A DNA stretch of 64,000 nucleotides. It comes from an uncultured Bacteroidales bacterium. GTDB lineage: Bacteria; Bacteroidota; Bacteroidia; Bacteroidales; CAIXZF01. The translations under genes were made by a program, and so were the position numbers. A model generated the notes under the pieces. It saw nothing but the letters and a program-made list of their open reading frames with translations, had not been told where the DNA came from and did no database searches. Each line of letters starts with the position of its first letter. Within the stretch, counting starts at the first letter, position 1. This document shows, piece by piece, positions 1-64,000 of the stretch. Location: assembly GCA_903923925.1 (NCBI GenBank), contig CAIXZF010000035.1, forward strand, positions 186,001 to 250,000, written 5' to 3'.

Positions 1-594
1 ATCCAGGATGATTGTAAAGATTTGTTTATTAGTGGAATGTTTAAAGGTGAAACACATTTCGGTAAAGACACACTAATACCCAGACAGCAATATGCTCAAG
101 ACGGGTATCTTGCCTGTATTGAAAGGTATTCGTCACGAAAATTTCACCTCGGCAGAGATACAATCCTTCGCAGCGGAGATGAAATTAATCTCATGATTCA
201 AGAAGGATACCAGCACTATTTGTGGTCCACAGGTGTAACGACGAATACCATTCAGATATCGGGAAATTCAATCGAACCAGGACTTCATACAATCTGGGCA
301 AAAGTTATGGATGCAAATTGCCTAATCAGCGATACTATTAACATTGTTATTATTAATAATGAGCTGATTATTTATCCAAACCCAACTGCTGGTATGTTTT
401 ATCTCGATGTTTTCAGCGATTACAATTCTATAAAAATATTCAATTACCAGGGTCAGCTGGTTTATGAATCGACACTAACTCAAAAACAACAATCAACTGT
501 TCAGATTGATATTGGCAGGTTTTCTGGCGGAATGTATACAATTCAGGTACAAACGCAAAATGGGATGCTGCTAAAAAAGATTGTTTTATTGTAA
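1..594 (+). CDS. C-terminal part of a T9SS type A cargo protein (5' end outside window)
   Basis: The reading frame is open from base 1, so this is the tail of a longer gene. The visible 198 residues begin in a region resembling SBBP-type beta-propeller repeats (a G-x-F-x-G pattern before the window-derived YLACIERY segment). An Ig/PKD-like segment follows (HYLWSTGVTTNT). The last 75 or so residues form a type A sorting domain: IIYPNPTAGMF, then IKIFNYQGQLVYE, then GMYTIQVQ and a short basic/hydrophobic end. In T9SS cargo this domain directs export across the outer membrane and is then cleaved. The function of the mature part cannot be read from this fragment. The sorting-domain call is secure; the propeller call is inference. 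Confidence 0.85.
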   Translation: MQDDCKDLFISGMFKGETHFGKDTLIPRQQYAQDGYLACIERYSSRKFHLGRDTILRSGDEINLMIQEGYQHYLWSTGVTTNTIQISGNSIEPGLHTIWAKVMDANCLISDTINIVIINNELIIYPNPTAGMFYLDVFSDYNSIKIFNYQGQLVYESTLTQKQQSTVQIDIGRFSGGMYTIQVQTQNGMLLKKIVLL

Positions 595-623
595 TGTTAT
601 TTATCAGGATTCAAATCACAGTT

Positions 624-2435
624 TTATCCTAGTTTTTTGGCAAGATCTTCGCGTCTGAGACGTTTCAGCGTTTCCCGAACCCAGGTTTTGTTTGATACAG
701 TATACCAGAAAAAGAAGCGTTTCTGATCATTCTTTTGCTCTGCTGTACGTGCAACAAATACTGGTTTCCCTGAATAAGGATCAAGCCCGGTATGATACAT
801 AACGGATGATAATGTCATTGGGGTAGGAGTGAGGTCCTGAACCTGTTCAAGCTGGAATCCCATGTCCTTAGTTTCTGCAGCAAGCTCTGCCATGTCCTCC
901 AGTGTACAACCTGGATGACTGGATATAAAATATGGGATTAGTTGTTGTCGCTTATTGTGCTTCCTGTTGATTTCATCAAACTGGTAGCTAAGCTCATGAA
1001 ACAGTTTGAACGACGGTTTTCTCATAATTTTTAAAACTTCATCTGAAGTATGTTCCGGAGCTACTTTTAGCCTTCCTGATACGTGGCGGGTAACCAGCTT
1101 TTCAAGATATTCTTTATACCCGTTTTTATTGGAATCTGCTTCAGGCCTGCCAAGAAACATATCATATCGAACACCACTGCCAACAAAAACTTTTTTAATA
1201 TTTGGCCTGAGAATGGCTTTGTCATACAGCTGAATCAGAGGCTTGTGATTGGTATTCAGATTTTTGCAAATTGAGGGAAAAATACAGGAGGGTCTTGCAC
1301 ATTTTGCACACATTTCAAGGTCAACGCCCTGCATTTTGTACATATTGGCCGAAGGGCCTCCAAGGTCACTCACATAGCCTTTAAAATCTGGCATATCTGA
1401 AATTGCATCAACTTCTTTGAGAATGGATTTCTCTGAGCGGCTGCTTATAAATTTTCCCTGATGTGCAGAGATGGTGCAAAAACTGCAACCTCCGAAACAT
1501 CCCCTGTGCATAGTTACCGAATGCCGGATCATCTCATAGGCGGGAATAGTGCCTCTTTTAAGGTATTTTGGGTGAGGTAATCTTGTGAAGGGAAGGTCGT
1601 AAAATGAATCCATCTCCGATTCTTTAAAAACCGGATAGGGTGGGTTTACAACAATCGTATTGTCGCCGGTAGGTTGTAATAGAACATCTGCTTGCAATTT
1701 GTTCGAAGTAGTTTCAATGGCCTTAAAAGCCTGGGCGAAAAGCCTCCTGTCTTTAAAACAGTTTTCATGTGATGGAAGAAGGATTTCTGATGCCGATTGA
1801 ACTCGATGTCCCTTCACAACGAAAGCTGTTTGCGGAATATTTATTAATTCTGAAATAGACTTTAAATCATTCAGATTCTTAGCAATTTCGAGTATGGCAG
1901 TTTCTCCTTGCCCATAAACTAAAAGATCAGCTTTACTATCTATTAGTATTGAAGGCTTGATGGAATCCTGCCAATAATCGTAATGACTAAGCCGCCGAAG
2001 CGATGCTTCAATCCCTCCCAGGATAACTGGAGTATCAGGAAAAAAACGCTTAATGGCGTTTGTATAAACTACTGTTGCATAGTCGGGCCTGAAACCAGCT
2101 TGTCCACCCGGCGTGTAAGCATCATCTGAGCGGAGTCGTTTATTGGCAGTATAATGATTCACCATCGAATCCATGTTTCCGGCAGTAACACCGAAAAACA
2201 ACCTCGGTTGTCCCAGCTTTTTAAAATCTCTCAGATCGTCGCGCCAGTTTGGCTGAGGCACAATAGCCACCCGATAGCCATGTTTCTCAAGGTATCTGCC
2301 TATTATTGCAGCTCCAAATGACGGATGATCTACATAAGCATCTCCTGTAAAAAGGATTATATCTATATAATCCCAGCCACGTTTTTCAACTTCTTCTTTC
2401 GTTGTCGGTAACCAACTGTTGTAAGGAATTCCCAT
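624..2435 (-). CDS. ygiQ: YgiQ family radical SAM protein
   Basis: A 603-residue protein of the YgiQ (UPF0313) radical SAM family. The 4Fe-4S motif CFGGCSFC places cysteines at about residues 313, 317 and 320. A second cysteine group at about 376, 379, 384 and 390 (CAKC..C.....C) is also typical of this family and may bind another cluster. The N-terminal 200 residues contain a B12-binding-like fold region (GGIEASLRRLSHYDYW). Length is slightly below E. coli YgiQ. The physiological reaction of YgiQ is not established to my knowledge. The gene is monocistronic, convergent with the T9SS cargo gene on one side and divergent from a small secreted protein on the other. The start ATG fits a -7 element about 20 bases upstream. 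Confidence 0.93.
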   Translation of the reverse strand: MGIPYNSWLPTTKEEVEKRGWDYIDIILFTGDAYVDHPSFGAAIIGRYLEKHGYRVAIVPQPNWRDDLRDFKKLGQPRLFFGVTAGNMDSMVNHYTANKRLRSDDAYTPGGQAGFRPDYATVVYTNAIKRFFPDTPVILGGIEASLRRLSHYDYWQDSIKPSILIDSKADLLVYGQGETAILEIAKNLNDLKSISELINIPQTAFVVKGHRVQSASEILLPSHENCFKDRRLFAQAFKAIETTSNKLQADVLLQPTGDNTIVVNPPYPVFKESEMDSFYDLPFTRLPHPKYLKRGTIPAYEMIRHSVTMHRGCFGGCSFCTISAHQGKFISSRSEKSILKEVDAISDMPDFKGYVSDLGGPSANMYKMQGVDLEMCAKCARPSCIFPSICKNLNTNHKPLIQLYDKAILRPNIKKVFVGSGVRYDMFLGRPEADSNKNGYKEYLEKLVTRHVSGRLKVAPEHTSDEVLKIMRKPSFKLFHELSYQFDEINRKHNKRQQLIPYFISSHPGCTLEDMAELAAETKDMGFQLEQVQDLTPTPMTLSSVMYHTGLDPYSGKPVFVARTAEQKNDQKRFFFWYTVSNKTWVRETLKRLRREDLAKKLG

Positions 2436-2452
2436 TATTCTTTATATTGATG

Positions 2453-2460
2453 CAAAGGTA
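2453..2460 (-). promoter_or_regulatory. Probable -7 element for ygiQ
   Basis: On the minus strand this reads TACCTTTG, an exact match to the Bacteroidota TAnnTTTG element, 17 bases upstream of the ygiQ start codon. No good TTTG is present at the -33 position, so support rests on the -7 alone. Confidence 0.4.
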
Positions 2461-2560
2461 AGCGAATTAAAGTTCTTTATTTTTCAGATATTTGCGATGG
2501 TTGAATCACGAAAAAGTACAAAAATGTGCTACCTTTATAATCAAATTAAAATGCCTGATT

Positions 2561-3106
2561 ATGAAAAAAATATTTTTACTTGTCCTGCTAACTGTGGGAT
2601 TCAGCATTCAATATCTTCATGCGCAGTATACAATTTCTGGGGTTGTTTCCTACAATAATACTTCATCAACTCCATTGAAAGGTTGTATTATTTACTTGTT
2701 GCAGGGAGGTGATACTGTAAATCAGTTTACAACAGTTTCTACCGGGCAGTATGTTTTAATTGATGTTTCACCCGGAACCTATACCCTTGGGGTTAAATGC
2801 ACGAAGGCTTATGGAGGCACTGGAGCTTCAGATGCTCTTGCTATCCTTCGACATTTTGTTCTAATGCCTCCTCTTCTGGAAGGTTTGAAGCTCATTGCCG
2901 CTGATGTAGACAATAGTGGTTATATCAATTCTGCCGATGCACTTTATTGTTCCCGCCGGTTTGTGGGGCAAATAATTAGTTACCCTTCCGGTGACTGGGT
3001 TTTTGAGGTACCTACAGTAGTAGTGACCAATTCAGATGTCATTCAGAATTTTAAAGGATTATGTTTCGGTGATGTGAATGGTTCTTATATTCCGTCAAAT
3101 CCTTGA
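2561..3106 (+). CDS. Small secreted protein with dockerin-like module
   Basis: I start this at the ATG at 2561 because it begins an obvious signal peptide (MKKIFLLVLLTVGFSIQYLHA, cut after AQ); an upstream in-frame ATG at 2492 would bury it. The mature part of about 160 residues starts with a carboxypeptidase-regulatory/CNA-B-like beta domain (TISGVVSYNN...GTYTLGV). A dockerin-like segment follows: ASDALAILRHF, then DVDNSGYINSADAL with the EF-hand pattern D-x-D-x-S-G, and a closing FGDVNGSY. In Bacteroidota this module often sits just before a T9SS sorting domain, but here the protein ends ten or so residues later. It is probably periplasmic or secreted. Partner and function are unknown. Confidence 0.8.
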   Translation: MKKIFLLVLLTVGFSIQYLHAQYTISGVVSYNNTSSTPLKGCIIYLLQGGDTVNQFTTVSTGQYVLIDVSPGTYTLGVKCTKAYGGTGASDALAILRHFVLMPPLLEGLKLIAADVDNSGYINSADALYCSRRFVGQIISYPSGDWVFEVPTVVVTNSDVIQNFKGLCFGDVNGSYIPSNP

Positions 3107-3182
3107 TATCCTCTTCCAGGTTATTTAATTTTCCAAATTAAGAATTATCTCTATATTTACTTCAATCTTAAAATTGAGGAAT

Positions 3183-6100
3183 ATGTCAAGATATTTCGTT
3201 TCCCTGATCGCATTATTTTTATTGGTTTCTTCTGCATTTGCAGGTTCGGAGAAAGATAAGTACTCTTTAGATTCCTTAAAATCTTCAACCCTGAATGGCT
3301 TAAACTTCCGATGTATTGGTCCGGCATTTTGCTCTGGCCGTATTGCCGATTTTGCGGTGAATCCGGATAAGCCTTCTGAGTATTATGTTTCTGTTGCTTC
3401 TGGTCATGTGTGGAAAACCTCCAATGCAGGCACAACATATACTCCGGTTTTCGATAATTACGGTTCGTATTCCTGCGGTCCTGTCGTGATAGATCCGAAT
3501 AATCACAATGTTATTTGGTTGGGTTCTGGTGAATATAATAGCCAGCGCTCTGTTGGTTATGGAGATGGCGTATATAAATCGGAAGATGGTGGCACAAGCT
3601 GGAAAAACATGGGATTGAAAAACTCAGAACATATCGGCAGAATTCTGGTTGATCCCAGGAATTCTAACGTTGTGTATGTTGCAGCTCAGGGACCGTTATG
3701 GGGTCCTGGAGGCGACCGTGGAATATATAAGACAAACGACGGAGGGAGTACCTGGAAGGCAGTGCTTACCGTAAGTGAAAATACTGGATTTAATGATGTT
3801 TTATGCGATCCGCGAAATCCGGATATCCTTTATGCTTCTTCATATCAACGTCGTCGTCATGTGTGGACGTTAATCGATGGTGGTCCGGAATGTGCTGTAT
3901 ACAAATCCTCAGATGCCGGAATTACCTGGAATAAAATTACAAATGGACTCCCTGATGGCGAAATGGGGAGAATTGGATTAGGTATAGCCTCTTCAAACCC
4001 AGATATCCTTTATGCAATAGTAGAAGGTAAAGATGATAACAGCGGTTTCTACAGATCAATAAACAGAGGTGCTTCATGGGAAAAACGAAATAGCATTTCA
4101 ACAGTAAGTGCTCAATATTACAACCGCTTATTCGTAGATCCTAAAAATGCCGACAGGGTCATTTCTGTGGATACCTATACCCAGATTTCGGAAGATGGCG
4201 GAAAAACATGGCGGGCAATTGGTAACAAGCACAGGCATGTCGACGATCATGCCTGTTGGATTGATCCTAATAATCCTAATCATTTACTGATTGGTGGCGA
4301 TGGTGGTATTTATGAAACATGGGATTTAGATAATTGGAACTTTAAAGCAAATTTACCTGTTACTCAATTCTATCGTGTTTCTGTAGATAATGATTCGCCT
4401 TTTTATAATGTTTATGGTGGAACTCAGGATAATGCCAGTATGTATGGCCCGTCAAGGAATATAAGCTCACTTGGCATCGTAAATGACGACTGGGTTGTTA
4501 CCCATGGTGGTGATGGTTTTGAAACTCAGGTGGATCCGAATGACCCGAATATAATATACGCACAATCACAATACGGCTATCTTGCACGCTATGATAAAAA
4601 GTCTGGTGAAGAGCTTCCTATTCAGCCACAGCCACCTATTGGAGAGGCTTATCGCTGGAATTGGGATTCTCCGCTGATAATCAGTCCACATAAAAGCACA
4701 AGGCTTTATTTCGCCGCAAATAAGCTATTCAAGAGCGATGACAGAGGGAATACCTGGATGGTGATCAGTCCTGATCTTACACGGCAAATCGATAGAAATC
4801 AGCTTCCTGTTATGGGGAAGATTCAAAGCATAGATGCAGTGGCTAAAAATGCATCTACCTCTTTCTATGGCAATATTGTAAGTCTTACAGAATCCCCTTT
4901 GCAGGAAGGTCTGATTTATGTTGGAACAGACGATGGTCTTATTCAGGCAACTGAAGATGGAGGAATTACCTGGAGAAAACTGGATAAATTTCCTGGGATT
5001 CCAGAAAATACCTATGTTAGCTGTCTTCTGGCAAGTCAGATCGATGTTAATACTGTTTATGCAACTTTCGATAATCATAAAAACAACGATTTAAAACCCT
5101 ATATTCTCAAAAGTACTGACAAAGGCAGATCCTGGAAAAGCATTACATCAAACCTTCCGATTCGTGGCTCTGTAAACACCATTGCGGAGGATCATGTCAA
5201 AGGAGATCTTTTATTTGCAGGTACTGAATTCGGTGTTTATACATCTCTGAATTGTGGAAATTCATGGGTGCAGCTTAAAAATGGCTTGCCAACAATTTCG
5301 ATTAAAGATATCGCGATTCAGAAAAGGGAGAATGACCTTGTATTGGCCACATTTGGCCGTGGATATTATATTCTCGATAATTATTCTCCTTTAAGGGAAC
5401 TTTCCAATGAGAGTTTAAATAAAGAAATTCATCTTTTTTCTGTTAAAGATGCACTCATGTTTATTCCCCGTGGTGAAAGATATGGACAGGGAGAAAGTTA
5501 TTTTTCCGCTAAAAATCCTGAAGTTGGTGCCACTTTTTCATATTATTTCAAAGAAAGTATAAAGACGCAAAAATCGGAACGTCAAAAGCTTGAGCAGGAG
5601 TCTTCAAAGAAGAACATAACGCTTAAAATTCCGTCATTAGATGAATTACGAGCCGAAGACAATGAGGAGGCTCCATACTTGCTGTTTACTGTTTCTGATC
5701 AGAATGGAAAGATTGTTCGCAATTTAAAAGGGAATGCTTCCGAAGGTATTCAGAAACTAGTATGGGATTTCAGATATGCTTCTCCCTGGCCTGTTACTGG
5801 ATCCGGACAGGCATTCGACAATAAACGTTCAGGTGCTTATGCCTTGCCAGGAACCTACAAACTTAAGGTCGCAAAAGTAGTAAATGGGGTTATGACAGAC
5901 TTAAATGAATCTGTAACTTTCAATACTTTAATACTCAATAATTCAACGCTGCCAGCAGCAGATCGCAAAATGCTTAGCGAGTTTCAGTTGAAAGTAGGTG
6001 AACTAACCCGCGCTGCTAATGGTGCTTCACGGTCAGCAGCTGAATTAAGTGAACGAATTAAAACTATCAGGGAAGTAATTAGTTCAATTCCTTCTGCCAA

Positions 6101-6431
6101 CAGCGCAATGCAAGAGAAAGCCAGGGGAATACAGATCCAGCTTAGAAATATCTCGATCTCTCTTGACGGAGATCCAACCTTATCGAAACATAGCGAAAAT
6201 CAATCTCCTTCAATCACCGACCGCATTAACGAAACTACCTGGGGTATATGGAGTTCAACTTCATCCCCGACTCAAACTATGAAAGATTCATATGATATTG
6301 CTGGGAAGGAGTTAATTCCATTATTAAATCAATTAAGAAAAATTCAGGAAATTGAAATTCCAGGTATTGAAAATGAACTTGAGAAAGCTGGTGCACCATG
6401 GACTCCCGGAAGAATTCCTGACTGGAAATAA
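3183..6431 (+). CDS. Secreted Asp-box (BNR/sortilin-like) beta-propeller protein
   Basis: A 1082-residue exported protein. I chose ATG 3183 (MSRYFVSLIALFLLVSSAFAG, a clear signal peptide) over a TTG nine bases earlier. The first two thirds contain many Asp-box motifs (S-x-D-x-G-x-T-W), including SEDGGTSW, TNDGGSTW, SSDAGITW, SEDGGKTW, SDDRGNTW, TEDGGITW and STDKGRSW. These are spaced as in VPS10/sortilin and BNR-repeat glycosidase-like propellers. After about residue 740 a charged region leads to a beta domain resembling a FlgD-type Ig fold (KLVWDFRYASPWP, then GTYKLKV). A helical tail of about 150 residues ends the protein. No T9SS sorting domain is seen, so it probably stays periplasmic or surface-associated by other means. 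Many homologues are labelled glycosyl hydrolase, but I see no proof of catalysis. Confidence 0.88.
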   Translation: MSRYFVSLIALFLLVSSAFAGSEKDKYSLDSLKSSTLNGLNFRCIGPAFCSGRIADFAVNPDKPSEYYVSVASGHVWKTSNAGTTYTPVFDNYGSYSCGPVVIDPNNHNVIWLGSGEYNSQRSVGYGDGVYKSEDGGTSWKNMGLKNSEHIGRILVDPRNSNVVYVAAQGPLWGPGGDRGIYKTNDGGSTWKAVLTVSENTGFNDVLCDPRNPDILYASSYQRRRHVWTLIDGGPECAVYKSSDAGITWNKITNGLPDGEMGRIGLGIASSNPDILYAIVEGKDDNSGFYRSINRGASWEKRNSISTVSAQYYNRLFVDPKNADRVISVDTYTQISEDGGKTWRAIGNKHRHVDDHACWIDPNNPNHLLIGGDGGIYETWDLDNWNFKANLPVTQFYRVSVDNDSPFYNVYGGTQDNASMYGPSRNISSLGIVNDDWVVTHGGDGFETQVDPNDPNIIYAQSQYGYLARYDKKSGEELPIQPQPPIGEAYRWNWDSPLIISPHKSTRLYFAANKLFKSDDRGNTWMVISPDLTRQIDRNQLPVMGKIQSIDAVAKNASTSFYGNIVSLTESPLQEGLIYVGTDDGLIQATEDGGITWRKLDKFPGIPENTYVSCLLASQIDVNTVYATFDNHKNNDLKPYILKSTDKGRSWKSITSNLPIRGSVNTIAEDHVKGDLLFAGTEFGVYTSLNCGNSWVQLKNGLPTISIKDIAIQKRENDLVLATFGRGYYILDNYSPLRELSNESLNKEIHLFSVKDALMFIPRGERYGQGESYFSAKNPEVGATFSYYFKESIKTQKSERQKLEQESSKKNITLKIPSLDELRAEDNEEAPYLLFTVSDQNGKIVRNLKGNASEGIQKLVWDFRYASPWPVTGSGQAFDNKRSGAYALPGTYKLKVAKVVNGVMTDLNESVTFNTLILNNSTLPAADRKMLSEFQLKVGELTRAANGASRSAAELSERIKTIREVISSIPSANSAMQEKARGIQIQLRNISISLDGDPTLSKHSENQSPSITDRINETTWGIWSSTSSPTQTMKDSYDIAGKELIPLLNQLRKIQEIEIPGIENELEKAGAPWTPGRIPDWK

Positions 6432-6450
6432 CATAGAGATGTTAATCAGG

Positions 6451-7224
6451 TTAACTTGGTAAATGACGGCTGATTAATTGTGTTAATTCAATAAAATTAC
6501 CTGGTGATAAACGTTCCGCTCTTAGGGAACCAAGAGGATCAGGTAGTTCCATACCTGGCGGTAGTATTGACTTAAGAGCATTTCTTAAAGTCTTGCGCCT
6601 TTGATTAAATGCTGTTTTTACAACTTTGAAAAATAGCAGCTCATCACATCCGAGTTCTTCAATATGGTTTCTGTTTAAACGGATAACTCCGGATTTTACT
6701 TTCGGAGGAGGAAAAAATACGTTCTCACTCACAGTAAAAAGGTATTCAATTGAATAGAAGGCCTGAAGCAGCACACTCAGAATTCCGTAATCCTTGTTGC
6801 CAGGAGGAGCAGCAATCCTTATTGCAACTTCCTTCTGAATCATACACACAACAGTTTCTACCTGGCTTCGGTATGAAAGTACTTTGAAAAAAATCTGACT
6901 CGATATATTATATGGAAAATTTCCTATTATGTTGAATTTATTTACATACAACCCTGACAGATCAAACTGGAGAAAATCAGCGATAATCACCTGGCTCTCC
7001 GGAATGATATTCATAAGAATCAGTTGCTGAGCAACATCTATATCAACTTCAATAACAGTAAAATCAGAATGACCTGCCTGTAATAAATATTGTGTAAGCA
7101 TTCCGGTTCCTGGTCCAATTTCGAGAACAGCTAAACCTGTTACAGCTAAAGAATCAGCTATTTTCCGGGCAATATTATGGTCAGTTAAAAAATGCTGACC
7201 TAAAGATTTTTTTGGCCGTATCAT
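6451..7224 (-). CDS. rsmA: 16S rRNA (adenine1518-N6/adenine1519-N6)-dimethyltransferase RsmA
   Basis: RsmA (KsgA) dimethylates two adjacent adenines in helix 45 of 16S rRNA late in small-subunit assembly, using S-adenosylmethionine. The 257-residue protein is of normal length. It starts with the family hallmark PKKSLGQHFL, has the SAM-binding motif VLEIGPGTG at about 33-41 and the catalytic motif NFPY at 102-105 (NLPY in many homologues). It lies 24 bases downstream of the TPR protein gene and is probably the last gene of the serS-TPR-rsmA transcript. It converges with the BNR protein gene with an 18-base gap and no clear terminator. Confidence 0.97.
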   Translation of the reverse strand: MIRPKKSLGQHFLTDHNIARKIADSLAVTGLAVLEIGPGTGMLTQYLLQAGHSDFTVIEVDIDVAQQLILMNIIPESQVIIADFLQFDLSGLYVNKFNIIGNFPYNISSQIFFKVLSYRSQVETVVCMIQKEVAIRIAAPPGNKDYGILSVLLQAFYSIEYLFTVSENVFFPPPKVKSGVIRLNRNHIEELGCDELLFFKVVKTAFNQRRKTLRNALKSILPPGMELPDPLGSLRAERLSPGNFIELTQLISRHLPS

Positions 7225-7248
7225 AGGCTTGGAGGCCGGGTGTTAAAA

Positions 7249-9078
7249 TCAGAGTGAATCACCACGTAGTGTTCGGAATCGTTTCCTTGCATCAACAGCA
7301 TACAAACTTCCGGGAAATTTAGTCAGAAATTCCTGGTAGAGTTCCATCGCTTTTGGTTTATTGTTTAATTGATTTTCATTGAGTTCTGCCTGCCTGAAAA
7401 GGGCATTATCAGCAAGAATTTCTGTTGGGTATGTTTGATAAATCTTTGCAAACAGGCTGTCAGCAAGGATATAATCTTTTCGCTTAATCGCAATTTCAGC
7501 TTTAGTGTATAAAACGTCATCGAAAAGAGTATGTGGCACTTTTAGTTGGTTTATACTGTCAAGTGTTACTAATGCTTCGGAATCCTTATTTTGATATTCC
7601 AGCAATCCGGCTCTTGCATAAATCATAAGCGCTGCCCCTGTTGTATCCTGATTAAGGTTATCGCTGATAGTAAGAGAAAGTTCCATGGCATCATTGCATA
7701 TAAGTTTAGATGTAGCTGCTTTAAGAACATCAAGCTGTGCTTTGGCCCAATTGAACTCTCCTATGTAGAATGAAAGTTTTGCATTTCTGAATTTGGCTTC
7801 ATGTCCCAGCGGATCATTTTTAAATGATTTGTCAACCTGGGAATAAAGCAATGTAGCTTCCCAAACTTCTCCACTGAAAAGATAGATGTCTCCTAATTCA
7901 AGTTTACATTCTGCCTTTTGTTGAAAGTTTATACCAGGTAGTTCAATTGCTTCATTGAGGAGACTTATTGATTTGGTAGTATTCGCAAGGTAAAATGCTT
8001 CTAAATGAGCCAGATTTCTGATGAGTGTTACGGTTGTACTGTTATTTCCCAATTCAGAAAGCGTTGTTTCATATTCCTTTTCTAAATCTGTAAGTTCCTT
8101 CTTTGTCTGAGAATAATTTTTGGTTAGTTTCAGGTAGGAAACATCTAAAATTTCAATTCTGGAATTAAGCGCATTGGGACTGTCTTTACCTTTAGAAATT
8201 ACATAGCTATATGCTTGTTCAGCAATATCATAATCTCCATTTGTAACACACAACTTTGCAAGATTGTAAACTCTTTGTCCTGCTTCATTCAGTCTTCTGT
8301 CCAGCGATTTTGCCTGAGTAAGCGCCATTTCAAAATCTTTTTGCTGCACAGAATACCAAATAAGCATTTCTGAATAATAGGTTCTGTCTGGTGATTTTTG
8401 TACGCGTCGAAGCAGTGCTTTGCGGAATATTTCGTTCCTGGAACCATCAGGGTCATTGCTAACAACATCCTGCAATCTGTCCTGCACAAATTGAAGCTTT
8501 GTAATATCAAAATCTACATAGTTCAGATATTCTTCAACCATGCTGCTGATATCACCTGTTGTTTGGTACATATTTGCTAACTCATAATAAAACGGATAAC
8601 TATTTTCAAGCAGCTGCCGTCCTTTCAGATATGTTTTAAGTGCCATCTCTGTTTCCCGTCGGCTCTGGAAAGCATTCGCAATCTCAGTAATTTGACCCCG
8701 CTCAGCAGGTAGGTTCTTTAAAATATCATCAAATTGTTTTTGAGCCTTAGCCTCATCACCTAGTCTTTTGTAAACATAACCCAGATCAACACTATATTTT
8801 ATTGAGCCCGGCTCAAGTTTCATCTGTCGTTTTACTAGTTTTTCAGCCTGTTTTGCATCGCCTGTTTCAAGATAACAGAAAATCAAATAAGTGTAGTAAT
8901 AATATGAGGGCTTTGAATCATATAGCTTATCAAACAGTGATGCGGCTTTCTCATAATCTCTGTCCTGAAAAAACATCATTGCAAGCTGTTCATCAGAACT
9001 AGTCTGTGAAAATACATTTACTGCCGAAACTAAAAGCAGTAAAATAAAAAATAGCCTGGCTTTATAGGTTTTTATCAT
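7249..9078 (-). CDS. Exported tetratricopeptide repeat protein
   Basis: A 609-residue protein with an N-terminal signal peptide (hydrophobic residues 8-24, cut near VFSQ). The rest is almost entirely helical TPR-like repeats, for example EKAASLFDKLY, GDAKQAEKLVKRQ and GDEAKAQKQFDDIL, closing with a BamD/YbgF-like segment (AMELYQEFLTKFPGSLYA). It is likely a periplasmic scaffold, perhaps in envelope assembly, but no specific partner is evident. The gene is 9 bases after serS and 24 bases before rsmA on the same strand, so it is probably co-transcribed. The family function is unknown to me. Confidence 0.85.
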   Translation of the reverse strand: MIKTYKARLFFILLLLVSAVNVFSQTSSDEQLAMMFFQDRDYEKAASLFDKLYDSKPSYYYYTYLIFCYLETGDAKQAEKLVKRQMKLEPGSIKYSVDLGYVYKRLGDEAKAQKQFDDILKNLPAERGQITEIANAFQSRRETEMALKTYLKGRQLLENSYPFYYELANMYQTTGDISSMVEEYLNYVDFDITKLQFVQDRLQDVVSNDPDGSRNEIFRKALLRRVQKSPDRTYYSEMLIWYSVQQKDFEMALTQAKSLDRRLNEAGQRVYNLAKLCVTNGDYDIAEQAYSYVISKGKDSPNALNSRIEILDVSYLKLTKNYSQTKKELTDLEKEYETTLSELGNNSTTVTLIRNLAHLEAFYLANTTKSISLLNEAIELPGINFQQKAECKLELGDIYLFSGEVWEATLLYSQVDKSFKNDPLGHEAKFRNAKLSFYIGEFNWAKAQLDVLKAATSKLICNDAMELSLTISDNLNQDTTGAALMIYARAGLLEYQNKDSEALVTLDSINQLKVPHTLFDDVLYTKAEIAIKRKDYILADSLFAKIYQTYPTEILADNALFRQAELNENQLNNKPKAMELYQEFLTKFPGSLYAVDARKRFRTLRGDSL

Positions 9079-9087
9079 ATTTTGTAA

Positions 9088-10356
9088 TCAGCAAATCAAA
9101 TCAAATCCAGTATAGGGCACCAATGCTGCCGGAATTCGTATTCCATCAGGTGTCTGATGATTTTCCAGTAAAGATGCCACGATTCTTGGTAACGCAAGTG
9201 CACTGCCATTTAGTGTATGCGCAAACTCCATCTTGCCGGCATCATTTCTGTATCTTAATTTCATCCGGTTAGCCTGGAACGTTTCAAAATTGCTTACAGA
9301 GCTTACTTCTAACCATTTTTGCTGACCTGCTGCAAATACTTCCATGTCGTAAGTCATTGCGGATGCAAAACTCATATCTCCTCCACATAACCTTACAACC
9401 CTGAAAGGCAACTCCAGTTTCATGAGCAGCCCACTTACATATTCGCGCATTTCCTCCAGGATAGTATAGGAATTCTCCGGCAATGAAATCTGAACAATTT
9501 CGACTTTGTCAAACTGGTGAAGTCTGTTCAATCCCCTTACATCCTTCCCATAAGAACCAGCTTCTCTCCTAAAACAAGCAGAGTAACCTGCATTCTTTAC
9601 TGGGAAGTCTTCTTTTTTAAGAATTACATCTCTGTACATATTTGTAATTGGCACTTCTGCTGTAGGAATAAGATATAACTTGTCAAGGTTAGCCAGGTAC
9701 ATCTGTCCTTCTTTATCTGGAAGCTGACCGGTGGCATAGGCAGAGGCTTCATTTACAACATAAGGTGGCTGGATTTCAAGATATCCTGCTTTTACAGCTT
9801 CTTCCAGAAAGAAATTAATTAGTGCCCTTTGCAAACGCGCACCTTTGCCTTTGTAAAATGGGAAACCAGCTCCGCTTACTTTGCTCCCAAGCTCAAAATC
9901 AATCAGGTCGTATTTGGAACATAAATCCCAGTGAGGTACGCCATTTATCAATTGTGGTATATCACCATAACTGGATACAATTTCGTTGTCTTCCGGTGTT
10001 TTTCCCCTTGGAACAAGAGAATGCGGAAGGTTAGGTAATTGCACCAGCAATTCATTTAATTCATTTGATGCCTGATCAAGAGCTTCTCCCATAACTCTGG
10101 CTTGTTCTTTCAATTCACCAGTTTTTCCTTTCAGATCATTTGCTTCCTGTTGTTTGCCTGCCTGGAATAAGGTTCCGATTTCTTTGGCAATCTTGTTAGA
10201 TTCAGCTAATGCATCATCCTGACTCTTCTGGAACTCCCGTCTTTTCAGGTCAAGTTGAAGTATTTGCTCAATGATAGAAGTGGCATCAAGATTTTTAACA
10301 GATAGCCTCTCAATGATAAGCTGAGGATTTTCTTTAATTGTATTGATCTGAAGCAT
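9088..10356 (-). CDS. serS: Serine--tRNA ligase
   Basis: SerRS charges tRNA-Ser (and tRNA-Sec where present) with serine. The 422-residue class II synthetase has the long antiparallel coiled-coil tRNA-binding arm at about residues 25-110. Motif 2 is CFRREAGSYGKDVRG and motif 3 is NGSALALPRIVASLLE near the C terminus. Length is typical. It is the first gene of a probable serS-TPR-rsmA transcript, separated from the upstream rpmA gene by a hairpin terminator. Confidence 0.98.
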   Translation of the reverse strand: MLQINTIKENPQLIIERLSVKNLDATSIIEQILQLDLKRREFQKSQDDALAESNKIAKEIGTLFQAGKQQEANDLKGKTGELKEQARVMGEALDQASNELNELLVQLPNLPHSLVPRGKTPEDNEIVSSYGDIPQLINGVPHWDLCSKYDLIDFELGSKVSGAGFPFYKGKGARLQRALINFFLEEAVKAGYLEIQPPYVVNEASAYATGQLPDKEGQMYLANLDKLYLIPTAEVPITNMYRDVILKKEDFPVKNAGYSACFRREAGSYGKDVRGLNRLHQFDKVEIVQISLPENSYTILEEMREYVSGLLMKLELPFRVVRLCGGDMSFASAMTYDMEVFAAGQQKWLEVSSVSNFETFQANRMKLRYRNDAGKMEFAHTLNGSALALPRIVASLLENHQTPDGIRIPAALVPYTGFDLIC

Positions 10357-10375
10357 ATAAATATTTTTTGAAGTG

Positions 10376-10383
10376 CAAAATTA
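10376..10383 (-). promoter_or_regulatory. Probable -7 element for serS
   Basis: The minus strand reads TAATTTTG, matching TAnnTTTG, 19 bases upstream of the serS ATG and downstream of the rpmA terminator. The -33 position has no TTTG. Confidence 0.45.
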
Positions 10384-10405
10384 GGCTATTAAATGGTATA
10401 AAATG

Positions 10406-10435
10406 AAAATCTCCTGGCGGTTGCCAGGAGATTTT
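10406..10435 (-). terminator. Rho-independent terminator of rplU-rpmA
   Basis: A perfect 13-base-pair hairpin (arms 10406-10418 and 10423-10435, core CTCCTGGC/GCCAGGAG) has a four-base loop. Its flanking A and T tracts let it act as a U-tract terminator. It lies 40 bases past the rpmA stop codon and just before the serS promoter. Confidence 0.85.
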
Positions 10436-10474
10436 CCAAAAACAAAAATGAACTATTTTTTAAAAAGTCCGGGC

Positions 10475-10744
10475 TTACTCTGCTGCTACTGCGAAAGGAA
10501 CTATCGAAACAAAGGATTTGTCATCCCTGCGTTTTCTGAATTCCACGGTGCCATCAGTCAGTGCAAAAAGTGTATGGTCTTTTCCTATGCCTACGTTAAG
10601 GCCTGGAAAATGCCGTGTTCCTCTTTGTCTGACGATAATATTACCTGCAATTGCTAATTGTCCGCCAAATATTTTAATGCCTAATCGTTTACTATGCGAT
10701 TCACGTCCGTTGCTGGAACTACCGGCGCCTTTTTTATGTGCCAT
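10475..10744 (-). CDS. rpmA: 50S ribosomal protein L27
   Basis: L27 sits at the peptidyl-transferase centre of the large subunit. The 89-residue sequence starts [16 protein letters not shown] and contains the family signature [15 protein letters not shown] in the variant form [10 protein letters not shown]. There is no N-terminal extension of the kind cleaved by Prp in Firmicutes. It lies 41 bases downstream of rplU in the usual L21-L27 order and is followed by a strong terminator. Confidence 0.98.
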
Positions 10745-10785
10745 TTTATGATAATTTTAATATCCTTAAAAAATAGTATTCAATC

Positions 10786-11097
10786 TTAGATTGAGATGTT
10801 CTCAATCTGGATTTCAGTAAGATATTGACGGTGGCCATTCAATTTCTGATAGCCTTTCCTTCTTTTCTTCTTGAAAACCAATACTTTATCACCCTTAAGA
10901 TGATTCAGAATCTTTGCAGTAACTACAGCGCCACTCACATGTGGAGTGCCAACTGAAATACTACCATCCTGGTCGAGTAAAAGCACCTCAGGAAAACTGA
11001 GTTCTGCGCCTTCTTCTCCTTCTAGTCTATGAACAAACAACTTTGTGTTCTTCTCAACCTTAAACTGCTGTCCTGCGATATCAACTATAGCGTACAT
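10786..11097 (-). CDS. rplU: 50S ribosomal protein L21
   Basis: L21 is a 23S rRNA-binding protein of the large subunit. The 103-residue sequence begins [17 protein letters not shown] and contains the basic segment [18 protein letters not shown], both diagnostic of L21. It is the first gene of the rplU-rpmA operon and has an excellent Bacteroidota promoter directly upstream. Confidence 0.98.
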
Positions 11098-11120
11098 TCT
11101 ACCTTGGATTTTTGGGAGTG

Positions 11121-11150
11121 CAAAGTTAATAAAATTTTCTTATTTCCAAA
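11121..11150 (-). promoter_or_regulatory. Promoter of rplU-rpmA
   Basis: On the minus strand TTTG (11147-11150) is followed after 18 bases by TAACTTTG (11121-11128). This is a near-ideal Bacteroidota housekeeping promoter, with the -7 element 23 bases before the rplU start codon. Confidence 0.8.
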
Positions 11151-11161
11151 TGCGTTTGTAT

Positions 11162-11169
11162 TAATTTTG
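11162..11169 (+). promoter_or_regulatory. Probable -7 element for the aldehyde dehydrogenase gene
   Basis: TAATTTTG matches TAnnTTTG and lies 17 bases before the ATG, so the leader would be only about 10 bases. The -33 region is weak. This element is back to back with the rplU promoter. Confidence 0.4.
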
Positions 11170-11186
11170 ACAAAAAAACATTAACA

Positions 11187-12605
11187 ATGGAAAACTTTCC
11201 TCTATATCTGGGCGGCGAATTCGTCACATCTGCAGAAACTATTTCTGTATCTAACCCTTACTCTGGCAAGCTTATCGCAACAGCAAGCAAGGCAGCGATA
11301 CCCGAACTTGACTTGGCAATTATACGCGCAAAGAATTCTGAACAAAAAATGAAAAAAATGCCTTCCTGGCAAAAATACCAGATTTTAATGCAAATTGCTG
11401 ATGGCATTAAATCCAAACATGACGATTTCACAAGACTACTTGCAAGTGAAGCCGCAAAGCCATGGAAATATGCTTCAGCTGAGGTTGACAGGGCAATAGC
11501 TGTTTTTATCGCAGCAGCTGAGGAGGCAAAAAGATTGCCAAAGGAATATATCGATATTGAATGGACAGCTGCAGGGCAGGGTCGTGAGGGTTTTGTCAGG
11601 TATTTCCCAATTGGAGTAGTTGCCGGAATTACACCCTTTAATTTTCCACTTAATCTTGCCGTACACAAAATTGCACCTGCTATTGCAGCGGGATGCCCTA
11701 TTATTCTTAAGCCATCTTCATCAACTCCACTTTCTATGTTGGCTCTGGCCGGTATTATTAATGAAACTGATCTTCCTAAAGGTGCTGTTTCAATTCTGCC
11801 CATGGATAGAATAACAGGTTATAAACTTGTAACCGATGAGAGCATAAAGATGATAACATTTACTGGATCACCAGCAGTAGGATGGGAGATGAAAAGCAGG
11901 GCAGGAAAGAAGCGTGTAGCTCTTGAGTTAGGCGGAAATGCCGGAGTTATTGTTACACCAACCGCAGATATTGAATATGTAGTTTCCAGATGTTTGATGG
12001 GAGCTTTTTCTTATTCAGGGCAAGTATGTATTCATGCGCAAAGAATCTTTGTTCATGAAAATTTAATTGACGAATTTACTTCCCTTTTCAAACAGAAAAC
12101 TCTTCAATTAATTGTAGGTGATCCACTGGACCCTGCCACTGATATATCAGCTATGATCGATGAAAAAAATGCGATCAGGGTGGAAAATTGGATAAAAGAG
12201 GCTGTTGAAGCTGGTGCCAAACTAATTTGTGGAGGGGAAAGATCAGGGTCTATTATCTATCCTGCAATTTTAACTGATACAAAACCTGAAATGAAAGTTA
12301 ACTCCTGCGAAGTATTTGGCCCGGTTGTTACAATTGTTCCCTATACTTATTTTGACGATGCGCTTAAAATGCTTAACAATAGTGATTTTGGTCTTCAAGC
12401 CGGAGTTTTTACAAACCAGATTGACGAAATGAATAAAGCCTTTTTTGAACTTGAAGTAGGAGGAGTAATTATTAATGATGTCCCAACTTTCAGGGTTGAT
12501 CATATGCCTTATGGAGGAGTGAAGGATTCTGGTTTTGGAAGAGAAGGTATTAAATATGCAATTATGGAAATGATGGAACCCCGTCTCCTTGTTAAAAATT
12601 ATTGA
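11187..12605 (+). CDS. NAD(P)-dependent aldehyde dehydrogenase
   Basis: A 472-residue member of the aldehyde dehydrogenase superfamily, which oxidises aldehydes to carboxylates. Visible active-site parts are the oxyanion Asn in TPFNFPLN (about 152), the cofactor-binding Lys in ILKPSSSTP (about 175), the FTGSPAVG nucleotide loop, the general base Glu in ALELGGN (about 247) and the nucleophile Cys in SGQVCIHAQR (about 281). The Q-V-C-I-x-x-Q-R form resembles lactaldehyde, phosphonoacetaldehyde and non-phosphorylating glyceraldehyde-3-phosphate dehydrogenases rather than betaine aldehyde dehydrogenases. The substrate cannot be fixed from sequence. The gene appears monocistronic, divergent from rplU. 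Confidence 0.92.
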   Translation: MENFPLYLGGEFVTSAETISVSNPYSGKLIATASKAAIPELDLAIIRAKNSEQKMKKMPSWQKYQILMQIADGIKSKHDDFTRLLASEAAKPWKYASAEVDRAIAVFIAAAEEAKRLPKEYIDIEWTAAGQGREGFVRYFPIGVVAGITPFNFPLNLAVHKIAPAIAAGCPIILKPSSSTPLSMLALAGIINETDLPKGAVSILPMDRITGYKLVTDESIKMITFTGSPAVGWEMKSRAGKKRVALELGGNAGVIVTPTADIEYVVSRCLMGAFSYSGQVCIHAQRIFVHENLIDEFTSLFKQKTLQLIVGDPLDPATDISAMIDEKNAIRVENWIKEAVEAGAKLICGGERSGSIIYPAILTDTKPEMKVNSCEVFGPVVTIVPYTYFDDALKMLNNSDFGLQAGVFTNQIDEMNKAFFELEVGGVIINDVPTFRVDHMPYGGVKDSGFGREGIKYAIMEMMEPRLLVKNY

Positions 12606-12636
12606 TAATCTTCATCTTTTATAAGCATAAAAGCCT

Positions 12637-12644
12637 TAAATTTG
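12637..12644 (+). promoter_or_regulatory. Probable -7 element for the choice-of-anchor J protein
   Basis: TAAATTTG followed by GC matches the Bacteroidota -7 consensus, 29 bases before the ATG at 12674. No clear TTTG is present at -33. Confidence 0.45.
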
Positions 12645-12673
12645 CAGTATAAAAACATTTAAAACGTAAAATT

Positions 12674-13591
12674 ATGAAGAAATTTACTCAGGTATTTTTT
12701 ATGTTATTAATGGTTGTTAGTGTTGCTTTCGCTCAACAAACCAGGAATCCTAATTACAAACCAAAAAATGATTCAAAGCCAGCAGTTCAGGCAACTGAGA
12801 ACATTACTGTTACCAGCGTGAATGAAAGTTTTGAAGGTACTTGGCCTCCAGCAGGTTGGGCTCAATACAGTCCAGATGGCGGTACAGGTTGGGAAGCTAT
12901 TACTGTTGGTACAACTCCGATCCCGGGTTGGAATGGTGGAAATGTTATTATGACACCTACTGGAAACAGTGGTAACAGTCAGGCATTCTGCACATGGACT
13001 ACAGGTGGCGCTGCATCAAACGACCAATGGTTGGTTACTCCTCAGGTTAGCGTAGCTGCAAACTATACTCTTTCATTCTGGTGCCGGAAATTTGGCGCTT
13101 ATCTTGACAATATGGATGTGAAAATTTCCACAACTACCAATCAGACTTCTGCTTTCACAACTACTGTCGCTCCTATTGTATGGACTGCAGCTGATAGTGG
13201 TTGGGTTTCATATCAGTATTCCCTCAGTACATATGCTGGTCAGAATATCTATGTAGCTTTCAATGAACATGTTACCGATAACGTAACTGATGGTGCAGCA
13301 GTTTTTGTTGAAATGGTTAGAATAGATGCTGGTTCAGGTATCAACAATGTAACTTCTACCAAAGAAATCAGAATGTATCCAAACCCTGTAAAAGGAGTTT
13401 TACACATCGATGCTACTTCAGAAATTCTGAATGTACGTTTAGCTAATATTCTTGGTACAACTGTTGAGAATTTCTCAGTTAATGGCCAGAAAACACAGAT
13501 TAATACATCTGAACTTCAGCCAGGAGTTTATTTCATTACAATTGAAACAACTCAGGGTACTACCTCAAGAAAACTCAATATCACGAGATAG
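12674..13591 (+). CDS. T9SS type A cargo with choice-of-anchor J (cleaved adhesin) domain
   Basis: A 305-residue secreted protein. The signal peptide is MKKFTQVFFMLLMVVSVAFA, cut before QQ. Residues of about 50-220 form a jellyroll of the choice-of-anchor J/cleaved-adhesin type, shown by NESFEGTWPPAGW, SNDQWLVTPQV and YTLSFWCRKFG. The last 75 residues are a type A sorting domain (IRMYPNPVKGVLHID, VRLANILGTTV, GVYFITIET). These domains usually bind carbohydrate or mediate adhesion on the cell surface, so surface display through T9SS is likely. It has its own promoter and a strong terminator. The next gene encodes a second cargo protein with an almost identical signal-peptide start (MKKFTQ). 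Confidence 0.92.
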   Translation: MKKFTQVFFMLLMVVSVAFAQQTRNPNYKPKNDSKPAVQATENITVTSVNESFEGTWPPAGWAQYSPDGGTGWEAITVGTTPIPGWNGGNVIMTPTGNSGNSQAFCTWTTGGAASNDQWLVTPQVSVAANYTLSFWCRKFGAYLDNMDVKISTTTNQTSAFTTTVAPIVWTAADSGWVSYQYSLSTYAGQNIYVAFNEHVTDNVTDGAAVFVEMVRIDAGSGINNVTSTKEIRMYPNPVKGVLHIDATSEILNVRLANILGTTVENFSVNGQKTQINTSELQPGVYFITIETTQGTTSRKLNITR

Positions 13592-13607
13592 TTGAAGTTT
13601 ATTTCAG

Positions 13608-13644
13608 AAAAAGGGATAGATATTTTGTCTATCCCTTTTTTTTT
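13608..13644 (+). terminator. Rho-independent terminator after the choice-of-anchor J gene
   Basis: A perfect 13-base-pair stem (13608-13620 with 13628-13640; arm AAAAAGGGATAGA) with a seven-base loop is followed by a long T run. It is 17 bases past the stop codon. Confidence 0.92.
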
Positions 13645-13645
13645 G

Positions 13646-13675
13646 TTGATTTTGTTCGAATCCTTGCTATTTTTG
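13646..13675 (+). promoter_or_regulatory. Promoter of the second T9SS cargo gene
   Basis: TTG (13646-13648), a 19-base spacer and TATTTTTG (13668-13675) match the phylum consensus. The promoter starts right after the preceding terminator, giving a leader of about 30 bases. Confidence 0.65.
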
Positions 13676-13711
13676 TAGTTGTGAAACTAGTAATAACATA
13701 AAATTAAAATC

Positions 13712-14830
13712 ATGAAAAAATTTACACAAATTTTTATTGCACTTCTGATTGTGACCTTGTATTCCGGTTACCTGATGGCACAAACACAGGATGCAAGTCC
13801 GTTTACTCCAACAACCAAAGCGATTGTTGAACCAACTGATGCCGTTTGGGATGTTCTTTTTTCTTTTCCTACAGCTAACAGTGGTGAGCAAGGTATTGAA
13901 TCGGATGGCTCATTCCTTTACACAAGTAAATGGGGCGCAGCATCAAATGCGTATTTTAACAAATATAGCACAGCAGGGGTTAAACTAGATTCCTTCTCAA
14001 TTACAGGTGTAACTTCAGGAATCCGCGACCTTGCATGGGGTGGTGGTTTTATGTGGGGTGGTAAAAATGCCACAGGAATCTATAAAATGGATTGGACTGC
14101 TCACACCCTTGTTAGTACTGTAACTGCTGGTATTGCTGCTGTTCGGAACCTTGCTTATGATCCAACAGCAAATGCTGGTGCAGGTGGATTATGGGCAGGT
14201 GGATGGACAGATTTAAATCTGCTCACATTAACAGGTGCTCTCGTTCAAACGGTTACTCCTGCAACTGGTCTGGCAGGTATGTATGGTACTGCTTATGATG
14301 GCATTACACCTGGTGGCCCTTACTTATGGATCTTCAACCAGACTGGTGCTGCAGGCACTGCTCAGACAATGGAACAGTTTAAAATTTCTACAACCAGTTT
14401 GACTGGCGTTTCTCACAACATAAGTGATGTTCCTGGGTTTGATCCAGCAGCAGGTATTGCTGGTGGTTGTGCAAGCAATATCGGTATTGTAGCTGGCAAA
14501 CTAGTTCTGATTGGGAATATTCAACAGACACCTTGCCTGGTTTTTGGATATGAACTTGCTCTTGCAAATAATGTAAATGGTCACCAGACCATTGAAAACA
14601 TTGTGAAGGTTTATCCTAACCCTGCCAATGAAATGATCAACATTAAATCTGGTATTTATGTAATCGACAGAGTTTCTGTAACAAATAACATTGGTCAGCT
14701 GGTTTATGAAGCTGGTTCAAATGGAACTAATAATGTTCAAATTAATTCTTCCAATTGGGTTGAAGGAATCTACTTTGTTAGTGTTCAGACTGTTGAAGGT
14801 GCAAAAACTTACAAAATTGCTGTAAAGTAA
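13712..14830 (+). CDS. T9SS type A cargo protein with propeller-like body
   Basis: A 372-residue secreted protein. The signal peptide is MKKFTQIFIALLIVTLYSGYLMA, cut before QTQ. The body (about 40-285) has repeated W/GG-containing beta strands such as GGGFMWGGKNATG, GGLWAGGWTDLN and GGPYLWIFNQTG, spaced like propeller blades. The last 75 residues are a type A sorting domain (VKVYPNPANEMINI, VSVTNNIGQLVYEAG, GIYFVSVQTVEG). Surface exposure or release by T9SS is expected, but the function of the body is unknown. Independent promoter and terminator signals suggest strong separate expression from its neighbours. Confidence 0.88.
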   Translation: MKKFTQIFIALLIVTLYSGYLMAQTQDASPFTPTTKAIVEPTDAVWDVLFSFPTANSGEQGIESDGSFLYTSKWGAASNAYFNKYSTAGVKLDSFSITGVTSGIRDLAWGGGFMWGGKNATGIYKMDWTAHTLVSTVTAGIAAVRNLAYDPTANAGAGGLWAGGWTDLNLLTLTGALVQTVTPATGLAGMYGTAYDGITPGGPYLWIFNQTGAAGTAQTMEQFKISTTSLTGVSHNISDVPGFDPAAGIAGGCASNIGIVAGKLVLIGNIQQTPCLVFGYELALANNVNGHQTIENIVKVYPNPANEMINIKSGIYVIDRVSVTNNIGQLVYEAGSNGTNNVQINSSNWVEGIYFVSVQTVEGAKTYKIAVK

Positions 14831-14849
14831 TCTTCTGAAACTATTTTTG

Positions 14850-14884
14850 AAAAGGGTGTCCTTACGAGGGTGCCCTTTTTTTTT
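14850..14884 (+). terminator. Rho-independent terminator after the second T9SS cargo gene
   Basis: A 12-pair stem (14850-14861 with 14868-14879) includes three central G-U pairs, has loop TTACGA and is followed by nine or more T. It lies 19 bases past the stop codon. Confidence 0.88.
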
Positions 14885-14901
14885 GATGTCATCCAAAACC
14901 G

Positions 14902-14909
14902 TACTTTTG
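14902..14909 (+). promoter_or_regulatory. Probable -7 element for the ABC-F gene
   Basis: TACTTTTG matches TAnnTTTG. A TTTG at 14882-14885, just past the previous terminator, gives a somewhat short 16-base spacing. The element lies 17 bases before ATG 14927. Confidence 0.45.
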
Positions 14910-14926
14910 CACTTCATTTTGAAAAC

Positions 14927-16882
14927 ATGTTTGCTGTTAATAATATAACTGTTTATTTCTCAGGTAACCTTTTGTTTGAGGATATCTCCTTTAATGTTAA
15001 TCCACGCGACAGAATTGGTTTAGTTGGACGAAATGGAGCCGGGAAAACCACTTTATTAAAGATTATTGCCGGGGGATTGGAGCCTGAAGCTGGTGTAATA
15101 ACTAAAGCTTCCGATACAACAATTGGCTATTTGCCTCAGGAAATGCGGATTACAAGCAGGCAAACCGTTTATGCAGAAGCTTTAACTGCTTTTAAGGAAG
15201 CGATGAATCTTGAGGCTGAAATACACTCAATAACTTCACAACTTGCAGAACGAACCGATTTTGAATCTCAACCATACTTGAATCTTATTACAAAGCTAAA
15301 TGAAGCAAATGATAGGTTTCACCTTATAGGTGGGCATAGCCGCGAAGAAGATACTGCAAGAGTTCTGCTTGGGCTTGGATTTGGCAGAGAAGATTTTGAA
15401 AGGTCAATGACAGAATTTTCAGGTGGATGGCAGATGAGAGTTGAACTGGCAAAAATATTACTTAAAATGCCTTCTGTTTTACTTCTTGATGAACCTACAA
15501 ACCATCTCGATATTGAATCAATCCAATGGCTGGAGGATTTTTTAAACGATTATCCCGGTTCAGTTATGTTGGTTTCTCATGATAGGGCTTTACTTGATAA
15601 TGTTACGAATCGCACCATCGAAATTTCTCTTGGCAAAGCTTACGATTACAAGTATGCCTACTCAGAATATGTTGAAAAACGGGAAGAAGAACGCTCTACA
15701 CAGATGGCAGCATATACGAATCAGCAAAGCCAAATAGCTCAGATCAGTAAATTTGTAGAAAGGTTTAGGTATAAGCAAACCAAAGCAAGGCAGGTACAAT
15801 CCCGAATAAAGCTGCTTGAAAAAATGGATAGAATTGAAGTGGAGGATCTTGATTCTACGGCAATCCGCTTTCAGTTTCCTCCAGCACCACACTCCGGAAA
15901 AGTTGTTGTTGAGGCTGAACATCTTGGGAAATCCTATGGGAATCATCTTGTACTTAATCCACTTGATTTTTCTATAATTAAAAATGATTTCGTAGCATTT
16001 GTCGGTAAAAATGGTATGGGCAAAACTACCTTATCCCGGATTATTATCGGTGATTTGGATTGTACGGGTCAAATGAAATTGGGGCATCTGGTAAAAATTG
16101 GTTATTATGCTCAGAATCAGGCAGAAATGCTTGATCCGGATAAAACGGTTTTCGAAACTATTGATGATGTTGCTGTTGGTGATATCAGGCCAAAAATCAG
16201 GAATATTCTGGGTAGTTTCCTTTTTAGTGGCGAAAGTATTGACAAAAAAGTGAAGGTACTTTCCGGTGGGGAAAAATCAAGATTGGCTCTTGCAAAATTA
16301 TTATTAACACCTGTTAATTTGCTTGTTCTCGATGAACCAACGAACCATCTGGACATGGTTTCAAAGGATATTTTAAAAAATGCATTATTGCAATTCGACG
16401 GTACTTTAATTGTTGTTTCACACGATAGAGACTTTCTGCAAGGTCTAACCAATAAAGTTTTTGAGTTCAGGAATCATTCCATCCGCGAGTATCTCGGAGA
16501 TGTTTATGATTTTCTTGAGTCCCGAAAAATTGAATCCCTCAAGGAATTGGAGAAAAATAAGGCGCTGGCTGCAAAGAATCCCAAGGATGATCAGGGTTCT
16601 GCAAATAAACAGAACTATGAACGCAAAAAATTGTATGACAAAGAGTTGCGTAAAATTATCAATCTAATAAAAGAGAATGAGGAGCAAATTGGCACTCTTG
16701 AGAAGGAAATCTCAAGAATTGACAATATCCTGACTAATCCGCATGATCATAAGGATAAAATCAGCACACAGGATATTTACGACCAATATGGGAAACTAAA
16801 GAATAAACTTGATGAAGAAATGAACCGCTGGGAGTCTCTGCATATTGATTATGAGGAAATGCAAATCAGCAGGGGAGAATAG
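14927..16882 (+). CDS. ABC-F family ATPase (translation factor type)
   Basis: A 651-residue soluble protein with two ABC ATPase domains and no membrane segment. I start at ATG 14927 (MFAVNNITVYF) because an earlier in-frame ATG at 14870 lies inside the preceding terminator. Domain 1 has Walker A GRNGAGKTT, signature FSGGWQMR and Walker B LLLDEPTNHLD. The P-site tRNA-interaction linker follows, with basic helices FRYKQTKARQVQSR. Domain 2 has GKNGMGKTT, LSGGEKSR and LVLDEPTNHLD. A charged coiled coil of about 100 residues ends the protein, as in Uup/YheS-like members. ABC-F proteins act on the ribosome E site. Whether this one is housekeeping or protects against an antibiotic cannot be told from sequence; its setting suggests housekeeping. 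Confidence 0.93.
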   Translation: MFAVNNITVYFSGNLLFEDISFNVNPRDRIGLVGRNGAGKTTLLKIIAGGLEPEAGVITKASDTTIGYLPQEMRITSRQTVYAEALTAFKEAMNLEAEIHSITSQLAERTDFESQPYLNLITKLNEANDRFHLIGGHSREEDTARVLLGLGFGREDFERSMTEFSGGWQMRVELAKILLKMPSVLLLDEPTNHLDIESIQWLEDFLNDYPGSVMLVSHDRALLDNVTNRTIEISLGKAYDYKYAYSEYVEKREEERSTQMAAYTNQQSQIAQISKFVERFRYKQTKARQVQSRIKLLEKMDRIEVEDLDSTAIRFQFPPAPHSGKVVVEAEHLGKSYGNHLVLNPLDFSIIKNDFVAFVGKNGMGKTTLSRIIIGDLDCTGQMKLGHLVKIGYYAQNQAEMLDPDKTVFETIDDVAVGDIRPKIRNILGSFLFSGESIDKKVKVLSGGEKSRLALAKLLLTPVNLLVLDEPTNHLDMVSKDILKNALLQFDGTLIVVSHDRDFLQGLTNKVFEFRNHSIREYLGDVYDFLESRKIESLKELEKNKALAAKNPKDDQGSANKQNYERKKLYDKELRKIINLIKENEEQIGTLEKEISRIDNILTNPHDHKDKISTQDIYDQYGKLKNKLDEEMNRWESLHIDYEEMQISRGE

Positions 16883-16889
16883 TGATATT

Positions 16890-17864
16890 TTAATGTGATC
16901 TTTCCATCATAGAAGTTGAAATGCTTAATAACAATCTGAATTGCTCTTCAGGAATTTCAATTTTTTTCAGAAATTCTAAACCAAGCGAATAAAAACGTTC
17001 CATTTCTAATTCTGCAACTTCTTTAATCCCAAGCTCAATAAAATAGTATTTGATTAATTTAACTCTTTCATTATCACTTATTGACAGATCATTGTAAACA
17101 CGAATTATTTCATTGCGTGTTTCAATTCCTGCAATTTCTAGTGCCTTTAAATACAGAAATGTTTTTTTTCTGGCAATAATATCTCCACAATTCAATTTGC
17201 CGAAGGCTTCCTCATTTCCAAAAATATCGAGATAATCATCTTTTATTTGAAAAGAGATTCCCAGATTTACACCAAATTCATATAAATATTGGGCAGACTC
17301 TGCTGAAGCACCTCCACACAGAGCTCCGGCTTTCAAACAGCAGCCAAGCAAAACTCCTGTTTTCAACCGTATCATTTCAATATAGTCCTTCAACGAAATT
17401 AATTTCTGTCCTTCGAAATTCATATCATATTGCTGACCTTCGCAGACCTCCCTGGCTGTTTGATTAAACACTTCCAAAATCATTGGAAGTACATCAGGTT
17501 TTGTACTGCAGATGTGATGATATGCCAGCGCAAACATCGTGTCGCCACTAAGTATTGCTATATTCTGATCCCATTTTTTATAGACAGTCTCCTTACCTCT
17601 TCGAAGTGGAGCATTATCCATAATATCATCATGAACAAGTGTAAAATTGTGGAAAATCTCCATGCCGATTGCAAGCTGCAAAGCATCTTCGATTTTCCCG
17701 TTAAAGAGGTCACACCCAACAAGTGCCAGCAAAGGTCTTAACCTTTTGCCCCCATTTGAGAGCGAATAAATTATGGGTTCGTAAAGTTCAGTTGGTTTGA
17801 AATTCAGATTTATTTCTGAAATTGAAGTGTTAATTAATTCTTGAAGGTCACGAATTTGATTCAT
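16890..17864 (-). CDS. Short-chain trans-prenyl diphosphate synthase
   Basis: A 324-residue isoprenyl diphosphate synthase that condenses isopentenyl diphosphate with allylic primers. The first Asp-rich motif is HDDIMD (D79, D80, D83) and the second is KDDYLD (D209, D210, D213); GGKRLRP near residue 38 binds pyrophosphate. A Phe five residues before the first motif is the position that usually limits chain growth, which suggests a C15-C20 product (FPP/GGPP). It starts 2 bases after an SDR sugar-nucleotide gene ends, so it is translated from the rfbA transcript. The product may feed undecaprenyl carriers, quinones or carotenoids. Confidence 0.92.
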   Translation of the reverse strand: MNQIRDLQELINTSISEINLNFKPTELYEPIIYSLSNGGKRLRPLLALVGCDLFNGKIEDALQLAIGMEIFHNFTLVHDDIMDNAPLRRGKETVYKKWDQNIAILSGDTMFALAYHHICSTKPDVLPMILEVFNQTAREVCEGQQYDMNFEGQKLISLKDYIEMIRLKTGVLLGCCLKAGALCGGASAESAQYLYEFGVNLGISFQIKDDYLDIFGNEEAFGKLNCGDIIARKKTFLYLKALEIAGIETRNEIIRVYNDLSISDNERVKLIKYYFIELGIKEVAELEMERFYSLGLEFLKKIEIPEEQFRLLLSISTSMMERSH

Positions 17865-17866
17865 AA

Positions 17867-18841
17867 TCAGGATTTATTTCCATTTGTTCCTCTCCCGTTT
17901 ATTAAAACAAAATCAGGATCTGCCAGAATTCTTTGAATTCCCTCCTCAATTGAAATAGGTTCTCTCGTAAGTAATTGAGAACGAAGGATCTGAACGTCCG
18001 GGAACCGACGTGACATATCTCCTTCCGCTAATGGTGGTAAATGAATTATTTGTGATTTTGAACCTGTAAGGCCGATGATAAGTTTTGCAAGTTCTAACAT
18101 AGTAATTTCCTTATTACCACCGATGTTTACTACATCATTAACAATCAAATCATTGTAAAAAGCATTTACAGTTGCTTCTATATTGTCTTCAATATAAAAA
18201 AATGTGCGGGTTTGATTTCCATCACCATAAATTGTAATAGGTTCATTGTTCCTGGCAAGATAAATAAACCTGGATATCACAAAATCTTTATCTTGTTTAG
18301 GCCCGTAAGTATTAAAGAAACGGAAAATAGTATAATCCAGATCAAATTCTTTTTTATATGATCTAAGAAATGCTTCTCCTGCATTCTTCACTACTGCGTA
18401 AGGGACTCTGGAGTTCAAAGGAGTTGTATGCTCATTTTGCGGAAGGCTAACAGGCTCTCCATATACTTCCGAAGAAGAGGCAAAGTAAATGCGGTTAACG
18501 CCAGAATTCTTTCCAAGACTTAGAACATTCTCAATACCATGCAAATCTCTGAGCACATTTATCGGTTGCTCCTGTGTTCGCTTAACTCCAACCATTGCCG
18601 CATAGTGGAAAATAAAATCGAAGGCAAACGCATGACAAACTTCTGCGATATCGGTATAGTTATTTACGTCGCCTTTGATAAATTTCCAGTTTGTCTTTGG
18701 AGCAGCTGGTAAACGTTTTATCGTCCCGGTTGATAAATTATCTAATATTACAACAAAATTCTCAGGATCCTTAATAAGCCGATCAGCGAGTGAACTGCCA
18801 ATAAACCCCGCCCCGCCTGTAATTAGTATTTTTCTCCTCAT
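17867..18841 (-). CDS. Extended SDR NAD-dependent sugar-nucleotide epimerase/decarboxylase
   Basis: A 324-residue extended short-chain dehydrogenase. The NAD motif is TGGAGFIGSSL at about 8-18. The active site has SSSEVYGEP, then the Tyr-x-x-x-Lys pair in PYAVVKNAG. The segments FFNTYGPKQ, TRTFFYIEDN and GDMSRRFPD resemble UDP-glucuronate decarboxylases and UDP-glucose 4-epimerase-like enzymes more than RmlB. The precise substrate is uncertain. It sits between rfbA (9-base gap) and a prenyl synthase (2-base gap), so it probably acts on nucleotide sugars for surface glycans. Confidence 0.88.
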   Translation of the reverse strand: MRRKILITGGAGFIGSSLADRLIKDPENFVVILDNLSTGTIKRLPAAPKTNWKFIKGDVNNYTDIAEVCHAFAFDFIFHYAAMVGVKRTQEQPINVLRDLHGIENVLSLGKNSGVNRIYFASSSEVYGEPVSLPQNEHTTPLNSRVPYAVVKNAGEAFLRSYKKEFDLDYTIFRFFNTYGPKQDKDFVISRFIYLARNNEPITIYGDGNQTRTFFYIEDNIEATVNAFYNDLIVNDVVNIGGNKEITMLELAKLIIGLTGSKSQIIHLPPLAEGDMSRRFPDVQILRSQLLTREPISIEEGIQRILADPDFVLINGRGTNGNKS

Positions 18842-18850
18842 TAACTTAAC

Positions 18851-19717
18851 TTAGAACTGTTCAATTAATTTTACCAAATACTCTCCATATCCGCTCTTAA
18901 GCAAGGGTTCTGCAACTTTTATCAACTGATTCGAATCTATAAATCCCATCCTGTAAGCTATTTCTTCTATACATCCAATCTTTAGTCCTTGTCTTTCTTC
19001 GATGACCTGAACAAATTGGGATGCCTGAAGCAGAGAAGTAAAGGTGCCTGTATCAAGCCAGGCAGTTCCTCTGCTGAGAATTCCAACTTTTAACTGACCT
19101 TGCTCCAGGTAATATTTATTAACGTCTGTAATTTCAAATTCACCACGTTTACTAGGTTTAATATTTTTAGCAACTTCCAAAACAGAATTGTCATAAAAAT
19201 ATAATCCGGGAACAGCAAAATTTGATTTAGGATGTTGAGGTTTTTCTTCGATTGAAATTGCTTTCATTTCAGTATCAAACTCTACAACACCATATCTTTC
19301 AGGATCATTTACATGATAAGCAAACACAACACCTCCGTCAGGATTATTGTTTGTTTGGAGAAGCTCCTGTAAACCTGCACCGTAAAAAATATTGTCTCCC
19401 AGAATCAATGCTGCCTTTTCTTGACCGATGAATGGTGCCCCGATTACAAATGCCTGAGCAAGACCGTTTGGTACAACTTGTTCTTCATATTGGAAATTAC
19501 AGCCAAGCTGGCTGCCATCACCAAGTAATCGTTTAAAATGTGGAAGATCGTAAGGAGTCGAAATAATCAGAATTTCGCGGATGCCAGCCATCATTAGTAC
19601 AGATAGCGGATAATAAACCATTGGTTTATCATAAATAGGCATTAGCTGCTTGCTAACTGCAAGTGTCAAAGGATGTAAACGGGTACCAGACCCTCCTGCA
19701 AGAATAATTCCTTTCAT
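18851..19717 (-). CDS. rfbA: Glucose-1-phosphate thymidylyltransferase
   Basis: RfbA (RmlA) joins dTTP and glucose-1-phosphate to give dTDP-glucose, the first step towards dTDP-rhamnose and related deoxysugars. The 288-residue protein opens with [18 protein letters not shown], followed by [17 protein letters not shown]. It contains ILGDNIFYG and ends with the SGYGEYL tail, all diagnostic. No rfbB, rfbC or rfbD is present in the window, so dTDP-glucose must be used by enzymes encoded elsewhere or by the adjacent SDR. It is first in the rfbA-SDR-prenyl synthase operon, 65 bases after the exporter gene. Confidence 0.96.
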
Positions 19718-19782
19718 TGTAATCTTTTTTGATTATGACTATAATTCACTGATCTCAAATTGTACGAAATCACTAATCTAAC

Positions 19783-22146
19783 CTACTTAGTTGATTCTTC
19801 CACCTCTTCTTCAAGAATTTCAAGCAGAGGTTCCTTGAAATCCCTGGTTGTAATCCATCTATCCAAAGATAATAACATTGCTGGTAAAAGAAAAAGATTT
19901 GATAACATCGCAATCAAAAGTGTAAAAGAGATAAGAAATCCCATTGCCTGAGTTCCACCGAAAGAGGAAAGCGAGAACATTGCAAATCCCAGGAACAATA
20001 CTGTTGAAGAGTAAATCATGCTGTAACCAGTCTCTCTCAGTGCCCCGACTACAGAGGCTTTTATGTCCCAGTTTGTTAACCTTAATTGTAATCTGTACCT
20101 CGATAAATACTGTATTGCATTGTCAACTGAGATCCCTAAAGCGATACTGAAAATCAATATTGTAGAGGGTTTAATTGCAATACCAAGATATCCCATCATT
20201 GCAGCAGTTAGCAATTGAGGTAATAAGTTAGGAATGAGTGATAAGGTAACCATTTTAGCTGAATTTAGCAGAAGAGCAAGCAATAAAGCTATTGTTATTA
20301 CTGCAAGTATAAGGCTGGTTATCAGATTTTTAACAAGGTAATTTGTGCCTGCTAAATAAACGACAGTTGTCCCTGTCATTTCTACTTTAAATTTTTCGGC
20401 AGGAAATATTGAATCAATCTTTGGACGTAACTCATTTTTTATCCGTTGAATATCATTCGTGCTGATATTGGCCATCTGGACACTAATGCGCGTAACCTGC
20501 AAATTGGAATCAACAAAGGAGTTTATTAAAGTTCTTTTTTTATTCTTCATACCGGGAACATACGATAATATGAAGCCTTTCTCCTGGTTATTTGGTAGTG
20601 AATACATCTCAGGGTCACCGTTGTAATAGGCTTGTTTGGCAGTTTTTACAACCTCAGCAATTGATAATGGCTTTGAAAATTCAGGAAAAGTCATTATTGT
20701 ATCTTGCAGTCTGTCAATTCGTTGAATGGTAGAAAGCTGCATTACGCCCTTTTTCTTCTGGGTGTCGATAACAATCTCAAATGGAAGTATGCCCTTAAAC
20801 TCTTTCTCAAAGAACATCAGGTCAACGTAGAGTGGATCTTTTTTCGGAATGTCATCAACAACACTTCCTGAGGATCTTAATTTACTTATACCAACTAAAC
20901 CAATTAAAACTGAAATAATAGTTACAGTGTAGATTATCGGTCTTTTATATTGAACTGTAAAAACAATTTTATTGAGCAGACCAAGAGTATATTTATTATC
21001 AAGGTGTTTTGTGTGTTTCTCTGTAGGTGGATCAAGATAGCTGAAGAATATTGGAATAAGAAACAGCGTCAGGATAAATATTACCATAATATTTATCGAT
21101 GATACAATTCCAAATTCTACCAACAATTTATTTCTGGTTTCTATGAAGGAAGCAAATCCTGTTGCAGTAGCCAGATTTGTCATTAATGTTGCATAGCCTA
21201 CACGTTGTACTATTCGCGACAGAGCTTTTACTTTATTGCCGTGCGACCTGTATTCATAGTGATATTTGTTTAACAGGAAAATGCAATTTTCCACAACAAT
21301 AATAATCATTAAAGGCGGAATAATTCCAGTTAGAATTGTGATTTTATACCCGAAAATCGAGAGTAGTCCCATGGCCCATATTAAGCCAACAAATACGATC
21401 AACATTGGGAATATTACAGCCTTTATTGAACGGAAGAAAAAGAAAAGTACAAGTGATGCAACCAGCAAAGCCAGAATAACAAACAAAATCAATTCGTGCT
21501 GAACTTTTAAAGATATCATTGTACGGATAAATGGTAATCCGCTATAATGAACTTCTGTTTTATTTTTTTCAGCAAAAGCCTGCGATCTCGCTTTAATTTT
21601 ATCTATTAACGCTATTCTGCTTTTTGAATTCAGTTTGATTTTGTTAAGCGTAACAGCCATCAAGGTTGAATTCGTCTCCTTGTTATATATTAGGCCATTG
21701 TAAAATGGAAGGTTGTAGATTTTTTGTCTTACGCTGTCCATATCAGCCTGGTTAACAGGCCTTTTGCTGACTACTGGTTTGAAATCAAACTTTTTTGTAC
21801 TGTCGTTTCTAACTAATTCAAATAGCCGTCCTATTGAAACAACCTCTTCAACACCGTCAAGACTTCTGATATCCTTTGCAAGGTCACTCCAGCTATTAAA
21901 GAAATCGACATCAAATAAACGCTTATCCTTAAGCCCGATAAACAAGACTCCGCCATCCTCTCCAAACTGTTTTTTAAATTCAGTGTATTTTATGTTTGTT
22001 GAATCAGTGGCAGGTAACATCCTGGCCATTTCATAAGATAATTCCACCTTCGAAGCCATATAGGCCATAAAGACAGTGATCAGGCTAATGCCAATCAGAA
22101 TACCAAGTCTGTTACGAAGGATAAACCTGACCAGGAAAGTCCACAT
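19783..22146 (-). CDS. MMPL/RND family exporter
   Basis: A 787-residue inner membrane protein with the RND/MMPL plan. There is one N-terminal helix (about 12-30), a large extracytoplasmic loop to about 215 and five helices to about 375. A seventh helix near 405, a second loop to about 610 and five more helices follow. The first helix block fits a sterol-sensing-like domain, and the ALGISVDNAIQY segment in helix block 2 carries the polar residues of the proton relay. Such proteins export hydrophobic compounds such as lipids or hopanoids. It starts 6 bases after ccmE, so it is translationally linked to the cytochrome c maturation cluster, a position where ccmF might be expected. Its substrate is unknown. 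Confidence 0.88.
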   Translation of the reverse strand: MWTFLVRFILRNRLGILIGISLITVFMAYMASKVELSYEMARMLPATDSTNIKYTEFKKQFGEDGGVLFIGLKDKRLFDVDFFNSWSDLAKDIRSLDGVEEVVSIGRLFELVRNDSTKKFDFKPVVSKRPVNQADMDSVRQKIYNLPFYNGLIYNKETNSTLMAVTLNKIKLNSKSRIALIDKIKARSQAFAEKNKTEVHYSGLPFIRTMISLKVQHELILFVILALLVASLVLFFFFRSIKAVIFPMLIVFVGLIWAMGLLSIFGYKITILTGIIPPLMIIIVVENCIFLLNKYHYEYRSHGNKVKALSRIVQRVGYATLMTNLATATGFASFIETRNKLLVEFGIVSSINIMVIFILTLFLIPIFFSYLDPPTEKHTKHLDNKYTLGLLNKIVFTVQYKRPIIYTVTIISVLIGLVGISKLRSSGSVVDDIPKKDPLYVDLMFFEKEFKGILPFEIVIDTQKKKGVMQLSTIQRIDRLQDTIMTFPEFSKPLSIAEVVKTAKQAYYNGDPEMYSLPNNQEKGFILSYVPGMKNKKRTLINSFVDSNLQVTRISVQMANISTNDIQRIKNELRPKIDSIFPAEKFKVEMTGTTVVYLAGTNYLVKNLITSLILAVITIALLLALLLNSAKMVTLSLIPNLLPQLLTAAMMGYLGIAIKPSTILIFSIALGISVDNAIQYLSRYRLQLRLTNWDIKASVVGALRETGYSMIYSSTVLFLGFAMFSLSSFGGTQAMGFLISFTLLIAMLSNLFLLPAMLLSLDRWITTRDFKEPLLEILEEEVEESTK

Positions 22147-22152
22147 ATTTAA

Positions 22153-22572
22153 TTAGAGTTTTTTACCAACGAATTCCTTCTGACCGAATTTGTCAGGTTT
22201 TTTTTCATCCTTGTATTTTGAAGGGCATTTCAACAGTAAACTGCTTGCAACAAAGGTATCAGCCTCCATTTTGCCTATCACCACTACCTGATCTGATTTT
22301 TCGAAATCCTGGGGTTTGTTGTTTTTATGTATGACCTTTCTCTTAACACCATTTTCATCAATCATATAGAATGTAAATTTATTGGCATCAATTTTAGTAT
22401 CGTACACAATTGGTTCGCTTCTGTCGAGTTTACCAATAACATGGAATTCCTTTCCCGGGTATTTCATTGCTTCAGAAAAGTTAGCATAAGTACTTGTGTT
22501 AACAAATGTACTTACAATAACTCCAAGTGCTATAGCAATAATAACAATTATTAATATATGTTTTGGCTTCAT
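22153..22572 (-). CDS. ccmE: Cytochrome c maturation heme chaperone CcmE, Cys-type
   Basis: CcmE receives heme from CcmC on the outside of the inner membrane and hands it to the CcmF complex. This 139-residue protein has one N-terminal membrane anchor (about 5-23) and the OB-fold core: FHVIGKL, FTFYMIDENG, VVVIGKMEADTFVAS. The heme-binding motif reads CPSKY, with Cys116 and Tyr120. It is therefore a CxxxY variant like those described in Desulfovibrio and archaea, rather than the HxxxY of E. coli. It sits between a small ccmD and an MMPL exporter. Confidence 0.95.
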   Translation of the reverse strand: MKPKHILIIVIIAIALGVIVSTFVNTSTYANFSEAMKYPGKEFHVIGKLDRSEPIVYDTKIDANKFTFYMIDENGVKRKVIHKNNKPQDFEKSDQVVVIGKMEADTFVASSLLLKCPSKYKDEKKPDKFGQKEFVGKKL

Positions 22573-22597
22573 GAATTTAATTTAAAAATGCGCTTGA

Positions 22598-22747
22598 TTA
22601 CTTCTTTAAAGAAGGTAATTCCTCTGTATCCTTCATCTTTCTTTCCATACTTCTGATCTTCTTGTCAAGCATCATAAGATGAAAAGATAATCCTGTGAAA
22701 ATCAGGGCAATAACTGCTATTACCACAAATAACTTACTTTGTTCCAT
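22598..22747 (-). CDS. ccmD: CcmD-like small membrane protein
   Basis: A 49-residue protein read by hand on the minus strand. It starts MEQSKLFVVIAVIAL, with one hydrophobic helix (about 6-26), followed by a charged helix (LDKKIRSMERKMKD) and a stop at 22598. This is the size and plan of CcmD, which stabilises CcmC-CcmE contact and releases holo-CcmE. It lies 21 bases after ccmC and 25 bases before ccmE, exactly the ccmC-ccmD-ccmE order of System I. Position and topology support the call; sequence identity in this family is always low. Confidence 0.85.
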   Translation of the reverse strand: MEQSKLFVVIAVIALIFTGLSFHLMMLDKKIRSMERKMKDTEELPSLKK

Positions 22748-22768
22748 TTGATTTATGAATTTGGTTCA

Positions 22769-23452
22769 TCAGTTACCTGATAAACTATTAATATGGTTCT
22801 CAAGAACTTTCATTCTCACCCGAAGGTTAAGAAACCAGAATCCAAGGATTATCCATCCAACAACTGCCGGATAAAAGACCAATCGCATCGTATTATCCAG
22901 TTCTTTTACTGTCATAGTTGCATCTTTGCCTTTTCCGGGGTGTAATGATGCATCTGCCATTTTGGGAAGAATAAAAAGGAATAAAATTAGAATTACAAAG
23001 GCAAAAATATTATATACAGCTGAGACCTTTGCCCTTTTATGTTCCTCATCAAGTGAATTACGCAAAACCATGTACGCTGAATAAACTAGCATTGTAACTG
23101 CCGCTCCGTTCAAAAGTGGATCATTTACCCAATAGGCACCCCATGTATTTTTTGCCCATGTCATCCCAGTAACGAGGCCAAGTATTCCAAACATAATTCC
23201 AGTTTTGGATGCTTCAGAAGCAACAATATCGTGCTTTTCATTAAAGCCTGACAAATACTTGATACTGTATACCATTGAGGTGCCAAACATGAATATCATA
23301 CCAAACCACATGCATACGTGAAAAAACAGATTGCGTATACTCTCATGTATAATTGGAAGATCGGGAACTGGGATTAGAAATCCGGCTAATATTGTATAGA
23401 GAATTAATAAAATTCCTAAATACTTCCAAAAACTGACCTTAAATAGATCCAT
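22769..23452 (-). CDS. ccmC: Heme exporter / heme-handling protein CcmC
   Basis: CcmC presents heme to CcmE at the outer face of the inner membrane. The 227-residue protein has six hydrophobic segments. The tryptophan-rich heme motif is TWGAYWVNDP (W104-W108), flanked by conserved histidines His45 (FFHVCMW) and His171 (SLHPGKG), the expected axial ligands. The length matches CcmC rather than the longer CcmF or CcsA. It is second in the ccmB-ccmC-ccmD-ccmE cluster, with a 72-base gap before it that holds a possible internal promoter and a hairpin. Confidence 0.94.
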   Translation of the reverse strand: MDLFKVSFWKYLGILLILYTILAGFLIPVPDLPIIHESIRNLFFHVCMWFGMIFMFGTSMVYSIKYLSGFNEKHDIVASEASKTGIMFGILGLVTGMTWAKNTWGAYWVNDPLLNGAAVTMLVYSAYMVLRNSLDEEHKRAKVSAVYNIFAFVILILFLFILPKMADASLHPGKGKDATMTVKELDNTMRLVFYPAVVGWIILGFWFLNLRVRMKVLENHINSLSGN

Positions 23453-23465
23453 TTAATTTTTTTTT

Positions 23466-23481
23466 GCCCATTGAAATGGGC
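23466..23481 (-). promoter_or_regulatory. Hairpin in the ccmC leader
   Basis: A perfect six-pair stem (GCCCAT/ATGGGC) with a four-base loop is separated from the ccmC ATG by 13 bases that are mostly A on the coding strand. No U tract follows in either direction, so it is not a terminator. It may affect translation or mRNA stability. Confidence 0.4.
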
Positions 23482-23483
23482 GG

Positions 23484-23491
23484 CAAAGGTA
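23484..23491 (-). promoter_or_regulatory. Possible internal promoter -7 element for ccmC
   Basis: The minus strand reads TACCTTTG, matching TAnnTTTG, 31 bases before the ccmC start codon in the ccmB-ccmC gap. The -33 position is poor. Confidence 0.35.
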
Positions 23492-23524
23492 ATAAATCTT
23501 TGATTATGCTTTAATATACTGATC

Positions 23525-24187
23525 CTAATCTCTCCATAGGTATGGAAACAAGAGCCCGGATAAAACAATTATAATGATATTAAGTCCTGATAAGGCTGCT
23601 AAACTTGGCAAAGCTCCGCTCCAACCACTGTCAAGTAAAGCAGATTTTGAAACTTTGATTAACAAAACTAATAATGGAAGAATTATTGGAAAACCGAGTA
23701 CGGCCATTAATGCAAAATTATTGTTCGTTCTTGAAGCTATTGCTGAAACCATTGTAAAAAGTGCTGCAAATCCGATTCCTCCCAATAACATTGTTGTGAA
23801 GAAAAGAGCTTGGTTTTCAATATAATTTCCAAGAAATAATATAAATACTCCAAAGAATAACACCGATAATACAATCATCATCAGTATATTATAGATCATT
23901 TTCGCAAGAATAATGGCGTGGGCACTGGCAAGCGAATAGTAATATAATTGTCTGCCCTGACTTTCCTGGATGAAACTTTTAGATACTGCATTAACTGCTG
24001 CAAAAAGTAGAATTACCCAGAAAAGTGCATTCCATGTAACGGGCATCACAATTCGCTCAAAAGCTAATGAACAAAGAAATATTGTGGATACAATGTACAA
24101 AAGTATGCCATTAATAGCATACTTTTGTTTTAATTCAAGACGTATATCCTTGATAACGAGATGCTTGATCTCATGAAGTAAGGTCAT
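23525..24187 (-). CDS. ccmB: Heme ABC exporter permease CcmB
   Basis: A 220-residue integral membrane protein with six hydrophobic helices and the CcmB N-terminal amphipathic start (LLHEIKHLVIKDIRLELKQK). The segment FAAVNAVSKSFIQESQGRQL resembles the conserved CcmB cytoplasmic loop. CcmB works with the CcmA ATPase to power release of holo-CcmE. No ccmA gene is present next to it or anywhere in the window, so the ATPase must be encoded elsewhere. It is the first ccm gene of the cluster, 87 bases downstream of a FadL-type porin gene. Confidence 0.9.
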   Translation of the reverse strand: MTLLHEIKHLVIKDIRLELKQKYAINGILLYIVSTIFLCSLAFERIVMPVTWNALFWVILLFAAVNAVSKSFIQESQGRQLYYYSLASAHAIILAKMIYNILMMIVLSVLFFGVFILFLGNYIENQALFFTTMLLGGIGFAALFTMVSAIASRTNNNFALMAVLGFPIILPLLVLLIKVSKSALLDSGWSGALPSLAALSGLNIIIIVLSGLLFPYLWRD

Positions 24188-24196
24188 TTCAGGTTG

Positions 24197-24251
24197 TTTC
24201 AGTTTTTGATTCTTTTTGTTTCAAAGTTGATGAAACAAAGATAAACTGAAA
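24197..24251. repeat. Nested inverted repeat upstream of ccmB
   Basis: Outer arms TTTCAGTTT (24197-24205) and AAACTGAAA (24243-24251) are perfect. Inside them, TTTGTTTC (24215-24222) and GAAACAAA (24232-24239) form a second perfect pair around a nine-base loop. It fills most of the porin-ccmB gap, overlaps the likely ccmB -7 element and lacks a U tract on the minus strand. An operator or leader structure is more likely than a terminator. Confidence 0.6.
24236..24243 (-). promoter_or_regulatory. Probable -7 element for the ccm cluster
   Basis: The minus strand reads TATCTTTG, a TAnnTTTG match 48 bases before the ccmB ATG, inside the nested inverted repeat. No TTTG is present at -33. Confidence 0.4.
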
Positions 24252-24274
24252 TAGTGGACCACCTTATAGTTTAA

Positions 24275-25738
24275 TTAAAACTTAAATCCCAACGACATCA
24301 TAAAATTCTGAGATTTAATATCGTTTTTTACCGGGTTAAGTTGTGATTCTGTTGCAGAGTACAAATAGTAATCCTCTTTTGAATCTGTAAGAGCATAGGC
24401 GAAATCCAGAAAATAATTATTTTGTCTTAATCCAAAGCCAAATGTTAAAGCTGTTCTTTTTCCGTCGTTAATCCCAGACTTAAAAGGACTTCCATAAACG
24501 GCGTATCCACCACGAAGACTGAATTGCTGAACTTTCCATTCAGCACCTAAATGAATATTCCCGGCTGTAGTGTATTTATTACGGACTGCATCATTTGCGT
24601 TAAAAAAATCTTCAGGATTGCTGGAACGAAGGCGTGCTTCAGAATAATCAATATATTCATAATCAGCGCTAATTAAGCCAGATTTTCCAATGATGAAAGC
24701 TATACTTCCCATCATTTTCATTGGTGTTGTTAATTTATAGTTAAATTCCCCCTTAGGTGAGGTAGCTGAGTAAGTATCTCCATTAATAAATTTGGAATCC
24801 ATTTTATTGCTATAGGTATCCTGCATGCTGTAAAAGTAAGTAGGAGTGTGAATTGCAGCACCAATCCGGATAAAATCGACGGGTTTAAAAATTAACCCGA
24901 ATTTAAAATTTATCCCAGATCCGGTTGTAGCCAGGTCTGAATGATAGTTAAACTCCTCAAATTCAGTTATATTAGCAGGAGGTGAAATTGCCATTTCAGT
25001 ATAAGTAGAAGTTTCTGAGTATTTCAGAAAGGGGAATCCAAGCGTAGCACCGATATAAAGCCTGTCATCGTAATTGGCTCCCAAGGAAAATACCCATTCA
25101 TTCATTGATCCTCCTGATTGTATCGCTTTTCTCTGAATTACTCCAGATGCAGGTTTTGCATTATTGTAGTGCGTCGGATCACCGGTTATTGTATCCAGAA
25201 GCCAGGTGTCAAATGCCAGTTGGGTGTCAAATCCATTTAATTGATCGGAGAAATTGCCATTTGCATATCCTACCCATGAATCCAATAACGAACTTGAGTT
25301 ATTGTTGCCCTGTAATAGTATTCTATTATTGAAATTTTGCGAACGGTTAATACCAAAGCCGAACTGAATGTTTCTCCAGCCTTCAGTGTTCATTGCTGTA
25401 TTTGTTGGAAAAGCGATTACTAAACCAGCATGGCCAAGGTTAAAGTTATATCTAAGGTCATCGCGGGTGCTGCCATTATATGCTGCACTGGTTTTGCCAA
25501 CATAAAGTGATGGTGAAAATGCAAATTCAGAACTTTTAAACAAGCCAATTCCAGCCGGATTTGTACTAAGTGTTGAAAAATCGGCTCCTACGGCCCCAAA
25601 TGCGCCAGCAAGTGCAGTATACCTTGCTGTTCCACCAAATATCAGGTTTGAGTATCTTAAGGCATCAACTTCATTCTGAGCAATAAGCTGCCAACTGAAC
25701 AAAAAACCTGAAGCAATCAGCATTATTAGTTTTTTCAT
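24275..25738 (-). CDS. FadL/OmpP1-type outer membrane beta-barrel protein
   Basis: A 487-residue outer membrane protein with a signal peptide ending LFSWQLIAQ. The N-terminal hatch-like signature of the OmpP1/FadL/TodX family is clear: GGTARYTALAGAFGAVGADF, then LSTNPAGIGLFKSSEF. Amphipathic beta strands fill the rest and the last residue is Phe after MSLGFKF, as expected for Bam-dependent barrels. Members move hydrophobic compounds across the outer membrane. Related Bacteroidota genes are often labelled hemin receptor, which has not been shown here, although the next genes handle heme for cytochrome c. Ligand unknown. Confidence 0.88.
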   Translation of the reverse strand: MKKLIMLIASGFLFSWQLIAQNEVDALRYSNLIFGGTARYTALAGAFGAVGADFSTLSTNPAGIGLFKSSEFAFSPSLYVGKTSAAYNGSTRDDLRYNFNLGHAGLVIAFPTNTAMNTEGWRNIQFGFGINRSQNFNNRILLQGNNNSSSLLDSWVGYANGNFSDQLNGFDTQLAFDTWLLDTITGDPTHYNNAKPASGVIQRKAIQSGGSMNEWVFSLGANYDDRLYIGATLGFPFLKYSETSTYTEMAISPPANITEFEEFNYHSDLATTGSGINFKFGLIFKPVDFIRIGAAIHTPTYFYSMQDTYSNKMDSKFINGDTYSATSPKGEFNYKLTTPMKMMGSIAFIIGKSGLISADYEYIDYSEARLRSSNPEDFFNANDAVRNKYTTAGNIHLGAEWKVQQFSLRGGYAVYGSPFKSGINDGKRTALTFGFGLRQNNYFLDFAYALTDSKEDYYLYSATESQLNPVKNDIKSQNFMMSLGFKF

Positions 25739-25791
25739 AGTATTGTGATTTAAAGTAATAGCAATTTTCAGAAAACATTAAGTGCTTGTAA

Positions 25792-27438
25792 CTATCGTCT
25801 TTTTCCGCTTCCGGAACTTGATCCTGAAGAGGAGGAACCTGAGGATCTTGAACTCCCACTGGATGAATTGCCTGACCTCCCTGAACTACTGCTTCCCGAG
25901 CTATTTGCAGGAGCAGTATAGGTTTGACGGGATTCGCTTCTTTCTGGTGTACTTTGAGCAGGGCTTTCTGAACGACGATCAGTTGGTTGCTGGTAAGTTG
26001 GAGCAGAGTAGCTTTGTTGCCTTTGTTGAGGTCTGCTATAGTTAGGATTAACTCTTTCCTGCCTTGTTTCCTGTTGGGGCATACTTTCTGTTTTTGGACT
26101 TACGTACTCCTGACTTGATTTAGGCTTGGTATAATTAGGGCTTGTATAAGTTTTAGGTTTGCTATAGCGTTGTTCAGGAGCTTGGTTCCCCTGATTTGTA
26201 TTAGGGCGTGTATTCCTCTGATCAGGAGTTGCTTGAGTAGGTGTAGAAGGTTTAATATATCGCTGTGTGCTATTATTTTGCTGTTGGGAAGCATTTGTTT
26301 TTTGCTCCTGGTAGCTTTGCGATTGAACACTCTGATTTTGTTTTGGAGTAAATTGATTTGTTCTCTGGTCTGAAGTGCCAGTTCCATTGTTTTCCTGAAA
26401 AGTAGGTTTCACAACCATTCTTCCGTTATTCATGGATTGTTGTGATTTTGTCTGATCAGTTTTTACAGTGCTTACCTGTTTTGTTCTTTGGTTATCTGAT
26501 ATTTTTTGATCCGAACGACCAGTAAATGCTTTTGTATTATTCCTGTCGATATGCACTGCATCGATATACCTGTCACCAAGGTTCATATCGTTTACAGCTA
26601 CACTTCCCCTGCCATTACTTCTCCCATCGCCCAAACGACCGTTTGAGCCAGAACGAGGATTTCTAGGGCCATTGTAATAAGTATTCGGATCATTGCTGTT
26701 GAAGTAATTATTCCAGTTTCCGGCATAATATCCATCCCAGTAACCCTGATTGTATGCCCAGCCATTACCGCAGCCATATCCGCCCCAACCCCAGTAAGGG
26801 TAGTAAGGATCATAAAAGCCATAACCAGAGTAACCTCCGCCCCAGCCGTAGCCGATTCCAAATCCGCTCCAGAATGGATTCCAACCAAAACTGAAACCTG
26901 AATACATTGGATTCATCCAGTTATAGCCAAGATAAATGCTGGAACCCCAGTAAAAAGGATCATTATCATACCAATATGCATTGGTGTAATAATCGTGGTA
27001 ATAATTGTCGAAATAATTGTGGCTGTGAAATCTGCGCAATCTGGCAGAATAACCATAATCGTAATAATCATCGGAATCGTAACCGTAGTAATTATTAGTT
27101 ACATTGTTGGCTCCATTAGGGTCAGTATATTGCTGATTTGCTGAACTTCCCTGATTGTCATATTGACCATTACCATTATCATAATTACTGGCCTGATTGT
27201 TGCTTTGGCTGTAATTTTGAGAGCTCACCTGACTTTCCTGATAAGTTGGATTTGTAGCAGGAGTATTGTCGTAGGCCTGAGTATTTTGTTGAGCCGGCTG
27301 AGCCGCTGGCATATTATTAGGAACTGGTTTATCTTTTGATGAATAATAAACATCATCATAAACACCTGCCTGATAAGTTGTTGAACAGGCAGTTAGTAAA
27401 AGTACGCTAAGTACGCAAAAGGTGGCAAAGGTTTTCAT
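25792..27438 (-). CDS. Low-complexity Tyr/Gly- and Gln/Asn/Ser-rich lipoprotein
   Basis: A 548-residue protein. I start at the ATG at 27438 because GGAGGG precedes it by seven bases and it opens a lipoprotein signal (MKTFATFCVLSVLLLTAC, lipobox LTAC). The mature part has four zones. The first is Gln/Asn/Ser-rich (about 25-110). An aromatic zone with many Tyr, Gly, Trp and Phe (about 110-245) contains short runs such as GWGGYG and YWDGYYAG. A basic linker contains VNDMNLGDRYIDAV. A long Gln/Asn/Thr/Pro tail ends in a Ser/Gly-rich stretch and GKRR. Similar aromatic-rich lipoproteins occur in Bacteroidota, but I know no established function. Divergent from proS. Confidence 0.8.
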   Translation of the reverse strand: MKTFATFCVLSVLLLTACSTTYQAGVYDDVYYSSKDKPVPNNMPAAQPAQQNTQAYDNTPATNPTYQESQVSSQNYSQSNNQASNYDNGNGQYDNQGSSANQQYTDPNGANNVTNNYYGYDSDDYYDYGYSARLRRFHSHNYFDNYYHDYYTNAYWYDNDPFYWGSSIYLGYNWMNPMYSGFSFGWNPFWSGFGIGYGWGGGYSGYGFYDPYYPYWGWGGYGCGNGWAYNQGYWDGYYAGNWNNYFNSNDPNTYYNGPRNPRSGSNGRLGDGRSNGRGSVAVNDMNLGDRYIDAVHIDRNNTKAFTGRSDQKISDNQRTKQVSTVKTDQTKSQQSMNNGRMVVKPTFQENNGTGTSDQRTNQFTPKQNQSVQSQSYQEQKTNASQQQNNSTQRYIKPSTPTQATPDQRNTRPNTNQGNQAPEQRYSKPKTYTSPNYTKPKSSQEYVSPKTESMPQQETRQERVNPNYSRPQQRQQSYSAPTYQQPTDRRSESPAQSTPERSESRQTYTAPANSSGSSSSGRSGNSSSGSSRSSGSSSSGSSSGSGKRR

Positions 27439-27504
27439 GGCTAATCCCTCCATGGGTTTGATTATCTCGTAAGTGCTAATAAATGCTGACATCATTAAAA
27501 TTCT

Positions 27505-27512
27505 TAATTTTG
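27505..27512 (+). promoter_or_regulatory. Probable -7 element for proS
   Basis: TAATTTTG followed by C matches the phylum -7 consensus, 44 bases before the proS ATG in the 118-base divergent region. The -33 element is not obvious. Confidence 0.45.
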
Positions 27513-27556
27513 CAGCCTTGAAAGATAAATTGCAAATATTATACCACACTTAGAAA

Positions 27557-29032
27557 ATGGCTAAAAATTTTACGACGAGAGAAGATAATTATTCTCAATG
27601 GTACAATGACCTTGTGATAAAGGCCGACCTGGCTGAGAATTCGGCAGTGAGAGGGTGTATGGTTATTAAACCATATGGTTATGCAATATGGGAAAAAATG
27701 CAGGCAGCCCTTGATAAGATGTTTAAAGATACTGGTCATTCTAATGCTTATTTCCCATTATTTATTCCAAAATCTTTTTTTAGCCGTGAAGCCAGTCATG
27801 TAGAAGGTTTTGCCAAGGAATGTGCAGTAGTAACGCATTATCGGCTGAAAGCCAGCCCTGATGGTAAGGGAGTTGTGGTTGATGAAGATGCGAAACTGGA
27901 AGAAGAATTAATTGTTCGTCCTACTTCTGAAACAATTATCTGGGATACCTATAGAAACTGGATACAGTCGTACAGGGATTTACCAATTCTTGTTAACCAA
28001 TGGGCCAATGTTGTTCGTTGGGAAATGCGTACCCGTTTATTCCTGCGGACTGCCGAATTTCTGTGGCAGGAAGGACATACAGCTCATGCAACAAGCGAGG
28101 AAGCAATCGCTGAAACACAACAGATGCTTGAGGTTTATGCAACTTTTGCTGAAGAATTCATGGCAATGCCGGTTCTGAAAGGCTTTAAATCACCAAATGA
28201 ACGTTTTGCCGGTGCAATTGAGACTTATTGTATCGAAGCTTTAATGCAAGATGGGAAAGCACTTCAGGCAGGAACTTCTCATTTTCTCGGACAGAATTTT
28301 GCCAAGGCTTTCGACGTAAAGTTCCTAAGCAAAGAAAATAAGCTTGATTATGTATGGGCCACTTCATGGGGTGTTTCAACTCGTTTGATGGGTGCACTTG
28401 TTATGGCTCACAGTGATGATAATGGATTGGTATTACCTCCGAAACTAGCTCCATTTCAGGTTGTTATTGTGCCAATATATAAAAAGGATGAGGATAAAAT
28501 CAGAATCACTGAAAAAGCGCTGGAAATAAAAAAAGCATTGATTTCAAAAGGGATTTCAGTAAAATTTGATGATCGTGAATCATATACACCTGGTTACAAA
28601 TTCAATGAACATGAGTTTCGTGGAGTTCCTGTTCGTTTGGCTCTAGGTCCACGTGATCTGGAAAATGGCACTGTTGAAGTTGCACGTCGAGACACTATGG
28701 AAAAAGAAGTTCTTCAGATTCAGGATATTGAGAATAAAATTCAACATCTGCTTGATCAGATTCAGGATAATTTATATCAGAAAGCCTTGACTTTCAGAGA
28801 TAACAGTACGCATTATGTTGATACCTGGGAAGAATTCGTTAAAACGCTTGATGAAAAAGCCGGGTTTATTTATGCTCACTGGGATGGCACAGCAGAAACC
28901 GAGCAAAAAATAAAGGAAGAAACAAAAGCTACAATCCGTTTAATACCATTAATTGAGAAGAAAGAAGATGGAAAATGCATTTATACAGGAAAACCATCTA
29001 CACAGCGGGTTGTTTTTGCCAGATCATATTAA
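27557..29032 (+). CDS. proS: Proline--tRNA ligase (short, archaeal/eukaryal type)
   Basis: ProRS charges tRNA-Pro. At 491 residues this is the short ProS type 3 without the INS editing insertion found in E. coli ProRS. Class II motifs are visible: [16 protein letters not shown] (ATP/proline site), [20 protein letters not shown] (motif 2 area) and a motif 3 region near [18 protein letters not shown]. The anticodon-binding domain (about 285-400) and a C-terminal zinc-like domain follow. It starts a two-gene transcript with mazG, 9 bases downstream. Confidence 0.98.
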
Positions 29033-29041
29033 AATTAAAGG

Positions 29042-29899
29042 ATGAAAGAATCTAGTTGCGAGGCCTTTAGCAGGCTTCTGGAAATAATGGATGAATTAAG
29101 AGCGGGTTGTCCCTGGGATAAAAAACAAACTTTTGAATCACTTCGGTATCTGACTATAGAAGAAACCTATGAATTGAGCGATTCAATTCTCGAGAAGGAT
29201 ATTCAAGGAATGAAGGGAGAACTCGGTGATTTGATGCTTCATCTTGTTTTCTATGCAAAAATTGCTGCCGAACAAGGTGCTTTTGATATTGCTGATGTTT
29301 TGAATGGAATTTCTGACAAGCTGGTTTCAAGGCATCCTCATATTTATGGAGAAGTTGTAGCAAATGATGCTCAAACTGTAAAAGAGAACTGGGAGAAAAT
29401 TAAACTTAATGAAGGAAAGCGTAGTGTTTTGCAAGGCGTACCGCCATCTTTACCTGCTATTGTTAAGGCCTACCGTATTCAGGAAAAAGCCAGAGGAGTT
29501 GGTTTCGATTGGGAAGAACCCCATCAGGTTTACGACAAAGTCCTTGAAGAATTAAATGAGTTATCTGAGTTAACAGATCAGATTCCGCATAGTTCCAAAG
29601 AAACCGGACTAGGGAGCAACAATAAAGGAATTCAACACATCGATCCTGATGAAATTGCGCCTGAACTGCATTCCAGAATTGAGGATGAATTTGGTGATCT
29701 GCTTTTTGCTTTAGTAAACTATGCACGTTTCATTGGCGTAAATCCTGAAGATGCTCTGGAAAGGACAAATAAAAAGTTTATCAGAAGGTTTCAATACCTT
29801 GAAAATAAAGCTTCTGCAAATGGTCGTGCATTAAAAGATATGACCCTGGCTGAAATGGATGTTTTTTGGGATGAAGCGAAACACAAGGAGGCTTTGTAA
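29042..29899 (+). CDS. mazG: Nucleoside triphosphate pyrophosphohydrolase MazG
   Basis: MazG hydrolyses (d)NTPs to monophosphates, removing damaged nucleotides. The 285-residue protein has two MazG-type helical domains. The first is complete, with LRAGCPWDKKQTFESL, TIEETYEL and KGELGDLMLHLVFYA providing the acidic metal-binding residues. The second contains RIEDEFGDLLFALVNYAR. Length is slightly over E. coli MazG because of a linker around residues 180-205. It lies 9 bases after proS on the same transcript and ends at a bidirectional terminator shared with the peroxiredoxin gene. Confidence 0.96.
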   Translation: MKESSCEAFSRLLEIMDELRAGCPWDKKQTFESLRYLTIEETYELSDSILEKDIQGMKGELGDLMLHLVFYAKIAAEQGAFDIADVLNGISDKLVSRHPHIYGEVVANDAQTVKENWEKIKLNEGKRSVLQGVPPSLPAIVKAYRIQEKARGVGFDWEEPHQVYDKVLEELNELSELTDQIPHSSKETGLGSNNKGIQHIDPDEIAPELHSRIEDEFGDLLFALVNYARFIGVNPEDALERTNKKFIRRFQYLENKASANGRALKDMTLAEMDVFWDEAKHKEAL

Positions 29900-29913
29900 G
29901 GAGATCTCAATGC

Positions 29914-29951
29914 AAAAAAAAAGCGACCTTTATAAGAGTCGCTTTTTTTTG
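29914..29951. terminator. Bidirectional terminator between mazG and the peroxiredoxin gene
   Basis: AAAAAAAGCGAC (ending 29927) pairs with GTCGCTTTTTTT (from 29938) around a ten-base loop, with A and T tracts on either side. The stem works in both directions, which fits the two converging genes. Confidence 0.88.
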
Positions 29952-29963
29952 ATTTTTTTTAAA

Positions 29964-30596
29964 TTACTTTTCAGAAAGATAACTTGCAACGCCTTCAGCA
30001 GTTGCAGTCATTGCTTTGTCGCCTTTGTGCCAGTTTGCCGGGCAAACTTCACCAAACTCTTCAAAATGCTGTAAGGCATCAACCATGCGGATAGCCTCAT
30101 CAACACTGCGGCCTAATGGAAGGTCATTTACGATCTGGTGACGTACAATACCTTGTTTGTCGATAAGGAACAAACCTCTGAATGCAACAGGACCACCTTT
30201 AAAAATCATTTCACCATCTTCGTTGTAATCCCAGTCACCAGCAAGTACATCGAAATTTGCGGAAATAGTCTTGGTTAAATCCGCAACAAGTGGGAATTTA
30301 ACACCTTTAATACCACCATGGTTTACTTCTGTGTTGAGCCATGCCCAATGAGAAAATTTTGAGTCAATTGAGCAACCAACAACTGCAACATTGCGTTTTT
30401 CAAATTCTTCAATTTTTTCCTGGAAGGCAATGATCTCGGTAGGACAAACAAATGTGAAATCCAAGGGATAAAAGAAGAATACAACATGTTTCTTTCCGAT
30501 GAATTGATCTAATGAGTAATTTTCAACAAACTCACCTCCGTTAATAACTGCATCGGCGGTGAAATGAGGAGCTTTTTTACCAACTAAAACTGACAT
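29964..30596 (-). CDS. Typical 2-Cys peroxiredoxin (AhpC/Prx1 family)
   Basis: A 210-residue thiol peroxidase reducing hydrogen peroxide and organic hydroperoxides. The peroxidatic Cys51 is in FTFVCPTEI and the resolving Cys185 in GEVCPANWHKG, both in the standard setting, with Thr48 in the active site. The C-terminal tail continues past the resolving Cys (ending VASYLSEK), a feature linked to sensitivity to overoxidation. The electron donor is not evident, as no ahpF is adjacent. It is monocistronic with a long leader of about 70 bases that contains inverted repeats. Confidence 0.96.
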   Translation of the reverse strand: MSVLVGKKAPHFTADAVINGGEFVENYSLDQFIGKKHVVFFFYPLDFTFVCPTEIIAFQEKIEEFEKRNVAVVGCSIDSKFSHWAWLNTEVNHGGIKGVKFPLVADLTKTISANFDVLAGDWDYNEDGEMIFKGGPVAFRGLFLIDKQGIVRHQIVNDLPLGRSVDEAIRMVDALQHFEEFGEVCPANWHKGDKAMTATAEGVASYLSEK

Positions 30597-30641
30597 AATA
30601 ATTAAATATTTAATGGTTAAAACATTGATTTAGTAATTGTT

Positions 30642-30685
30642 ATAGGGGATAACCACCTATTAGGTAATCAGATGCAAAATTACCT
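30642..30685. repeat. Overlapping inverted repeats in the peroxiredoxin leader
   Basis: Three short inverted repeats overlap. ATAGG (30642-30646) pairs with CCTAT (30656-30660). ACCTA pairs with TAGGT across one base (30655-30665). AGGTAAT (30662-30668) pairs with ATTACCT (30679-30685). The last overlaps the promoter -7 element. The cluster may be a repressor or activator site; it does not match the OxyR spacing. Confidence 0.45.
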
Positions 30686-30705
30686 GATTTCTGGAAAGTA
30701 AACAA
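30675..30705 (-). promoter_or_regulatory. Promoter of the peroxiredoxin gene
   Basis: On the minus strand TTG (30703-30705) is followed after 20 bases by TAATTTTG (30675-30682). This predicts a transcript start near 30668 and a leader of about 70 bases. Confidence 0.65.
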
Positions 30706-30774
30706 GAGGAAAACTATTTTGTTTAGAGAAATTTAATAAAAAATTAACAAGAATTGGGTACAAATATGCTGAAC

Positions 30775-32268
30775 CTATTTCAAAACTGCATTGAAATCAA
30801 CAAGAATAGGTTTGTTTTCCAGAAAATCATACAATGTAAGTTTTCTCAGATCGTAGTAATTTTTCCAGTAGGAGCGTAGTGCAGAAATGAATCCTAATTG
30901 TGATTCATCGGTTTCTGTCTGAGCAATATTCAGATCAGTAATATCTATTTTACCGATAAGGTAGCGCTGCTTAGTAACAAAATACCTTTTCTGGGCAACT
31001 GTATCAGCTTTGGAAGCTATATTAAGCTGATTTTTCTGCATGTTGAATTGCATTACTTTGAGATAAACCTCCTGTTCGAAATCGATTTGCTGCTGCTCAA
31101 CACTTGTGCGAACCAACTCACTATTAGATTGTGCCATTTTTATTTTCCCATGGGCAAGTCCCCAGTCGAGAATTGGAATAGAAATGCCGAATGAAATCAG
31201 TTGCTCTTTCTCAGGGTTTCTATAAGACTGTTTCAGCTCCGATGCACTTTGAGTGAGTCCATATTCAGCATATAGATTTGCATTAAACCGATTAGCAAGT
31301 TTTGCCAGCTGAATCTGGCTGGCAGCTTCAAACAATTGTCGTTGAAATCCAAAAATTGCAGATCTGTTACTTTTTGCTTCAGCAATTGCTTTCTGAACTT
31401 CAATTTTGAGATTGATGCCTGCTCCCGGAGGGATAAGCGCTAATTCTTCCTTTTCATCAATGCGTAAAAATGACTTAAGCCGGAAGTTGTTATTCTCCAA
31501 CTCAAGTTCAGCAGTTTCAACCCCGGCGTTAGATTTGAGATAGCTAAGTTCCAACTGAAGAAGTTCGTTTTCTGCAATACGTCCGAGATTATACCGGCCC
31601 TGTGCTATTTTGTATAATGTGTCATAGTTTGCCTGATTGATTCTTGCAATTTTTAGTGACAATTGAGCTTGCAGGAGGTCGAAAAAGAAGTTAGTGGCAT
31701 TGATATTGATCTGTTCAATATCTTCTAAATATTTTCGCCTTGCTTCTTCGTATTTAAGTGGTTCTATTTTATTATCCCATTTGTAAGGGTTATAGGCGAG
31801 TAATGGCTGAGTGAAGCCAATGGTTACCGGATTAGAAAGGTAAGATGAAATTGTTGTACTATCAGAAAAATTGTCAACTCTGTCAAGCCCTGATTTAAGA
31901 TATAATTGCCCCCCGGTTGCTCCAACGGTTTTGGAAAGGGACATTTCTACACCGTAGTTTGCAACGCTCTGTTTAAGAAAAATATCTTTGCCTTCATTCG
32001 TAGTATATTTAATAATAGACCGACTAAGGCTAGGCAGGATAGTATTTAATTTCAACATCGGGTAATACTGTGTCCTGAACGTACGATATTCCCAAAAACT
32101 GGCCCGGAAGCGATGCTTAGCTGCAATTGCATCCCTCGATTGACTTTCAGCTAACTGAATCATTGCATCAAGAGTTATTTTGCGCTGCGCAGACAGTTGA
32201 CCTGAATAAAATAGAAGAGCAGCTATAAAACAGAGCACAAGCAAAGTTGGTTGTCGCAGGTTCAGCAT
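30775..32268 (-). CDS. TolC family outer membrane efflux protein
   Basis: A 497-residue outer membrane channel subunit of the TolC/OEP family. A signal peptide (about 1-27, cut near LSAQ) is followed by two OEP repeats of long alpha-helical hairpins. Examples are EDIEQININATNFFFDLLQAQ in shortened form (NATNFFFDLL) and the matching second half IDFEQEVYLKVMQF. It is the last gene of an adaptor-permease-TolC set, 12 bases after the permease gene, and should complete the envelope-spanning export path. Confidence 0.92.
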   Translation of the reverse strand: MLNLRQPTLLVLCFIAALLFYSGQLSAQRKITLDAMIQLAESQSRDAIAAKHRFRASFWEYRTFRTQYYPMLKLNTILPSLSRSIIKYTTNEGKDIFLKQSVANYGVEMSLSKTVGATGGQLYLKSGLDRVDNFSDSTTISSYLSNPVTIGFTQPLLAYNPYKWDNKIEPLKYEEARRKYLEDIEQININATNFFFDLLQAQLSLKIARINQANYDTLYKIAQGRYNLGRIAENELLQLELSYLKSNAGVETAELELENNNFRLKSFLRIDEKEELALIPPGAGINLKIEVQKAIAEAKSNRSAIFGFQRQLFEAASQIQLAKLANRFNANLYAEYGLTQSASELKQSYRNPEKEQLISFGISIPILDWGLAHGKIKMAQSNSELVRTSVEQQQIDFEQEVYLKVMQFNMQKNQLNIASKADTVAQKRYFVTKQRYLIGKIDITDLNIAQTETDESQLGFISALRSYWKNYYDLRKLTLYDFLENKPILVDFNAVLK

Positions 32269-32280
32269 AGATTCAATTTA

Positions 32281-33639
32281 TTATTCATAACGTAATGACA
32301 CTACGGGATCAGCAGCAGATGCAATTTTGGCCGGCATGAATCCAAAGCTTATTCCAACTGTTGCCGCAACGCCAAAGGAAACAATGATTGAAATTGCTGA
32401 AACGATAGTTAGAATTCCTGTTAACTGTGTAATTAGCTGAGACAAAATAATTCCGAGAATAATCCCTGTAATTCCGCCCGATAAACTGATAATGGTTGCT
32501 TCCATCAGAAACTGGACAACAATGTCTTGCCGGGTAGCACCTATTGCCATACGAATGCCTATCTCTTTGGTTCTTTCCATTACTGAGGCGAGCATAATAT
32601 TCATAATGCCAATTCCTCCAACTAATAAAGAGATGCCAGCAATTACCCCTAAGACAATATTGAAAATATCTTTAGTTCGTTGCTCCTGTTTCAATAATTG
32701 CTCAGGAACTTTAATCTCAAAATCCTCAACGCCGCTATGTCTGCGCATAACCATACGCTTAAGTAATTGAGTAGTAGCATTCATCTGAGAACTCTCTTTT
32801 ACCTGGATAATTATTTTGTCAAGCTCATTTTTGTTATCAGCTCCTCCTTCACCAGAACTAGAAACTTCTGCATCTCCCATATCGGAATCTTCACCATTTG
32901 ACAGCTGATCAGAAGTAATTAGTGCACGATTTTTAAACCTCAGCAGGAGAGTTTGAATAGGGGCATATATCATATTATTGTAATCGCTAATATCTAGATT
33001 TTCAGTAGCATTTTTTGTAACATTTCTATTCTCGAGCACTCCGATTACCATCAGCCAGATATTTCCACATTTAATATACTGACCTATCGGATCTTGTTGT
33101 TTGAAGAATTTTGTTTTTACAATGGGGCCAATAATACAAACAGATTTCCCCATCTCCATCTGTTCAGTATTAAACATCAGGCCTTTACTGAGTTTAAGAT
33201 TAAATACTTCAAAAAAATCGGGTGTAATACCACTTAATTTGGCAGGACTTCTTACACCATCTTTGATAATATGGGTATCATAATCGACTTCAGGACTAAC
33301 TTTTGAAACAGATGGAATTATTTTTTTAATGGATTCAGCATCTTTCAGGGTCAATCCGGGAGAATATTTATCTTTAATCGTGGATTCTTTATCCTGGGAA
33401 TCCTGGCTGGAACCAGTCTTTTTATCTTCGTTTTTAATTTTTGGTTTTAAAATGATATTATTTACTCCTACAAGTTTTATCTGATCAAGTATTTCCTTCT
33501 TCGCGCCGCTTCCAATTGCCATCATAGAAATAACCGCAGCCACGCCAAAGATAATTCCAAGAGCAGTGAGCATTGAGCGAAACTTATTAAGTATAACCGC
33601 TTCAACTGAAATATTAAACGTGTATAGATACCGTTTCAA
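32281..33639 (-). CDS. MacB-type ABC transporter permease (FtsX-like)
   Basis: A 452-residue protein with the MacB/FtsX topology. One N-terminal helix (about 18-45, TALGIIFGVAAVISMMAIGS) is followed by a periplasmic MacB_PCD domain of about 260 residues and three C-terminal helices (from LGVIAGISLLVGGIGIMNI). The coupling-helix motif RTKEIGIRMAIGATRQDI is clear. Unlike E. coli MacB it has no fused ATPase domain, and no separate ATPase gene lies in the operon. The stop-start overlap with the adaptor gene is 4 bases. Likely exports a peptide, lipid or drug with the adjacent adaptor and TolC. Confidence 0.93.
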   Translation of the reverse strand: MKRYLYTFNISVEAVILNKFRSMLTALGIIFGVAAVISMMAIGSGAKKEILDQIKLVGVNNIILKPKIKNEDKKTGSSQDSQDKESTIKDKYSPGLTLKDAESIKKIIPSVSKVSPEVDYDTHIIKDGVRSPAKLSGITPDFFEVFNLKLSKGLMFNTEQMEMGKSVCIIGPIVKTKFFKQQDPIGQYIKCGNIWLMVIGVLENRNVTKNATENLDISDYNNMIYAPIQTLLLRFKNRALITSDQLSNGEDSDMGDAEVSSSGEGGADNKNELDKIIIQVKESSQMNATTQLLKRMVMRRHSGVEDFEIKVPEQLLKQEQRTKDIFNIVLGVIAGISLLVGGIGIMNIMLASVMERTKEIGIRMAIGATRQDIVVQFLMEATIISLSGGITGIILGIILSQLITQLTGILTIVSAISIIVSFGVAATVGISFGFMPAKIASAADPVVSLRYE

Positions 33640-34904
33640 GATTTTTTCTTTTTTTCCAGTTTCACGACCTTCAGATTTTCAGGTTTATCCGGAATATTCA
33701 AAAGCACATCTTCATCAACCAAAATACCTTCTTTTATTATTATCTCATTCTCATTACTCTGACCTACCTCAACCTCCTGTTTTGTTATTGTATTTCCGTT
33801 CTTCTTAAAAACGAATGTTAAACTGTCATCGTTATGAATACATTCGATTGGTAAAAAAATAACATTTTTAACGATGGAAGTGATGATTGCATTTTTTGTA
33901 GTCATAGATGGTCTTAGAATACTATCGAATTCTTTTACTTTAATTTTTACCTCAAATACTTTTGCATTGGAATTTCGCATCTGCTCTCCAATATTTGCCA
34001 CTTCCGTTACAGTTCCGGTAAATTTCTTTTCAGGGAAAGCATCAATGCCAACTTCAACCAATTGACCGATTTTAATTTTACTGATATCTATCTCATTAAT
34101 ATACGTTTTAGAAATCATTTCAGTAAGATCGGGAAGCGTGGCAACAGTATTATCCCATGCACTCAGCGTTGAACCGACACCTTGCTTGGCACCATCCCAA
34201 TTTCGACGATAGATTACCATGCCCCGCTTCGGTGCTTTCACTGTAAATTCTTCTACAACCTCGTTCATGTCGTCGAACTGTCGTTGAGCTTGCTGCAGAG
34301 AAGCTGATACTTCCTGCATATTCGCCATGGCTTTTTCGAGCTTTAGTTTGTAATTTTTCTGCGCCTGTGAATAATTTCTTTCCTGTTTCTCCATGTCCAT
34401 CGTTACTTGCCTGATGGTAGCTGGTGGTTCATATTTTGATTGTTCAAGAGTTATTTTAGCCTCCTGCATGGAATAGTTCATATTTACCAACTCATCCCTG
34501 GCGTTTCGTAATTCGAGCGAAGTATCAAGTTTCGTTTTGGTAAATTGAGTTTCAAGTTTCTCCAGATTCGTTTGAAGGTCTTTCAGTCGGCTGCTTATTT
34601 CAGTCCTGTCCAGCCCGGCAACTACAGAGCCGGAATCAACAACAGTTCCTTCCGGAACAATATTCTCAATCTTTACCTGCCAGATTCCAATCCTGCGAAG
34701 CCCTGCCGGCCCATAGATTTTTTCCGAACTTTTTGCTTCGAGTTCTCCAGTTGTTGTTACGGATATTTTGAAATCGCCTTTTTTGACTTTTGCGCTGAGA
34801 GTTTCTTCATTGCTACTCCAGAACTTTCCAATAAACCAGAATAGTAAAACCAATCCCAGTATTATAGCTGCCGGGATCAGGAAACGTTTGTTTTTTATAA
34901 ACAT
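33636..34904 (-). CDS. Periplasmic adaptor subunit (MacA/HlyD family)
   Basis: A 422-residue membrane fusion protein. An N-terminal anchor (about 10-28) leads to a split lipoyl/barrel-sandwich domain (TTTGELEAKS and FTVKAPKRGMVIY). A coiled-coil hairpin of about 130 residues (NLEKLETQF to LQQAQRQFDDM) lies between the two lipoyl halves. Beta-barrel (EVGIDAFPEKKFTGTV) and membrane-proximal domains follow. It would link the MacB-like permease to TolC. First gene of the set, 86 bases after moxR on the same strand. Confidence 0.93.
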   Translation of the reverse strand: MFIKNKRFLIPAAIILGLVLLFWFIGKFWSSNEETLSAKVKKGDFKISVTTTGELEAKSSEKIYGPAGLRRIGIWQVKIENIVPEGTVVDSGSVVAGLDRTEISSRLKDLQTNLEKLETQFTKTKLDTSLELRNARDELVNMNYSMQEAKITLEQSKYEPPATIRQVTMDMEKQERNYSQAQKNYKLKLEKAMANMQEVSASLQQAQRQFDDMNEVVEEFTVKAPKRGMVIYRRNWDGAKQGVGSTLSAWDNTVATLPDLTEMISKTYINEIDISKIKIGQLVEVGIDAFPEKKFTGTVTEVANIGEQMRNSNAKVFEVKIKVKEFDSILRPSMTTKNAIITSIVKNVIFLPIECIHNDDSLTFVFKKNGNTITKQEVEVGQSNENEIIIKEGILVDEDVLLNIPDKPENLKVVKLEKKKKS

Positions 34905-34990
34905 AGTAGGACTGTTAATCGTCTATGATGGCTACTGAACTTGCAGAGATGGAACTCCTGAATAAAGGGTAAAACGAAAAATATATGAGA

Positions 34991-35956
34991 TTATTTCATA
35001 AGTTCCGTGATAATGTCCTGTATGCTTATTCCTTCGGCTTCAGCTTTGTAATTTCTCACTATGCGGTGACGAAGGATAGGATCAGCTACAGCTTGAACAT
35101 CCTCAATATCAGGTGAATATTTTCCGTGAATTGCAGCATGGCACTTAGCGCCAATAATGAGAAATTGAGAGGCACGCGGACCAGCACCCCAAGTAAGATA
35201 GCTGTTGGCCCAGGCATGCGCATGAGGAGTTCTGGGTCTTGTTCTTGACGATAATGTAACTGCGTAATTGAAAACATTATCGGGTACAGGAATTTTTCGA
35301 ACGATATTCTGGAAGAATTTTATTTCCTCTTTTTCCAAAACTATCTGTGGTTCAGAGAATTTATCAGATGTTGTGCTTTTAACAACATTAATTTCTTCTT
35401 CAAATGATGGATAATCTAACCAGATGTTGAACATAAAGCGATCAAGTTGAGCTTCTGGAAGAGGGTAAGTACCTTCCTGCTCAATTGGGTTCTGAGTTGC
35501 TAACACAAAGAAGGGTTCTTCAAGTTTATATGATGTTCCGGCCACAGTTACAGCTTTCTCCTGCATGGCTTCAAGGAGTGCAGATTGAGTTTTTGGTGGG
35601 GTTCTGTTTATCTCGTCGGCAAGGATAATATTTGCAAAAATAGGTCCTTTCAGAAATTTGAATTTTCTGTTTTCATCGAGAATTTCTGTTCCAATAATAT
35701 CGGAAGGCATTAAATCCGGAGTGAACTGTATGCGGTTGTAGTTTAAGCCGAGAACTTTGGATATGGTATTTACCATTAAGGTTTTAGCAAGACCTGGAAC
35801 ACCTACAAGAAGACCATGACCTCTACTGAAAATATTAATCATCAGTCGTTCCATAACTTCATCCTGACCGATAATAACTTTTCCTATTTCCTTTCTAAGC
35901 TGTTTGTATTTCGAAGCAAGTGCGTCAATTGCTTCAACGTCATTTTGATATTGCAT
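34991..35956 (-). CDS. MoxR family AAA+ ATPase
   Basis: A 321-residue AAA+ chaperone-like ATPase. Walker A is GVPGLAKT (about 52-59), Walker B ILADEINR with the MoxR-specific NRTPPKTQSALLEAM, and sensor 1 is in LATQNP. The C-terminal lid domain has SSRTRPRTPHAHAW. MoxR proteins usually act with DUF58 and VWA proteins to mature or activate complexes; none of those partners is in the window. Here it closes a group of periplasmic foldase genes, starting 29 bases after the SurA-like gene. Confidence 0.94.
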   Translation of the reverse strand: MQYQNDVEAIDALASKYKQLRKEIGKVIIGQDEVMERLMINIFSRGHGLLVGVPGLAKTLMVNTISKVLGLNYNRIQFTPDLMPSDIIGTEILDENRKFKFLKGPIFANIILADEINRTPPKTQSALLEAMQEKAVTVAGTSYKLEEPFFVLATQNPIEQEGTYPLPEAQLDRFMFNIWLDYPSFEEEINVVKSTTSDKFSEPQIVLEKEEIKFFQNIVRKIPVPDNVFNYAVTLSSRTRPRTPHAHAWANSYLTWGAGPRASQFLIIGAKCHAAIHGKYSPDIEDVQAVADPILRHRIVRNYKAEAEGISIQDIITELMK

Positions 35957-35985
35957 AATAAAATGTGTTATTTTAACCGGGCCTG

Positions 35986-37329
35986 TTAATTAATCCATTT
36001 ATTCTCAAATGGGCAATTCTGGAACTCCGGGATAATATTGATATAGGTTTTGTTTACTTTTCCGGCAATCCATTTCCGGATAATCTCTCCATTTTTTTCC
36101 TGAGTAGCCCATTGCTGAATTTTATCGTAATCAGATTTGAGGCTGGCCCGGTGCGGAGTTGTTCTGTTTTTTAGATATACAATCCGATAAGCTTGTTTCC
36201 CTTCATCGGTTCGCATTACCAGCGGCTGCGAAATATCGCCGACATTCATTTTATCGAGTGCAAATGAAATTGCCGGATCAACTTCGTCCATAGCAAATCT
36301 GGTTGTACCGGAATTCTGATTAACAATCAGACCCCCATTTGCTCTTGTCGGGTCATCTGAATATTCAAGTGCTGCTTTTTCAAAAGAAATTGAATCTTTT
36401 TTTAATAGGGCACTTACTTTGTCCAGAATCTGTTTTGCTTTAACAAGATCTTCCGGAGATACTTTTGGCTGCAAAAGAATGTGCCGTACATTTACATAAT
36501 CACCTTTTCGTTCAATCAGCTGGATGATATGAAAGCCTGCTTTAGTTTCAAGGATTTCGCTTACAACGCCTTTCTTTAAATTAAATGCAACTGCTTCAAA
36601 TTCAGGATAAAGTTCGCCTCTTCCAACCAGCCCAAGTTCACCACCTTTTTTTGCAGACCCAGGATCCTCTGAATAAAGAACTGCCAGAGTGGAAAAATCT
36701 TCTCCTTTTAAAATTCGTTCTCTTAGCAGATATAATTTTTCCTTTACTCTAATTTTTTCTTCAAGGCTAACTGGTGGATTTTTTACAATTTGACCGATTT
36801 CAACTTCAGAATTAATCAGGGGGATGCTATCAGAAGGCATATTTGAATAAAAACTTTTAACTTCTGAAGGCGTAATTTTTACATCTTTCGTGATATTGTA
36901 CTGTACCTGTTCAATTTTCTTCTGATCTCTGATAATTTCCCGGAAATCTTCCTTGAACTCAATAATCGGTTTTTTGTAGAATTCAACAAACTTCTCTTCA
37001 GATCCAAATTGCTGAATGTAATACCGAAGCTTTCTGTCAAGCTCTGTTTCTACCTGATCATCAGTAACTTTAATGCTATCAATTTCTGCCTGATTGAGCA
37101 TGAGCTTTTGAAAAAGCAGACTTTCTAGGATCTGACATTTAACGGTACTTTCACTTTTCATTTTACCCTGCATTTGCATTTGGAGGTACTGATTTTCAAT
37201 ATCAGACTGCAATACAGAATATCCTGCCACAACTGCAACTACCTGATCGATAACTTTTGGCTGAGCGATGGAAAAAATTGGGAATAGCAGAAAAAAAGAA
37301 ACAATAATTTGAAGTGATATTTTATTCAT
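35986..37329 (-). CDS. SurA-like periplasmic peptidyl-prolyl isomerase
   Basis: A 447-residue exported chaperone. The signal peptide ends near IAQPK. A SurA N-terminal helical domain (about 25-170: VVAVVAGYSVLQSDIENQYL, trimmed) is followed by two parvulin (rotamase) domains of about 85 residues each. The first contains YSEDPGSAKKGGELGLVGRG and the second YSDDPTRANGGLI. SurA assists outer membrane protein folding. It lies 27 bases downstream of a foldase-like lipoprotein gene and 29 bases upstream of moxR. Confidence 0.92.
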   Translation of the reverse strand: MNKISLQIIVSFFLLFPIFSIAQPKVIDQVVAVVAGYSVLQSDIENQYLQMQMQGKMKSESTVKCQILESLLFQKLMLNQAEIDSIKVTDDQVETELDRKLRYYIQQFGSEEKFVEFYKKPIIEFKEDFREIIRDQKKIEQVQYNITKDVKITPSEVKSFYSNMPSDSIPLINSEVEIGQIVKNPPVSLEEKIRVKEKLYLLRERILKGEDFSTLAVLYSEDPGSAKKGGELGLVGRGELYPEFEAVAFNLKKGVVSEILETKAGFHIIQLIERKGDYVNVRHILLQPKVSPEDLVKAKQILDKVSALLKKDSISFEKAALEYSDDPTRANGGLIVNQNSGTTRFAMDEVDPAISFALDKMNVGDISQPLVMRTDEGKQAYRIVYLKNRTTPHRASLKSDYDKIQQWATQEKNGEIIRKWIAGKVNKTYINIIPEFQNCPFENKWIN

Positions 37330-37356
37330 ATATATAGATTCTGGTCAGGTCGGTTT

Positions 37357-38202
37357 TTAATAGATTTCAAACTCTTTGTTTTTTCTGGCTTCGTTCAGAA
37401 CTTCTTTTTCCATGTCACTGATAAGTTTCAGCTTTCGTTTATTTATTATGATTTTTCGGATATTATCTTTTTCGAAACTTAATGGTGAAACACTTTCTTT
37501 TATTTTAAAATCTTTAAAATTTACAAGGTATATAAATTGATCATCAGAGATTTCAATGAACCTATGGTTTTGAAGATATGCTTCCTGATCGTAGGTTTCA
37601 ATTGGTATTTCCTTTAGTAAATCATTAAATAATAGCCAGTTAAGATCATCAAGATAGGAATTAACAGCTACCTTGGAGATAATTTCGGATAATTTCTGCA
37701 GGTCTTCCTGTCGATTAGATTTTAATAACGATCTAACTTTAGAAATATTCGAATCTTTGGCTTTTAATTTTACGTAAAGAACTTTAACAATATTATCCTT
37801 TAGTTGAAAGTTCTGCTGATTTTTATCATAATAATCACTGACTTCTTTATCAGATACTGTTGTGTCGAGCTTCTGACTGATTAATTCTTTCTCATAATTG
37901 TATACAATAAGTGAGTTTCTGTATTCTTCAAGTGCCCTTGAAAAGTCTTTCTCGGAAGCTTCAAGAAATTTCTCAGCCTGCAGAACTACCAATCTTTGAT
38001 TTACCCAGTTATTAACGTAACTTTTAATAATTTCAATACTGTCTTTTGAAGAAGTACCACTAGGAATTACTCCTTGTATATCAGACGAATACAAGTATTC
38101 TGTTCCAACTTTTGCTAAAGAATTCCCTTGACCTTTCTTTTTTATCTGGTTACAGGAGAAAAGGCAGCAAATTAACAAAAGAAGAATGAAACTCTTGAAC
38201 AA
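37357..38202 (-). CDS. SurA-N-like lipoprotein
   Basis: A 281-residue lipoprotein: signal MFKSFILLLLICCLFSC with lipobox LFSC, so the mature protein begins at Cys17. The region at about 25-130 resembles the SurA/PpiC N-terminal helical domain (VNNWVNQRLVVLQAEKFL, then EVSDYYDKNQQNFQLKD). The stretch after it has no recognisable parvulin core, so it may be a holdase without isomerase activity. It is the middle gene of three foldase-type genes, 6 bases after the large PPIase gene. Function is inferred mainly from context. Confidence 0.75.
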   Translation of the reverse strand: MFKSFILLLLICCLFSCNQIKKKGQGNSLAKVGTEYLYSSDIQGVIPSGTSSKDSIEIIKSYVNNWVNQRLVVLQAEKFLEASEKDFSRALEEYRNSLIVYNYEKELISQKLDTTVSDKEVSDYYDKNQQNFQLKDNIVKVLYVKLKAKDSNISKVRSLLKSNRQEDLQKLSEIISKVAVNSYLDDLNWLLFNDLLKEIPIETYDQEAYLQNHRFIEISDDQFIYLVNFKDFKIKESVSPLSFEKDNIRKIIINKRKLKLISDMEKEVLNEARKNKEFEIY

Positions 38203-38208
38203 ATCTGC

Positions 38209-40212
38209 TTATTTTAATGTGGATAATACTTCTTTATTTACTTGAATCGGATATTTCGTTCTTAAGGTTTTAATCCAGTCTTTCTCAAGGAAGTTCTGAT
38301 AGTCAGCAGTTACAAGCCCTCTGGCCTCATTTAATGTTTTTGGTTCTGGCGTAAGAACTTTATAGGCTACAATAAACTCAAATGATCCATCAGTCATTGG
38401 AATATCAGTTATACTTGTTTCCCATTTAACCCCATCAATTGTTTTATTATCCCCTTTTGAGTATTTGCCTTTTTCAATTTTTAAAACTGAATTGCCATCT
38501 TTATTGAGTTTCTCAAGAATATTGTCTTCGGTTAAGCTTCCTTTAAGAGCCTTTTCAGCCATTTTTTTCGATTTTTTTATTACATCCTTGTCTTTTGTTG
38601 TGTACGTGGAGGCCTGTAAACGCTCACTCCACATGTAGTTGTTTTTGTTGCTGTTATAGAAATTCTCAAGGCCAGTAGTATCCTTAACAGCTTTAGTCCA
38701 AACTTTTTTGTCAGTGAGATCAAAAAGTAAAATACCATCACGATATTCTTTCATCAGACTTTTAAATTCAGGAAATTCAGATTCCAGTTTATTGTCCTTA
38801 TAGTCCATACATGATTCATCAACGAATTTTTTATATTTTGTACTGAGGTAAATGTTGAAATCTTCGGGAGCCTGACTTTTTTGGTCTTTGGCCAGAAATG
38901 CGCCGAAACTTTCCTGAGTAATGATCCGGTCACCAACTTTGAAAAGATTACCTTTTAACTGCGATGCTTTTGCAGCATCCCATTTATCCTGGAAAATTGT
39001 AGTGTCGAGAACTGATAGAAAGGCGGATTTTGCCAGTGGGAATTCCTGAAAACCATATTGAGATTTTATTTTACTAACAACTGATTCCTTACTTCTTTGC
39101 GATCTTGTATCTCTGTTTACTTTTTGTTTTATTTCACCCTTAGCATCATCAAAGGATCCGTTTTCTTTTTTGTCAATTAATTTAATAATGTGCCAACCAA
39201 AGTTAGTTGTAATAGGAGCAGAAATTTCACCTACTTTACTCAGTTTAGCAACTGCCAGAATAAATTCAGGAACCATACGGTTTACCCCAAACCAAGGAAG
39301 AATCCCACCTTTTGGTGCAGTGGCTTTATCTTCAGAATATTTTTGAACTATTGTATCAAAATCAATTCCGGATTTAATTTTATTGTAAGCTTCGAATATT
39401 TTGGTTTTAGCTTTTAAAGAATCTTCGGCGGTGCCATTGTTCGGGAATTGTACAAATATATGGGCAGCTCTGATTCTTCCCATTGCCGGTTTGCTATCAG
39501 CCACTTTAATAAGATGGTAGCCATAATCTGTTCTTACTGGCATAGATACTTCACCGGTTTTTGTATTATATGCGGCAGATTCAAAAGGATAAACCATATC
39601 AAAAGCCGTAAAATATCCCAGATCACCACCATTTCCTTTGGTGCCAGGGCGATTTCCGCTTGCATCACGGTCTTTTGCAGAAGGGTCGTCAGAAAACTCT
39701 TTAGCAAGTGCTTCAAATTTCTCGCCGTTCATAATGCGTTTTCTTATGTCCAAAGCTTTATTGTAGGCAGCAATTGTATCTTTCGGTGAGGCTCCGGGAT
39801 CAGTTTTGATAAGGATATGTGATGCCCTGACATCTTTTTGCATTCTTTCCCATGCCTCTTTGGTGAGTATATCCGTAACCTCATTGTCAACCATATAATT
39901 CTGTGCAAGTTGTTTACGGTATCCGGCAAGTTCTGTTTTGAAAGAACCGGCAGTGTCCATTCCAAGTTCTTCAGCTTCTTTAACTTTTAATTTGAAATTG
40001 ATAAATAATTCGAGGTACTCATCGAGCGATTTTTTATCAATAACTTCTCCCTTAACATTGTTTTTATTATATATCGCTAAGAAATCAGATTTTGTGACTT
40101 TTTCTCCGGCAACTGTCATTAGCACTAATTCGTCATTAGTTTGTGCATGCAAAAGGCCTGAAATACTCAAAGTAAAAACAAGAATGATTGCTCTTAATAC
40201 GCTCTTTTTCAT
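38209..40212 (-). CDS. Periplasmic peptidyl-prolyl isomerase with two parvulin domains
   Basis: A 667-residue exported protein with signal peptide (cut near LHAQ). After an N-terminal helical domain (FINFKLKVKEAEELGMD) come two PpiC-type rotamase domains. The first spans about 130-240 (VRASHILIKTD, GDLGYFTAFDMVYPF, YGYHLIKV). The second spans about 245-345 (IRAAHIFVQFP, GGILPWFGVNRMVPEF, FGWHIIKLID). A long C-terminal region of about 300 residues has no domain I can name. It is probably a PpiD/SurA-like foldase for envelope proteins. First gene of the foldase group; guaB is next upstream. Confidence 0.9.
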   Translation of the reverse strand: MKKSVLRAIILVFTLSISGLLHAQTNDELVLMTVAGEKVTKSDFLAIYNKNNVKGEVIDKKSLDEYLELFINFKLKVKEAEELGMDTAGSFKTELAGYRKQLAQNYMVDNEVTDILTKEAWERMQKDVRASHILIKTDPGASPKDTIAAYNKALDIRKRIMNGEKFEALAKEFSDDPSAKDRDASGNRPGTKGNGGDLGYFTAFDMVYPFESAAYNTKTGEVSMPVRTDYGYHLIKVADSKPAMGRIRAAHIFVQFPNNGTAEDSLKAKTKIFEAYNKIKSGIDFDTIVQKYSEDKATAPKGGILPWFGVNRMVPEFILAVAKLSKVGEISAPITTNFGWHIIKLIDKKENGSFDDAKGEIKQKVNRDTRSQRSKESVVSKIKSQYGFQEFPLAKSAFLSVLDTTIFQDKWDAAKASQLKGNLFKVGDRIITQESFGAFLAKDQKSQAPEDFNIYLSTKYKKFVDESCMDYKDNKLESEFPEFKSLMKEYRDGILLFDLTDKKVWTKAVKDTTGLENFYNSNKNNYMWSERLQASTYTTKDKDVIKKSKKMAEKALKGSLTEDNILEKLNKDGNSVLKIEKGKYSKGDNKTIDGVKWETSITDIPMTDGSFEFIVAYKVLTPEPKTLNEARGLVTADYQNFLEKDWIKTLRTKYPIQVNKEVLSTLK

Positions 40213-40269
40213 AATTTAATAATGTTGCTTGTTTAATAAATGTCGGCAAAAATAGTGAAATTGTTTAAA

Positions 40270-41814
<1,545 letters not shown>

Positions 41815-41892
41815 TTAATAAAATCTAAAAGGCCTCAACTCTTGTATTAATTGGCTTCATTTTGTTATATTAAGATAAGCCGGGGTATAAAG

Positions 41893-41935
41893 AAAAGCCC
41901 CGGTAAATTCTTTTATAGAATTTTGCCGGGGCTCT
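41893..41935 (-). terminator. Rho-independent terminator after the large T9SS type B gene
   Basis: On the minus strand AGCCCCGG pairs with CCGGGGCT, continued by a second paired block around GAATTT with one bulge, and is followed by TTTTCTTT. It lies 17 bases past the stop codon of the upstream gene. Confidence 0.85.
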
Positions 41936-41951
41936 TACACATATAATATTG

Positions 41952-44900
41952 TTATTTAATCACATTTACGAAACTTCTTTTTTCAAAAGTTTGCCCTTCT
42001 GAGGTTATAAACTTCACGTAGTATACATACACACCAGCAGGAACATATTCGTCTTTGTATCTCCCGTTCCAGCCTTCATTCGGATCATTAGTTCTGAATA
42101 ATTCCTCTCCCCAGCGGCTCCAAATCACAAACACATAATTGCTCTTATCAACAAAAACCCCAATTGGTTTAAAGATACTGTTATACCCTTTTGGCGAGAA
42201 TGCATTTGGAATATGAATTAACGAAGGCTGTACATCGTAAGCACGGTTAGAATACGAGGTGTCACCAAAAGCTGGAAGACCGTTACCTTGCAGTGCTTCA
42301 ATAAAATACCTGAATTTTCCCTGAGTAGTTGTATAATTAGAGACATCATCCACATATTGGATCTGTCCGGAAGGAACAGTAGCAATTGGTATAGGATCAA
42401 CCATTCCATCTATACCCCTGAATATATTGTAGGATTTCACAAACGACCAGTTCCAGCCTTCATAATCATTCCAGTTAAGCAAATTGGAGAAGTCAGTTCT
42501 GGCAGAAACCGTAAGATGTATCGTACGGGAAGTATCGGAATGCATTACATCAATTCCGCAACTGTCGATTACACTGTAGTAGTAATAAAAACTTGTATTA
42601 TTTACAGAAGTTGTGACGTCATAATAGTCTAAATCAGGCAAACCTGTTGGCAGGAGATCATAGATTAATTCGTACGGACCTGCTTTTTCTGTAGCCCTGA
42701 AGATCTTGTATGAAATAATAAAAGCAGAAGTATCAACAAATAGTTTCAGGTGAACTTTGTCATTGTTTTCAACACTTACATTTCTTAGGTATGTAAACTG
42801 AGGTTGATTTGGTTTGGTTGCAAATACACAGGCAGAGCAGGAAGTTGAAGTTTTTGAGGAATCATTGTTAAATGCCTGAACAACATAACAATAATATGAA
42901 TCCTGATTAAATCCCTGATGCGTATAATTCGTAGGAGGTTCCTGGCCGGCTGCGGCAGGTAATACTGTAGCAAGTAAGGAATAAGCGCTACCATTTTCAC
43001 TCATTAAAATCCTATAGCCAGCTATATATTCTTTCATATTAATGTAACTGTTCCACTTTAAGCTGATTTCATCGGCACATGGATCAATACCATCAATTTC
43101 AAGATGTATGGTATTATGAATATTGTTAACTCCCATTGGACTCATATTTCCGCAACTGTCTTTTGCAGCAAGTAAATAGGATTTTGAAATATCACATGAA
43201 TTTCCCGGAGAAATAGAATCAACGTAAGATGTATGCGAATATCCGGAAACAGAATCAAGCGGATTCCATATTCCATTTTCCAGGAAGAAAATAAAATATT
43301 GGGCTACGTCTGCTGATGATTCAAGCCAGCCGATTGTAACATGGCCAGTTAAAGTATCAATGCTAACTGTATCAAGAACCGGAGTTTGAGGAGGGATGTT
43401 ATCGGCATAGAAACCTTTTTTAACACAGGAAATGGATGAACATCCACTAATGTCAGCAATTTCAACCCTGTATGCAATTGAATCTGAACAGAGTACAAGC
43501 GTATCAAAAGTGGTGAGTGATAGCGTTTGGGCAACTGGCGACCAGGTTCCGGTTGGGAGTTCTCTGAACACTTTGTACGTCAATGATGATGATGGTAAAT
43601 CCGGAACGTGTATTGGATTCCAGGTTAATTGATTTACTGTGTCGTTTATTGGAGTAACAGTCAGGAATATTGAAGCAAGTGTATCAGTTGTAGTCGAAAC
43701 AAAGAAACCGTCGCAGGCAATCCTGTTAACCATATAGACATATTGAGAAGCAGTATTTCCATTTTGCGCATGTATTGTGGCAGTTGGCATATTTATGTCA
43801 GCAATACTATCCACAAGGTTGAATGGACCAAAAATGGATGTTGCTCCGTAAATGAGGTATGCGCTAAAATAATTCTGGCTTATGGTGTCGGAAGGAGGAG
43901 AATAGGTTAATGTAATTCCACCATTTGGTTCTACCGAGATACAATGTAATTCAGGAGGATTTGCATTCTGGAACAATGCGCTGTCCAAAGAAGAAACAGA
44001 GGTACATCCACTCGAATCAGTTAATGTTACTCTGAATTTCACATATCCACAGCCTGTTACAGTATCCAGAACACTTAAATTAAGTGAAGAATCTATTGTT
44101 AACCAGGTTCCGTCAAGTAATTGTCTTTGTACATGGTAAGGCCCCATTACTGTTAGTATTGGAGGAACATGCGGGCTATTCCATTGTAAATTTGCCGAAA
44201 TACTATTTATTGGAGTTGCATCCAGAAGAATTGTGCTTATTGTATCACTATTGTGAGAGTAGTATGAGCCATAACAACCTGATCGGGTTATCATATAATA
44301 ATACCTTTTAATATTTTGGCCATCAACGCTGTGATGAGCATAAGATGTTGTGAAATAGCTGTCAACGCTGTCTATCAAAGTGAAAGGACCTGCAGGATTT
44401 ATTGCACTATAAATAAAATATGCGCTGAACGTATTCGGAATTATTGTTGTATCAGGTGGTTTCCAGGATAAAATAATATCACCATTTTCGAGTATTTCAG
44501 TGCATTTTGGATCAGGATGCGGCATAATCGCATTCTTAATTACGATAGTAATAGTGGAAACTTTGATTGCCGGGGCTGGACAATAGTCATCCATTGTTTT
44601 TATAATAAAGTTGTATGTATTTGAAACTCCGCCGCAACCTGTACTTGTTTGAAGGTGGGCACATGTTGTTTGCCAATGAAAGTTTGTCTGTGTAAACATA
44701 AATCCGGTGAGCGGAGGTGCAGGATCGAGTGTAGCACAGGGTGGATTCAGACAGCCAGCTAAAGAATTTGTATAACCTGTGCCAAACTGGTTTCCAGATG
44801 CTGTTAGATTAAGGGTTTGTCCATCAATACCATTGTTGAGTAAATCGAAATCCTGGGCAGACATGCCAAAATCTACAACTGCACCTGCATATACTGTATC

Positions 44901-45896
44901 TACATACTCTGTAAACAATCCGGTATTTGGATTTATAAAAGGTGATGTTACTTCTGGGGGTCCATTATTCTGGCAGTTTAAGAGAACAATCTGCATTTCT
45001 CTAAAAATCTCTGCAATTTTAATTCCACATTTCCATGCAGTAACTTTTGTAACAGTTACATAAGCACCTGAAGTAAATGAGGTAAATGAAATTTCCCCGG
45101 TAAATGCATTTACTGTAGCTGCAACATTATTAATATTTTGCGTAGGGCCAGGTAGCGGACTATTGTATGAAAAACCAGGATAGTAATTTAGAATGGGTGA
45201 ATTTGCATTATCATAGGGTTGTGACCATGAATACGAAAGGGAATCCAGTTCTTTGTCGGTAGCATTCGGATTGTATGTGAATGGATATCCTGTACAAATA
45301 ACAGTTGACGGACGTTCAATAAAAATTGGTGAGTTATCCCAGCAAGGATTTACCGCCTGCCCATTATATGGGTACATAATTGCTCTTAGAAATGCACATA
45401 ACCCGCTGGCACTTTGAATATTTGCGCAATCATTTCTGTTACAGACAGAAATCGAGAACACGTATCCGGAAGCAGGGGGTACTCCGCTAATCATTACTCC
45501 ATTCGGATAGGTTTGGTCAGATGTGAAGTACCATTCCTCAACCCCTCCGGTATTAGGTTGGGTTGTAGATCCACAGGTTAAATGAGTGTAAGCCGGATTT
45601 GGATTGCATACTGGAGACATATCTGTACGTCCAAGAGTCGAATTCGGATAAAGATTCAGTGTTATCCCTGATATTGCTGTAGGGTCTATATTTCCACTTG
45701 GTATGTTATGGTTTAAAATAATATTGGGACCATATTCAATCCCTGCACATTCCCTGTAGACCCTTACAATAAATCTGTAGTTTCCGTTAGGCAAGCACTC
45801 CCAGAAAATCTCACCTCCCATAAAATGTGAAGCAAATGCCTGAGGGATCAATCCCAAAAGCATAAATAAAAATAGGAAAACACCTTTGCGAACCAT
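41952..45896 (-). CDS. Large T9SS type B (gliding-motility C-terminal domain) secreted protein
   Basis: A 1314-residue exported protein. The signal peptide (about 1-22) is followed by SHFMGGEIFWECL, a start often seen in Bacteroidota gliding/adhesin proteins, and a Cys-rich beta region to about residue 450. Fibronectin III-like modules then fill about 460-1215. Two of these blocks of about 185 residues are clear duplicates: 463-645 and 650-835 share FSAYFIYSA/FSAYLIYGA, PAGPFTLIDS/IFGPFNLVDS and LQWNSPHVP/LTWNPIHVP. The last 85 residues are a CHU_C type B sorting domain (IPNAFSPKGYNS, VFVIWSRWGEELF, AGVYVYYVKF). It is last in an M16/sigma operon and probably forms a surface-attached adhesin. 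Confidence 0.92.
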   Translation of the reverse strand: MVRKGVFLFLFMLLGLIPQAFASHFMGGEIFWECLPNGNYRFIVRVYRECAGIEYGPNIILNHNIPSGNIDPTAISGITLNLYPNSTLGRTDMSPVCNPNPAYTHLTCGSTTQPNTGGVEEWYFTSDQTYPNGVMISGVPPASGYVFSISVCNRNDCANIQSASGLCAFLRAIMYPYNGQAVNPCWDNSPIFIERPSTVICTGYPFTYNPNATDKELDSLSYSWSQPYDNANSPILNYYPGFSYNSPLPGPTQNINNVAATVNAFTGEISFTSFTSGAYVTVTKVTAWKCGIKIAEIFREMQIVLLNCQNNGPPEVTSPFINPNTGLFTEYVDTVYAGAVVDFGMSAQDFDLLNNGIDGQTLNLTASGNQFGTGYTNSLAGCLNPPCATLDPAPPLTGFMFTQTNFHWQTTCAHLQTSTGCGGVSNTYNFIIKTMDDYCPAPAIKVSTITIVIKNAIMPHPDPKCTEILENGDIILSWKPPDTTIIPNTFSAYFIYSAINPAGPFTLIDSVDSYFTTSYAHHSVDGQNIKRYYYMITRSGCYGSYYSHNSDTISTILLDATPINSISANLQWNSPHVPPILTVMGPYHVQRQLLDGTWLTIDSSLNLSVLDTVTGCGYVKFRVTLTDSSGCTSVSSLDSALFQNANPPELHCISVEPNGGITLTYSPPSDTISQNYFSAYLIYGATSIFGPFNLVDSIADINMPTATIHAQNGNTASQYVYMVNRIACDGFFVSTTTDTLASIFLTVTPINDTVNQLTWNPIHVPDLPSSSLTYKVFRELPTGTWSPVAQTLSLTTFDTLVLCSDSIAYRVEIADISGCSSISCVKKGFYADNIPPQTPVLDTVSIDTLTGHVTIGWLESSADVAQYFIFFLENGIWNPLDSVSGYSHTSYVDSISPGNSCDISKSYLLAAKDSCGNMSPMGVNNIHNTIHLEIDGIDPCADEISLKWNSYINMKEYIAGYRILMSENGSAYSLLATVLPAAAGQEPPTNYTHQGFNQDSYYCYVVQAFNNDSSKTSTSCSACVFATKPNQPQFTYLRNVSVENNDKVHLKLFVDTSAFIISYKIFRATEKAGPYELIYDLLPTGLPDLDYYDVTTSVNNTSFYYYYSVIDSCGIDVMHSDTSRTIHLTVSARTDFSNLLNWNDYEGWNWSFVKSYNIFRGIDGMVDPIPIATVPSGQIQYVDDVSNYTTTQGKFRYFIEALQGNGLPAFGDTSYSNRAYDVQPSLIHIPNAFSPKGYNSIFKPIGVFVDKSNYVFVIWSRWGEELFRTNDPNEGWNGRYKDEYVPAGVYVYYVKFITSEGQTFEKRSFVNVIK

Positions 45897-45908
45897 GATA
45901 ATATTTTG

Positions 45909-47237
45909 TTAATTATTTAATTCAGTTTTACCTACAACCAATCTTATCATTTGATTTACAGGATAATATAACTTTGCTGCATTCATAATATCTAATGATG
46001 TCGTATTCTGAATGTGCTGGATAGTATTAAGAAAATGAGAATCTTCAAGGTTTAAATAATGCCGTTCTTTAAATTTCTCTGCAAAGCTAAACGGGCCATC
46101 AATACTTTGAAGAAATCCTCCGATCATAAAGTTTTTAACAAGGTTTAATTCTTCTTCAATTACAGGGATATTATGAAGTAAAGAGATCTCATTAAAAACC
46201 TCATCGATAACCTGTTTTGTTTTATCAGCATTGACTTCTGAGCTGATAACCATATACGTAAACTTTTCAAAGGAAATCAGATTTGCGCCAATCCCGTAGG
46301 TTAATCCTTTTTCTTCACGAATATTCTTCATTAATCGGGATCCGAAAAAACCTCCCAACAGGGTATTAAGCACTTTCAAAGTAGTAAAATCCTCATGATC
46401 AGGAGTTATGGTAGTCATTCCGATCCGTATTGCTGATTGAACAGCGTTCTCCCTTGCAAAATGGAGTTCTTTGGGTTTTAAATCTATATCAGGCCAAAAG
46501 GTTTGTTTAGGCTCGTTTATACCCCATATTTCCTTTCCGAAGGAATTGTGTATTAGTTCAGCAGAAAGTTCAGGGTTTGCAGAGGAAATAAAAATTTCAC
46601 AATTATCAGAGGAATAGTAATTTCTATGGAATTGCTTAATGTGATCAATTCTTAGATTGTTAAAATCTTCCGATTCTGCCATTCTGCCATAAGGGTGTTC
46701 TTTTCCAAAAAGAGTCTCATTGAATTCTCTGGATGCAACATACCCTACCTTTTCCATATTTGTATGGAATTCCTGTTTCTGACGGGCAAGCATAAGATTA
46801 AGCTCGTCCTGAGGAAATGATGGGAATTTGATAATTGATTCAAGTAAAGGAAGAACGCTGGACAAGTATTTAGCCATGCAAATGACTCCTACTGTGGCTC
46901 TGTCCCTTTCACAAGATAAAATCAATGAAGCCCCGAAAAGGTCAAAGGTATCAGCGATTTCATAAGATGAATATTCTTGGGATCCTTCTCTTAATAAACT
47001 GTTTGTAAATGATGCTGTTAAAGGAAAATCCTGATATCTTGAGCCTGCTTTAAAAATGAGTTCAAGTTTTACAAGTTCATGCGTTCCTGATTTAAACTGA
47101 TAAACAGGGATACTGTTGGAAAGTCTTGACAGAACAGGATTTAGTAATTCTAAACCTGAAAAGCCATCCTGCGCAGATATTTTATGCAGATGAGTAATTC
47201 TGGGTGGCTCTTTCCTGAAAGAATGGCTGTTTATCAT
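45909..47237 (-). CDS. M16 family zinc peptidase subunit lacking the HxxEH motif
   Basis: A 442-residue M16B-fold protein. The position that should hold HxxEH reads TASFTNSLLREGSQEY, so no zinc site is formed. The substrate-binding R/Y element of the non-catalytic subunit is intact: GGFFGSRLMKNIREEKGLTY. This is the classic inactive partner of a two-chain M16 protease. The catalytic partner is probably the 49009-50250 gene, three genes upstream in the same run. There is no obvious signal peptide. It lies 12 bases upstream of the large T9SS type B gene and 12 bases after the membrane CHU_C protein gene. Confidence 0.92.
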   Translation of the reverse strand: MINSHSFRKEPPRITHLHKISAQDGFSGLELLNPVLSRLSNSIPVYQFKSGTHELVKLELIFKAGSRYQDFPLTASFTNSLLREGSQEYSSYEIADTFDLFGASLILSCERDRATVGVICMAKYLSSVLPLLESIIKFPSFPQDELNLMLARQKQEFHTNMEKVGYVASREFNETLFGKEHPYGRMAESEDFNNLRIDHIKQFHRNYYSSDNCEIFISSANPELSAELIHNSFGKEIWGINEPKQTFWPDIDLKPKELHFARENAVQSAIRIGMTTITPDHEDFTTLKVLNTLLGGFFGSRLMKNIREEKGLTYGIGANLISFEKFTYMVISSEVNADKTKQVIDEVFNEISLLHNIPVIEEELNLVKNFMIGGFLQSIDGPFSFAEKFKERHYLNLEDSHFLNTIQHIQNTTSLDIMNAAKLYYPVNQMIRLVVGKTELNN

Positions 47238-47249
47238 ACGAATCTGTTA

Positions 47250-48332
47250 TTATCTCAGTAGCGTGAGATGGCCATTTACAGTATGTGATTTGCCTAAAGT
47301 ATCTGTGTATTTTATCTGGTAAATATATACCCCTGTTTCAGCAATTTTCCCTTTAATATAGCCATCCCATCCTTTAGAAATCTCATGCGACTCGAAAAGG
47401 ACCTGACTGGTTCTGGAAAAAATTATCATACTGAATCCAGTAATATCTTGTCCGGCAGCTTTAAAAATGTCATTTAAATTGTCCGAATTAGGAGTGAATG
47501 CATTAGGTATTGAAATAACAGAGCAGTCTCCGACTTTTACTGTGAAGTCGTGTATAATTAATGCTCCGTTAAAATCGGTAACACTAACAGTATAGGCAGA
47601 AGTATTTGATGGACTTACCATGATGTAGGCAGAAGTAGAACCGTTGCTCCAAATGTAGGATTCGCCACCACTGGCCGATAACCTTACGCTGTCTCCTTTG
47701 CAAATCATTTGATCATCGGAAAAGTCAATGGTCGATTTCACAGTGTTCTCAGAGAAAGTGTTATTATTCTCAGAATTATCGGTAGTTTTTAATTTCGTTG
47801 ATGGATTATTTGAAATGAGCCTTTGTTCCTGTTTTAGTGTAACTTGTGCAAGAGTACTAAGTTTTTGGGTTTTTGATTCAGGTTCAGACAATTTTGAAAT
47901 TGGAACTTTTTCGCTGATTAATTCAACTAAAGATGGCTTAGCTGCTTCGTTCTCATTCGTATTTACAGATTCTCCTTTAATACTAACGTGTTTTGCTGTA
48001 ATTTTAGCTGAATTCGCTACTCCTGTAATAGTTGAAGGTATTGACTGATTCTTGACAGATTGGTTAATATCTTTTATCTGGTTTGAAATTTGAGATTCTC
48101 TTTTCAAATTCTCCTTTAATTCAGGTTTGAAAACATATAAAATACTTACAGTTGCAATTATTGCAACTGAAGAAAGAATAACTTTTTTCATTGTTAAGAA
48201 ACCTGGTTTTTGTGCAGGTTTAAGACCTGGATGCTTGCTTATTTTTTCCCATAATTCGTGAGATGGCTCAGCATTAAATTTTTGGAAAGCGTTACGGTAC
48301 AGTTCACCGATTTTGCTTTTTTCTGTTTCCAT
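47250..48332 (-). CDS. Single-pass membrane protein with T9SS type B-like C-terminal domain, in anti-sigma position
   Basis: A 360-residue protein; I use the ATG at 48332 rather than a TTG 15 bases upstream. The N-terminal 43 residues look cytoplasmic and carry LYRNAFQKFNAEPSHELWEK, a pattern common in Bacteroidota proteins paired with ECF sigma factors. One uncleaved membrane helix follows at about residues 47-64 (VILSSVAIIATVSILYVF). Next come a Ser/Lys-rich linker, an Ig/PKD-like domain (ICKGDSVRLSASGGESYIW) and a CHU_C-type domain (IPNAFTPNSDNLNDIFKAAG, GVYIYQIKYTD). It lies 26 bases after the sigma gene. It may sense T9SS or envelope state and hold the sigma factor; that role is inference. 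Confidence 0.82.
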   Translation of the reverse strand: METEKSKIGELYRNAFQKFNAEPSHELWEKISKHPGLKPAQKPGFLTMKKVILSSVAIIATVSILYVFKPELKENLKRESQISNQIKDINQSVKNQSIPSTITGVANSAKITAKHVSIKGESVNTNENEAAKPSLVELISEKVPISKLSEPESKTQKLSTLAQVTLKQEQRLISNNPSTKLKTTDNSENNNTFSENTVKSTIDFSDDQMICKGDSVRLSASGGESYIWSNGSTSAYIMVSPSNTSAYTVSVTDFNGALIIHDFTVKVGDCSVISIPNAFTPNSDNLNDIFKAAGQDITGFSMIIFSRTSQVLFESHEISKGWDGYIKGKIAETGVYIYQIKYTDTLGKSHTVNGHLTLLR

Positions 48333-48358
48333 ATTATTGATATTCAATAATTAATCTT

Positions 48359-48910
48359 TTATAATTTTAACTTTTCTTTATTTAGTTCTACAACCTTCTT
48401 TTGCAACACTTTCCGTGCCTTTAAAAGCTGGGTCTTCGAAGTACTCACTGAGATTGCAAACATTTCAGCAATTTCTTTGTGGCTATAACCTTCAATCTCA
48501 TAAAGGTTAAACACCATGCGGTACCCGGGTGGAAGTTCAACAAGTAATCTTAGCATATCCTCTTTCGAAATGTTACTGATCAGGTCAGCTTCATCGCTCA
48601 GCTCGTTTTCAACTTCTTCCAGATCCAGATGATGCTGGTGTTTTTGATGATTGCGCAACTGGTTTAAAGCAGTATTGACGATAATCCTTCTTACCCAGCC
48701 TTCTAAAGAGCCTTCATTTCTGAATGTTCCAAGGTTAGTAAAAACCCTGATAAATCCCTCCTGAAGTGCATCTTCAGCCTCTTCCCTGCTATCAAAATAT
48801 CGCAAGCAAACGCCGAACATGCTGCTTGCAAATTTTTTGTATAGCTGTTGCTGAACATCTTGCTTTCCTTCAATACAGCCTTTTATAAGTTCCGCATCAC
48901 TAATCATCAT
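48359..48910 (-). CDS. ECF-type RNA polymerase sigma factor
   Basis: A 183-residue sigma-70 family factor with regions 2 and 4 only. Region 2 spans about 20-90: YFDSREEAEDALQEGFIRVF, then EGWVRRIIVNTALNQLR. Region 4 spans about 120-175: LPPGYRMVFNLYEIEGYSHKEIAEMF and SKTQLLKARKVLQKK. It is followed after 26 bases by a single-pass membrane protein in the usual anti-sigma place. The sigma gene lies between the two M16 peptidase genes, so its regulon may include this operon. No ECF-type promoter could be identified with confidence. Confidence 0.95.
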   Translation of the reverse strand: MMISDAELIKGCIEGKQDVQQQLYKKFASSMFGVCLRYFDSREEAEDALQEGFIRVFTNLGTFRNEGSLEGWVRRIIVNTALNQLRNHQKHQHHLDLEEVENELSDEADLISNISKEDMLRLLVELPPGYRMVFNLYEIEGYSHKEIAEMFAISVSTSKTQLLKARKVLQKKVVELNKEKLKL

Positions 48911-49008
48911 TGCTGTTTACAATTTTTAGACACAAGTTGATTCCGAAAAGTTGCCCTGAATTCATTTATAGACTGATCAGATTTGTATTTTAACACTTTT
49001 TAATAAAT

Positions 49009-50250
49009 TCATAGTGTGTCTTTCTTATAATACAAGAAAGATGCATTATTAAATTCAAGGATAGAGTTAGAAACCCGACTGATGTCATTTAGTGTAACTG
49101 ATTCATAGTTAGCAAGTTCTTCATTAACCAAATTGGCATTCCCGAGATTTTCAAAAATTGCGAGATTCATTGCTTTATCAAGCGCTTTTAGTTCAGAATA
49201 GGCAATTGCTGTTTCAGCTTTGTGCTTTACCTTATCGAGTTCATTTAATTCAAGGTTTTTAGTAATGAATTCAGAAATGCCCCCTCTTAAACCATTTGCT
49301 GCTTCTTCAATATTAATGTTATTTTTAACTTTTCCTGCCAGAATAAAAAGGCCATTTTCAACATCACCAGTATTGAAAGCATCCAGTTCACTGAATAGTT
49401 GTTTCTTTTTTACTAATTCTCTGTACAGATGTGAAGATTCACTTCCACAGAGAATATCAGAAATAAGGTCAGTTGAATAAAAATCAGGGTGTTTTCTGCC
49501 TGGGCAATGAAATGAAAGATAAATTGAATCATAAGGCACGTCTCTGATAACAGTCATGCTTCTTTCTTTGATTTGAACAGGCTCTGATGGAAGAAGTCTT
49601 TTGTATGAGAAATTCCGTTGGATTGGCCCGAACCATTTCTCCGCAAATCTAAAAATTTCATCCGGGTCAACGTTACCAGACACAGCAAGAATAGCATTTG
49701 CCGGAGCGTAATGTTTATTGAAAAACTCACGTATTTCATCATCGCCAGCATTTTCGATATGGCTAATATCTTTACCTATTGTTGGCCAGGAGTATGGATG
49801 AACTTTATAGGCAAGTGGTCTTAGCAGCAACCAGGCATCACCGTACGGTTGATTTAAATACCGCTGTTTGAATTCTTCAATTACAACAGCTTTTTGAACA
49901 TTAATACTATTCTGGTTTAATGTTAATGAATTAAGCCGGTCTGACTCAAGCCAGAAAGCTGTTTCCAGGTTTTGCTTTGGAATTGTAATGAAATAATTTG
50001 TTATATCGCTTGAAGTGAAGGCATTACTTTGGCCGCCGGCTTCTTCAAGAGGACCATCAAATGAGATTACATTTTCAGATCCTCCAAACATCAGGTGTTC
50101 AAAAAGGTGGGCAAGTCCGGTTCTGTCAGGGGATTCATCTTTGGAACCGACATTGTAAAGCATATTAAAAGCCGCAATGGGAGCACTCTTATCTATATGA
50201 ACCAGAACACGTAAGCCATTTGCCAGGATATGTTTCTGAAAATTAATCAT
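49009..50250 (-). CDS. M16 family zinc metallopeptidase, catalytic subunit
   Basis: A 413-residue M16B peptidase. The zinc motif HLFEH is at residues 48-52, and the third ligand is Glu125 or Glu126 in AVVIEEFKQR. The R/Y element that binds substrate in the partner chain is degenerate here (HLYRELVKKKQLFSELDAF), which complements the non-catalytic subunit at 45909-47237. There is no signal peptide, so location is uncertain. It is the first gene of the minus-strand block, with a strong promoter that overlaps the divergent glyA promoter, and it is 98 bases upstream of the sigma gene. Confidence 0.94.
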   Translation of the reverse strand: MINFQKHILANGLRVLVHIDKSAPIAAFNMLYNVGSKDESPDRTGLAHLFEHLMFGGSENVISFDGPLEEAGGQSNAFTSSDITNYFITIPKQNLETAFWLESDRLNSLTLNQNSINVQKAVVIEEFKQRYLNQPYGDAWLLLRPLAYKVHPYSWPTIGKDISHIENAGDDEIREFFNKHYAPANAILAVSGNVDPDEIFRFAEKWFGPIQRNFSYKRLLPSEPVQIKERSMTVIRDVPYDSIYLSFHCPGRKHPDFYSTDLISDILCGSESSHLYRELVKKKQLFSELDAFNTGDVENGLFILAGKVKNNINIEEAANGLRGGISEFITKNLELNELDKVKHKAETAIAYSELKALDKAMNLAIFENLGNANLVNEELANYESVTLNDISRVSNSILEFNNASFLYYKKDTL

Positions 50251-50304
50251 GCATCAAAATTAAATTTATAAAGTAGTTGGTTTGAACTATAGTAATTGTT
50301 TAGC

Positions 50305-50332
50305 TTGGGATGCAAAATTATTTCTAACTTTG
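50305..50332 (+). promoter_or_regulatory. Promoter of glyA
   Basis: TTG (50305-50307), a 17-base spacer and TAACTTTG (50325-50332) match the phylum consensus. The leader is about 40 bases. It overlaps the divergent M16 promoter. Confidence 0.65.
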
Positions 50333-50344
50333 AATCCAAGCAAA
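50313..50344 (-). promoter_or_regulatory. Promoter of the M16/sigma operon
   Basis: On the minus strand TTTG (50341-50344), a 20-base spacer and TAATTTTG (50313-50320) match the consensus. It shares DNA with the glyA promoter, so RNA polymerase binding at the two should be mutually exclusive. Confidence 0.65.
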
Positions 50345-50378
50345 AATAGTCGTAATTTATTGTAAATCAATATTTGAA

Positions 50379-51659
50379 ATGGAAAGAGATGTAAAAGTAT
50401 TTGACCTGATAGCTCAGGAAAAGGCCCGTCAGACACATGGGATTGAATTAATTGCTTCTGAGAATTTTGTCAGTGATCAGGTGCTGGAAGCAATGGGATC
50501 ATGTTTAACAAACAAATATGCAGAAGGTTATCCCGGAAAGCGTTATTATGGCGGTTGCCAGATTGTTGATCAAACTGAGCAATTAGCAATAGATCGTGCT
50601 AAAGAATTATTTGGCGCTTCCTGGGCAAATGTTCAACCACATTCTGGTGCTCAGGCAAATATGGCAGTTTTAATGACTGTACTCAAGCCGGGAGAGACTT
50701 TTATGGGTTTAGATTTAGCTCATGGTGGTCACTTATCGCATGGTTCTCCTGTTAATTCATCCGGAATACTTTACAAAACTGTTGCCTATGGGGTTGAGCA
50801 GGAAACAGGAATGATTAATTACGATAAGATGGAGGAGGTTGCGCTGCGCGAGAAACCTAAACTCATAATTGCAGGAGCCTCAGCATATTCACGTGATTGG
50901 GATTTTGCAAGAATGCGATATATTGCAGACCAGATAGGAGCTATTTTAATGGCTGATATTGCGCATCCTGCAGGTTTAATAGCTAAAGGTGTTTTAAATA
51001 ATCCAGTACCATATTGTCATATAATTACAACCACTACTCACAAAACGCTGCGAGGGCCAAGAGGAGGAATGATTCTTATGGGTACAGATTTTGAAAACCC
51101 ATGGGGAATTAAAACACCAAAGGGTGAAATAAAACTGATGTCACAATTACTTGATTCAGCTGTATTCCCTGGTGTGCAGGGAGGACCTCTTGAGCATGTT
51201 ATTGCATCTAAGGCTGTTGCATTTGGTGAAGCATTAACCGACAGTTACAAATTTTATGTAGAGCAGGTTAAGAAAAATGCCGATTTAATGTCCAATGCTT
51301 TTGTAAATAAAGGTTACCATGTTATTTCCGGAGGAACCGACAATCATCTGATGCTTATTGATCTCAGGTCTAAATTCCCTGAAATAACAGGCAAAGTTGT
51401 TGAAAATACATTGGTAAGAGCTGATATAACTGTGAATAAGAATATGGTTCCTTTTGATAGCCGTTCTCCATTTACGACTTCAGGAATTCGGGTTGGAACT
51501 CCTGCAATTACAACAAGAGGGTTAAAAGAGAACCACATGGCTGTTATTGTAGATCTTATTGATGAGGTTATTGCAAATATTGAGAATGAAAATGTAATTG
51601 CATCAGTTCGGGGAAAAGTAAACGAGATGATGTCGGGACTACCACTATTTGCCTATTAA
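50379..51659 (+). CDS. glyA: Serine hydroxymethyltransferase
   Basis: GlyA interconverts serine and glycine with transfer of a one-carbon unit to tetrahydrofolate, using pyridoxal phosphate. The 426-residue protein has the PLP lysine Lys222 in [14 protein letters not shown]. It also has the N-terminal IASENFVS and [15 protein letters not shown] motifs and the substrate His in [10 protein letters not shown]. Length is typical. It is followed after 32 bases by a redoxin gene, probably on the same transcript. Confidence 0.98.
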
Positions 51660-51691
51660 TCAGGAATTAATTATCAAATATTCGAAATTTC

Positions 51692-53071
51692 ATGAAGCGA
51701 ATCTTCACTGTCTTTTTCGTCCTTTCAGCAATAGTTGTTAAAGGCCAAACGGATTTTTCTCTTACATTTCATTCGAAATCTTCAGCTGGCAGGAAAGTAT
51801 TTCTTGCCAGTTTTTATGGAGAACGGATATCTCCTGTTGATTCTCTTTTTGCCGATAAAAACGGGATTGTTACTTTTCACTTTCCTGTAACAAAGGCTTC
51901 CGGAATGTACAGATACATTGAGGATAAAAACAATCATTCGGATTTTATTTTCAACAAAGAGAATATTGAATTTAAAATTGAATATGATAATTTTTCTCAA
52001 CCACTTAATGTATTATCCTCAGAAGAAAATAAGATATTCTATAATTACCTCAGGGATGATGAAAGTTTTCGCAAACGAATTGATCTGCTGATGCCTTTAT
52101 TGGATTACTATCCTTCTGATGATCCTTTTTATAGACAAATCCGGAAACAGTCAATTTTTTTGCAGCAAGAATGGAGTGAAAAATTTTCAGATTACCTGAC
52201 GCGTAACCATGGAACGTATGCAGCACGCCTTATAAGAATAAAACATGTTCCTAATTATGATTTATCTCTACCTGAGCTTGATAAAAAATTTAAATTCAGG
52301 GAAGATTTTTTTAAGGATATAAGTTTCACAGATACTGCTCTTATTAGAAGTAATATTTATCCTACTAAAATAATCGATTTCTTATCCCTTTATGCTAATC
52401 CAAAATTCGAACAGAAAAAGCTGGAGCAGGAATTTATAAAAGCGGTAGACATCTTTTTCGCAACGGTTCCAATGGAGCCAAAAGTAAATGATTTTGTGCT
52501 GACTTATCTGGTTGGCGGGTTTGAGAAATTTAAGTTTGAAGATGTTCTGGTGCACATTTCAGCAAAGTATCTGAGCTCCCTTCAATGCCATGATGACAAC
52601 GTTAAAAAGAGTCTAGCTTCCAGAATTGAAGCCTATGAGAAAATGGCTGTTGGCAAGACTGCTCCGGAATTTCAATTAAAAATGGAGGATGGAAGTGTTG
52701 CAAGCCGAGCCACTATAAAATCTAAATATTGTTTAATGGTTTTCTGGGCAAGCTGGTGTCCCCATTGTACACAAATGATTCCCGAAGTGTCGAAACTTGC
52801 ATCTGGAATAAAGGCGAGTGATCTCCAGGTAATTACATTATCATTAGATACTTCAGCTACTGCCTTCCATAATTTTATGAATAGTAAACTGGGCGGTTTA
52901 TTAAATTATTGTGATTTTCAAGGATGGGAAGGGAAACCAATGGTTGATTTTCATGTTTATGCAACTCCCACAATGTTTCTTCTGGATGAACAAAGTAAAA
53001 TTATTTCAAAGCCTTTGACAGTTAGTGATTTAACTGAAGCTTTGCAAGAATTAGGTTTGTTAAAACAGTAG
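51692..53071 (+). CDS. Exported TlpA-like thiol-disulfide redoxin with N-terminal DUF4369-like domain
   Basis: A 459-residue exported protein with a short signal peptide (MKRIFTVFFVLSAIVVKGQ). The N-terminal beta domain (about 20-110) resembles the DUF4369 domain often fused to Bacteroidota redoxins, and a helical middle region follows. The C-terminal thioredoxin fold (about 325-455) has the active site FWASWCPHC at Cys356/Cys359 and a cis-Pro near 426 in YATPTMF. It is probably a periplasmic disulfide reductase or isomerase, possibly reduced by the DsbD encoded at 57195-59333. Converges with the sirtuin gene with a gap of only 2 bases. Confidence 0.9.
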   Translation: MKRIFTVFFVLSAIVVKGQTDFSLTFHSKSSAGRKVFLASFYGERISPVDSLFADKNGIVTFHFPVTKASGMYRYIEDKNNHSDFIFNKENIEFKIEYDNFSQPLNVLSSEENKIFYNYLRDDESFRKRIDLLMPLLDYYPSDDPFYRQIRKQSIFLQQEWSEKFSDYLTRNHGTYAARLIRIKHVPNYDLSLPELDKKFKFREDFFKDISFTDTALIRSNIYPTKIIDFLSLYANPKFEQKKLEQEFIKAVDIFFATVPMEPKVNDFVLTYLVGGFEKFKFEDVLVHISAKYLSSLQCHDDNVKKSLASRIEAYEKMAVGKTAPEFQLKMEDGSVASRATIKSKYCLMVFWASWCPHCTQMIPEVSKLASGIKASDLQVITLSLDTSATAFHNFMNSKLGGLLNYCDFQGWEGKPMVDFHVYATPTMFLLDEQSKIISKPLTVSDLTEALQELGLLKQ

Positions 53072-53073
53072 GA

Positions 53074-53766
53074 CTAATGCAACTGTTTAATTAGCTTTTC
53101 CACGAGTACAGGTAAACCTTTTCCGGCTTTTTCTTTAATAATTTCAAGGTTTGATATCCATGAAATTGTTGGTGCATCCGGATCTATCAGGTATTTGGGA
53201 GAATATTGAGGAACATAATCAAGCAGGCCAGCGGCAGGGTAAACCTTCATTGATGTTCCAATAACGACAAAAATTTCTGCTGTAGAAGCAATGCGTGCTG
53301 CTTCTATAATTTGAGGAACATCTTCTCCAAACCAAACAATATGAGGACGGAGTTGAGAACCTTTTTCACAGGTTTCACCCATTTTTAATTCCCAGCCTTT
53401 TACATCGTATATGAGAGAGGCGTCGGATGTACTTCTGCATTTCTTTAACTCTCCATGAAGATGCAGAACATTTTTTGAGCCACTACGTTCATGCAAATCG
53501 TCAACGTTCTGTGTAATTATATGAACATCGAAAAAATCTGCAAGTCGGTTTAGTGCAAAATGAGCAGCATTGGGCTGCGCTGAGAGAAGTTGTTTCCGGC
53601 GTTGATTGTAAAACTCAAGAACCAGTTCAGGGTTTCGGTGCCAGGCTTGTGGGGTAGCAACATCTTCTATTCGATGTTCCTCCCACAAGCCATCACTGTC
53701 CCGAAATGTCCTGATCCCACTTTCGGCACTAATGCCGGCGCCAGTCAGGACAACAATTTTCTGCAT
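53074..53766 (-). CDS. cobB: NAD-dependent protein deacylase (sirtuin, SIRT5-like)
   Basis: A 230-residue class III sirtuin removing acyl groups from lysines with NAD. The NAD motif GAGISAESGIRTFR is at 8-21, QNVDDLHERSG at about 86-96 and the catalytic His104 in LHLHGEL. Tyr53 and Arg56 (FYNQRRK) form the YxxR pair that favours succinyl/malonyl lysine. Only Cys110 and Cys133 remain of the four zinc cysteines usual in the family; the partner positions read Thr/Ser and Gly. Loss of this zinc site is, as I recall, common in Bacteroidota sirtuins. The gene begins 6 bases after mdh, so the two are co-expressed. Confidence 0.93.
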   Translation of the reverse strand: MQKIVVLTGAGISAESGIRTFRDSDGLWEEHRIEDVATPQAWHRNPELVLEFYNQRRKQLLSAQPNAAHFALNRLADFFDVHIITQNVDDLHERSGSKNVLHLHGELKKCRSTSDASLIYDVKGWELKMGETCEKGSQLRPHIVWFGEDVPQIIEAARIASTAEIFVVIGTSMKVYPAAGLLDYVPQYSPKYLIDPDAPTISWISNLEIIKEKAGKGLPVLVEKLIKQLH

Positions 53767-53772
53767 AAATAA

Positions 53773-54717
53773 CTATTCTTCGAAGAGTTTCAGATCGTCG
53801 AGAACCTTCATCATCGATTTAACTGATGCAGCTGATTCATCGAGCATTTTTTTCTCGTCTTTATTCAAGTTCAATTCAATGATTTCCTCAATTCCATTAG
53901 CGCCAAGACGAACAGGAACTCCAACATACACATCTTTTATTCCGTATTCACCATTCAGATAAGCGCATACTGGAAAAATTCTTTGCTGGTCATCAATAAT
54001 TGCTTCAACCATTTGAGCAGCAGCAGCTCCTGGTGCATACCATGCAGATGTTCCCATGAGGTTAACTAACTCTCCACCACCTTTACGAGTGCGCTCAACA
54101 ATTTTATCGATTTCGTCTTTGTTGAGAAGTTCAGTTATTGGAATACCTCCTACAGAAGTATACCGGGGTAGAGGCACCATTGAGTCGCCATGACTTCCAA
54201 GAAGCATCGCATGGATATCTTTTGGAGAAACCTGTAACGCATTAGCAAGGAAAGCACGATAACGGCCAGTATCGAGAATGCCTGCCATACCAAATACTTT
54301 TCTGGAATCTTTTTTTGCTGCCAGATAAGCGCAGTAGGTCATTACATCGAGTGGGTTGGATACCACAATAATGATAGCTTCAGGTGAATATTTAATTACC
54401 TTTTCTGTAACATCTTTTACGATATTCGCATTCGTGGTGATCAAATCATCACGTGACATCCCAGGTTTTCTTGGAAGTCCTGATGTAATGACAACAATTC
54501 CGGAACCTTTGGTTTTCAAGTAATCATTTGTTACCCCAACAACTCTGGAATTAAAGTTGTTAATGGAGGAAGTTTGCCAGATATCAAGTGCTTTGCCTTC
54601 AGCAACGCCTTCTTTGATATCAACCAGTACAATTTCTCTGGCTAAATCTTTGTGTGCAATTACGTTTGCAACTGTGGCACCAACATTACCGGCACCAATT
54701 ACTGTTATTTTCTTCAT
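53773..54717 (-). CDS. mdh: Malate dehydrogenase (LDH-like type)
   Basis: Mdh interconverts malate and oxaloacetate with NAD in the TCA cycle. The 314-residue protein has the dinucleotide motif GAGNVG at 8-13 and Asp33 selecting NAD. The MDH signature loop is GLPRKPGMSRDDL, in which Arg83 marks malate rather than lactate specificity, and the catalytic His176 is in LLGSHGDSMV. It belongs to the LDH-like MDH group found in Bacteroidota. It has its own promoter reaching into the end of the malic enzyme gene and is followed directly by the sirtuin gene. Confidence 0.97.
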   Translation of the reverse strand: MKKITVIGAGNVGATVANVIAHKDLAREIVLVDIKEGVAEGKALDIWQTSSINNFNSRVVGVTNDYLKTKGSGIVVITSGLPRKPGMSRDDLITTNANIVKDVTEKVIKYSPEAIIIVVSNPLDVMTYCAYLAAKKDSRKVFGMAGILDTGRYRAFLANALQVSPKDIHAMLLGSHGDSMVPLPRYTSVGGIPITELLNKDEIDKIVERTRKGGGELVNLMGTSAWYAPGAAAAQMVEAIIDDQQRIFPVCAYLNGEYGIKDVYVGVPVRLGANGIEEIIELNLNKDEKKMLDESAASVKSMMKVLDDLKLFEE

Positions 54718-54764
54718 TTTCTACAACTTAATATATAATGGTTAGCAATTAGAAGTGTAATATG

Positions 54765-54797
54765 CAAATATAAAGATATTTAAAACTTACTTGCAAA
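54765..54797 (-). promoter_or_regulatory. Promoter of mdh-cobB
   Basis: On the minus strand TTTG (54794-54797), a 21-base spacer and TATATTTG (54765-54772) fit the consensus. The -33 element lies inside the last codons of the malic enzyme gene. The leader is about 40 bases. Confidence 0.6.
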
Positions 54798-57084
54798 TTG
54801 TAGAACCTTCTTTTCTTTTTTCAACGCATTGAGCATCTAAAACACAGATTGTTACCATGTTAACGATCTCTGATACGCTACTTCCCAGTTGTAAAACCTG
54901 AACAGATTTGTCAAGTCCGTTAAGTATTGGGCCGATTACTTCAAATTTTGCCATTTCCTGCATCAATTTGTAAGCTATATTGCCAGCACTAAGATACGGG
55001 AAAATGAGTGTATTAGCAGGTCCGTCAACTAATTTGGAGAATGGGAACTCATTTCGCATAAGTTCATTATTTAAGGCAACATTAGCCTGCATTTCTCCAT
55101 CAACAATCATTTCTGGATATTCTTTATGCAATATTGAAACAGCATCACGCATTTTCTGAGGAACAGTACCATCATTAGATCCAAAATTTGAATACGCAAG
55201 CATAGCAATACGAGGTTTGATCTTAAATTGCTCCACAGCATAAGCTGTTTGCAAAGTTATTTCTACAAGTTGATCTGTGGTTGGATTTTTATTTACTGTG
55301 CAATCTGCAAAGAAGAAAGGTCCTTGTTTAGTATTAATTATATACATTCCAGAAACGATATTTGCCCCTGGTTTTCTGCCGATTACCTGTAAAGCAGGTC
55401 TGATAGTATCAGGATAATTTCTTGTCTGACCGGATATCATAGCGTGAGCATAACCCGTTTCCACAAGCATTGGTGCATAATAATTCCTGTGAAGCATAAG
55501 ATCTTTCGCAGCTGTGAGTGTAACACCACGCCGGCGGCGTTTTTCAAATAGAAGTTCGGCAAATTCATGACGAATTATTTTGTTTGCTTCTGATTTAGGA
55601 TCAATAATCTCAATATCGTGGAGTTCGAGTTCATTCTCAATTATCAGGTTCTTGATAATCGTTTCATTTCCTAATAGCACAGGAATAGCAAGTCCTTCAT
55701 TAACAACAATTTCAGCAGCTTTTAGCATTTTAAAATTCTCAGCTTCGGCAAACACAACCCTTTTGGGATTATTTTTAGCTCTCGACTTGATCTGACGAAT
55801 TAATGGATTCGAAGTTCCTAAACGCTTACCTAATTCTTCCCGGTAAGCTTCCCAGTCAGTGATAGGTCTCCTGGCAACACCAGTATCCATTGCTGCTTTT
55901 GCTACAGCAGGAGCAACATGTGTAATAAGGCGGTGATCAAATGGTTTTGGAATGATATAATCTCTTCCAAAGTGAAGGTTAGTAGTTTGATAGGCAATAT
56001 TAACCTCATCCGGAACAGGCATTTTAGCAAGTTCTGCAAGTGCATGTGAGGCGGCAAGTTTCATTTCTTCATTAATCTCTGTTGCCCAAACATCCAGTGC
56101 TCCTCTGAAAATAAATGGGAATCCCAGTACATTATTAATTTGGTTAGGATAATCAGAACGACCAGTGGCCATAATTACATCCGACCTTGTCTCTATTGCA
56201 TCATTATAGTTGATTTCAGGAACAGGATTGGCAAGAGCGAAAACGATTGGGTTTTCAGCCATTTTTAATAACCACTCCTTTTTTAGTGCCCCTGCAACGG
56301 AAAGCCCAAGGAACATATCAGCGCCATCAAGAGCTTCTTCCAAACTGCAATCAGGTATATCATGGGCAAAAGCCAATTTTACACTGTTAAGATCTGTCCG
56401 TTTTTTTGTAAGTAAGCCTTTGCTGTCAAACATAAGGATGTTTTCAAGTTTTACGCCCAAGCGGATATACAAACGAGTGCAAGAAATTGCTGCGGCTCCA
56501 GCTCCGCTAATCACAACTTTCAGATCCCCAAGCTTTTTGCCTGTCATCTCAATTGCATTTAACAAGCCGGCAGAGGTAATGATTGCAGTGCCATGCTGAT
56601 CGTCATGCATTACGGGAATATTCAATGCAGCCTTGACCCTGTCCTCAATTTCAAAACATTCAGGAGCCTTAATATCTTCCAGATTTATACCACCGAAGGT
56701 AGGAGCAATGTTTATAACAGTATTAATAAATTCGTCGATGTTCTTCGTTTTAACTTCAATATCAAAAACATCAATATCAGCAAAGATTTTGAAAAGTAGT
56801 CCTTTACCTTCCATTACAGGTTTACCAGCTTCTGTGCCAATGTCGCCAAGGCCCAGTACTGCTGTTCCATTTGAAATTACAGCCACAAGATTCCCTTTGG
56901 CTGTGTACTTGTATACATCATCGGGATTTGCCTGTATTTTCAGACAGGGCTCAGCAACCCCTGGAGTGTATGCCATTGAAAGATCACGTTGTGTTGCATA
57001 AGGTTTTGTTGGAACAACCTCAACCTTACCTGGGCGACCTAATGAATGATAGGTCAGAGCGTCTTTAGTAAAAATGTTATCCAT
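54787..57084 (-). CDS. maeB: NADP-dependent malic enzyme with C-terminal phosphotransacetylase-like domain
   Basis: MaeB decarboxylates malate to pyruvate, giving NADPH. The 765-residue fusion is typical. The malic enzyme part (about 1-415) has TPGVAEPCL, GTAVLGLGDIG, MHDDQHGTAI and the Rossmann motif VISGAGAAAIS. The PTA-like part (about 430-755) has VFAEAENFKML and MISGQTRNYPDT. The PTA-like domain usually has a regulatory rather than catalytic role in such fusions. It lies upstream of mdh but mdh has its own promoter. Confidence 0.97.
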   Translation of the reverse strand: MDNIFTKDALTYHSLGRPGKVEVVPTKPYATQRDLSMAYTPGVAEPCLKIQANPDDVYKYTAKGNLVAVISNGTAVLGLGDIGTEAGKPVMEGKGLLFKIFADIDVFDIEVKTKNIDEFINTVINIAPTFGGINLEDIKAPECFEIEDRVKAALNIPVMHDDQHGTAIITSAGLLNAIEMTGKKLGDLKVVISGAGAAAISCTRLYIRLGVKLENILMFDSKGLLTKKRTDLNSVKLAFAHDIPDCSLEEALDGADMFLGLSVAGALKKEWLLKMAENPIVFALANPVPEINYNDAIETRSDVIMATGRSDYPNQINNVLGFPFIFRGALDVWATEINEEMKLAASHALAELAKMPVPDEVNIAYQTTNLHFGRDYIIPKPFDHRLITHVAPAVAKAAMDTGVARRPITDWEAYREELGKRLGTSNPLIRQIKSRAKNNPKRVVFAEAENFKMLKAAEIVVNEGLAIPVLLGNETIIKNLIIENELELHDIEIIDPKSEANKIIRHEFAELLFEKRRRRGVTLTAAKDLMLHRNYYAPMLVETGYAHAMISGQTRNYPDTIRPALQVIGRKPGANIVSGMYIINTKQGPFFFADCTVNKNPTTDQLVEITLQTAYAVEQFKIKPRIAMLAYSNFGSNDGTVPQKMRDAVSILHKEYPEMIVDGEMQANVALNNELMRNEFPFSKLVDGPANTLIFPYLSAGNIAYKLMQEMAKFEVIGPILNGLDKSVQVLQLGSSVSEIVNMVTICVLDAQCVEKRKEGSTICK

Positions 57085-57136
57085 TGCGTTAGTATATTTA
57101 AATAGTTGAATATGAAGGTGTTCAATGCACCAAACA

Positions 57137-57157
57137 AACCTAATAATTTTTTAGGTT
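57137..57157. repeat. Inverted repeat between dsbD and maeB
   Basis: AACCTAA (57137-57143) and TTAGGTT (57151-57157) form a perfect seven-pair repeat around seven bases in the 110-base dsbD-maeB gap. On the minus strand it is followed by TGTTTGG rather than a U tract, so it could be a weak terminator of dsbD or an operator for maeB. Confidence 0.4.
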
Positions 57158-57194
57158 ATGCACAAACAATCTGCTTATTTAAAATGAGTATGTT

Positions 57195-59333
57195 TTAGTT
57201 AACGCTGTTTCTTTTTTTAAAGGTATCGACGCCACCTTCCAGAAAATGTATAAAATTATCCACATCAAGGTTATATGCCTGAGGTTGAACTAAAAGCTTC
57301 CCATTTGTATCAAGTAAAACATAATAGGGCTGGGCATTAATATTATAAGTTGATATCTGGATATCCGCATATTTTTTGCCAATGGAGGTTTTTACCTTTC
57401 CATCATATTTGGAAGTAATCCATTCTGATTTTGGCAGCTCGGTTTTATCGTCAACATAGAGGGCAATAATAACAAAATCTTCCCTGAGTTTTTTTAGGAC
57501 AGCTGGAGCAGACCATACATTAGCTTCCATTTCCCGGCAGTTCACACAACCATGACCTGTGAAATCAATAAAAACCGGTTTGTTGAGTTTTTTTGCACAT
57601 GCCATTCCCTGTTTGTAGTCAAAATATCCTTCTAAACCGTGTGGTAAATGGAGAAAGTCGCCATATAAGGGTTTTTCACAAATGGAGGACGGTTTTTCTG
57701 CTCCATTACTCGCTCCAATTGACTTAATATTTTCTCTAATAATTTTATTGATGTCAAAATCGAGAGATTCCTGAGGTGGTGTATAACCGGATAGTGCCTT
57801 CAGCGGCGCGCCAAACATGCCGGGTATCATGTAAACAACAAATGAAAAAGTTACGATTGCCAGCATCAATCGTGGCACTCCCAAGTATTTAATTTCACTG
57901 TCGTGTGAAAATTTCAATTTACCAAGCAAATAAAGTCCCAATAGCGAGAAAATAACAATCCAAAGGGCTAAATACACTTCACGGTCCAGAATGTGCCAAT
58001 GGTAGGTTTGGTCAGGTATACTAAGGAATTTTAAACCGAGAGCAAGTTCAAGGAACCCCAGGACCACTTTTACTGAATTAAGCCAACCACCTGATTTGGG
58101 TAAACTTTTTAACCACTGGGGAAAAAATGCAAATAATCCGAAAGGAAGTGCAAATGCGAGTGAGAAACCAAGCATACCAATTATTGGTTGCAGAACATGT
58201 CCTCCAGCTGAGGCAACAAGAATTGCGCCTACAATAGGACCAGTACAGGAAAATGAGACCAGAACCAGGGTAAATGCCATAAAGAATGCACCAATAAACC
58301 CTCCCTTTTCAGCTTTTGCATCTACCTTATTTACAATCCAGGTTGGAAGTACAATTTCAAACATTCCCAGGAATGAAGCTGCAAAGAACACGAAAATCAG
58401 GAAGAAAATTATATTCGGCAGCCAATGCGTACTAATAAAACTTGCGAAATTAACACCAAGCGTAATTGATACAATTGTACCAATTACAGTGTAAATCAAG
58501 ATGATAGACAAACCAAAAACAAATGCTTCAAGTTTAGCCTTCTTCTTTTTATTATCTTTCATAAAGAAAGTAACTGTCATCGGTATCATTGGGAAAACAC
58601 AAGGAGTGATAATTGCTGCCAAACCAAAAATAAACGACCAGAAAAACAAACTCCACAGATTTTTACTGATTTTATCGTAGGTTGTAGAACCAGTTTTAGA
58701 GATAGTTCCGGCATTGCTATCGGATTTCTCAATTAATTTGGATTTTAAAGCACTATCTGGAATTTCTGTTTTAGACTCAGGTGAAGAAGCGGCTACAGGG
58801 CTTGCAGTTGCTGCAGTATTTTGCGATGTTGTTGAAGCAGCAGCCTGGTAATTTTTGATAGAAAAATCAAAATCAATCTCTTTAGGAGTCAGGCATTTGG
58901 TATCATCGCAAGCCATAAACTCTAATGTTCCTTTAACCACAAAAGGTTTAGAGTCCAGAACTCTTATTTTCTGTTTAAAGGTAGCCTCATTAGAAAAAAA
59001 CTTTAAACTTGCATTGAATACTTTGTCGAATTCTCCCTTCACATTTGGCTCAGAAGTTTTCCCTGCCAGCTCATAAAATTTTGATTTAGTAAAATGAAAA
59101 GATGTAGGGATAGGTCCATCTTCTGGCATGGTTTGAGAATACAAATGCCAGTTTTTATCAATTTTGGCCTTTAAAACCAGTTCAGCTTCAGTGTCTGATA
59201 TTTTATTTGTTGAAAACGACCAGATTACCGGATCTAAAATCTGGGAATAAACAGGTCTTATAAATGTCAGTAAGAAGAAAAATGCAAATAGAAACAAGAG
59301 TCTTAAGGTAGTCCTGACATTGCTTTTCATCAT
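57195..59333 (-). CDS. dsbD: Thiol:disulfide interchange protein DsbD
   Basis: DsbD carries electrons from cytoplasmic thioredoxin across the inner membrane to periplasmic thiol proteins, including those for cytochrome c maturation. The 712-residue protein has a signal peptide, an N-terminal alpha-like domain (about 32-160, with the Cys pair in ACDDTKCL) and a low-complexity Ala/Ser linker. The transmembrane beta domain follows (from about 235, with ITPCVFPMIPMT and SFSCTGPIVGAI carrying the two redox cysteines). A C-terminal thioredoxin domain has GHGCVNCREME (Cys596/Cys599). It lies away from the ccm genes but is functionally linked to them. Confidence 0.95.
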   Translation of the reverse strand: MMKSNVRTTLRLLFLFAFFFLLTFIRPVYSQILDPVIWSFSTNKISDTEAELVLKAKIDKNWHLYSQTMPEDGPIPTSFHFTKSKFYELAGKTSEPNVKGEFDKVFNASLKFFSNEATFKQKIRVLDSKPFVVKGTLEFMACDDTKCLTPKEIDFDFSIKNYQAAASTTSQNTAATASPVAASSPESKTEIPDSALKSKLIEKSDSNAGTISKTGSTTYDKISKNLWSLFFWSFIFGLAAIITPCVFPMIPMTVTFFMKDNKKKKAKLEAFVFGLSIILIYTVIGTIVSITLGVNFASFISTHWLPNIIFFLIFVFFAASFLGMFEIVLPTWIVNKVDAKAEKGGFIGAFFMAFTLVLVSFSCTGPIVGAILVASAGGHVLQPIIGMLGFSLAFALPFGLFAFFPQWLKSLPKSGGWLNSVKVVLGFLELALGLKFLSIPDQTYHWHILDREVYLALWIVIFSLLGLYLLGKLKFSHDSEIKYLGVPRLMLAIVTFSFVVYMIPGMFGAPLKALSGYTPPQESLDFDINKIIRENIKSIGASNGAEKPSSICEKPLYGDFLHLPHGLEGYFDYKQGMACAKKLNKPVFIDFTGHGCVNCREMEANVWSAPAVLKKLREDFVIIALYVDDKTELPKSEWITSKYDGKVKTSIGKKYADIQISTYNINAQPYYVLLDTNGKLLVQPQAYNLDVDNFIHFLEGGVDTFKKRNSVN

Positions 59334-59398
59334 CTTATATTTTTAATTAATACCATTATTTGAAATCTGTTTACAAAAATAGTGCAAAATAGTGATAA

Positions 59399-60277
59399 CT
59401 AAGCGCTACAAGTTTCTACTGAAGAATCAATTTTTTTAACGAGTCCTTGTAAAACAGTTCCCGGACCGACCTCTGTAAAGGATTTTCCACCATCTTTAAT
59501 CATATTCAATGCGATCTGAGTCCAGCGAACAGGTGATGTAAGCTGTGCAACAAGATTTTCTTGTATCTGTTTTGGCTCAGTATAAGGTAATCCGTCAACA
59601 TTTTGATAAACAGGGCATACAGGGGAATTGAAAATGGTATTGTATATAGCGTCAGCAAGTTCTTTTCTTGCAGGTTCCATTAGAGGAGAGTGGAAAGCTC
59701 CACCAACTTTCAATGGGAGAGCCCGTTTTGCACCCACAGCTTTAAGTTGCTCACAGGCAATTTCAATTCCTTTAAAAGATCCTGAAATTACCAATTGACC
59801 AGGGCTATTATAATTTGCGGGGACAACAATTTCTTCAGTAATTCCTGCAAGAACTTCTTCAACTTTTGCATCATCAAGCCCCAGAATAGCTGCCATTGTT
59901 GAAGGTTCAGCCTCACAGGCTTTTTGCATTGCCATTGCTCTGGCATAAACCAGCTTCAGGCCGTCTTCGAAACTCAGTGTTCCATTTGCTACTAATGCAG
60001 AAAATTCGCCAAGCGAATGACCTGCAACCATGTCTGGTTTAAAATTATCACCCAGAGTCTTTGCAAGGATCACGCTATGAAGGAAAATTGCCGGTTGGGT
60101 AACTCTAGTCTGCCTGAGGTCATCGTCGGTACCCGAAAACATAAGGTCGGTAATACGGAAGCCAAGAATATCGTTGGCTTTTTCAAATAATTCTTTGGCA
60201 AGATCACTGTTTTCATAAAGATCTTTGCCCATACCAACAAACTGGGCACCCTGACCTGGGAAAATGTATGCATTCAT
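59399..60277 (-). CDS. fabD: Malonyl-CoA--acyl-carrier-protein transacylase
   Basis: FabD moves malonyl from CoA to ACP at the start of type II fatty acid synthesis. The 292-residue protein has FPGQGAQFVGMG at the start, the nucleophile Ser88 in AGHSLGEFSAL, Arg113 for malonate binding and the catalytic His196 in GGAFHSPLMEP. Length is slightly below E. coli FabD. No other fab genes are near. It follows folE after 50 bases but has a probable promoter of its own in that gap. Confidence 0.97.
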   Translation of the reverse strand: MNAYIFPGQGAQFVGMGKDLYENSDLAKELFEKANDILGFRITDLMFSGTDDDLRQTRVTQPAIFLHSVILAKTLGDNFKPDMVAGHSLGEFSALVANGTLSFEDGLKLVYARAMAMQKACEAEPSTMAAILGLDDAKVEEVLAGITEEIVVPANYNSPGQLVISGSFKGIEIACEQLKAVGAKRALPLKVGGAFHSPLMEPARKELADAIYNTIFNSPVCPVYQNVDGLPYTEPKQIQENLVAQLTSPVRWTQIALNMIKDGGKSFTEVGPGTVLQGLVKKIDSSVETCSA

Positions 60278-60298
60278 TTTTAAAATATTTTAAAAAGA

Positions 60299-60330
60299 CA
60301 AAATTAGCAAAAAATAAACGATTGAAATCA
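60299..60330 (-). promoter_or_regulatory. Probable promoter of fabD
   Basis: On the minus strand TTG (60328-60330), a 21-base spacer and TAATTTTG (60299-60306) precede fabD by 21 bases. The -33 element overlaps the end of folE. Confidence 0.5.
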
Positions 60331-60969
60331 ATGCAAATGGGAACCAATAAGATGAATGAATTCTGCCCTTGTTTTATCGACAAGGAAGGCTCCCGTAAAG
60401 TCGGAAGTTGTGGTAACTGAATTCTGTTTTTGAATTCCCCGCATCGACATACACATATGGACAGCTTCGATTACAACAGCAACACCCAGAGGTTTTAATG
60501 TTTCATGAATGCATTCTTTAATTTGCTTTGTAAGTCGTTCCTGAACTTGCAGTCTTCTTGAAAAGGCATCCACAACTCTTGGGATCTTACTAAGTCCAAC
60601 AATATGGTTATTAGGGATGTAAGCTACGTGTGCTTTGCCAAAAAAAGGTAGCAAATGGTGTTCGCACATACTGTACACTTCGATATCTTTTACAATAACC
60701 ATCTCTTTATAATCCTCAGCAAACATTGCTGAAAGTAGTATGTCTTTAGGGTTGAGATTGTAACCATGTGTTAGAAACTGCATTGCTTTTGCAACCCTTT
60801 TAGGTGTGTCTTTCAAACCTTCTCTTTCCCGATCTTCTCCGATCAGCTTTAGAATTTCAAAATAGTGGTGACTTAATTTTGCAATGGTATCAGGATTGTA
60901 GAGGTCTATCTTTTCATATCCATCCATCAGGTTTTCTTCCATCATTTCCTTTAATACTTCTTTTTCCAT
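60328..60969 (-). CDS. folE: GTP cyclohydrolase I
   Basis: FolE converts GTP to 7,8-dihydroneopterin triphosphate, the entry to folate, biopterin and deazapurine pathways. The 213-residue protein has the zinc ligands Cys102 ([11 protein letters not shown]) and Cys173 ([10 protein letters not shown]), plus His104/105. The sequence [10 protein letters not shown] lies near the end. This is the classic zinc-dependent FolE-IA form. It starts 30 bases after a PTPS/QueD-like gene, which uses its product. Confidence 0.97.
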
Positions 60970-60999
60970 GGGGCAGGTTTAGAAATTCAAACGATTAGT

Positions 61000-61413
61000 T
61001 TATTGACCGTAGTATTCAACATAATTATTTTCGGTTTCTTCAATTTTAATACAATGCAGGCTGGCACCAAGCTGTTTAACTGGTTCATTAAGCACCTCCC
61101 AGATAGAAATGGCAAGGTTTTCTGTGGAAGCAAGCTTGCCCATCATAAAATCGACTTCAAGGTTCATGTTTTTGTGATCGAGTTTATCAGTGATTTCCCT
61201 GCGGATTATGGTGCTGAGATCTTTTAAATTAGCAAGGAAACCTGTTTCAGGTTTTACTTCTCCTTTTAAAGTAACGAACAGGGTATAATTATGTCCATGC
61301 CAGTTTGGGTTCGAGCATTTTCCAAAAATTTCCATGTTTTGGTCATCGCTGTAGTCTGGTCTGAAAAGGCGATGAGCAGCATTAAAGCGTTCCCGTCGGG
61401 TAATGTAAATCAT
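61000..61413 (-). CDS. 6-pyruvoyl-tetrahydropterin synthase / QueD family enzyme
   Basis: A 137-residue T-fold enzyme acting on dihydroneopterin triphosphate. Zinc ligands are His14 (NAAHRL), His39 and His41 (WHGHNY). The catalytic residues are Cys33 (FGKCSNPN), Asp79-His80 (KLDHKNMN) and a pterin-anchoring Glu126 (EETENNYVEY). FGKCSNPNWHGHNY, LDHKN and the ETENN end closely resemble animal PTPS. PTPS makes the biopterin precursor, whereas QueD makes carboxytetrahydropterin for queuosine. queC and queE are not in the window. Adjacent folE fits either role. The exact product is open, so I give no symbol. Confidence 0.9.
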   Translation of the reverse strand: MIYITRRERFNAAHRLFRPDYSDDQNMEIFGKCSNPNWHGHNYTLFVTLKGEVKPETGFLANLKDLSTIIRREITDKLDHKNMNLEVDFMMGKLASTENLAISIWEVLNEPVKQLGASLHCIKIEETENNYVEYYGQ

Positions 61414-61469
61414 GATTTTCTAAGCCATTTATAAAGGGCAAAGTTAGGTGTTTTCTTAAGCTGTGGTTA

Positions 61470-61501
61470 TAAAAAAAGCCCGGCAATTTACTTGCCGGGC
61501 T
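61470..61501 (-). terminator. Rho-independent terminator after the ECF sigma gene
   Basis: AGCCCGGCAA (61477-61486) pairs perfectly with TTGCCGGGCT (61492-61501) around five bases, and on the minus strand seven T follow. It lies 21 bases past the sigma stop codon, so the pterin genes are separately transcribed. Confidence 0.9.
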
Positions 61502-61522
61502 ATATATAAGAAATTTGCTTAT

Positions 61523-62035
61523 TTAGTGTGAAGTATTCATCCCTTGCAGGTTTTCCATGAGTTTTTTCCTTCCAAAGAAAATCCGACTTTTAACTGTTCC
61601 GATTGAAATACGTAATGATTCGGCTATCTCTTTGTATTTGTAACCTTGTGTATGCATTTCGAAGGGAACCCTTTGTTCTGAATCGAGCATATCTACTCTT
61701 TTTTTAACATCTTTATGAGATAATTCTGATTCAGGAGAAGCAATTCCAGACTCTTTAGGAAGATTTAGAAAATATAGATCTTCAGTAGTATCAATAATTG
61801 CATTTGTACGGATACTCCTACGGTAATTATTAATGAAAGTATTTTTCATTATTGTGAAAGTCCATGCTTTCAGGTTAGTATTGTCCTCAAATTTGTCACG
61901 ATTGGTCAGTGCTTTAATATATGTGTCCTGTACCAGATCCTTAGCTTCTTCATGATTAGAGGTCAACGTCATTGCAAAATAGTGAAGATTATCCTGCAAA
62001 CTAGTCAGCTTATGATTGAATTCTATTGCGGTCAT
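61523..62035 (-). CDS. ECF-type RNA polymerase sigma factor (next to CarH)
   Basis: A 170-residue sigma-70 family factor with region 2 (about 10-80: NHEEAKDLVQDTYIKAL, NLKAWTFTIMKNTFINNYRR) and region 4 (about 110-165: EQRVPFEMHTQGYKYKEIAE, SIGTVKSRIFFGRKKL). No anti-sigma gene follows; a terminator does. It lies 291 bases downstream of a CarH-type B12/light regulator on the same strand. In other Bacteroidota a CarH-like regulator and a similar sigma factor often sit before carotenoid genes, as I recall. That suggests CarH may control this gene, although no crt genes are seen here. Confidence 0.94.
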   Translation of the reverse strand: MTAIEFNHKLTSLQDNLHYFAMTLTSNHEEAKDLVQDTYIKALTNRDKFEDNTNLKAWTFTIMKNTFINNYRRSIRTNAIIDTTEDLYFLNLPKESGIASPESELSHKDVKKRVDMLDSEQRVPFEMHTQGYKYKEIAESLRISIGTVKSRIFFGRKKLMENLQGMNTSH

Positions 62036-62067
62036 AACAGAAATATTTTGTGTTTAGGTTTGCAACG

Positions 62068-62075
62068 CAAATGTA
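62068..62075 (-). promoter_or_regulatory. Probable -7 element of the ECF sigma gene
   Basis: The minus strand reads TACATTTG followed by CG, a TAnnTTTG match 32 bases before the start codon. The -33 site has no TTTG, which would suit a promoter needing help from an activator. Confidence 0.45.
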
Positions 62076-62170
62076 ATACAGTATTTCAAAAGTTGAACGA
62101 GTTATTTAAAAATAATTTAAATAAAAATAAAATAAAATCACAATAGACTGAAAAACAGATATATAAAAAT

Positions 62171-62194
62171 ATTAACAATAAAATCATTGTTAAT
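62171..62194. promoter_or_regulatory. Candidate operator: perfect inverted repeat between carH and the sigma gene
   Basis: ATTAACAAT (62171-62179) and ATTGTTAAT (62186-62194) are perfect inverse copies separated by AAAATC. The repeat is about 95 bases upstream of the sigma -7 element and 132 bases past the end of carH. There is no GC in the stem to favour a terminator, and no U tract. Confidence 0.5.
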
Positions 62195-62326
62195 TTAAAA
62201 ACAATAAAAAGTTAAACAAAAAATCATATGAATTAATATAAGATATCATGCAAAAGACTAATTTTAAGCCTTTCAGAACGTCATGGATTTGGAATAAACG
62301 GTAGATAGGGTTTCTGGAGGATTAGC

Positions 62327-63214
62327 CTAGAAATTTACAAGAATTGATTTGAATTCGGCCACTTTCTGAATCAAAATTACATTTTCGGGCATTTTATTTT
62401 CTAAACCTTTCACTTGCATTCCTGATACAAAGATTTTTTTTTCAGAGAATTGATCTGATAGTTTGCTGATATACCATTCTGAATTAGTATCTTGAAGGCT
62501 GCAGGTCATTATTGTAAAGAGAAAATCGGAGTCAACGCTTCTTGAAGCTTCTATTAAACTATCAAAAGGTAATGATTGTCCCAAATAGATGACTTTATGT
62601 CCAGCCTTTTTAATAAAGTACGCATAAAAGAGTAATCCCAATTCATGCCATTCCCCTTCGGGAAGAAAAAGTAAGAAAGATTTTGCTTCAGTATTAAATA
62701 CCGGAATGATTCCATCTATAGCAACAAGAATTTTTTGGCGGATAAGGTTTGATACAAAGTGCTCCTGGGCTGGATTTACTGAACCTGTCTGCCATAAAAT
62801 ACCTACTTTCTCGAACATAGGATGGATTACACGTATAACGGTTTCCTCGAATCCGAAATGAATAATGGCATTGTTAATGATTTTCTCGAACTTCTGTTCG
62901 TCAAGTTCTATCATTGCAGCCAATAGAATATCCAAATGATTATCTGTAGTGCTGTCGTTCTGAGTAACAGATAAAACTGTGTTATTAAGATCCTTGTTGT
63001 TCATTGTGGACAGCAGAGAAATTTTGTACCCGTGTTTGTTAAGAAGAGAAACGTTCAGGAGTTTCTTCAGGTCAGAATCTGAATAGAATCGGATATTAGT
63101 GTCTGTTCGTTCTGGACGAAGAATTCCATAGCGCTTTTCCCAAATACGCAGGGTATGTGCTTTAATACCGGATAAATTCTCCAGATCTTTGATAGAATAC
63201 CTTGCGTCTTTCAT
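62327..63214 (-). CDS. carH: CarH-type MerR regulator with B12-binding photosensory domain
   Basis: A 295-residue regulator. The N-terminal MerR helix-turn-helix is at about 5-70 (YSIKDLENLSGIKAHTLRIW, RYGILRP). A helical bundle (about 95-165) contains the light-sensing motif W-x9-EH as Trp141 and Glu151-His152. The Rossmann B12-binding domain (about 177-290) has Glu188-x-His190-x-x-Gly193, the ExHxxG form with His190 as lower cobalamin ligand. CarH proteins bind DNA as adenosylcobalamin tetramers in the dark and fall apart in light. Residue 142 is Gln where Thermus CarH has His132. A GAGGTG ribosome site is 7 bases before the start. It follows alaS and precedes an ECF sigma gene. Confidence 0.93.
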   Translation of the reverse strand: MKDARYSIKDLENLSGIKAHTLRIWEKRYGILRPERTDTNIRFYSDSDLKKLLNVSLLNKHGYKISLLSTMNNKDLNNTVLSVTQNDSTTDNHLDILLAAMIELDEQKFEKIINNAIIHFGFEETVIRVIHPMFEKVGILWQTGSVNPAQEHFVSNLIRQKILVAIDGIIPVFNTEAKSFLLFLPEGEWHELGLLFYAYFIKKAGHKVIYLGQSLPFDSLIEASRSVDSDFLFTIMTCSLQDTNSEWYISKLSDQFSEKKIFVSGMQVKGLENKMPENVILIQKVAEFKSILVNF

Positions 63215-63246
63215 TTTTCACCTCACAGATGATATTCTAACACGTA

Positions 63247-63263
63247 TAAACTAAAAAAGTTTA
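63247..63263. promoter_or_regulatory. Candidate operator upstream of carH
   Basis: TAAACT (63247-63252) and AGTTTA (63258-63263) are perfect inverse copies around AAAAA, 33 bases upstream of the carH start codon in the alaS-carH gap. Possible autoregulatory site; chance occurrence in AT-rich DNA cannot be excluded. Confidence 0.35.
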
Positions 63264-63326
63264 ATTTTCCTTGGAAATGATTGAACAGAAGTAATTTTCA
63301 GGTTAACGAAGTTACTATAAATTTAA

Positions 63327-64000
63327 TCAAGCAATAAAGCTTTTTGCTCTGGAAAGGGCTTTATCAAGTCCATCTGGGTTTTTTCCTCCTGCTGATGCAA
63401 AGAAAGCCTGGCCTCCTCCTCCGCCCTGTATGTCAACGGCAAGGTCGCGAACAATTTTTGAAGCGTCCAACCCTTTCTCTTTAACAAGAGATTCGGAGAT
63501 TGCAACTGTAAGGTTAACTTTTCCTTCGAAGGCACTGCCAAAAACCAGAAAAAGGTTTTCTGTACTCGCTTTAATCTCGAATACAAGGTCTTTAATTCCT
63601 TGCGCATCAATATTAACCCGGGTTGCAAGGATATTTATACCATTAACATTCTCAATTTGTTTAAGCAGATCTGATTTTAGCGAAAGAGCTTTCTCTTTAT
63701 TAAGTTCAGCTATTTGTTTCTTCAGGTTATTGTTTTCATCTATTAGGTTCTCGAGACTTTTTACTACATCATTTGTTGCTCTGAGCAGATTCTTTATCGT
63801 GCCGAGAGTCTCGATCTGTTCCATTGCCCACAATTCGGCATTACTTCCTGTTATTGCCTCAATTCTCCTGATTCCTGCTGCTATTGCTCCTTCAGAAACA
63901 ATTTTAAAGAATCCGATAGTACCTGTTGCAGAAACATGAGTTCCCCCACATAATTCCAAAGAATCACCAAATTTTATCACTCTGACTTTTTCGCCATATT
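63327..64000 (-). CDS. alaS: Alanine--tRNA ligase, C-terminal part (gene runs past window end)
   Basis: The frame is open to the last base, so the gene begins beyond the window. The visible 223 residues cover the end of the editing (SAD) domain with the zinc motif ELCGGTHV and GIRRIEAITG. A coiled coil (about 60-100) and the C-terminal DHHA1 domain (DIQGGGGGQAFFASAGGKN) follow. AlaRS charges tRNA-Ala and hydrolyses mischarged Ser/Gly-tRNA. It is upstream of carH by 112 bases on the same strand. Confidence 0.97.
   Translation of the reverse strand, partial: YGEKVRVIKFGDSLELCGGTHVSATGTIGFFKIVSEGAIAAGIRRIEAITGSNAELWAMEQIETLGTIKNLLRATNDVVKSLENLIDENNNLKKQIAELNKEKALSLKSDLLKQIENVNGINILATRVNIDAQGIKDLVFEIKASTENLFLVFGSAFEGKVNLTVAISESLVKEKGLDASKIVRDLAVDIQGGGGGQAFFASAGGKNPDGLDKALSRAKSFIA

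Follow-up and report, generated by a model that had tools for sequence, protein, structure and literature searches.

An ECF sigma factor gene of an uncultured Bacteroidales bacterium is followed by the gene of a membrane protein that is very probably its cognate anti-sigma factor. The N-terminal half of this protein appears to belong to the known Dma (dual membrane-spanning anti-sigma) type, with the C-terminal barrel apparently exchanged for an Ig-like domain and a T9SS type B sorting domain (CTD). Judging from promoter motifs, the sigma factor probably controls genes for T9SS cargo, and the anti-sigma factor would then carry the export tag of the probable products of its own sigma factor. 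We consider the chances about even that the pair works as a gate, in which a working T9SS frees the sigma factor by engaging the tag.

A probable anti-sigma factor with a T9SS sorting domain

The pair lies in a block of five genes, all on the minus strand of the window (the whole stretch of 64,000 nucleotides that was analysed), in the order catalytic M16 chain, ECF sigma factor, membrane protein, non-catalytic M16 chain and CHU_C cargo. The features of the block are:

50313-50320, TAATTTTG, housekeeping-type element upstream of M16c, probable own promoter of M16c
49009-50250, minus strand, catalytic M16 chain (M16c) with HLFEH, 413 aa, PF00675 and PF05193
48927-48954, minus strand, probable sigma-dependent promoter GCAACTTTTCGGAATCAACTTGTGTCTA, 16 bases 5' of the sigma ATG, conserved in relatives and an exact match in the genome scan
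48359-48910, minus strand, ECF sigma factor, 183 aa, Sigma70_r2 and r4_2, TIGR02937
47250-48332, minus strand, putative membrane anti-sigma factor with T9SS type B sorting domain, 360 aa, start ATG
48204-48332, minus strand, N-terminal anti-sigma domain, residues 1-43, two short helices with invariant W28 (profile homology, AlphaFold2)
48129-48200, minus strand, transmembrane helix, residues 45-68 (hydropathy, AlphaFold2 helix)
47736-48086, minus strand, disordered periplasmic tether, residues 83-199 (pLDDT below 50, mostly about 25-30; composition)
47253-47726, minus strand, Ig-like domain and then CHU_C/TIGR04131 type B sorting domain, the CHU_C part from about 47516 down
45909-47237, minus strand, non-catalytic M16 chain (M16n) without HxxEH, 442 aa, PF00675 and PF05193
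41952-45896, minus strand, exported CHU_C protein with fn3-like repeats, 1314 aa, final gene in the sigma operon

This gene order, with its named domains, had been proposed in a sequence-only reading of the window, and our domain scans agree with it. The complementary losses proposed for the M16 chains are also there: M16n lacks HxxEH and has REEKGLTYG and M16c is the reverse, which is the two-chain arrangement of M16B, with HxxEH in one chain and the R/Y element in a partner without HxxEH. The membrane protein could start at a TTG at 48347 (47250-48347) or at an ATG at 48332 (METEKSK), the latter being likelier from comparison with homologues; its distance from the sigma gene is thus 26 bases with the ATG or 11 with the TTG, and the two following gaps are of 12 and 12 bases. 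The 98 bases between M16c and the sigma gene contain the ECF-type promoter, and M16c is therefore probably outside the sigma operon, which would comprise the sigma factor, the anti-sigma factor, M16n and the cargo gene. The 1314-aa cargo scores 40.1 bits with CHU_C (cut-off 27) and 32 with TIGR04131, below the cut-off of 35.

In the AlphaFold2 model the anti-sigma factor has helices at residues 5-15 and 25-33, the transmembrane helix at 45-68, disorder at 83-199 and two folded beta domains at residues 200-360 (pLDDT about 83-93); the mean pLDDT is 62.8, because one third of the protein is disordered. Its N-terminus is a soluble segment of 43 residues leading into the transmembrane helix, and no signal peptide was seen in it by eye or by hydropathy. 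The sequence-only reading had likened the outer part to a secretion signal, and the match goes beyond mere resemblance, for it is a full-length type B sorting domain, with 55.9 bits for TIGR04131 (cut-off 35), 51.3 for CHU_C, and type B features running to the final residue (P-FTPN-D--ND, GWDG, GVY-Y, G-LTLLR). The genome of the window encodes SprA, and a T9SS is therefore likely present that could in principle recognise the tag; it also has 30 CHU_C domains above the cut-off. Searches of the PDB using the anti-sigma domain as the query sequence gave no match.

The identity of the membrane protein as an anti-sigma factor, likewise anticipated from the sequence, is supported by gene order, by the helix, transmembrane and tether layout, and by N-terminal homology to the barrel-type partners of other sigma factors. 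Its N-terminal motif, I-x-x-L-F/Y ... P-x-x-x-x-W-x-x-I, also opens the proteins encoded after two paralogous sigma genes of the same genome (L157 and L158); at their C-termini these proteins match our own barrel profiles. Matches to Pfam barrels are weak in this class, since PF13568 passes its cut-off in L161 only and is just below it in L156 and L154; L158 has no more than a sub-threshold Pfam barrel match, and L157 has none. When the N-terminal sets of CTD-type and barrel-type partners were compared, hhalign gave a probability of 98.8 (E 4e-17).

The Dma family was described for ECF21-linked proteins of Bacteroides thetaiotaomicron, composed of an anti-sigma domain, a transmembrane segment, a tether and a barrel (PMC13088901). 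Like these, our protein is the product of the gene immediately downstream of that for an ECF sigma factor, and it has an N-terminal domain common to barrel-type members that is predicted to bind sigma, a single transmembrane helix, a long disordered tether and a C-terminus that would be linked to the outer membrane; the likeness to Dma1 and Dma2 rests on their published architecture. Unlike them, it lacks a C-terminal outer-membrane beta-barrel, and strictly it is not a Dma but a related variant, because its C-terminus is formed by the Ig-like and CHU_C domains.

Conservation of the pair and spread of CTD-type partners

Gene-order comparison across relatives from the same taxonomic order, which the sequence-only reading had suggested for Bacteroidota genomes, recovered the full five-gene order in two other genera, L149 (G052) and L069, and showed that the sigma gene and the gene of the membrane protein recur together widely. 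Parts of the block are kept elsewhere: L147 (G053) has M16c, sigma, anti-sigma and M16n, L148 (G050) and L151 (G040) have sigma, anti-sigma, M16n and cargo, the same-family relative L146 (G001) has sigma, anti-sigma and cargo without the M16 genes, and L150 and L068 have sigma and anti-sigma alone. The cargo gene thus accompanies the pair in L146, L148, L149, L151 and L069. Several of these loci also share glyA, IMPDH and a PpiC-type isomerase as conserved landmark neighbours.

The pair had been read as embedded between the two halves of an M16 protease. This holds at the locus itself, and in G000, G052 and G053 the sigma-anti-sigma pair is the 1.8-2.1 kb that separates M16c from M16n. However, the pair is independent of M16, because G001 and G021 keep it without this M16 subfamily; conversely, M16c and M16n are direct neighbours without a sigma gene in 18 relatives of the same order that belong to other genera. 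M16n thus appears to be co-located with the circuit but dispensable to it.

To the relatives from the order we added a phylum-wide scan, which gave 184 sigma-partner pairs whose partners were classified with profiles built here. A downstream partner was found for 180 of the 184 sigma genes; 95 partners are of the barrel type and 33 of the CHU_C type. Six of six distant CTD-type anti-sigmas that we tested score above the Pfam cut-off for CHU_C, and five of the six above the NCBIfam cut-off for TIGR04131. Other tails occur as well, namely a type A CTD in L306 (24.4 bits, cut-off 23) and an OmpA domain in L332. In the sigma tree, the sigma factor of the window falls in a group of 11 whose partners are all of the CHU_C type (SH-aLRT 84). 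Mapping the CHU_C label onto this tree, in which many forks are weak, takes at least 11 changes, at least two of them forced by strongly supported branches, which implies repeated swaps between barrel and CTD.

A conserved promoter motif before genes for exported proteins

Upstream of the sigma gene, the relatives conserve RCAACTTTT-N-TGTCTW with constant spacing, and the sigma factor probably has its own conserved promoter, of the form CAACT-N16-TGTCT. We scanned seven genomes containing such pairs for RCAACT-N16-TGTCTW, with the reversed pattern as a control. The raw counts show no enrichment (31 motif sites versus 40 reversed), and only the position of the sites relative to genes is thus informative. 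Indeed, 21 of the 31 motif sites are intergenic and precede a gene, versus none of the 39 readable sites of the reversed pattern. When the sites at the four sigma genes are set aside, the intergenic share is 17 of 27, compared with 0 of 39 for the control (Fisher's test, p about 3e-9).

Fifteen of the 17 genes downstream of these sites encode exported proteins, with a signal-peptide-like N-terminus according to a hydropathy rule, and two do not. Seven of the exported products have type B and three type A CTDs scoring over the cut-offs, and five more have signal peptides; the share of CTDs is far from chance under assumed background shares of 3-10 percent. The genome of the window has intergenic sites before the sigma gene itself, before the gene of a 2071-aa type B protein and before that of a universal stress protein. 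A large regulon in this genome was thus rejected, because just two intergenic sites with this spacing exist besides that of the sigma gene, and the same-family relative G001 has no non-sigma intergenic site.

Ten more genomes gave a similar picture, with exported proteins encoded by 12 of the 14 genes that follow a site, and the genomes with multiple sites carry CTD-type anti-sigmas. These ten had been picked as negative controls, but the motif precedes genes for exported proteins in G048, G054 and G027, which are not negatives because all three carry CTD-type anti-sigmas. Sites are more numerous in genomes with a CTD-type anti-sigma than in those without, a post hoc comparison whose labels were set after the sites had been seen.

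We also considered whether the motif is specific to the sigma factors with CTD-type partners, and discarded this idea in view of the overlap between paralogues: the strict form is found upstream of 7 of the 31 sigma genes with CTD-type partners and of none of the 79 with barrel-type partners, but the looser CAAC-N18-GTC is found upstream of 22 and 20 of them, respectively. Because the promoters of paralogous ECF sigma factors are similar, a different sigma factor may recognise the promoters of the cargo genes; nevertheless, their assignment to the sigma factor of the pair is probable. The link of the pair to the T9SS is strengthened by these results, since genes for T9SS cargo are among those that follow the probable sigma-dependent promoters.

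Proposed release of the sigma factor

Our model builds on what comparison shows (the architecture, the homology of the anti-sigma domain, the conservation of the pair, the self-promoter and the occurrence of the motif upstream of genes for cargo), and to this we add by inference the binding of sigma, the recognition of the tag by the T9SS, and the sign and mechanism of release. Residues 1-43 of the anti-sigma factor would hold the sigma factor at the inner membrane, which would be crossed by the 24-residue helix; the disordered tether of about 120-130 residues would span the periplasm and present the C-terminal domain to the T9SS or to PorP/SprF-type shuttles. Engagement of the tag would then change or destroy the anti-sigma factor, be it by pull, by exposure to proteolysis or by export of a cleaved tail, and the sigma factor thus freed would transcribe its own operon (sigma, anti-sigma, M16n and the gene of the large CHU_C protein) as well as, in relatives, additional genes for T9SS cargo. 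Cargo would be made when it can be exported, a logic like that of flagellar FlgM. In the FlgM/sigma-28 checkpoint, an anti-sigma factor bears an export signal for the very apparatus whose late substrates depend on its sigma factor for transcription; FlgM is, however, small and soluble and leaves through a type III apparatus, unlike our membrane-anchored protein, which would use the T9SS, and the analogy is one without homology.

Gating of release by the T9SS is in our view the likeliest reading because it is the cargo, and not the machinery, that seems to be controlled. For the same reason, a signal that export can proceed makes better sense than the report on T9SS load, one of several conceivable signs of the response, that the sequence-only reading had put forward. 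Several points count against it: the protein that bears the tag is an apparently uncleaved one of the inner membrane, a shuttle gene is absent next to the anti-sigma gene, the genome of the window has only the two non-sigma sites (one cargo, one universal stress protein) and G001 none, and the CHU_C module could be a plain periplasmic Ig-like sensor.

The main rival is an envelope or surface sensor, for which the T9SS would just deliver the tail to a PorP-like anchor at the outer membrane or cell surface, in the place that the barrel has in Dma, and the signal would be the state of the envelope or surface and not T9SS activity. The N-terminal half and the tether, which are the same as in the barrel-type paralogues, are consistent with this, as are the tails of different sorting routes but common envelope destination (barrel, type B CTD, the type A CTD of L306 and the OmpA domain of L332). 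By itself, however, such a sensor leaves the T9SS-cargo character of the probable regulon unexplained, and we hold it to be doubtful. It is rather unlikely that the protein is an ordinary anti-sigma factor whose periplasmic Ig/CHU_C-like domain was co-opted to sense a ligand or cargo, with no use of the T9SS. The apparent lack of a cleavable signal peptide and the lack of an adjacent shuttle gene would fit such a sensor, and a Foldseek search with the C-terminal fold, looking for a CTD structure, returned only generic tandem Ig-like matches; against it speak the type B features preserved at full length to the last residue, the score over a curated cut-off, and the repeated, independent recruitment of the sorting domain. 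As to the shuttle, no PorP/SprF-like gene was seen among the neighbouring genes, and while many type B substrates have one adjacent, orphan type B substrates without it exist (PMC12618676).

Processing of the anti-sigma factor by the M16 protease, as the sequence-only reading had envisaged, is very improbable, even if the two M16 genes enclose the pair in the window as well as in G052, G053 and L069. Neither chain has a signal peptide; both should thus be cytosolic and should not reach the periplasmic part of the anti-sigma factor. This topology, together with the relatives that keep the pair without M16 (G001, of the same family, lacks both chains) and the 18 in which the two chains adjoin without a sigma gene, led us to reject M16 as the site-1 protease. 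The M16 chains might conceivably still have a role in clearing a cytosolic stub of the anti-sigma factor.

If the T9SS does gate release, the pair would be a direct and genetically simple link between the supply of large, costly T9SS cargo and export capacity, a T9SS counterpart of the FlgM checkpoint. More generally, and this is a tentative extension, the interchangeable tails of Bacteroidota anti-sigmas (barrel, type A CTD, type B CTD, OmpA), each handled by its own envelope pathway, may serve to read out that pathway. A widespread tag-bearing anti-sigma would also give a function to many proteins encoded behind ECF genes and annotated only as T9SS type B sorting domain-containing protein, and would broaden the idea of Dma from proteins with a single kind of tail to a modular family.

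The sequence-only reading knew of no described circuit of this kind. This stands in the literature that we searched, as we found no description of a CTD-bearing anti-sigma in full-text searches of openly accessible papers, although the N-terminal half is of the known Dma type, which that reading had not named. A precedent in Porphyromonas gingivalis is PorA, a CTD protein acting upstream of PorXY-SigP (PMC7712824) and reported to be restricted to Porphyromonas. There too a T9SS C-terminal-domain protein informs an ECF sigma factor, one that controls the T9SS; but there the tagged protein, PorA, is separate and secreted and signals via a two-component system, and the genes under SigP are those of the machinery. 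In our pair the membrane anti-sigma factor itself bears the tag, and the genes apparently controlled encode cargo. The study of the flavobacterium F. psychrophilum SM6 (PMC9723704) likewise connected ECF-type promoters with genes of the T9SS and with a pair of ECF sigma and anti-sigma factors; there, unlike here, the genes are the machinery genes gldN and porU, the order is different and the anti-sigma factor is not described with a CTD.

Tails and N-termini of the sigma partners

At L332:1338-2285 (genome G034, contig C95), the sigma partner ends in an OmpA-family peptidoglycan-binding domain (PF00691, 47.5 bits) and possesses both the TM helix and the tether; its C-terminus is a further tail type on the same kind of putative anti-sigma. 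The partner at L306:2066-2833 (G055:C72) carries a C-terminal T9SS type A sorting domain, with a TIGR04183 score (24.4 bits) barely above the cut-off of 23. The P-x(4)-W-x-x-I helix motif is duplicated in tandem in the putative anti-sigma N-termini of loci L027, L293, L295, L153 and L339, as if the copies were two sigma-binding segments.

Genes downstream of the sigma motif

The sigma motif, RCAACT-N16-TGTCTW, was also found upstream of L224:5476-7914 (G050:C324), whose product is related by its N-terminus (ASHYMGGEITWEC) to the operon's large CHU_C cargo and, despite this, has a type A tail. The second strict-motif site of the window genome lies 97 bases upstream of a universal stress protein gene (L208:2146-2991, G000:C97), the sole clear non-exported candidate among this genome's strict-motif sites.

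A further ECF-type sigma

An additional ECF-type sigma (region 4 match) occurs at 61559-61708 of the window (G000:C35:247559-247708), ca. 11 kb from the M16-sigma-cargo block.
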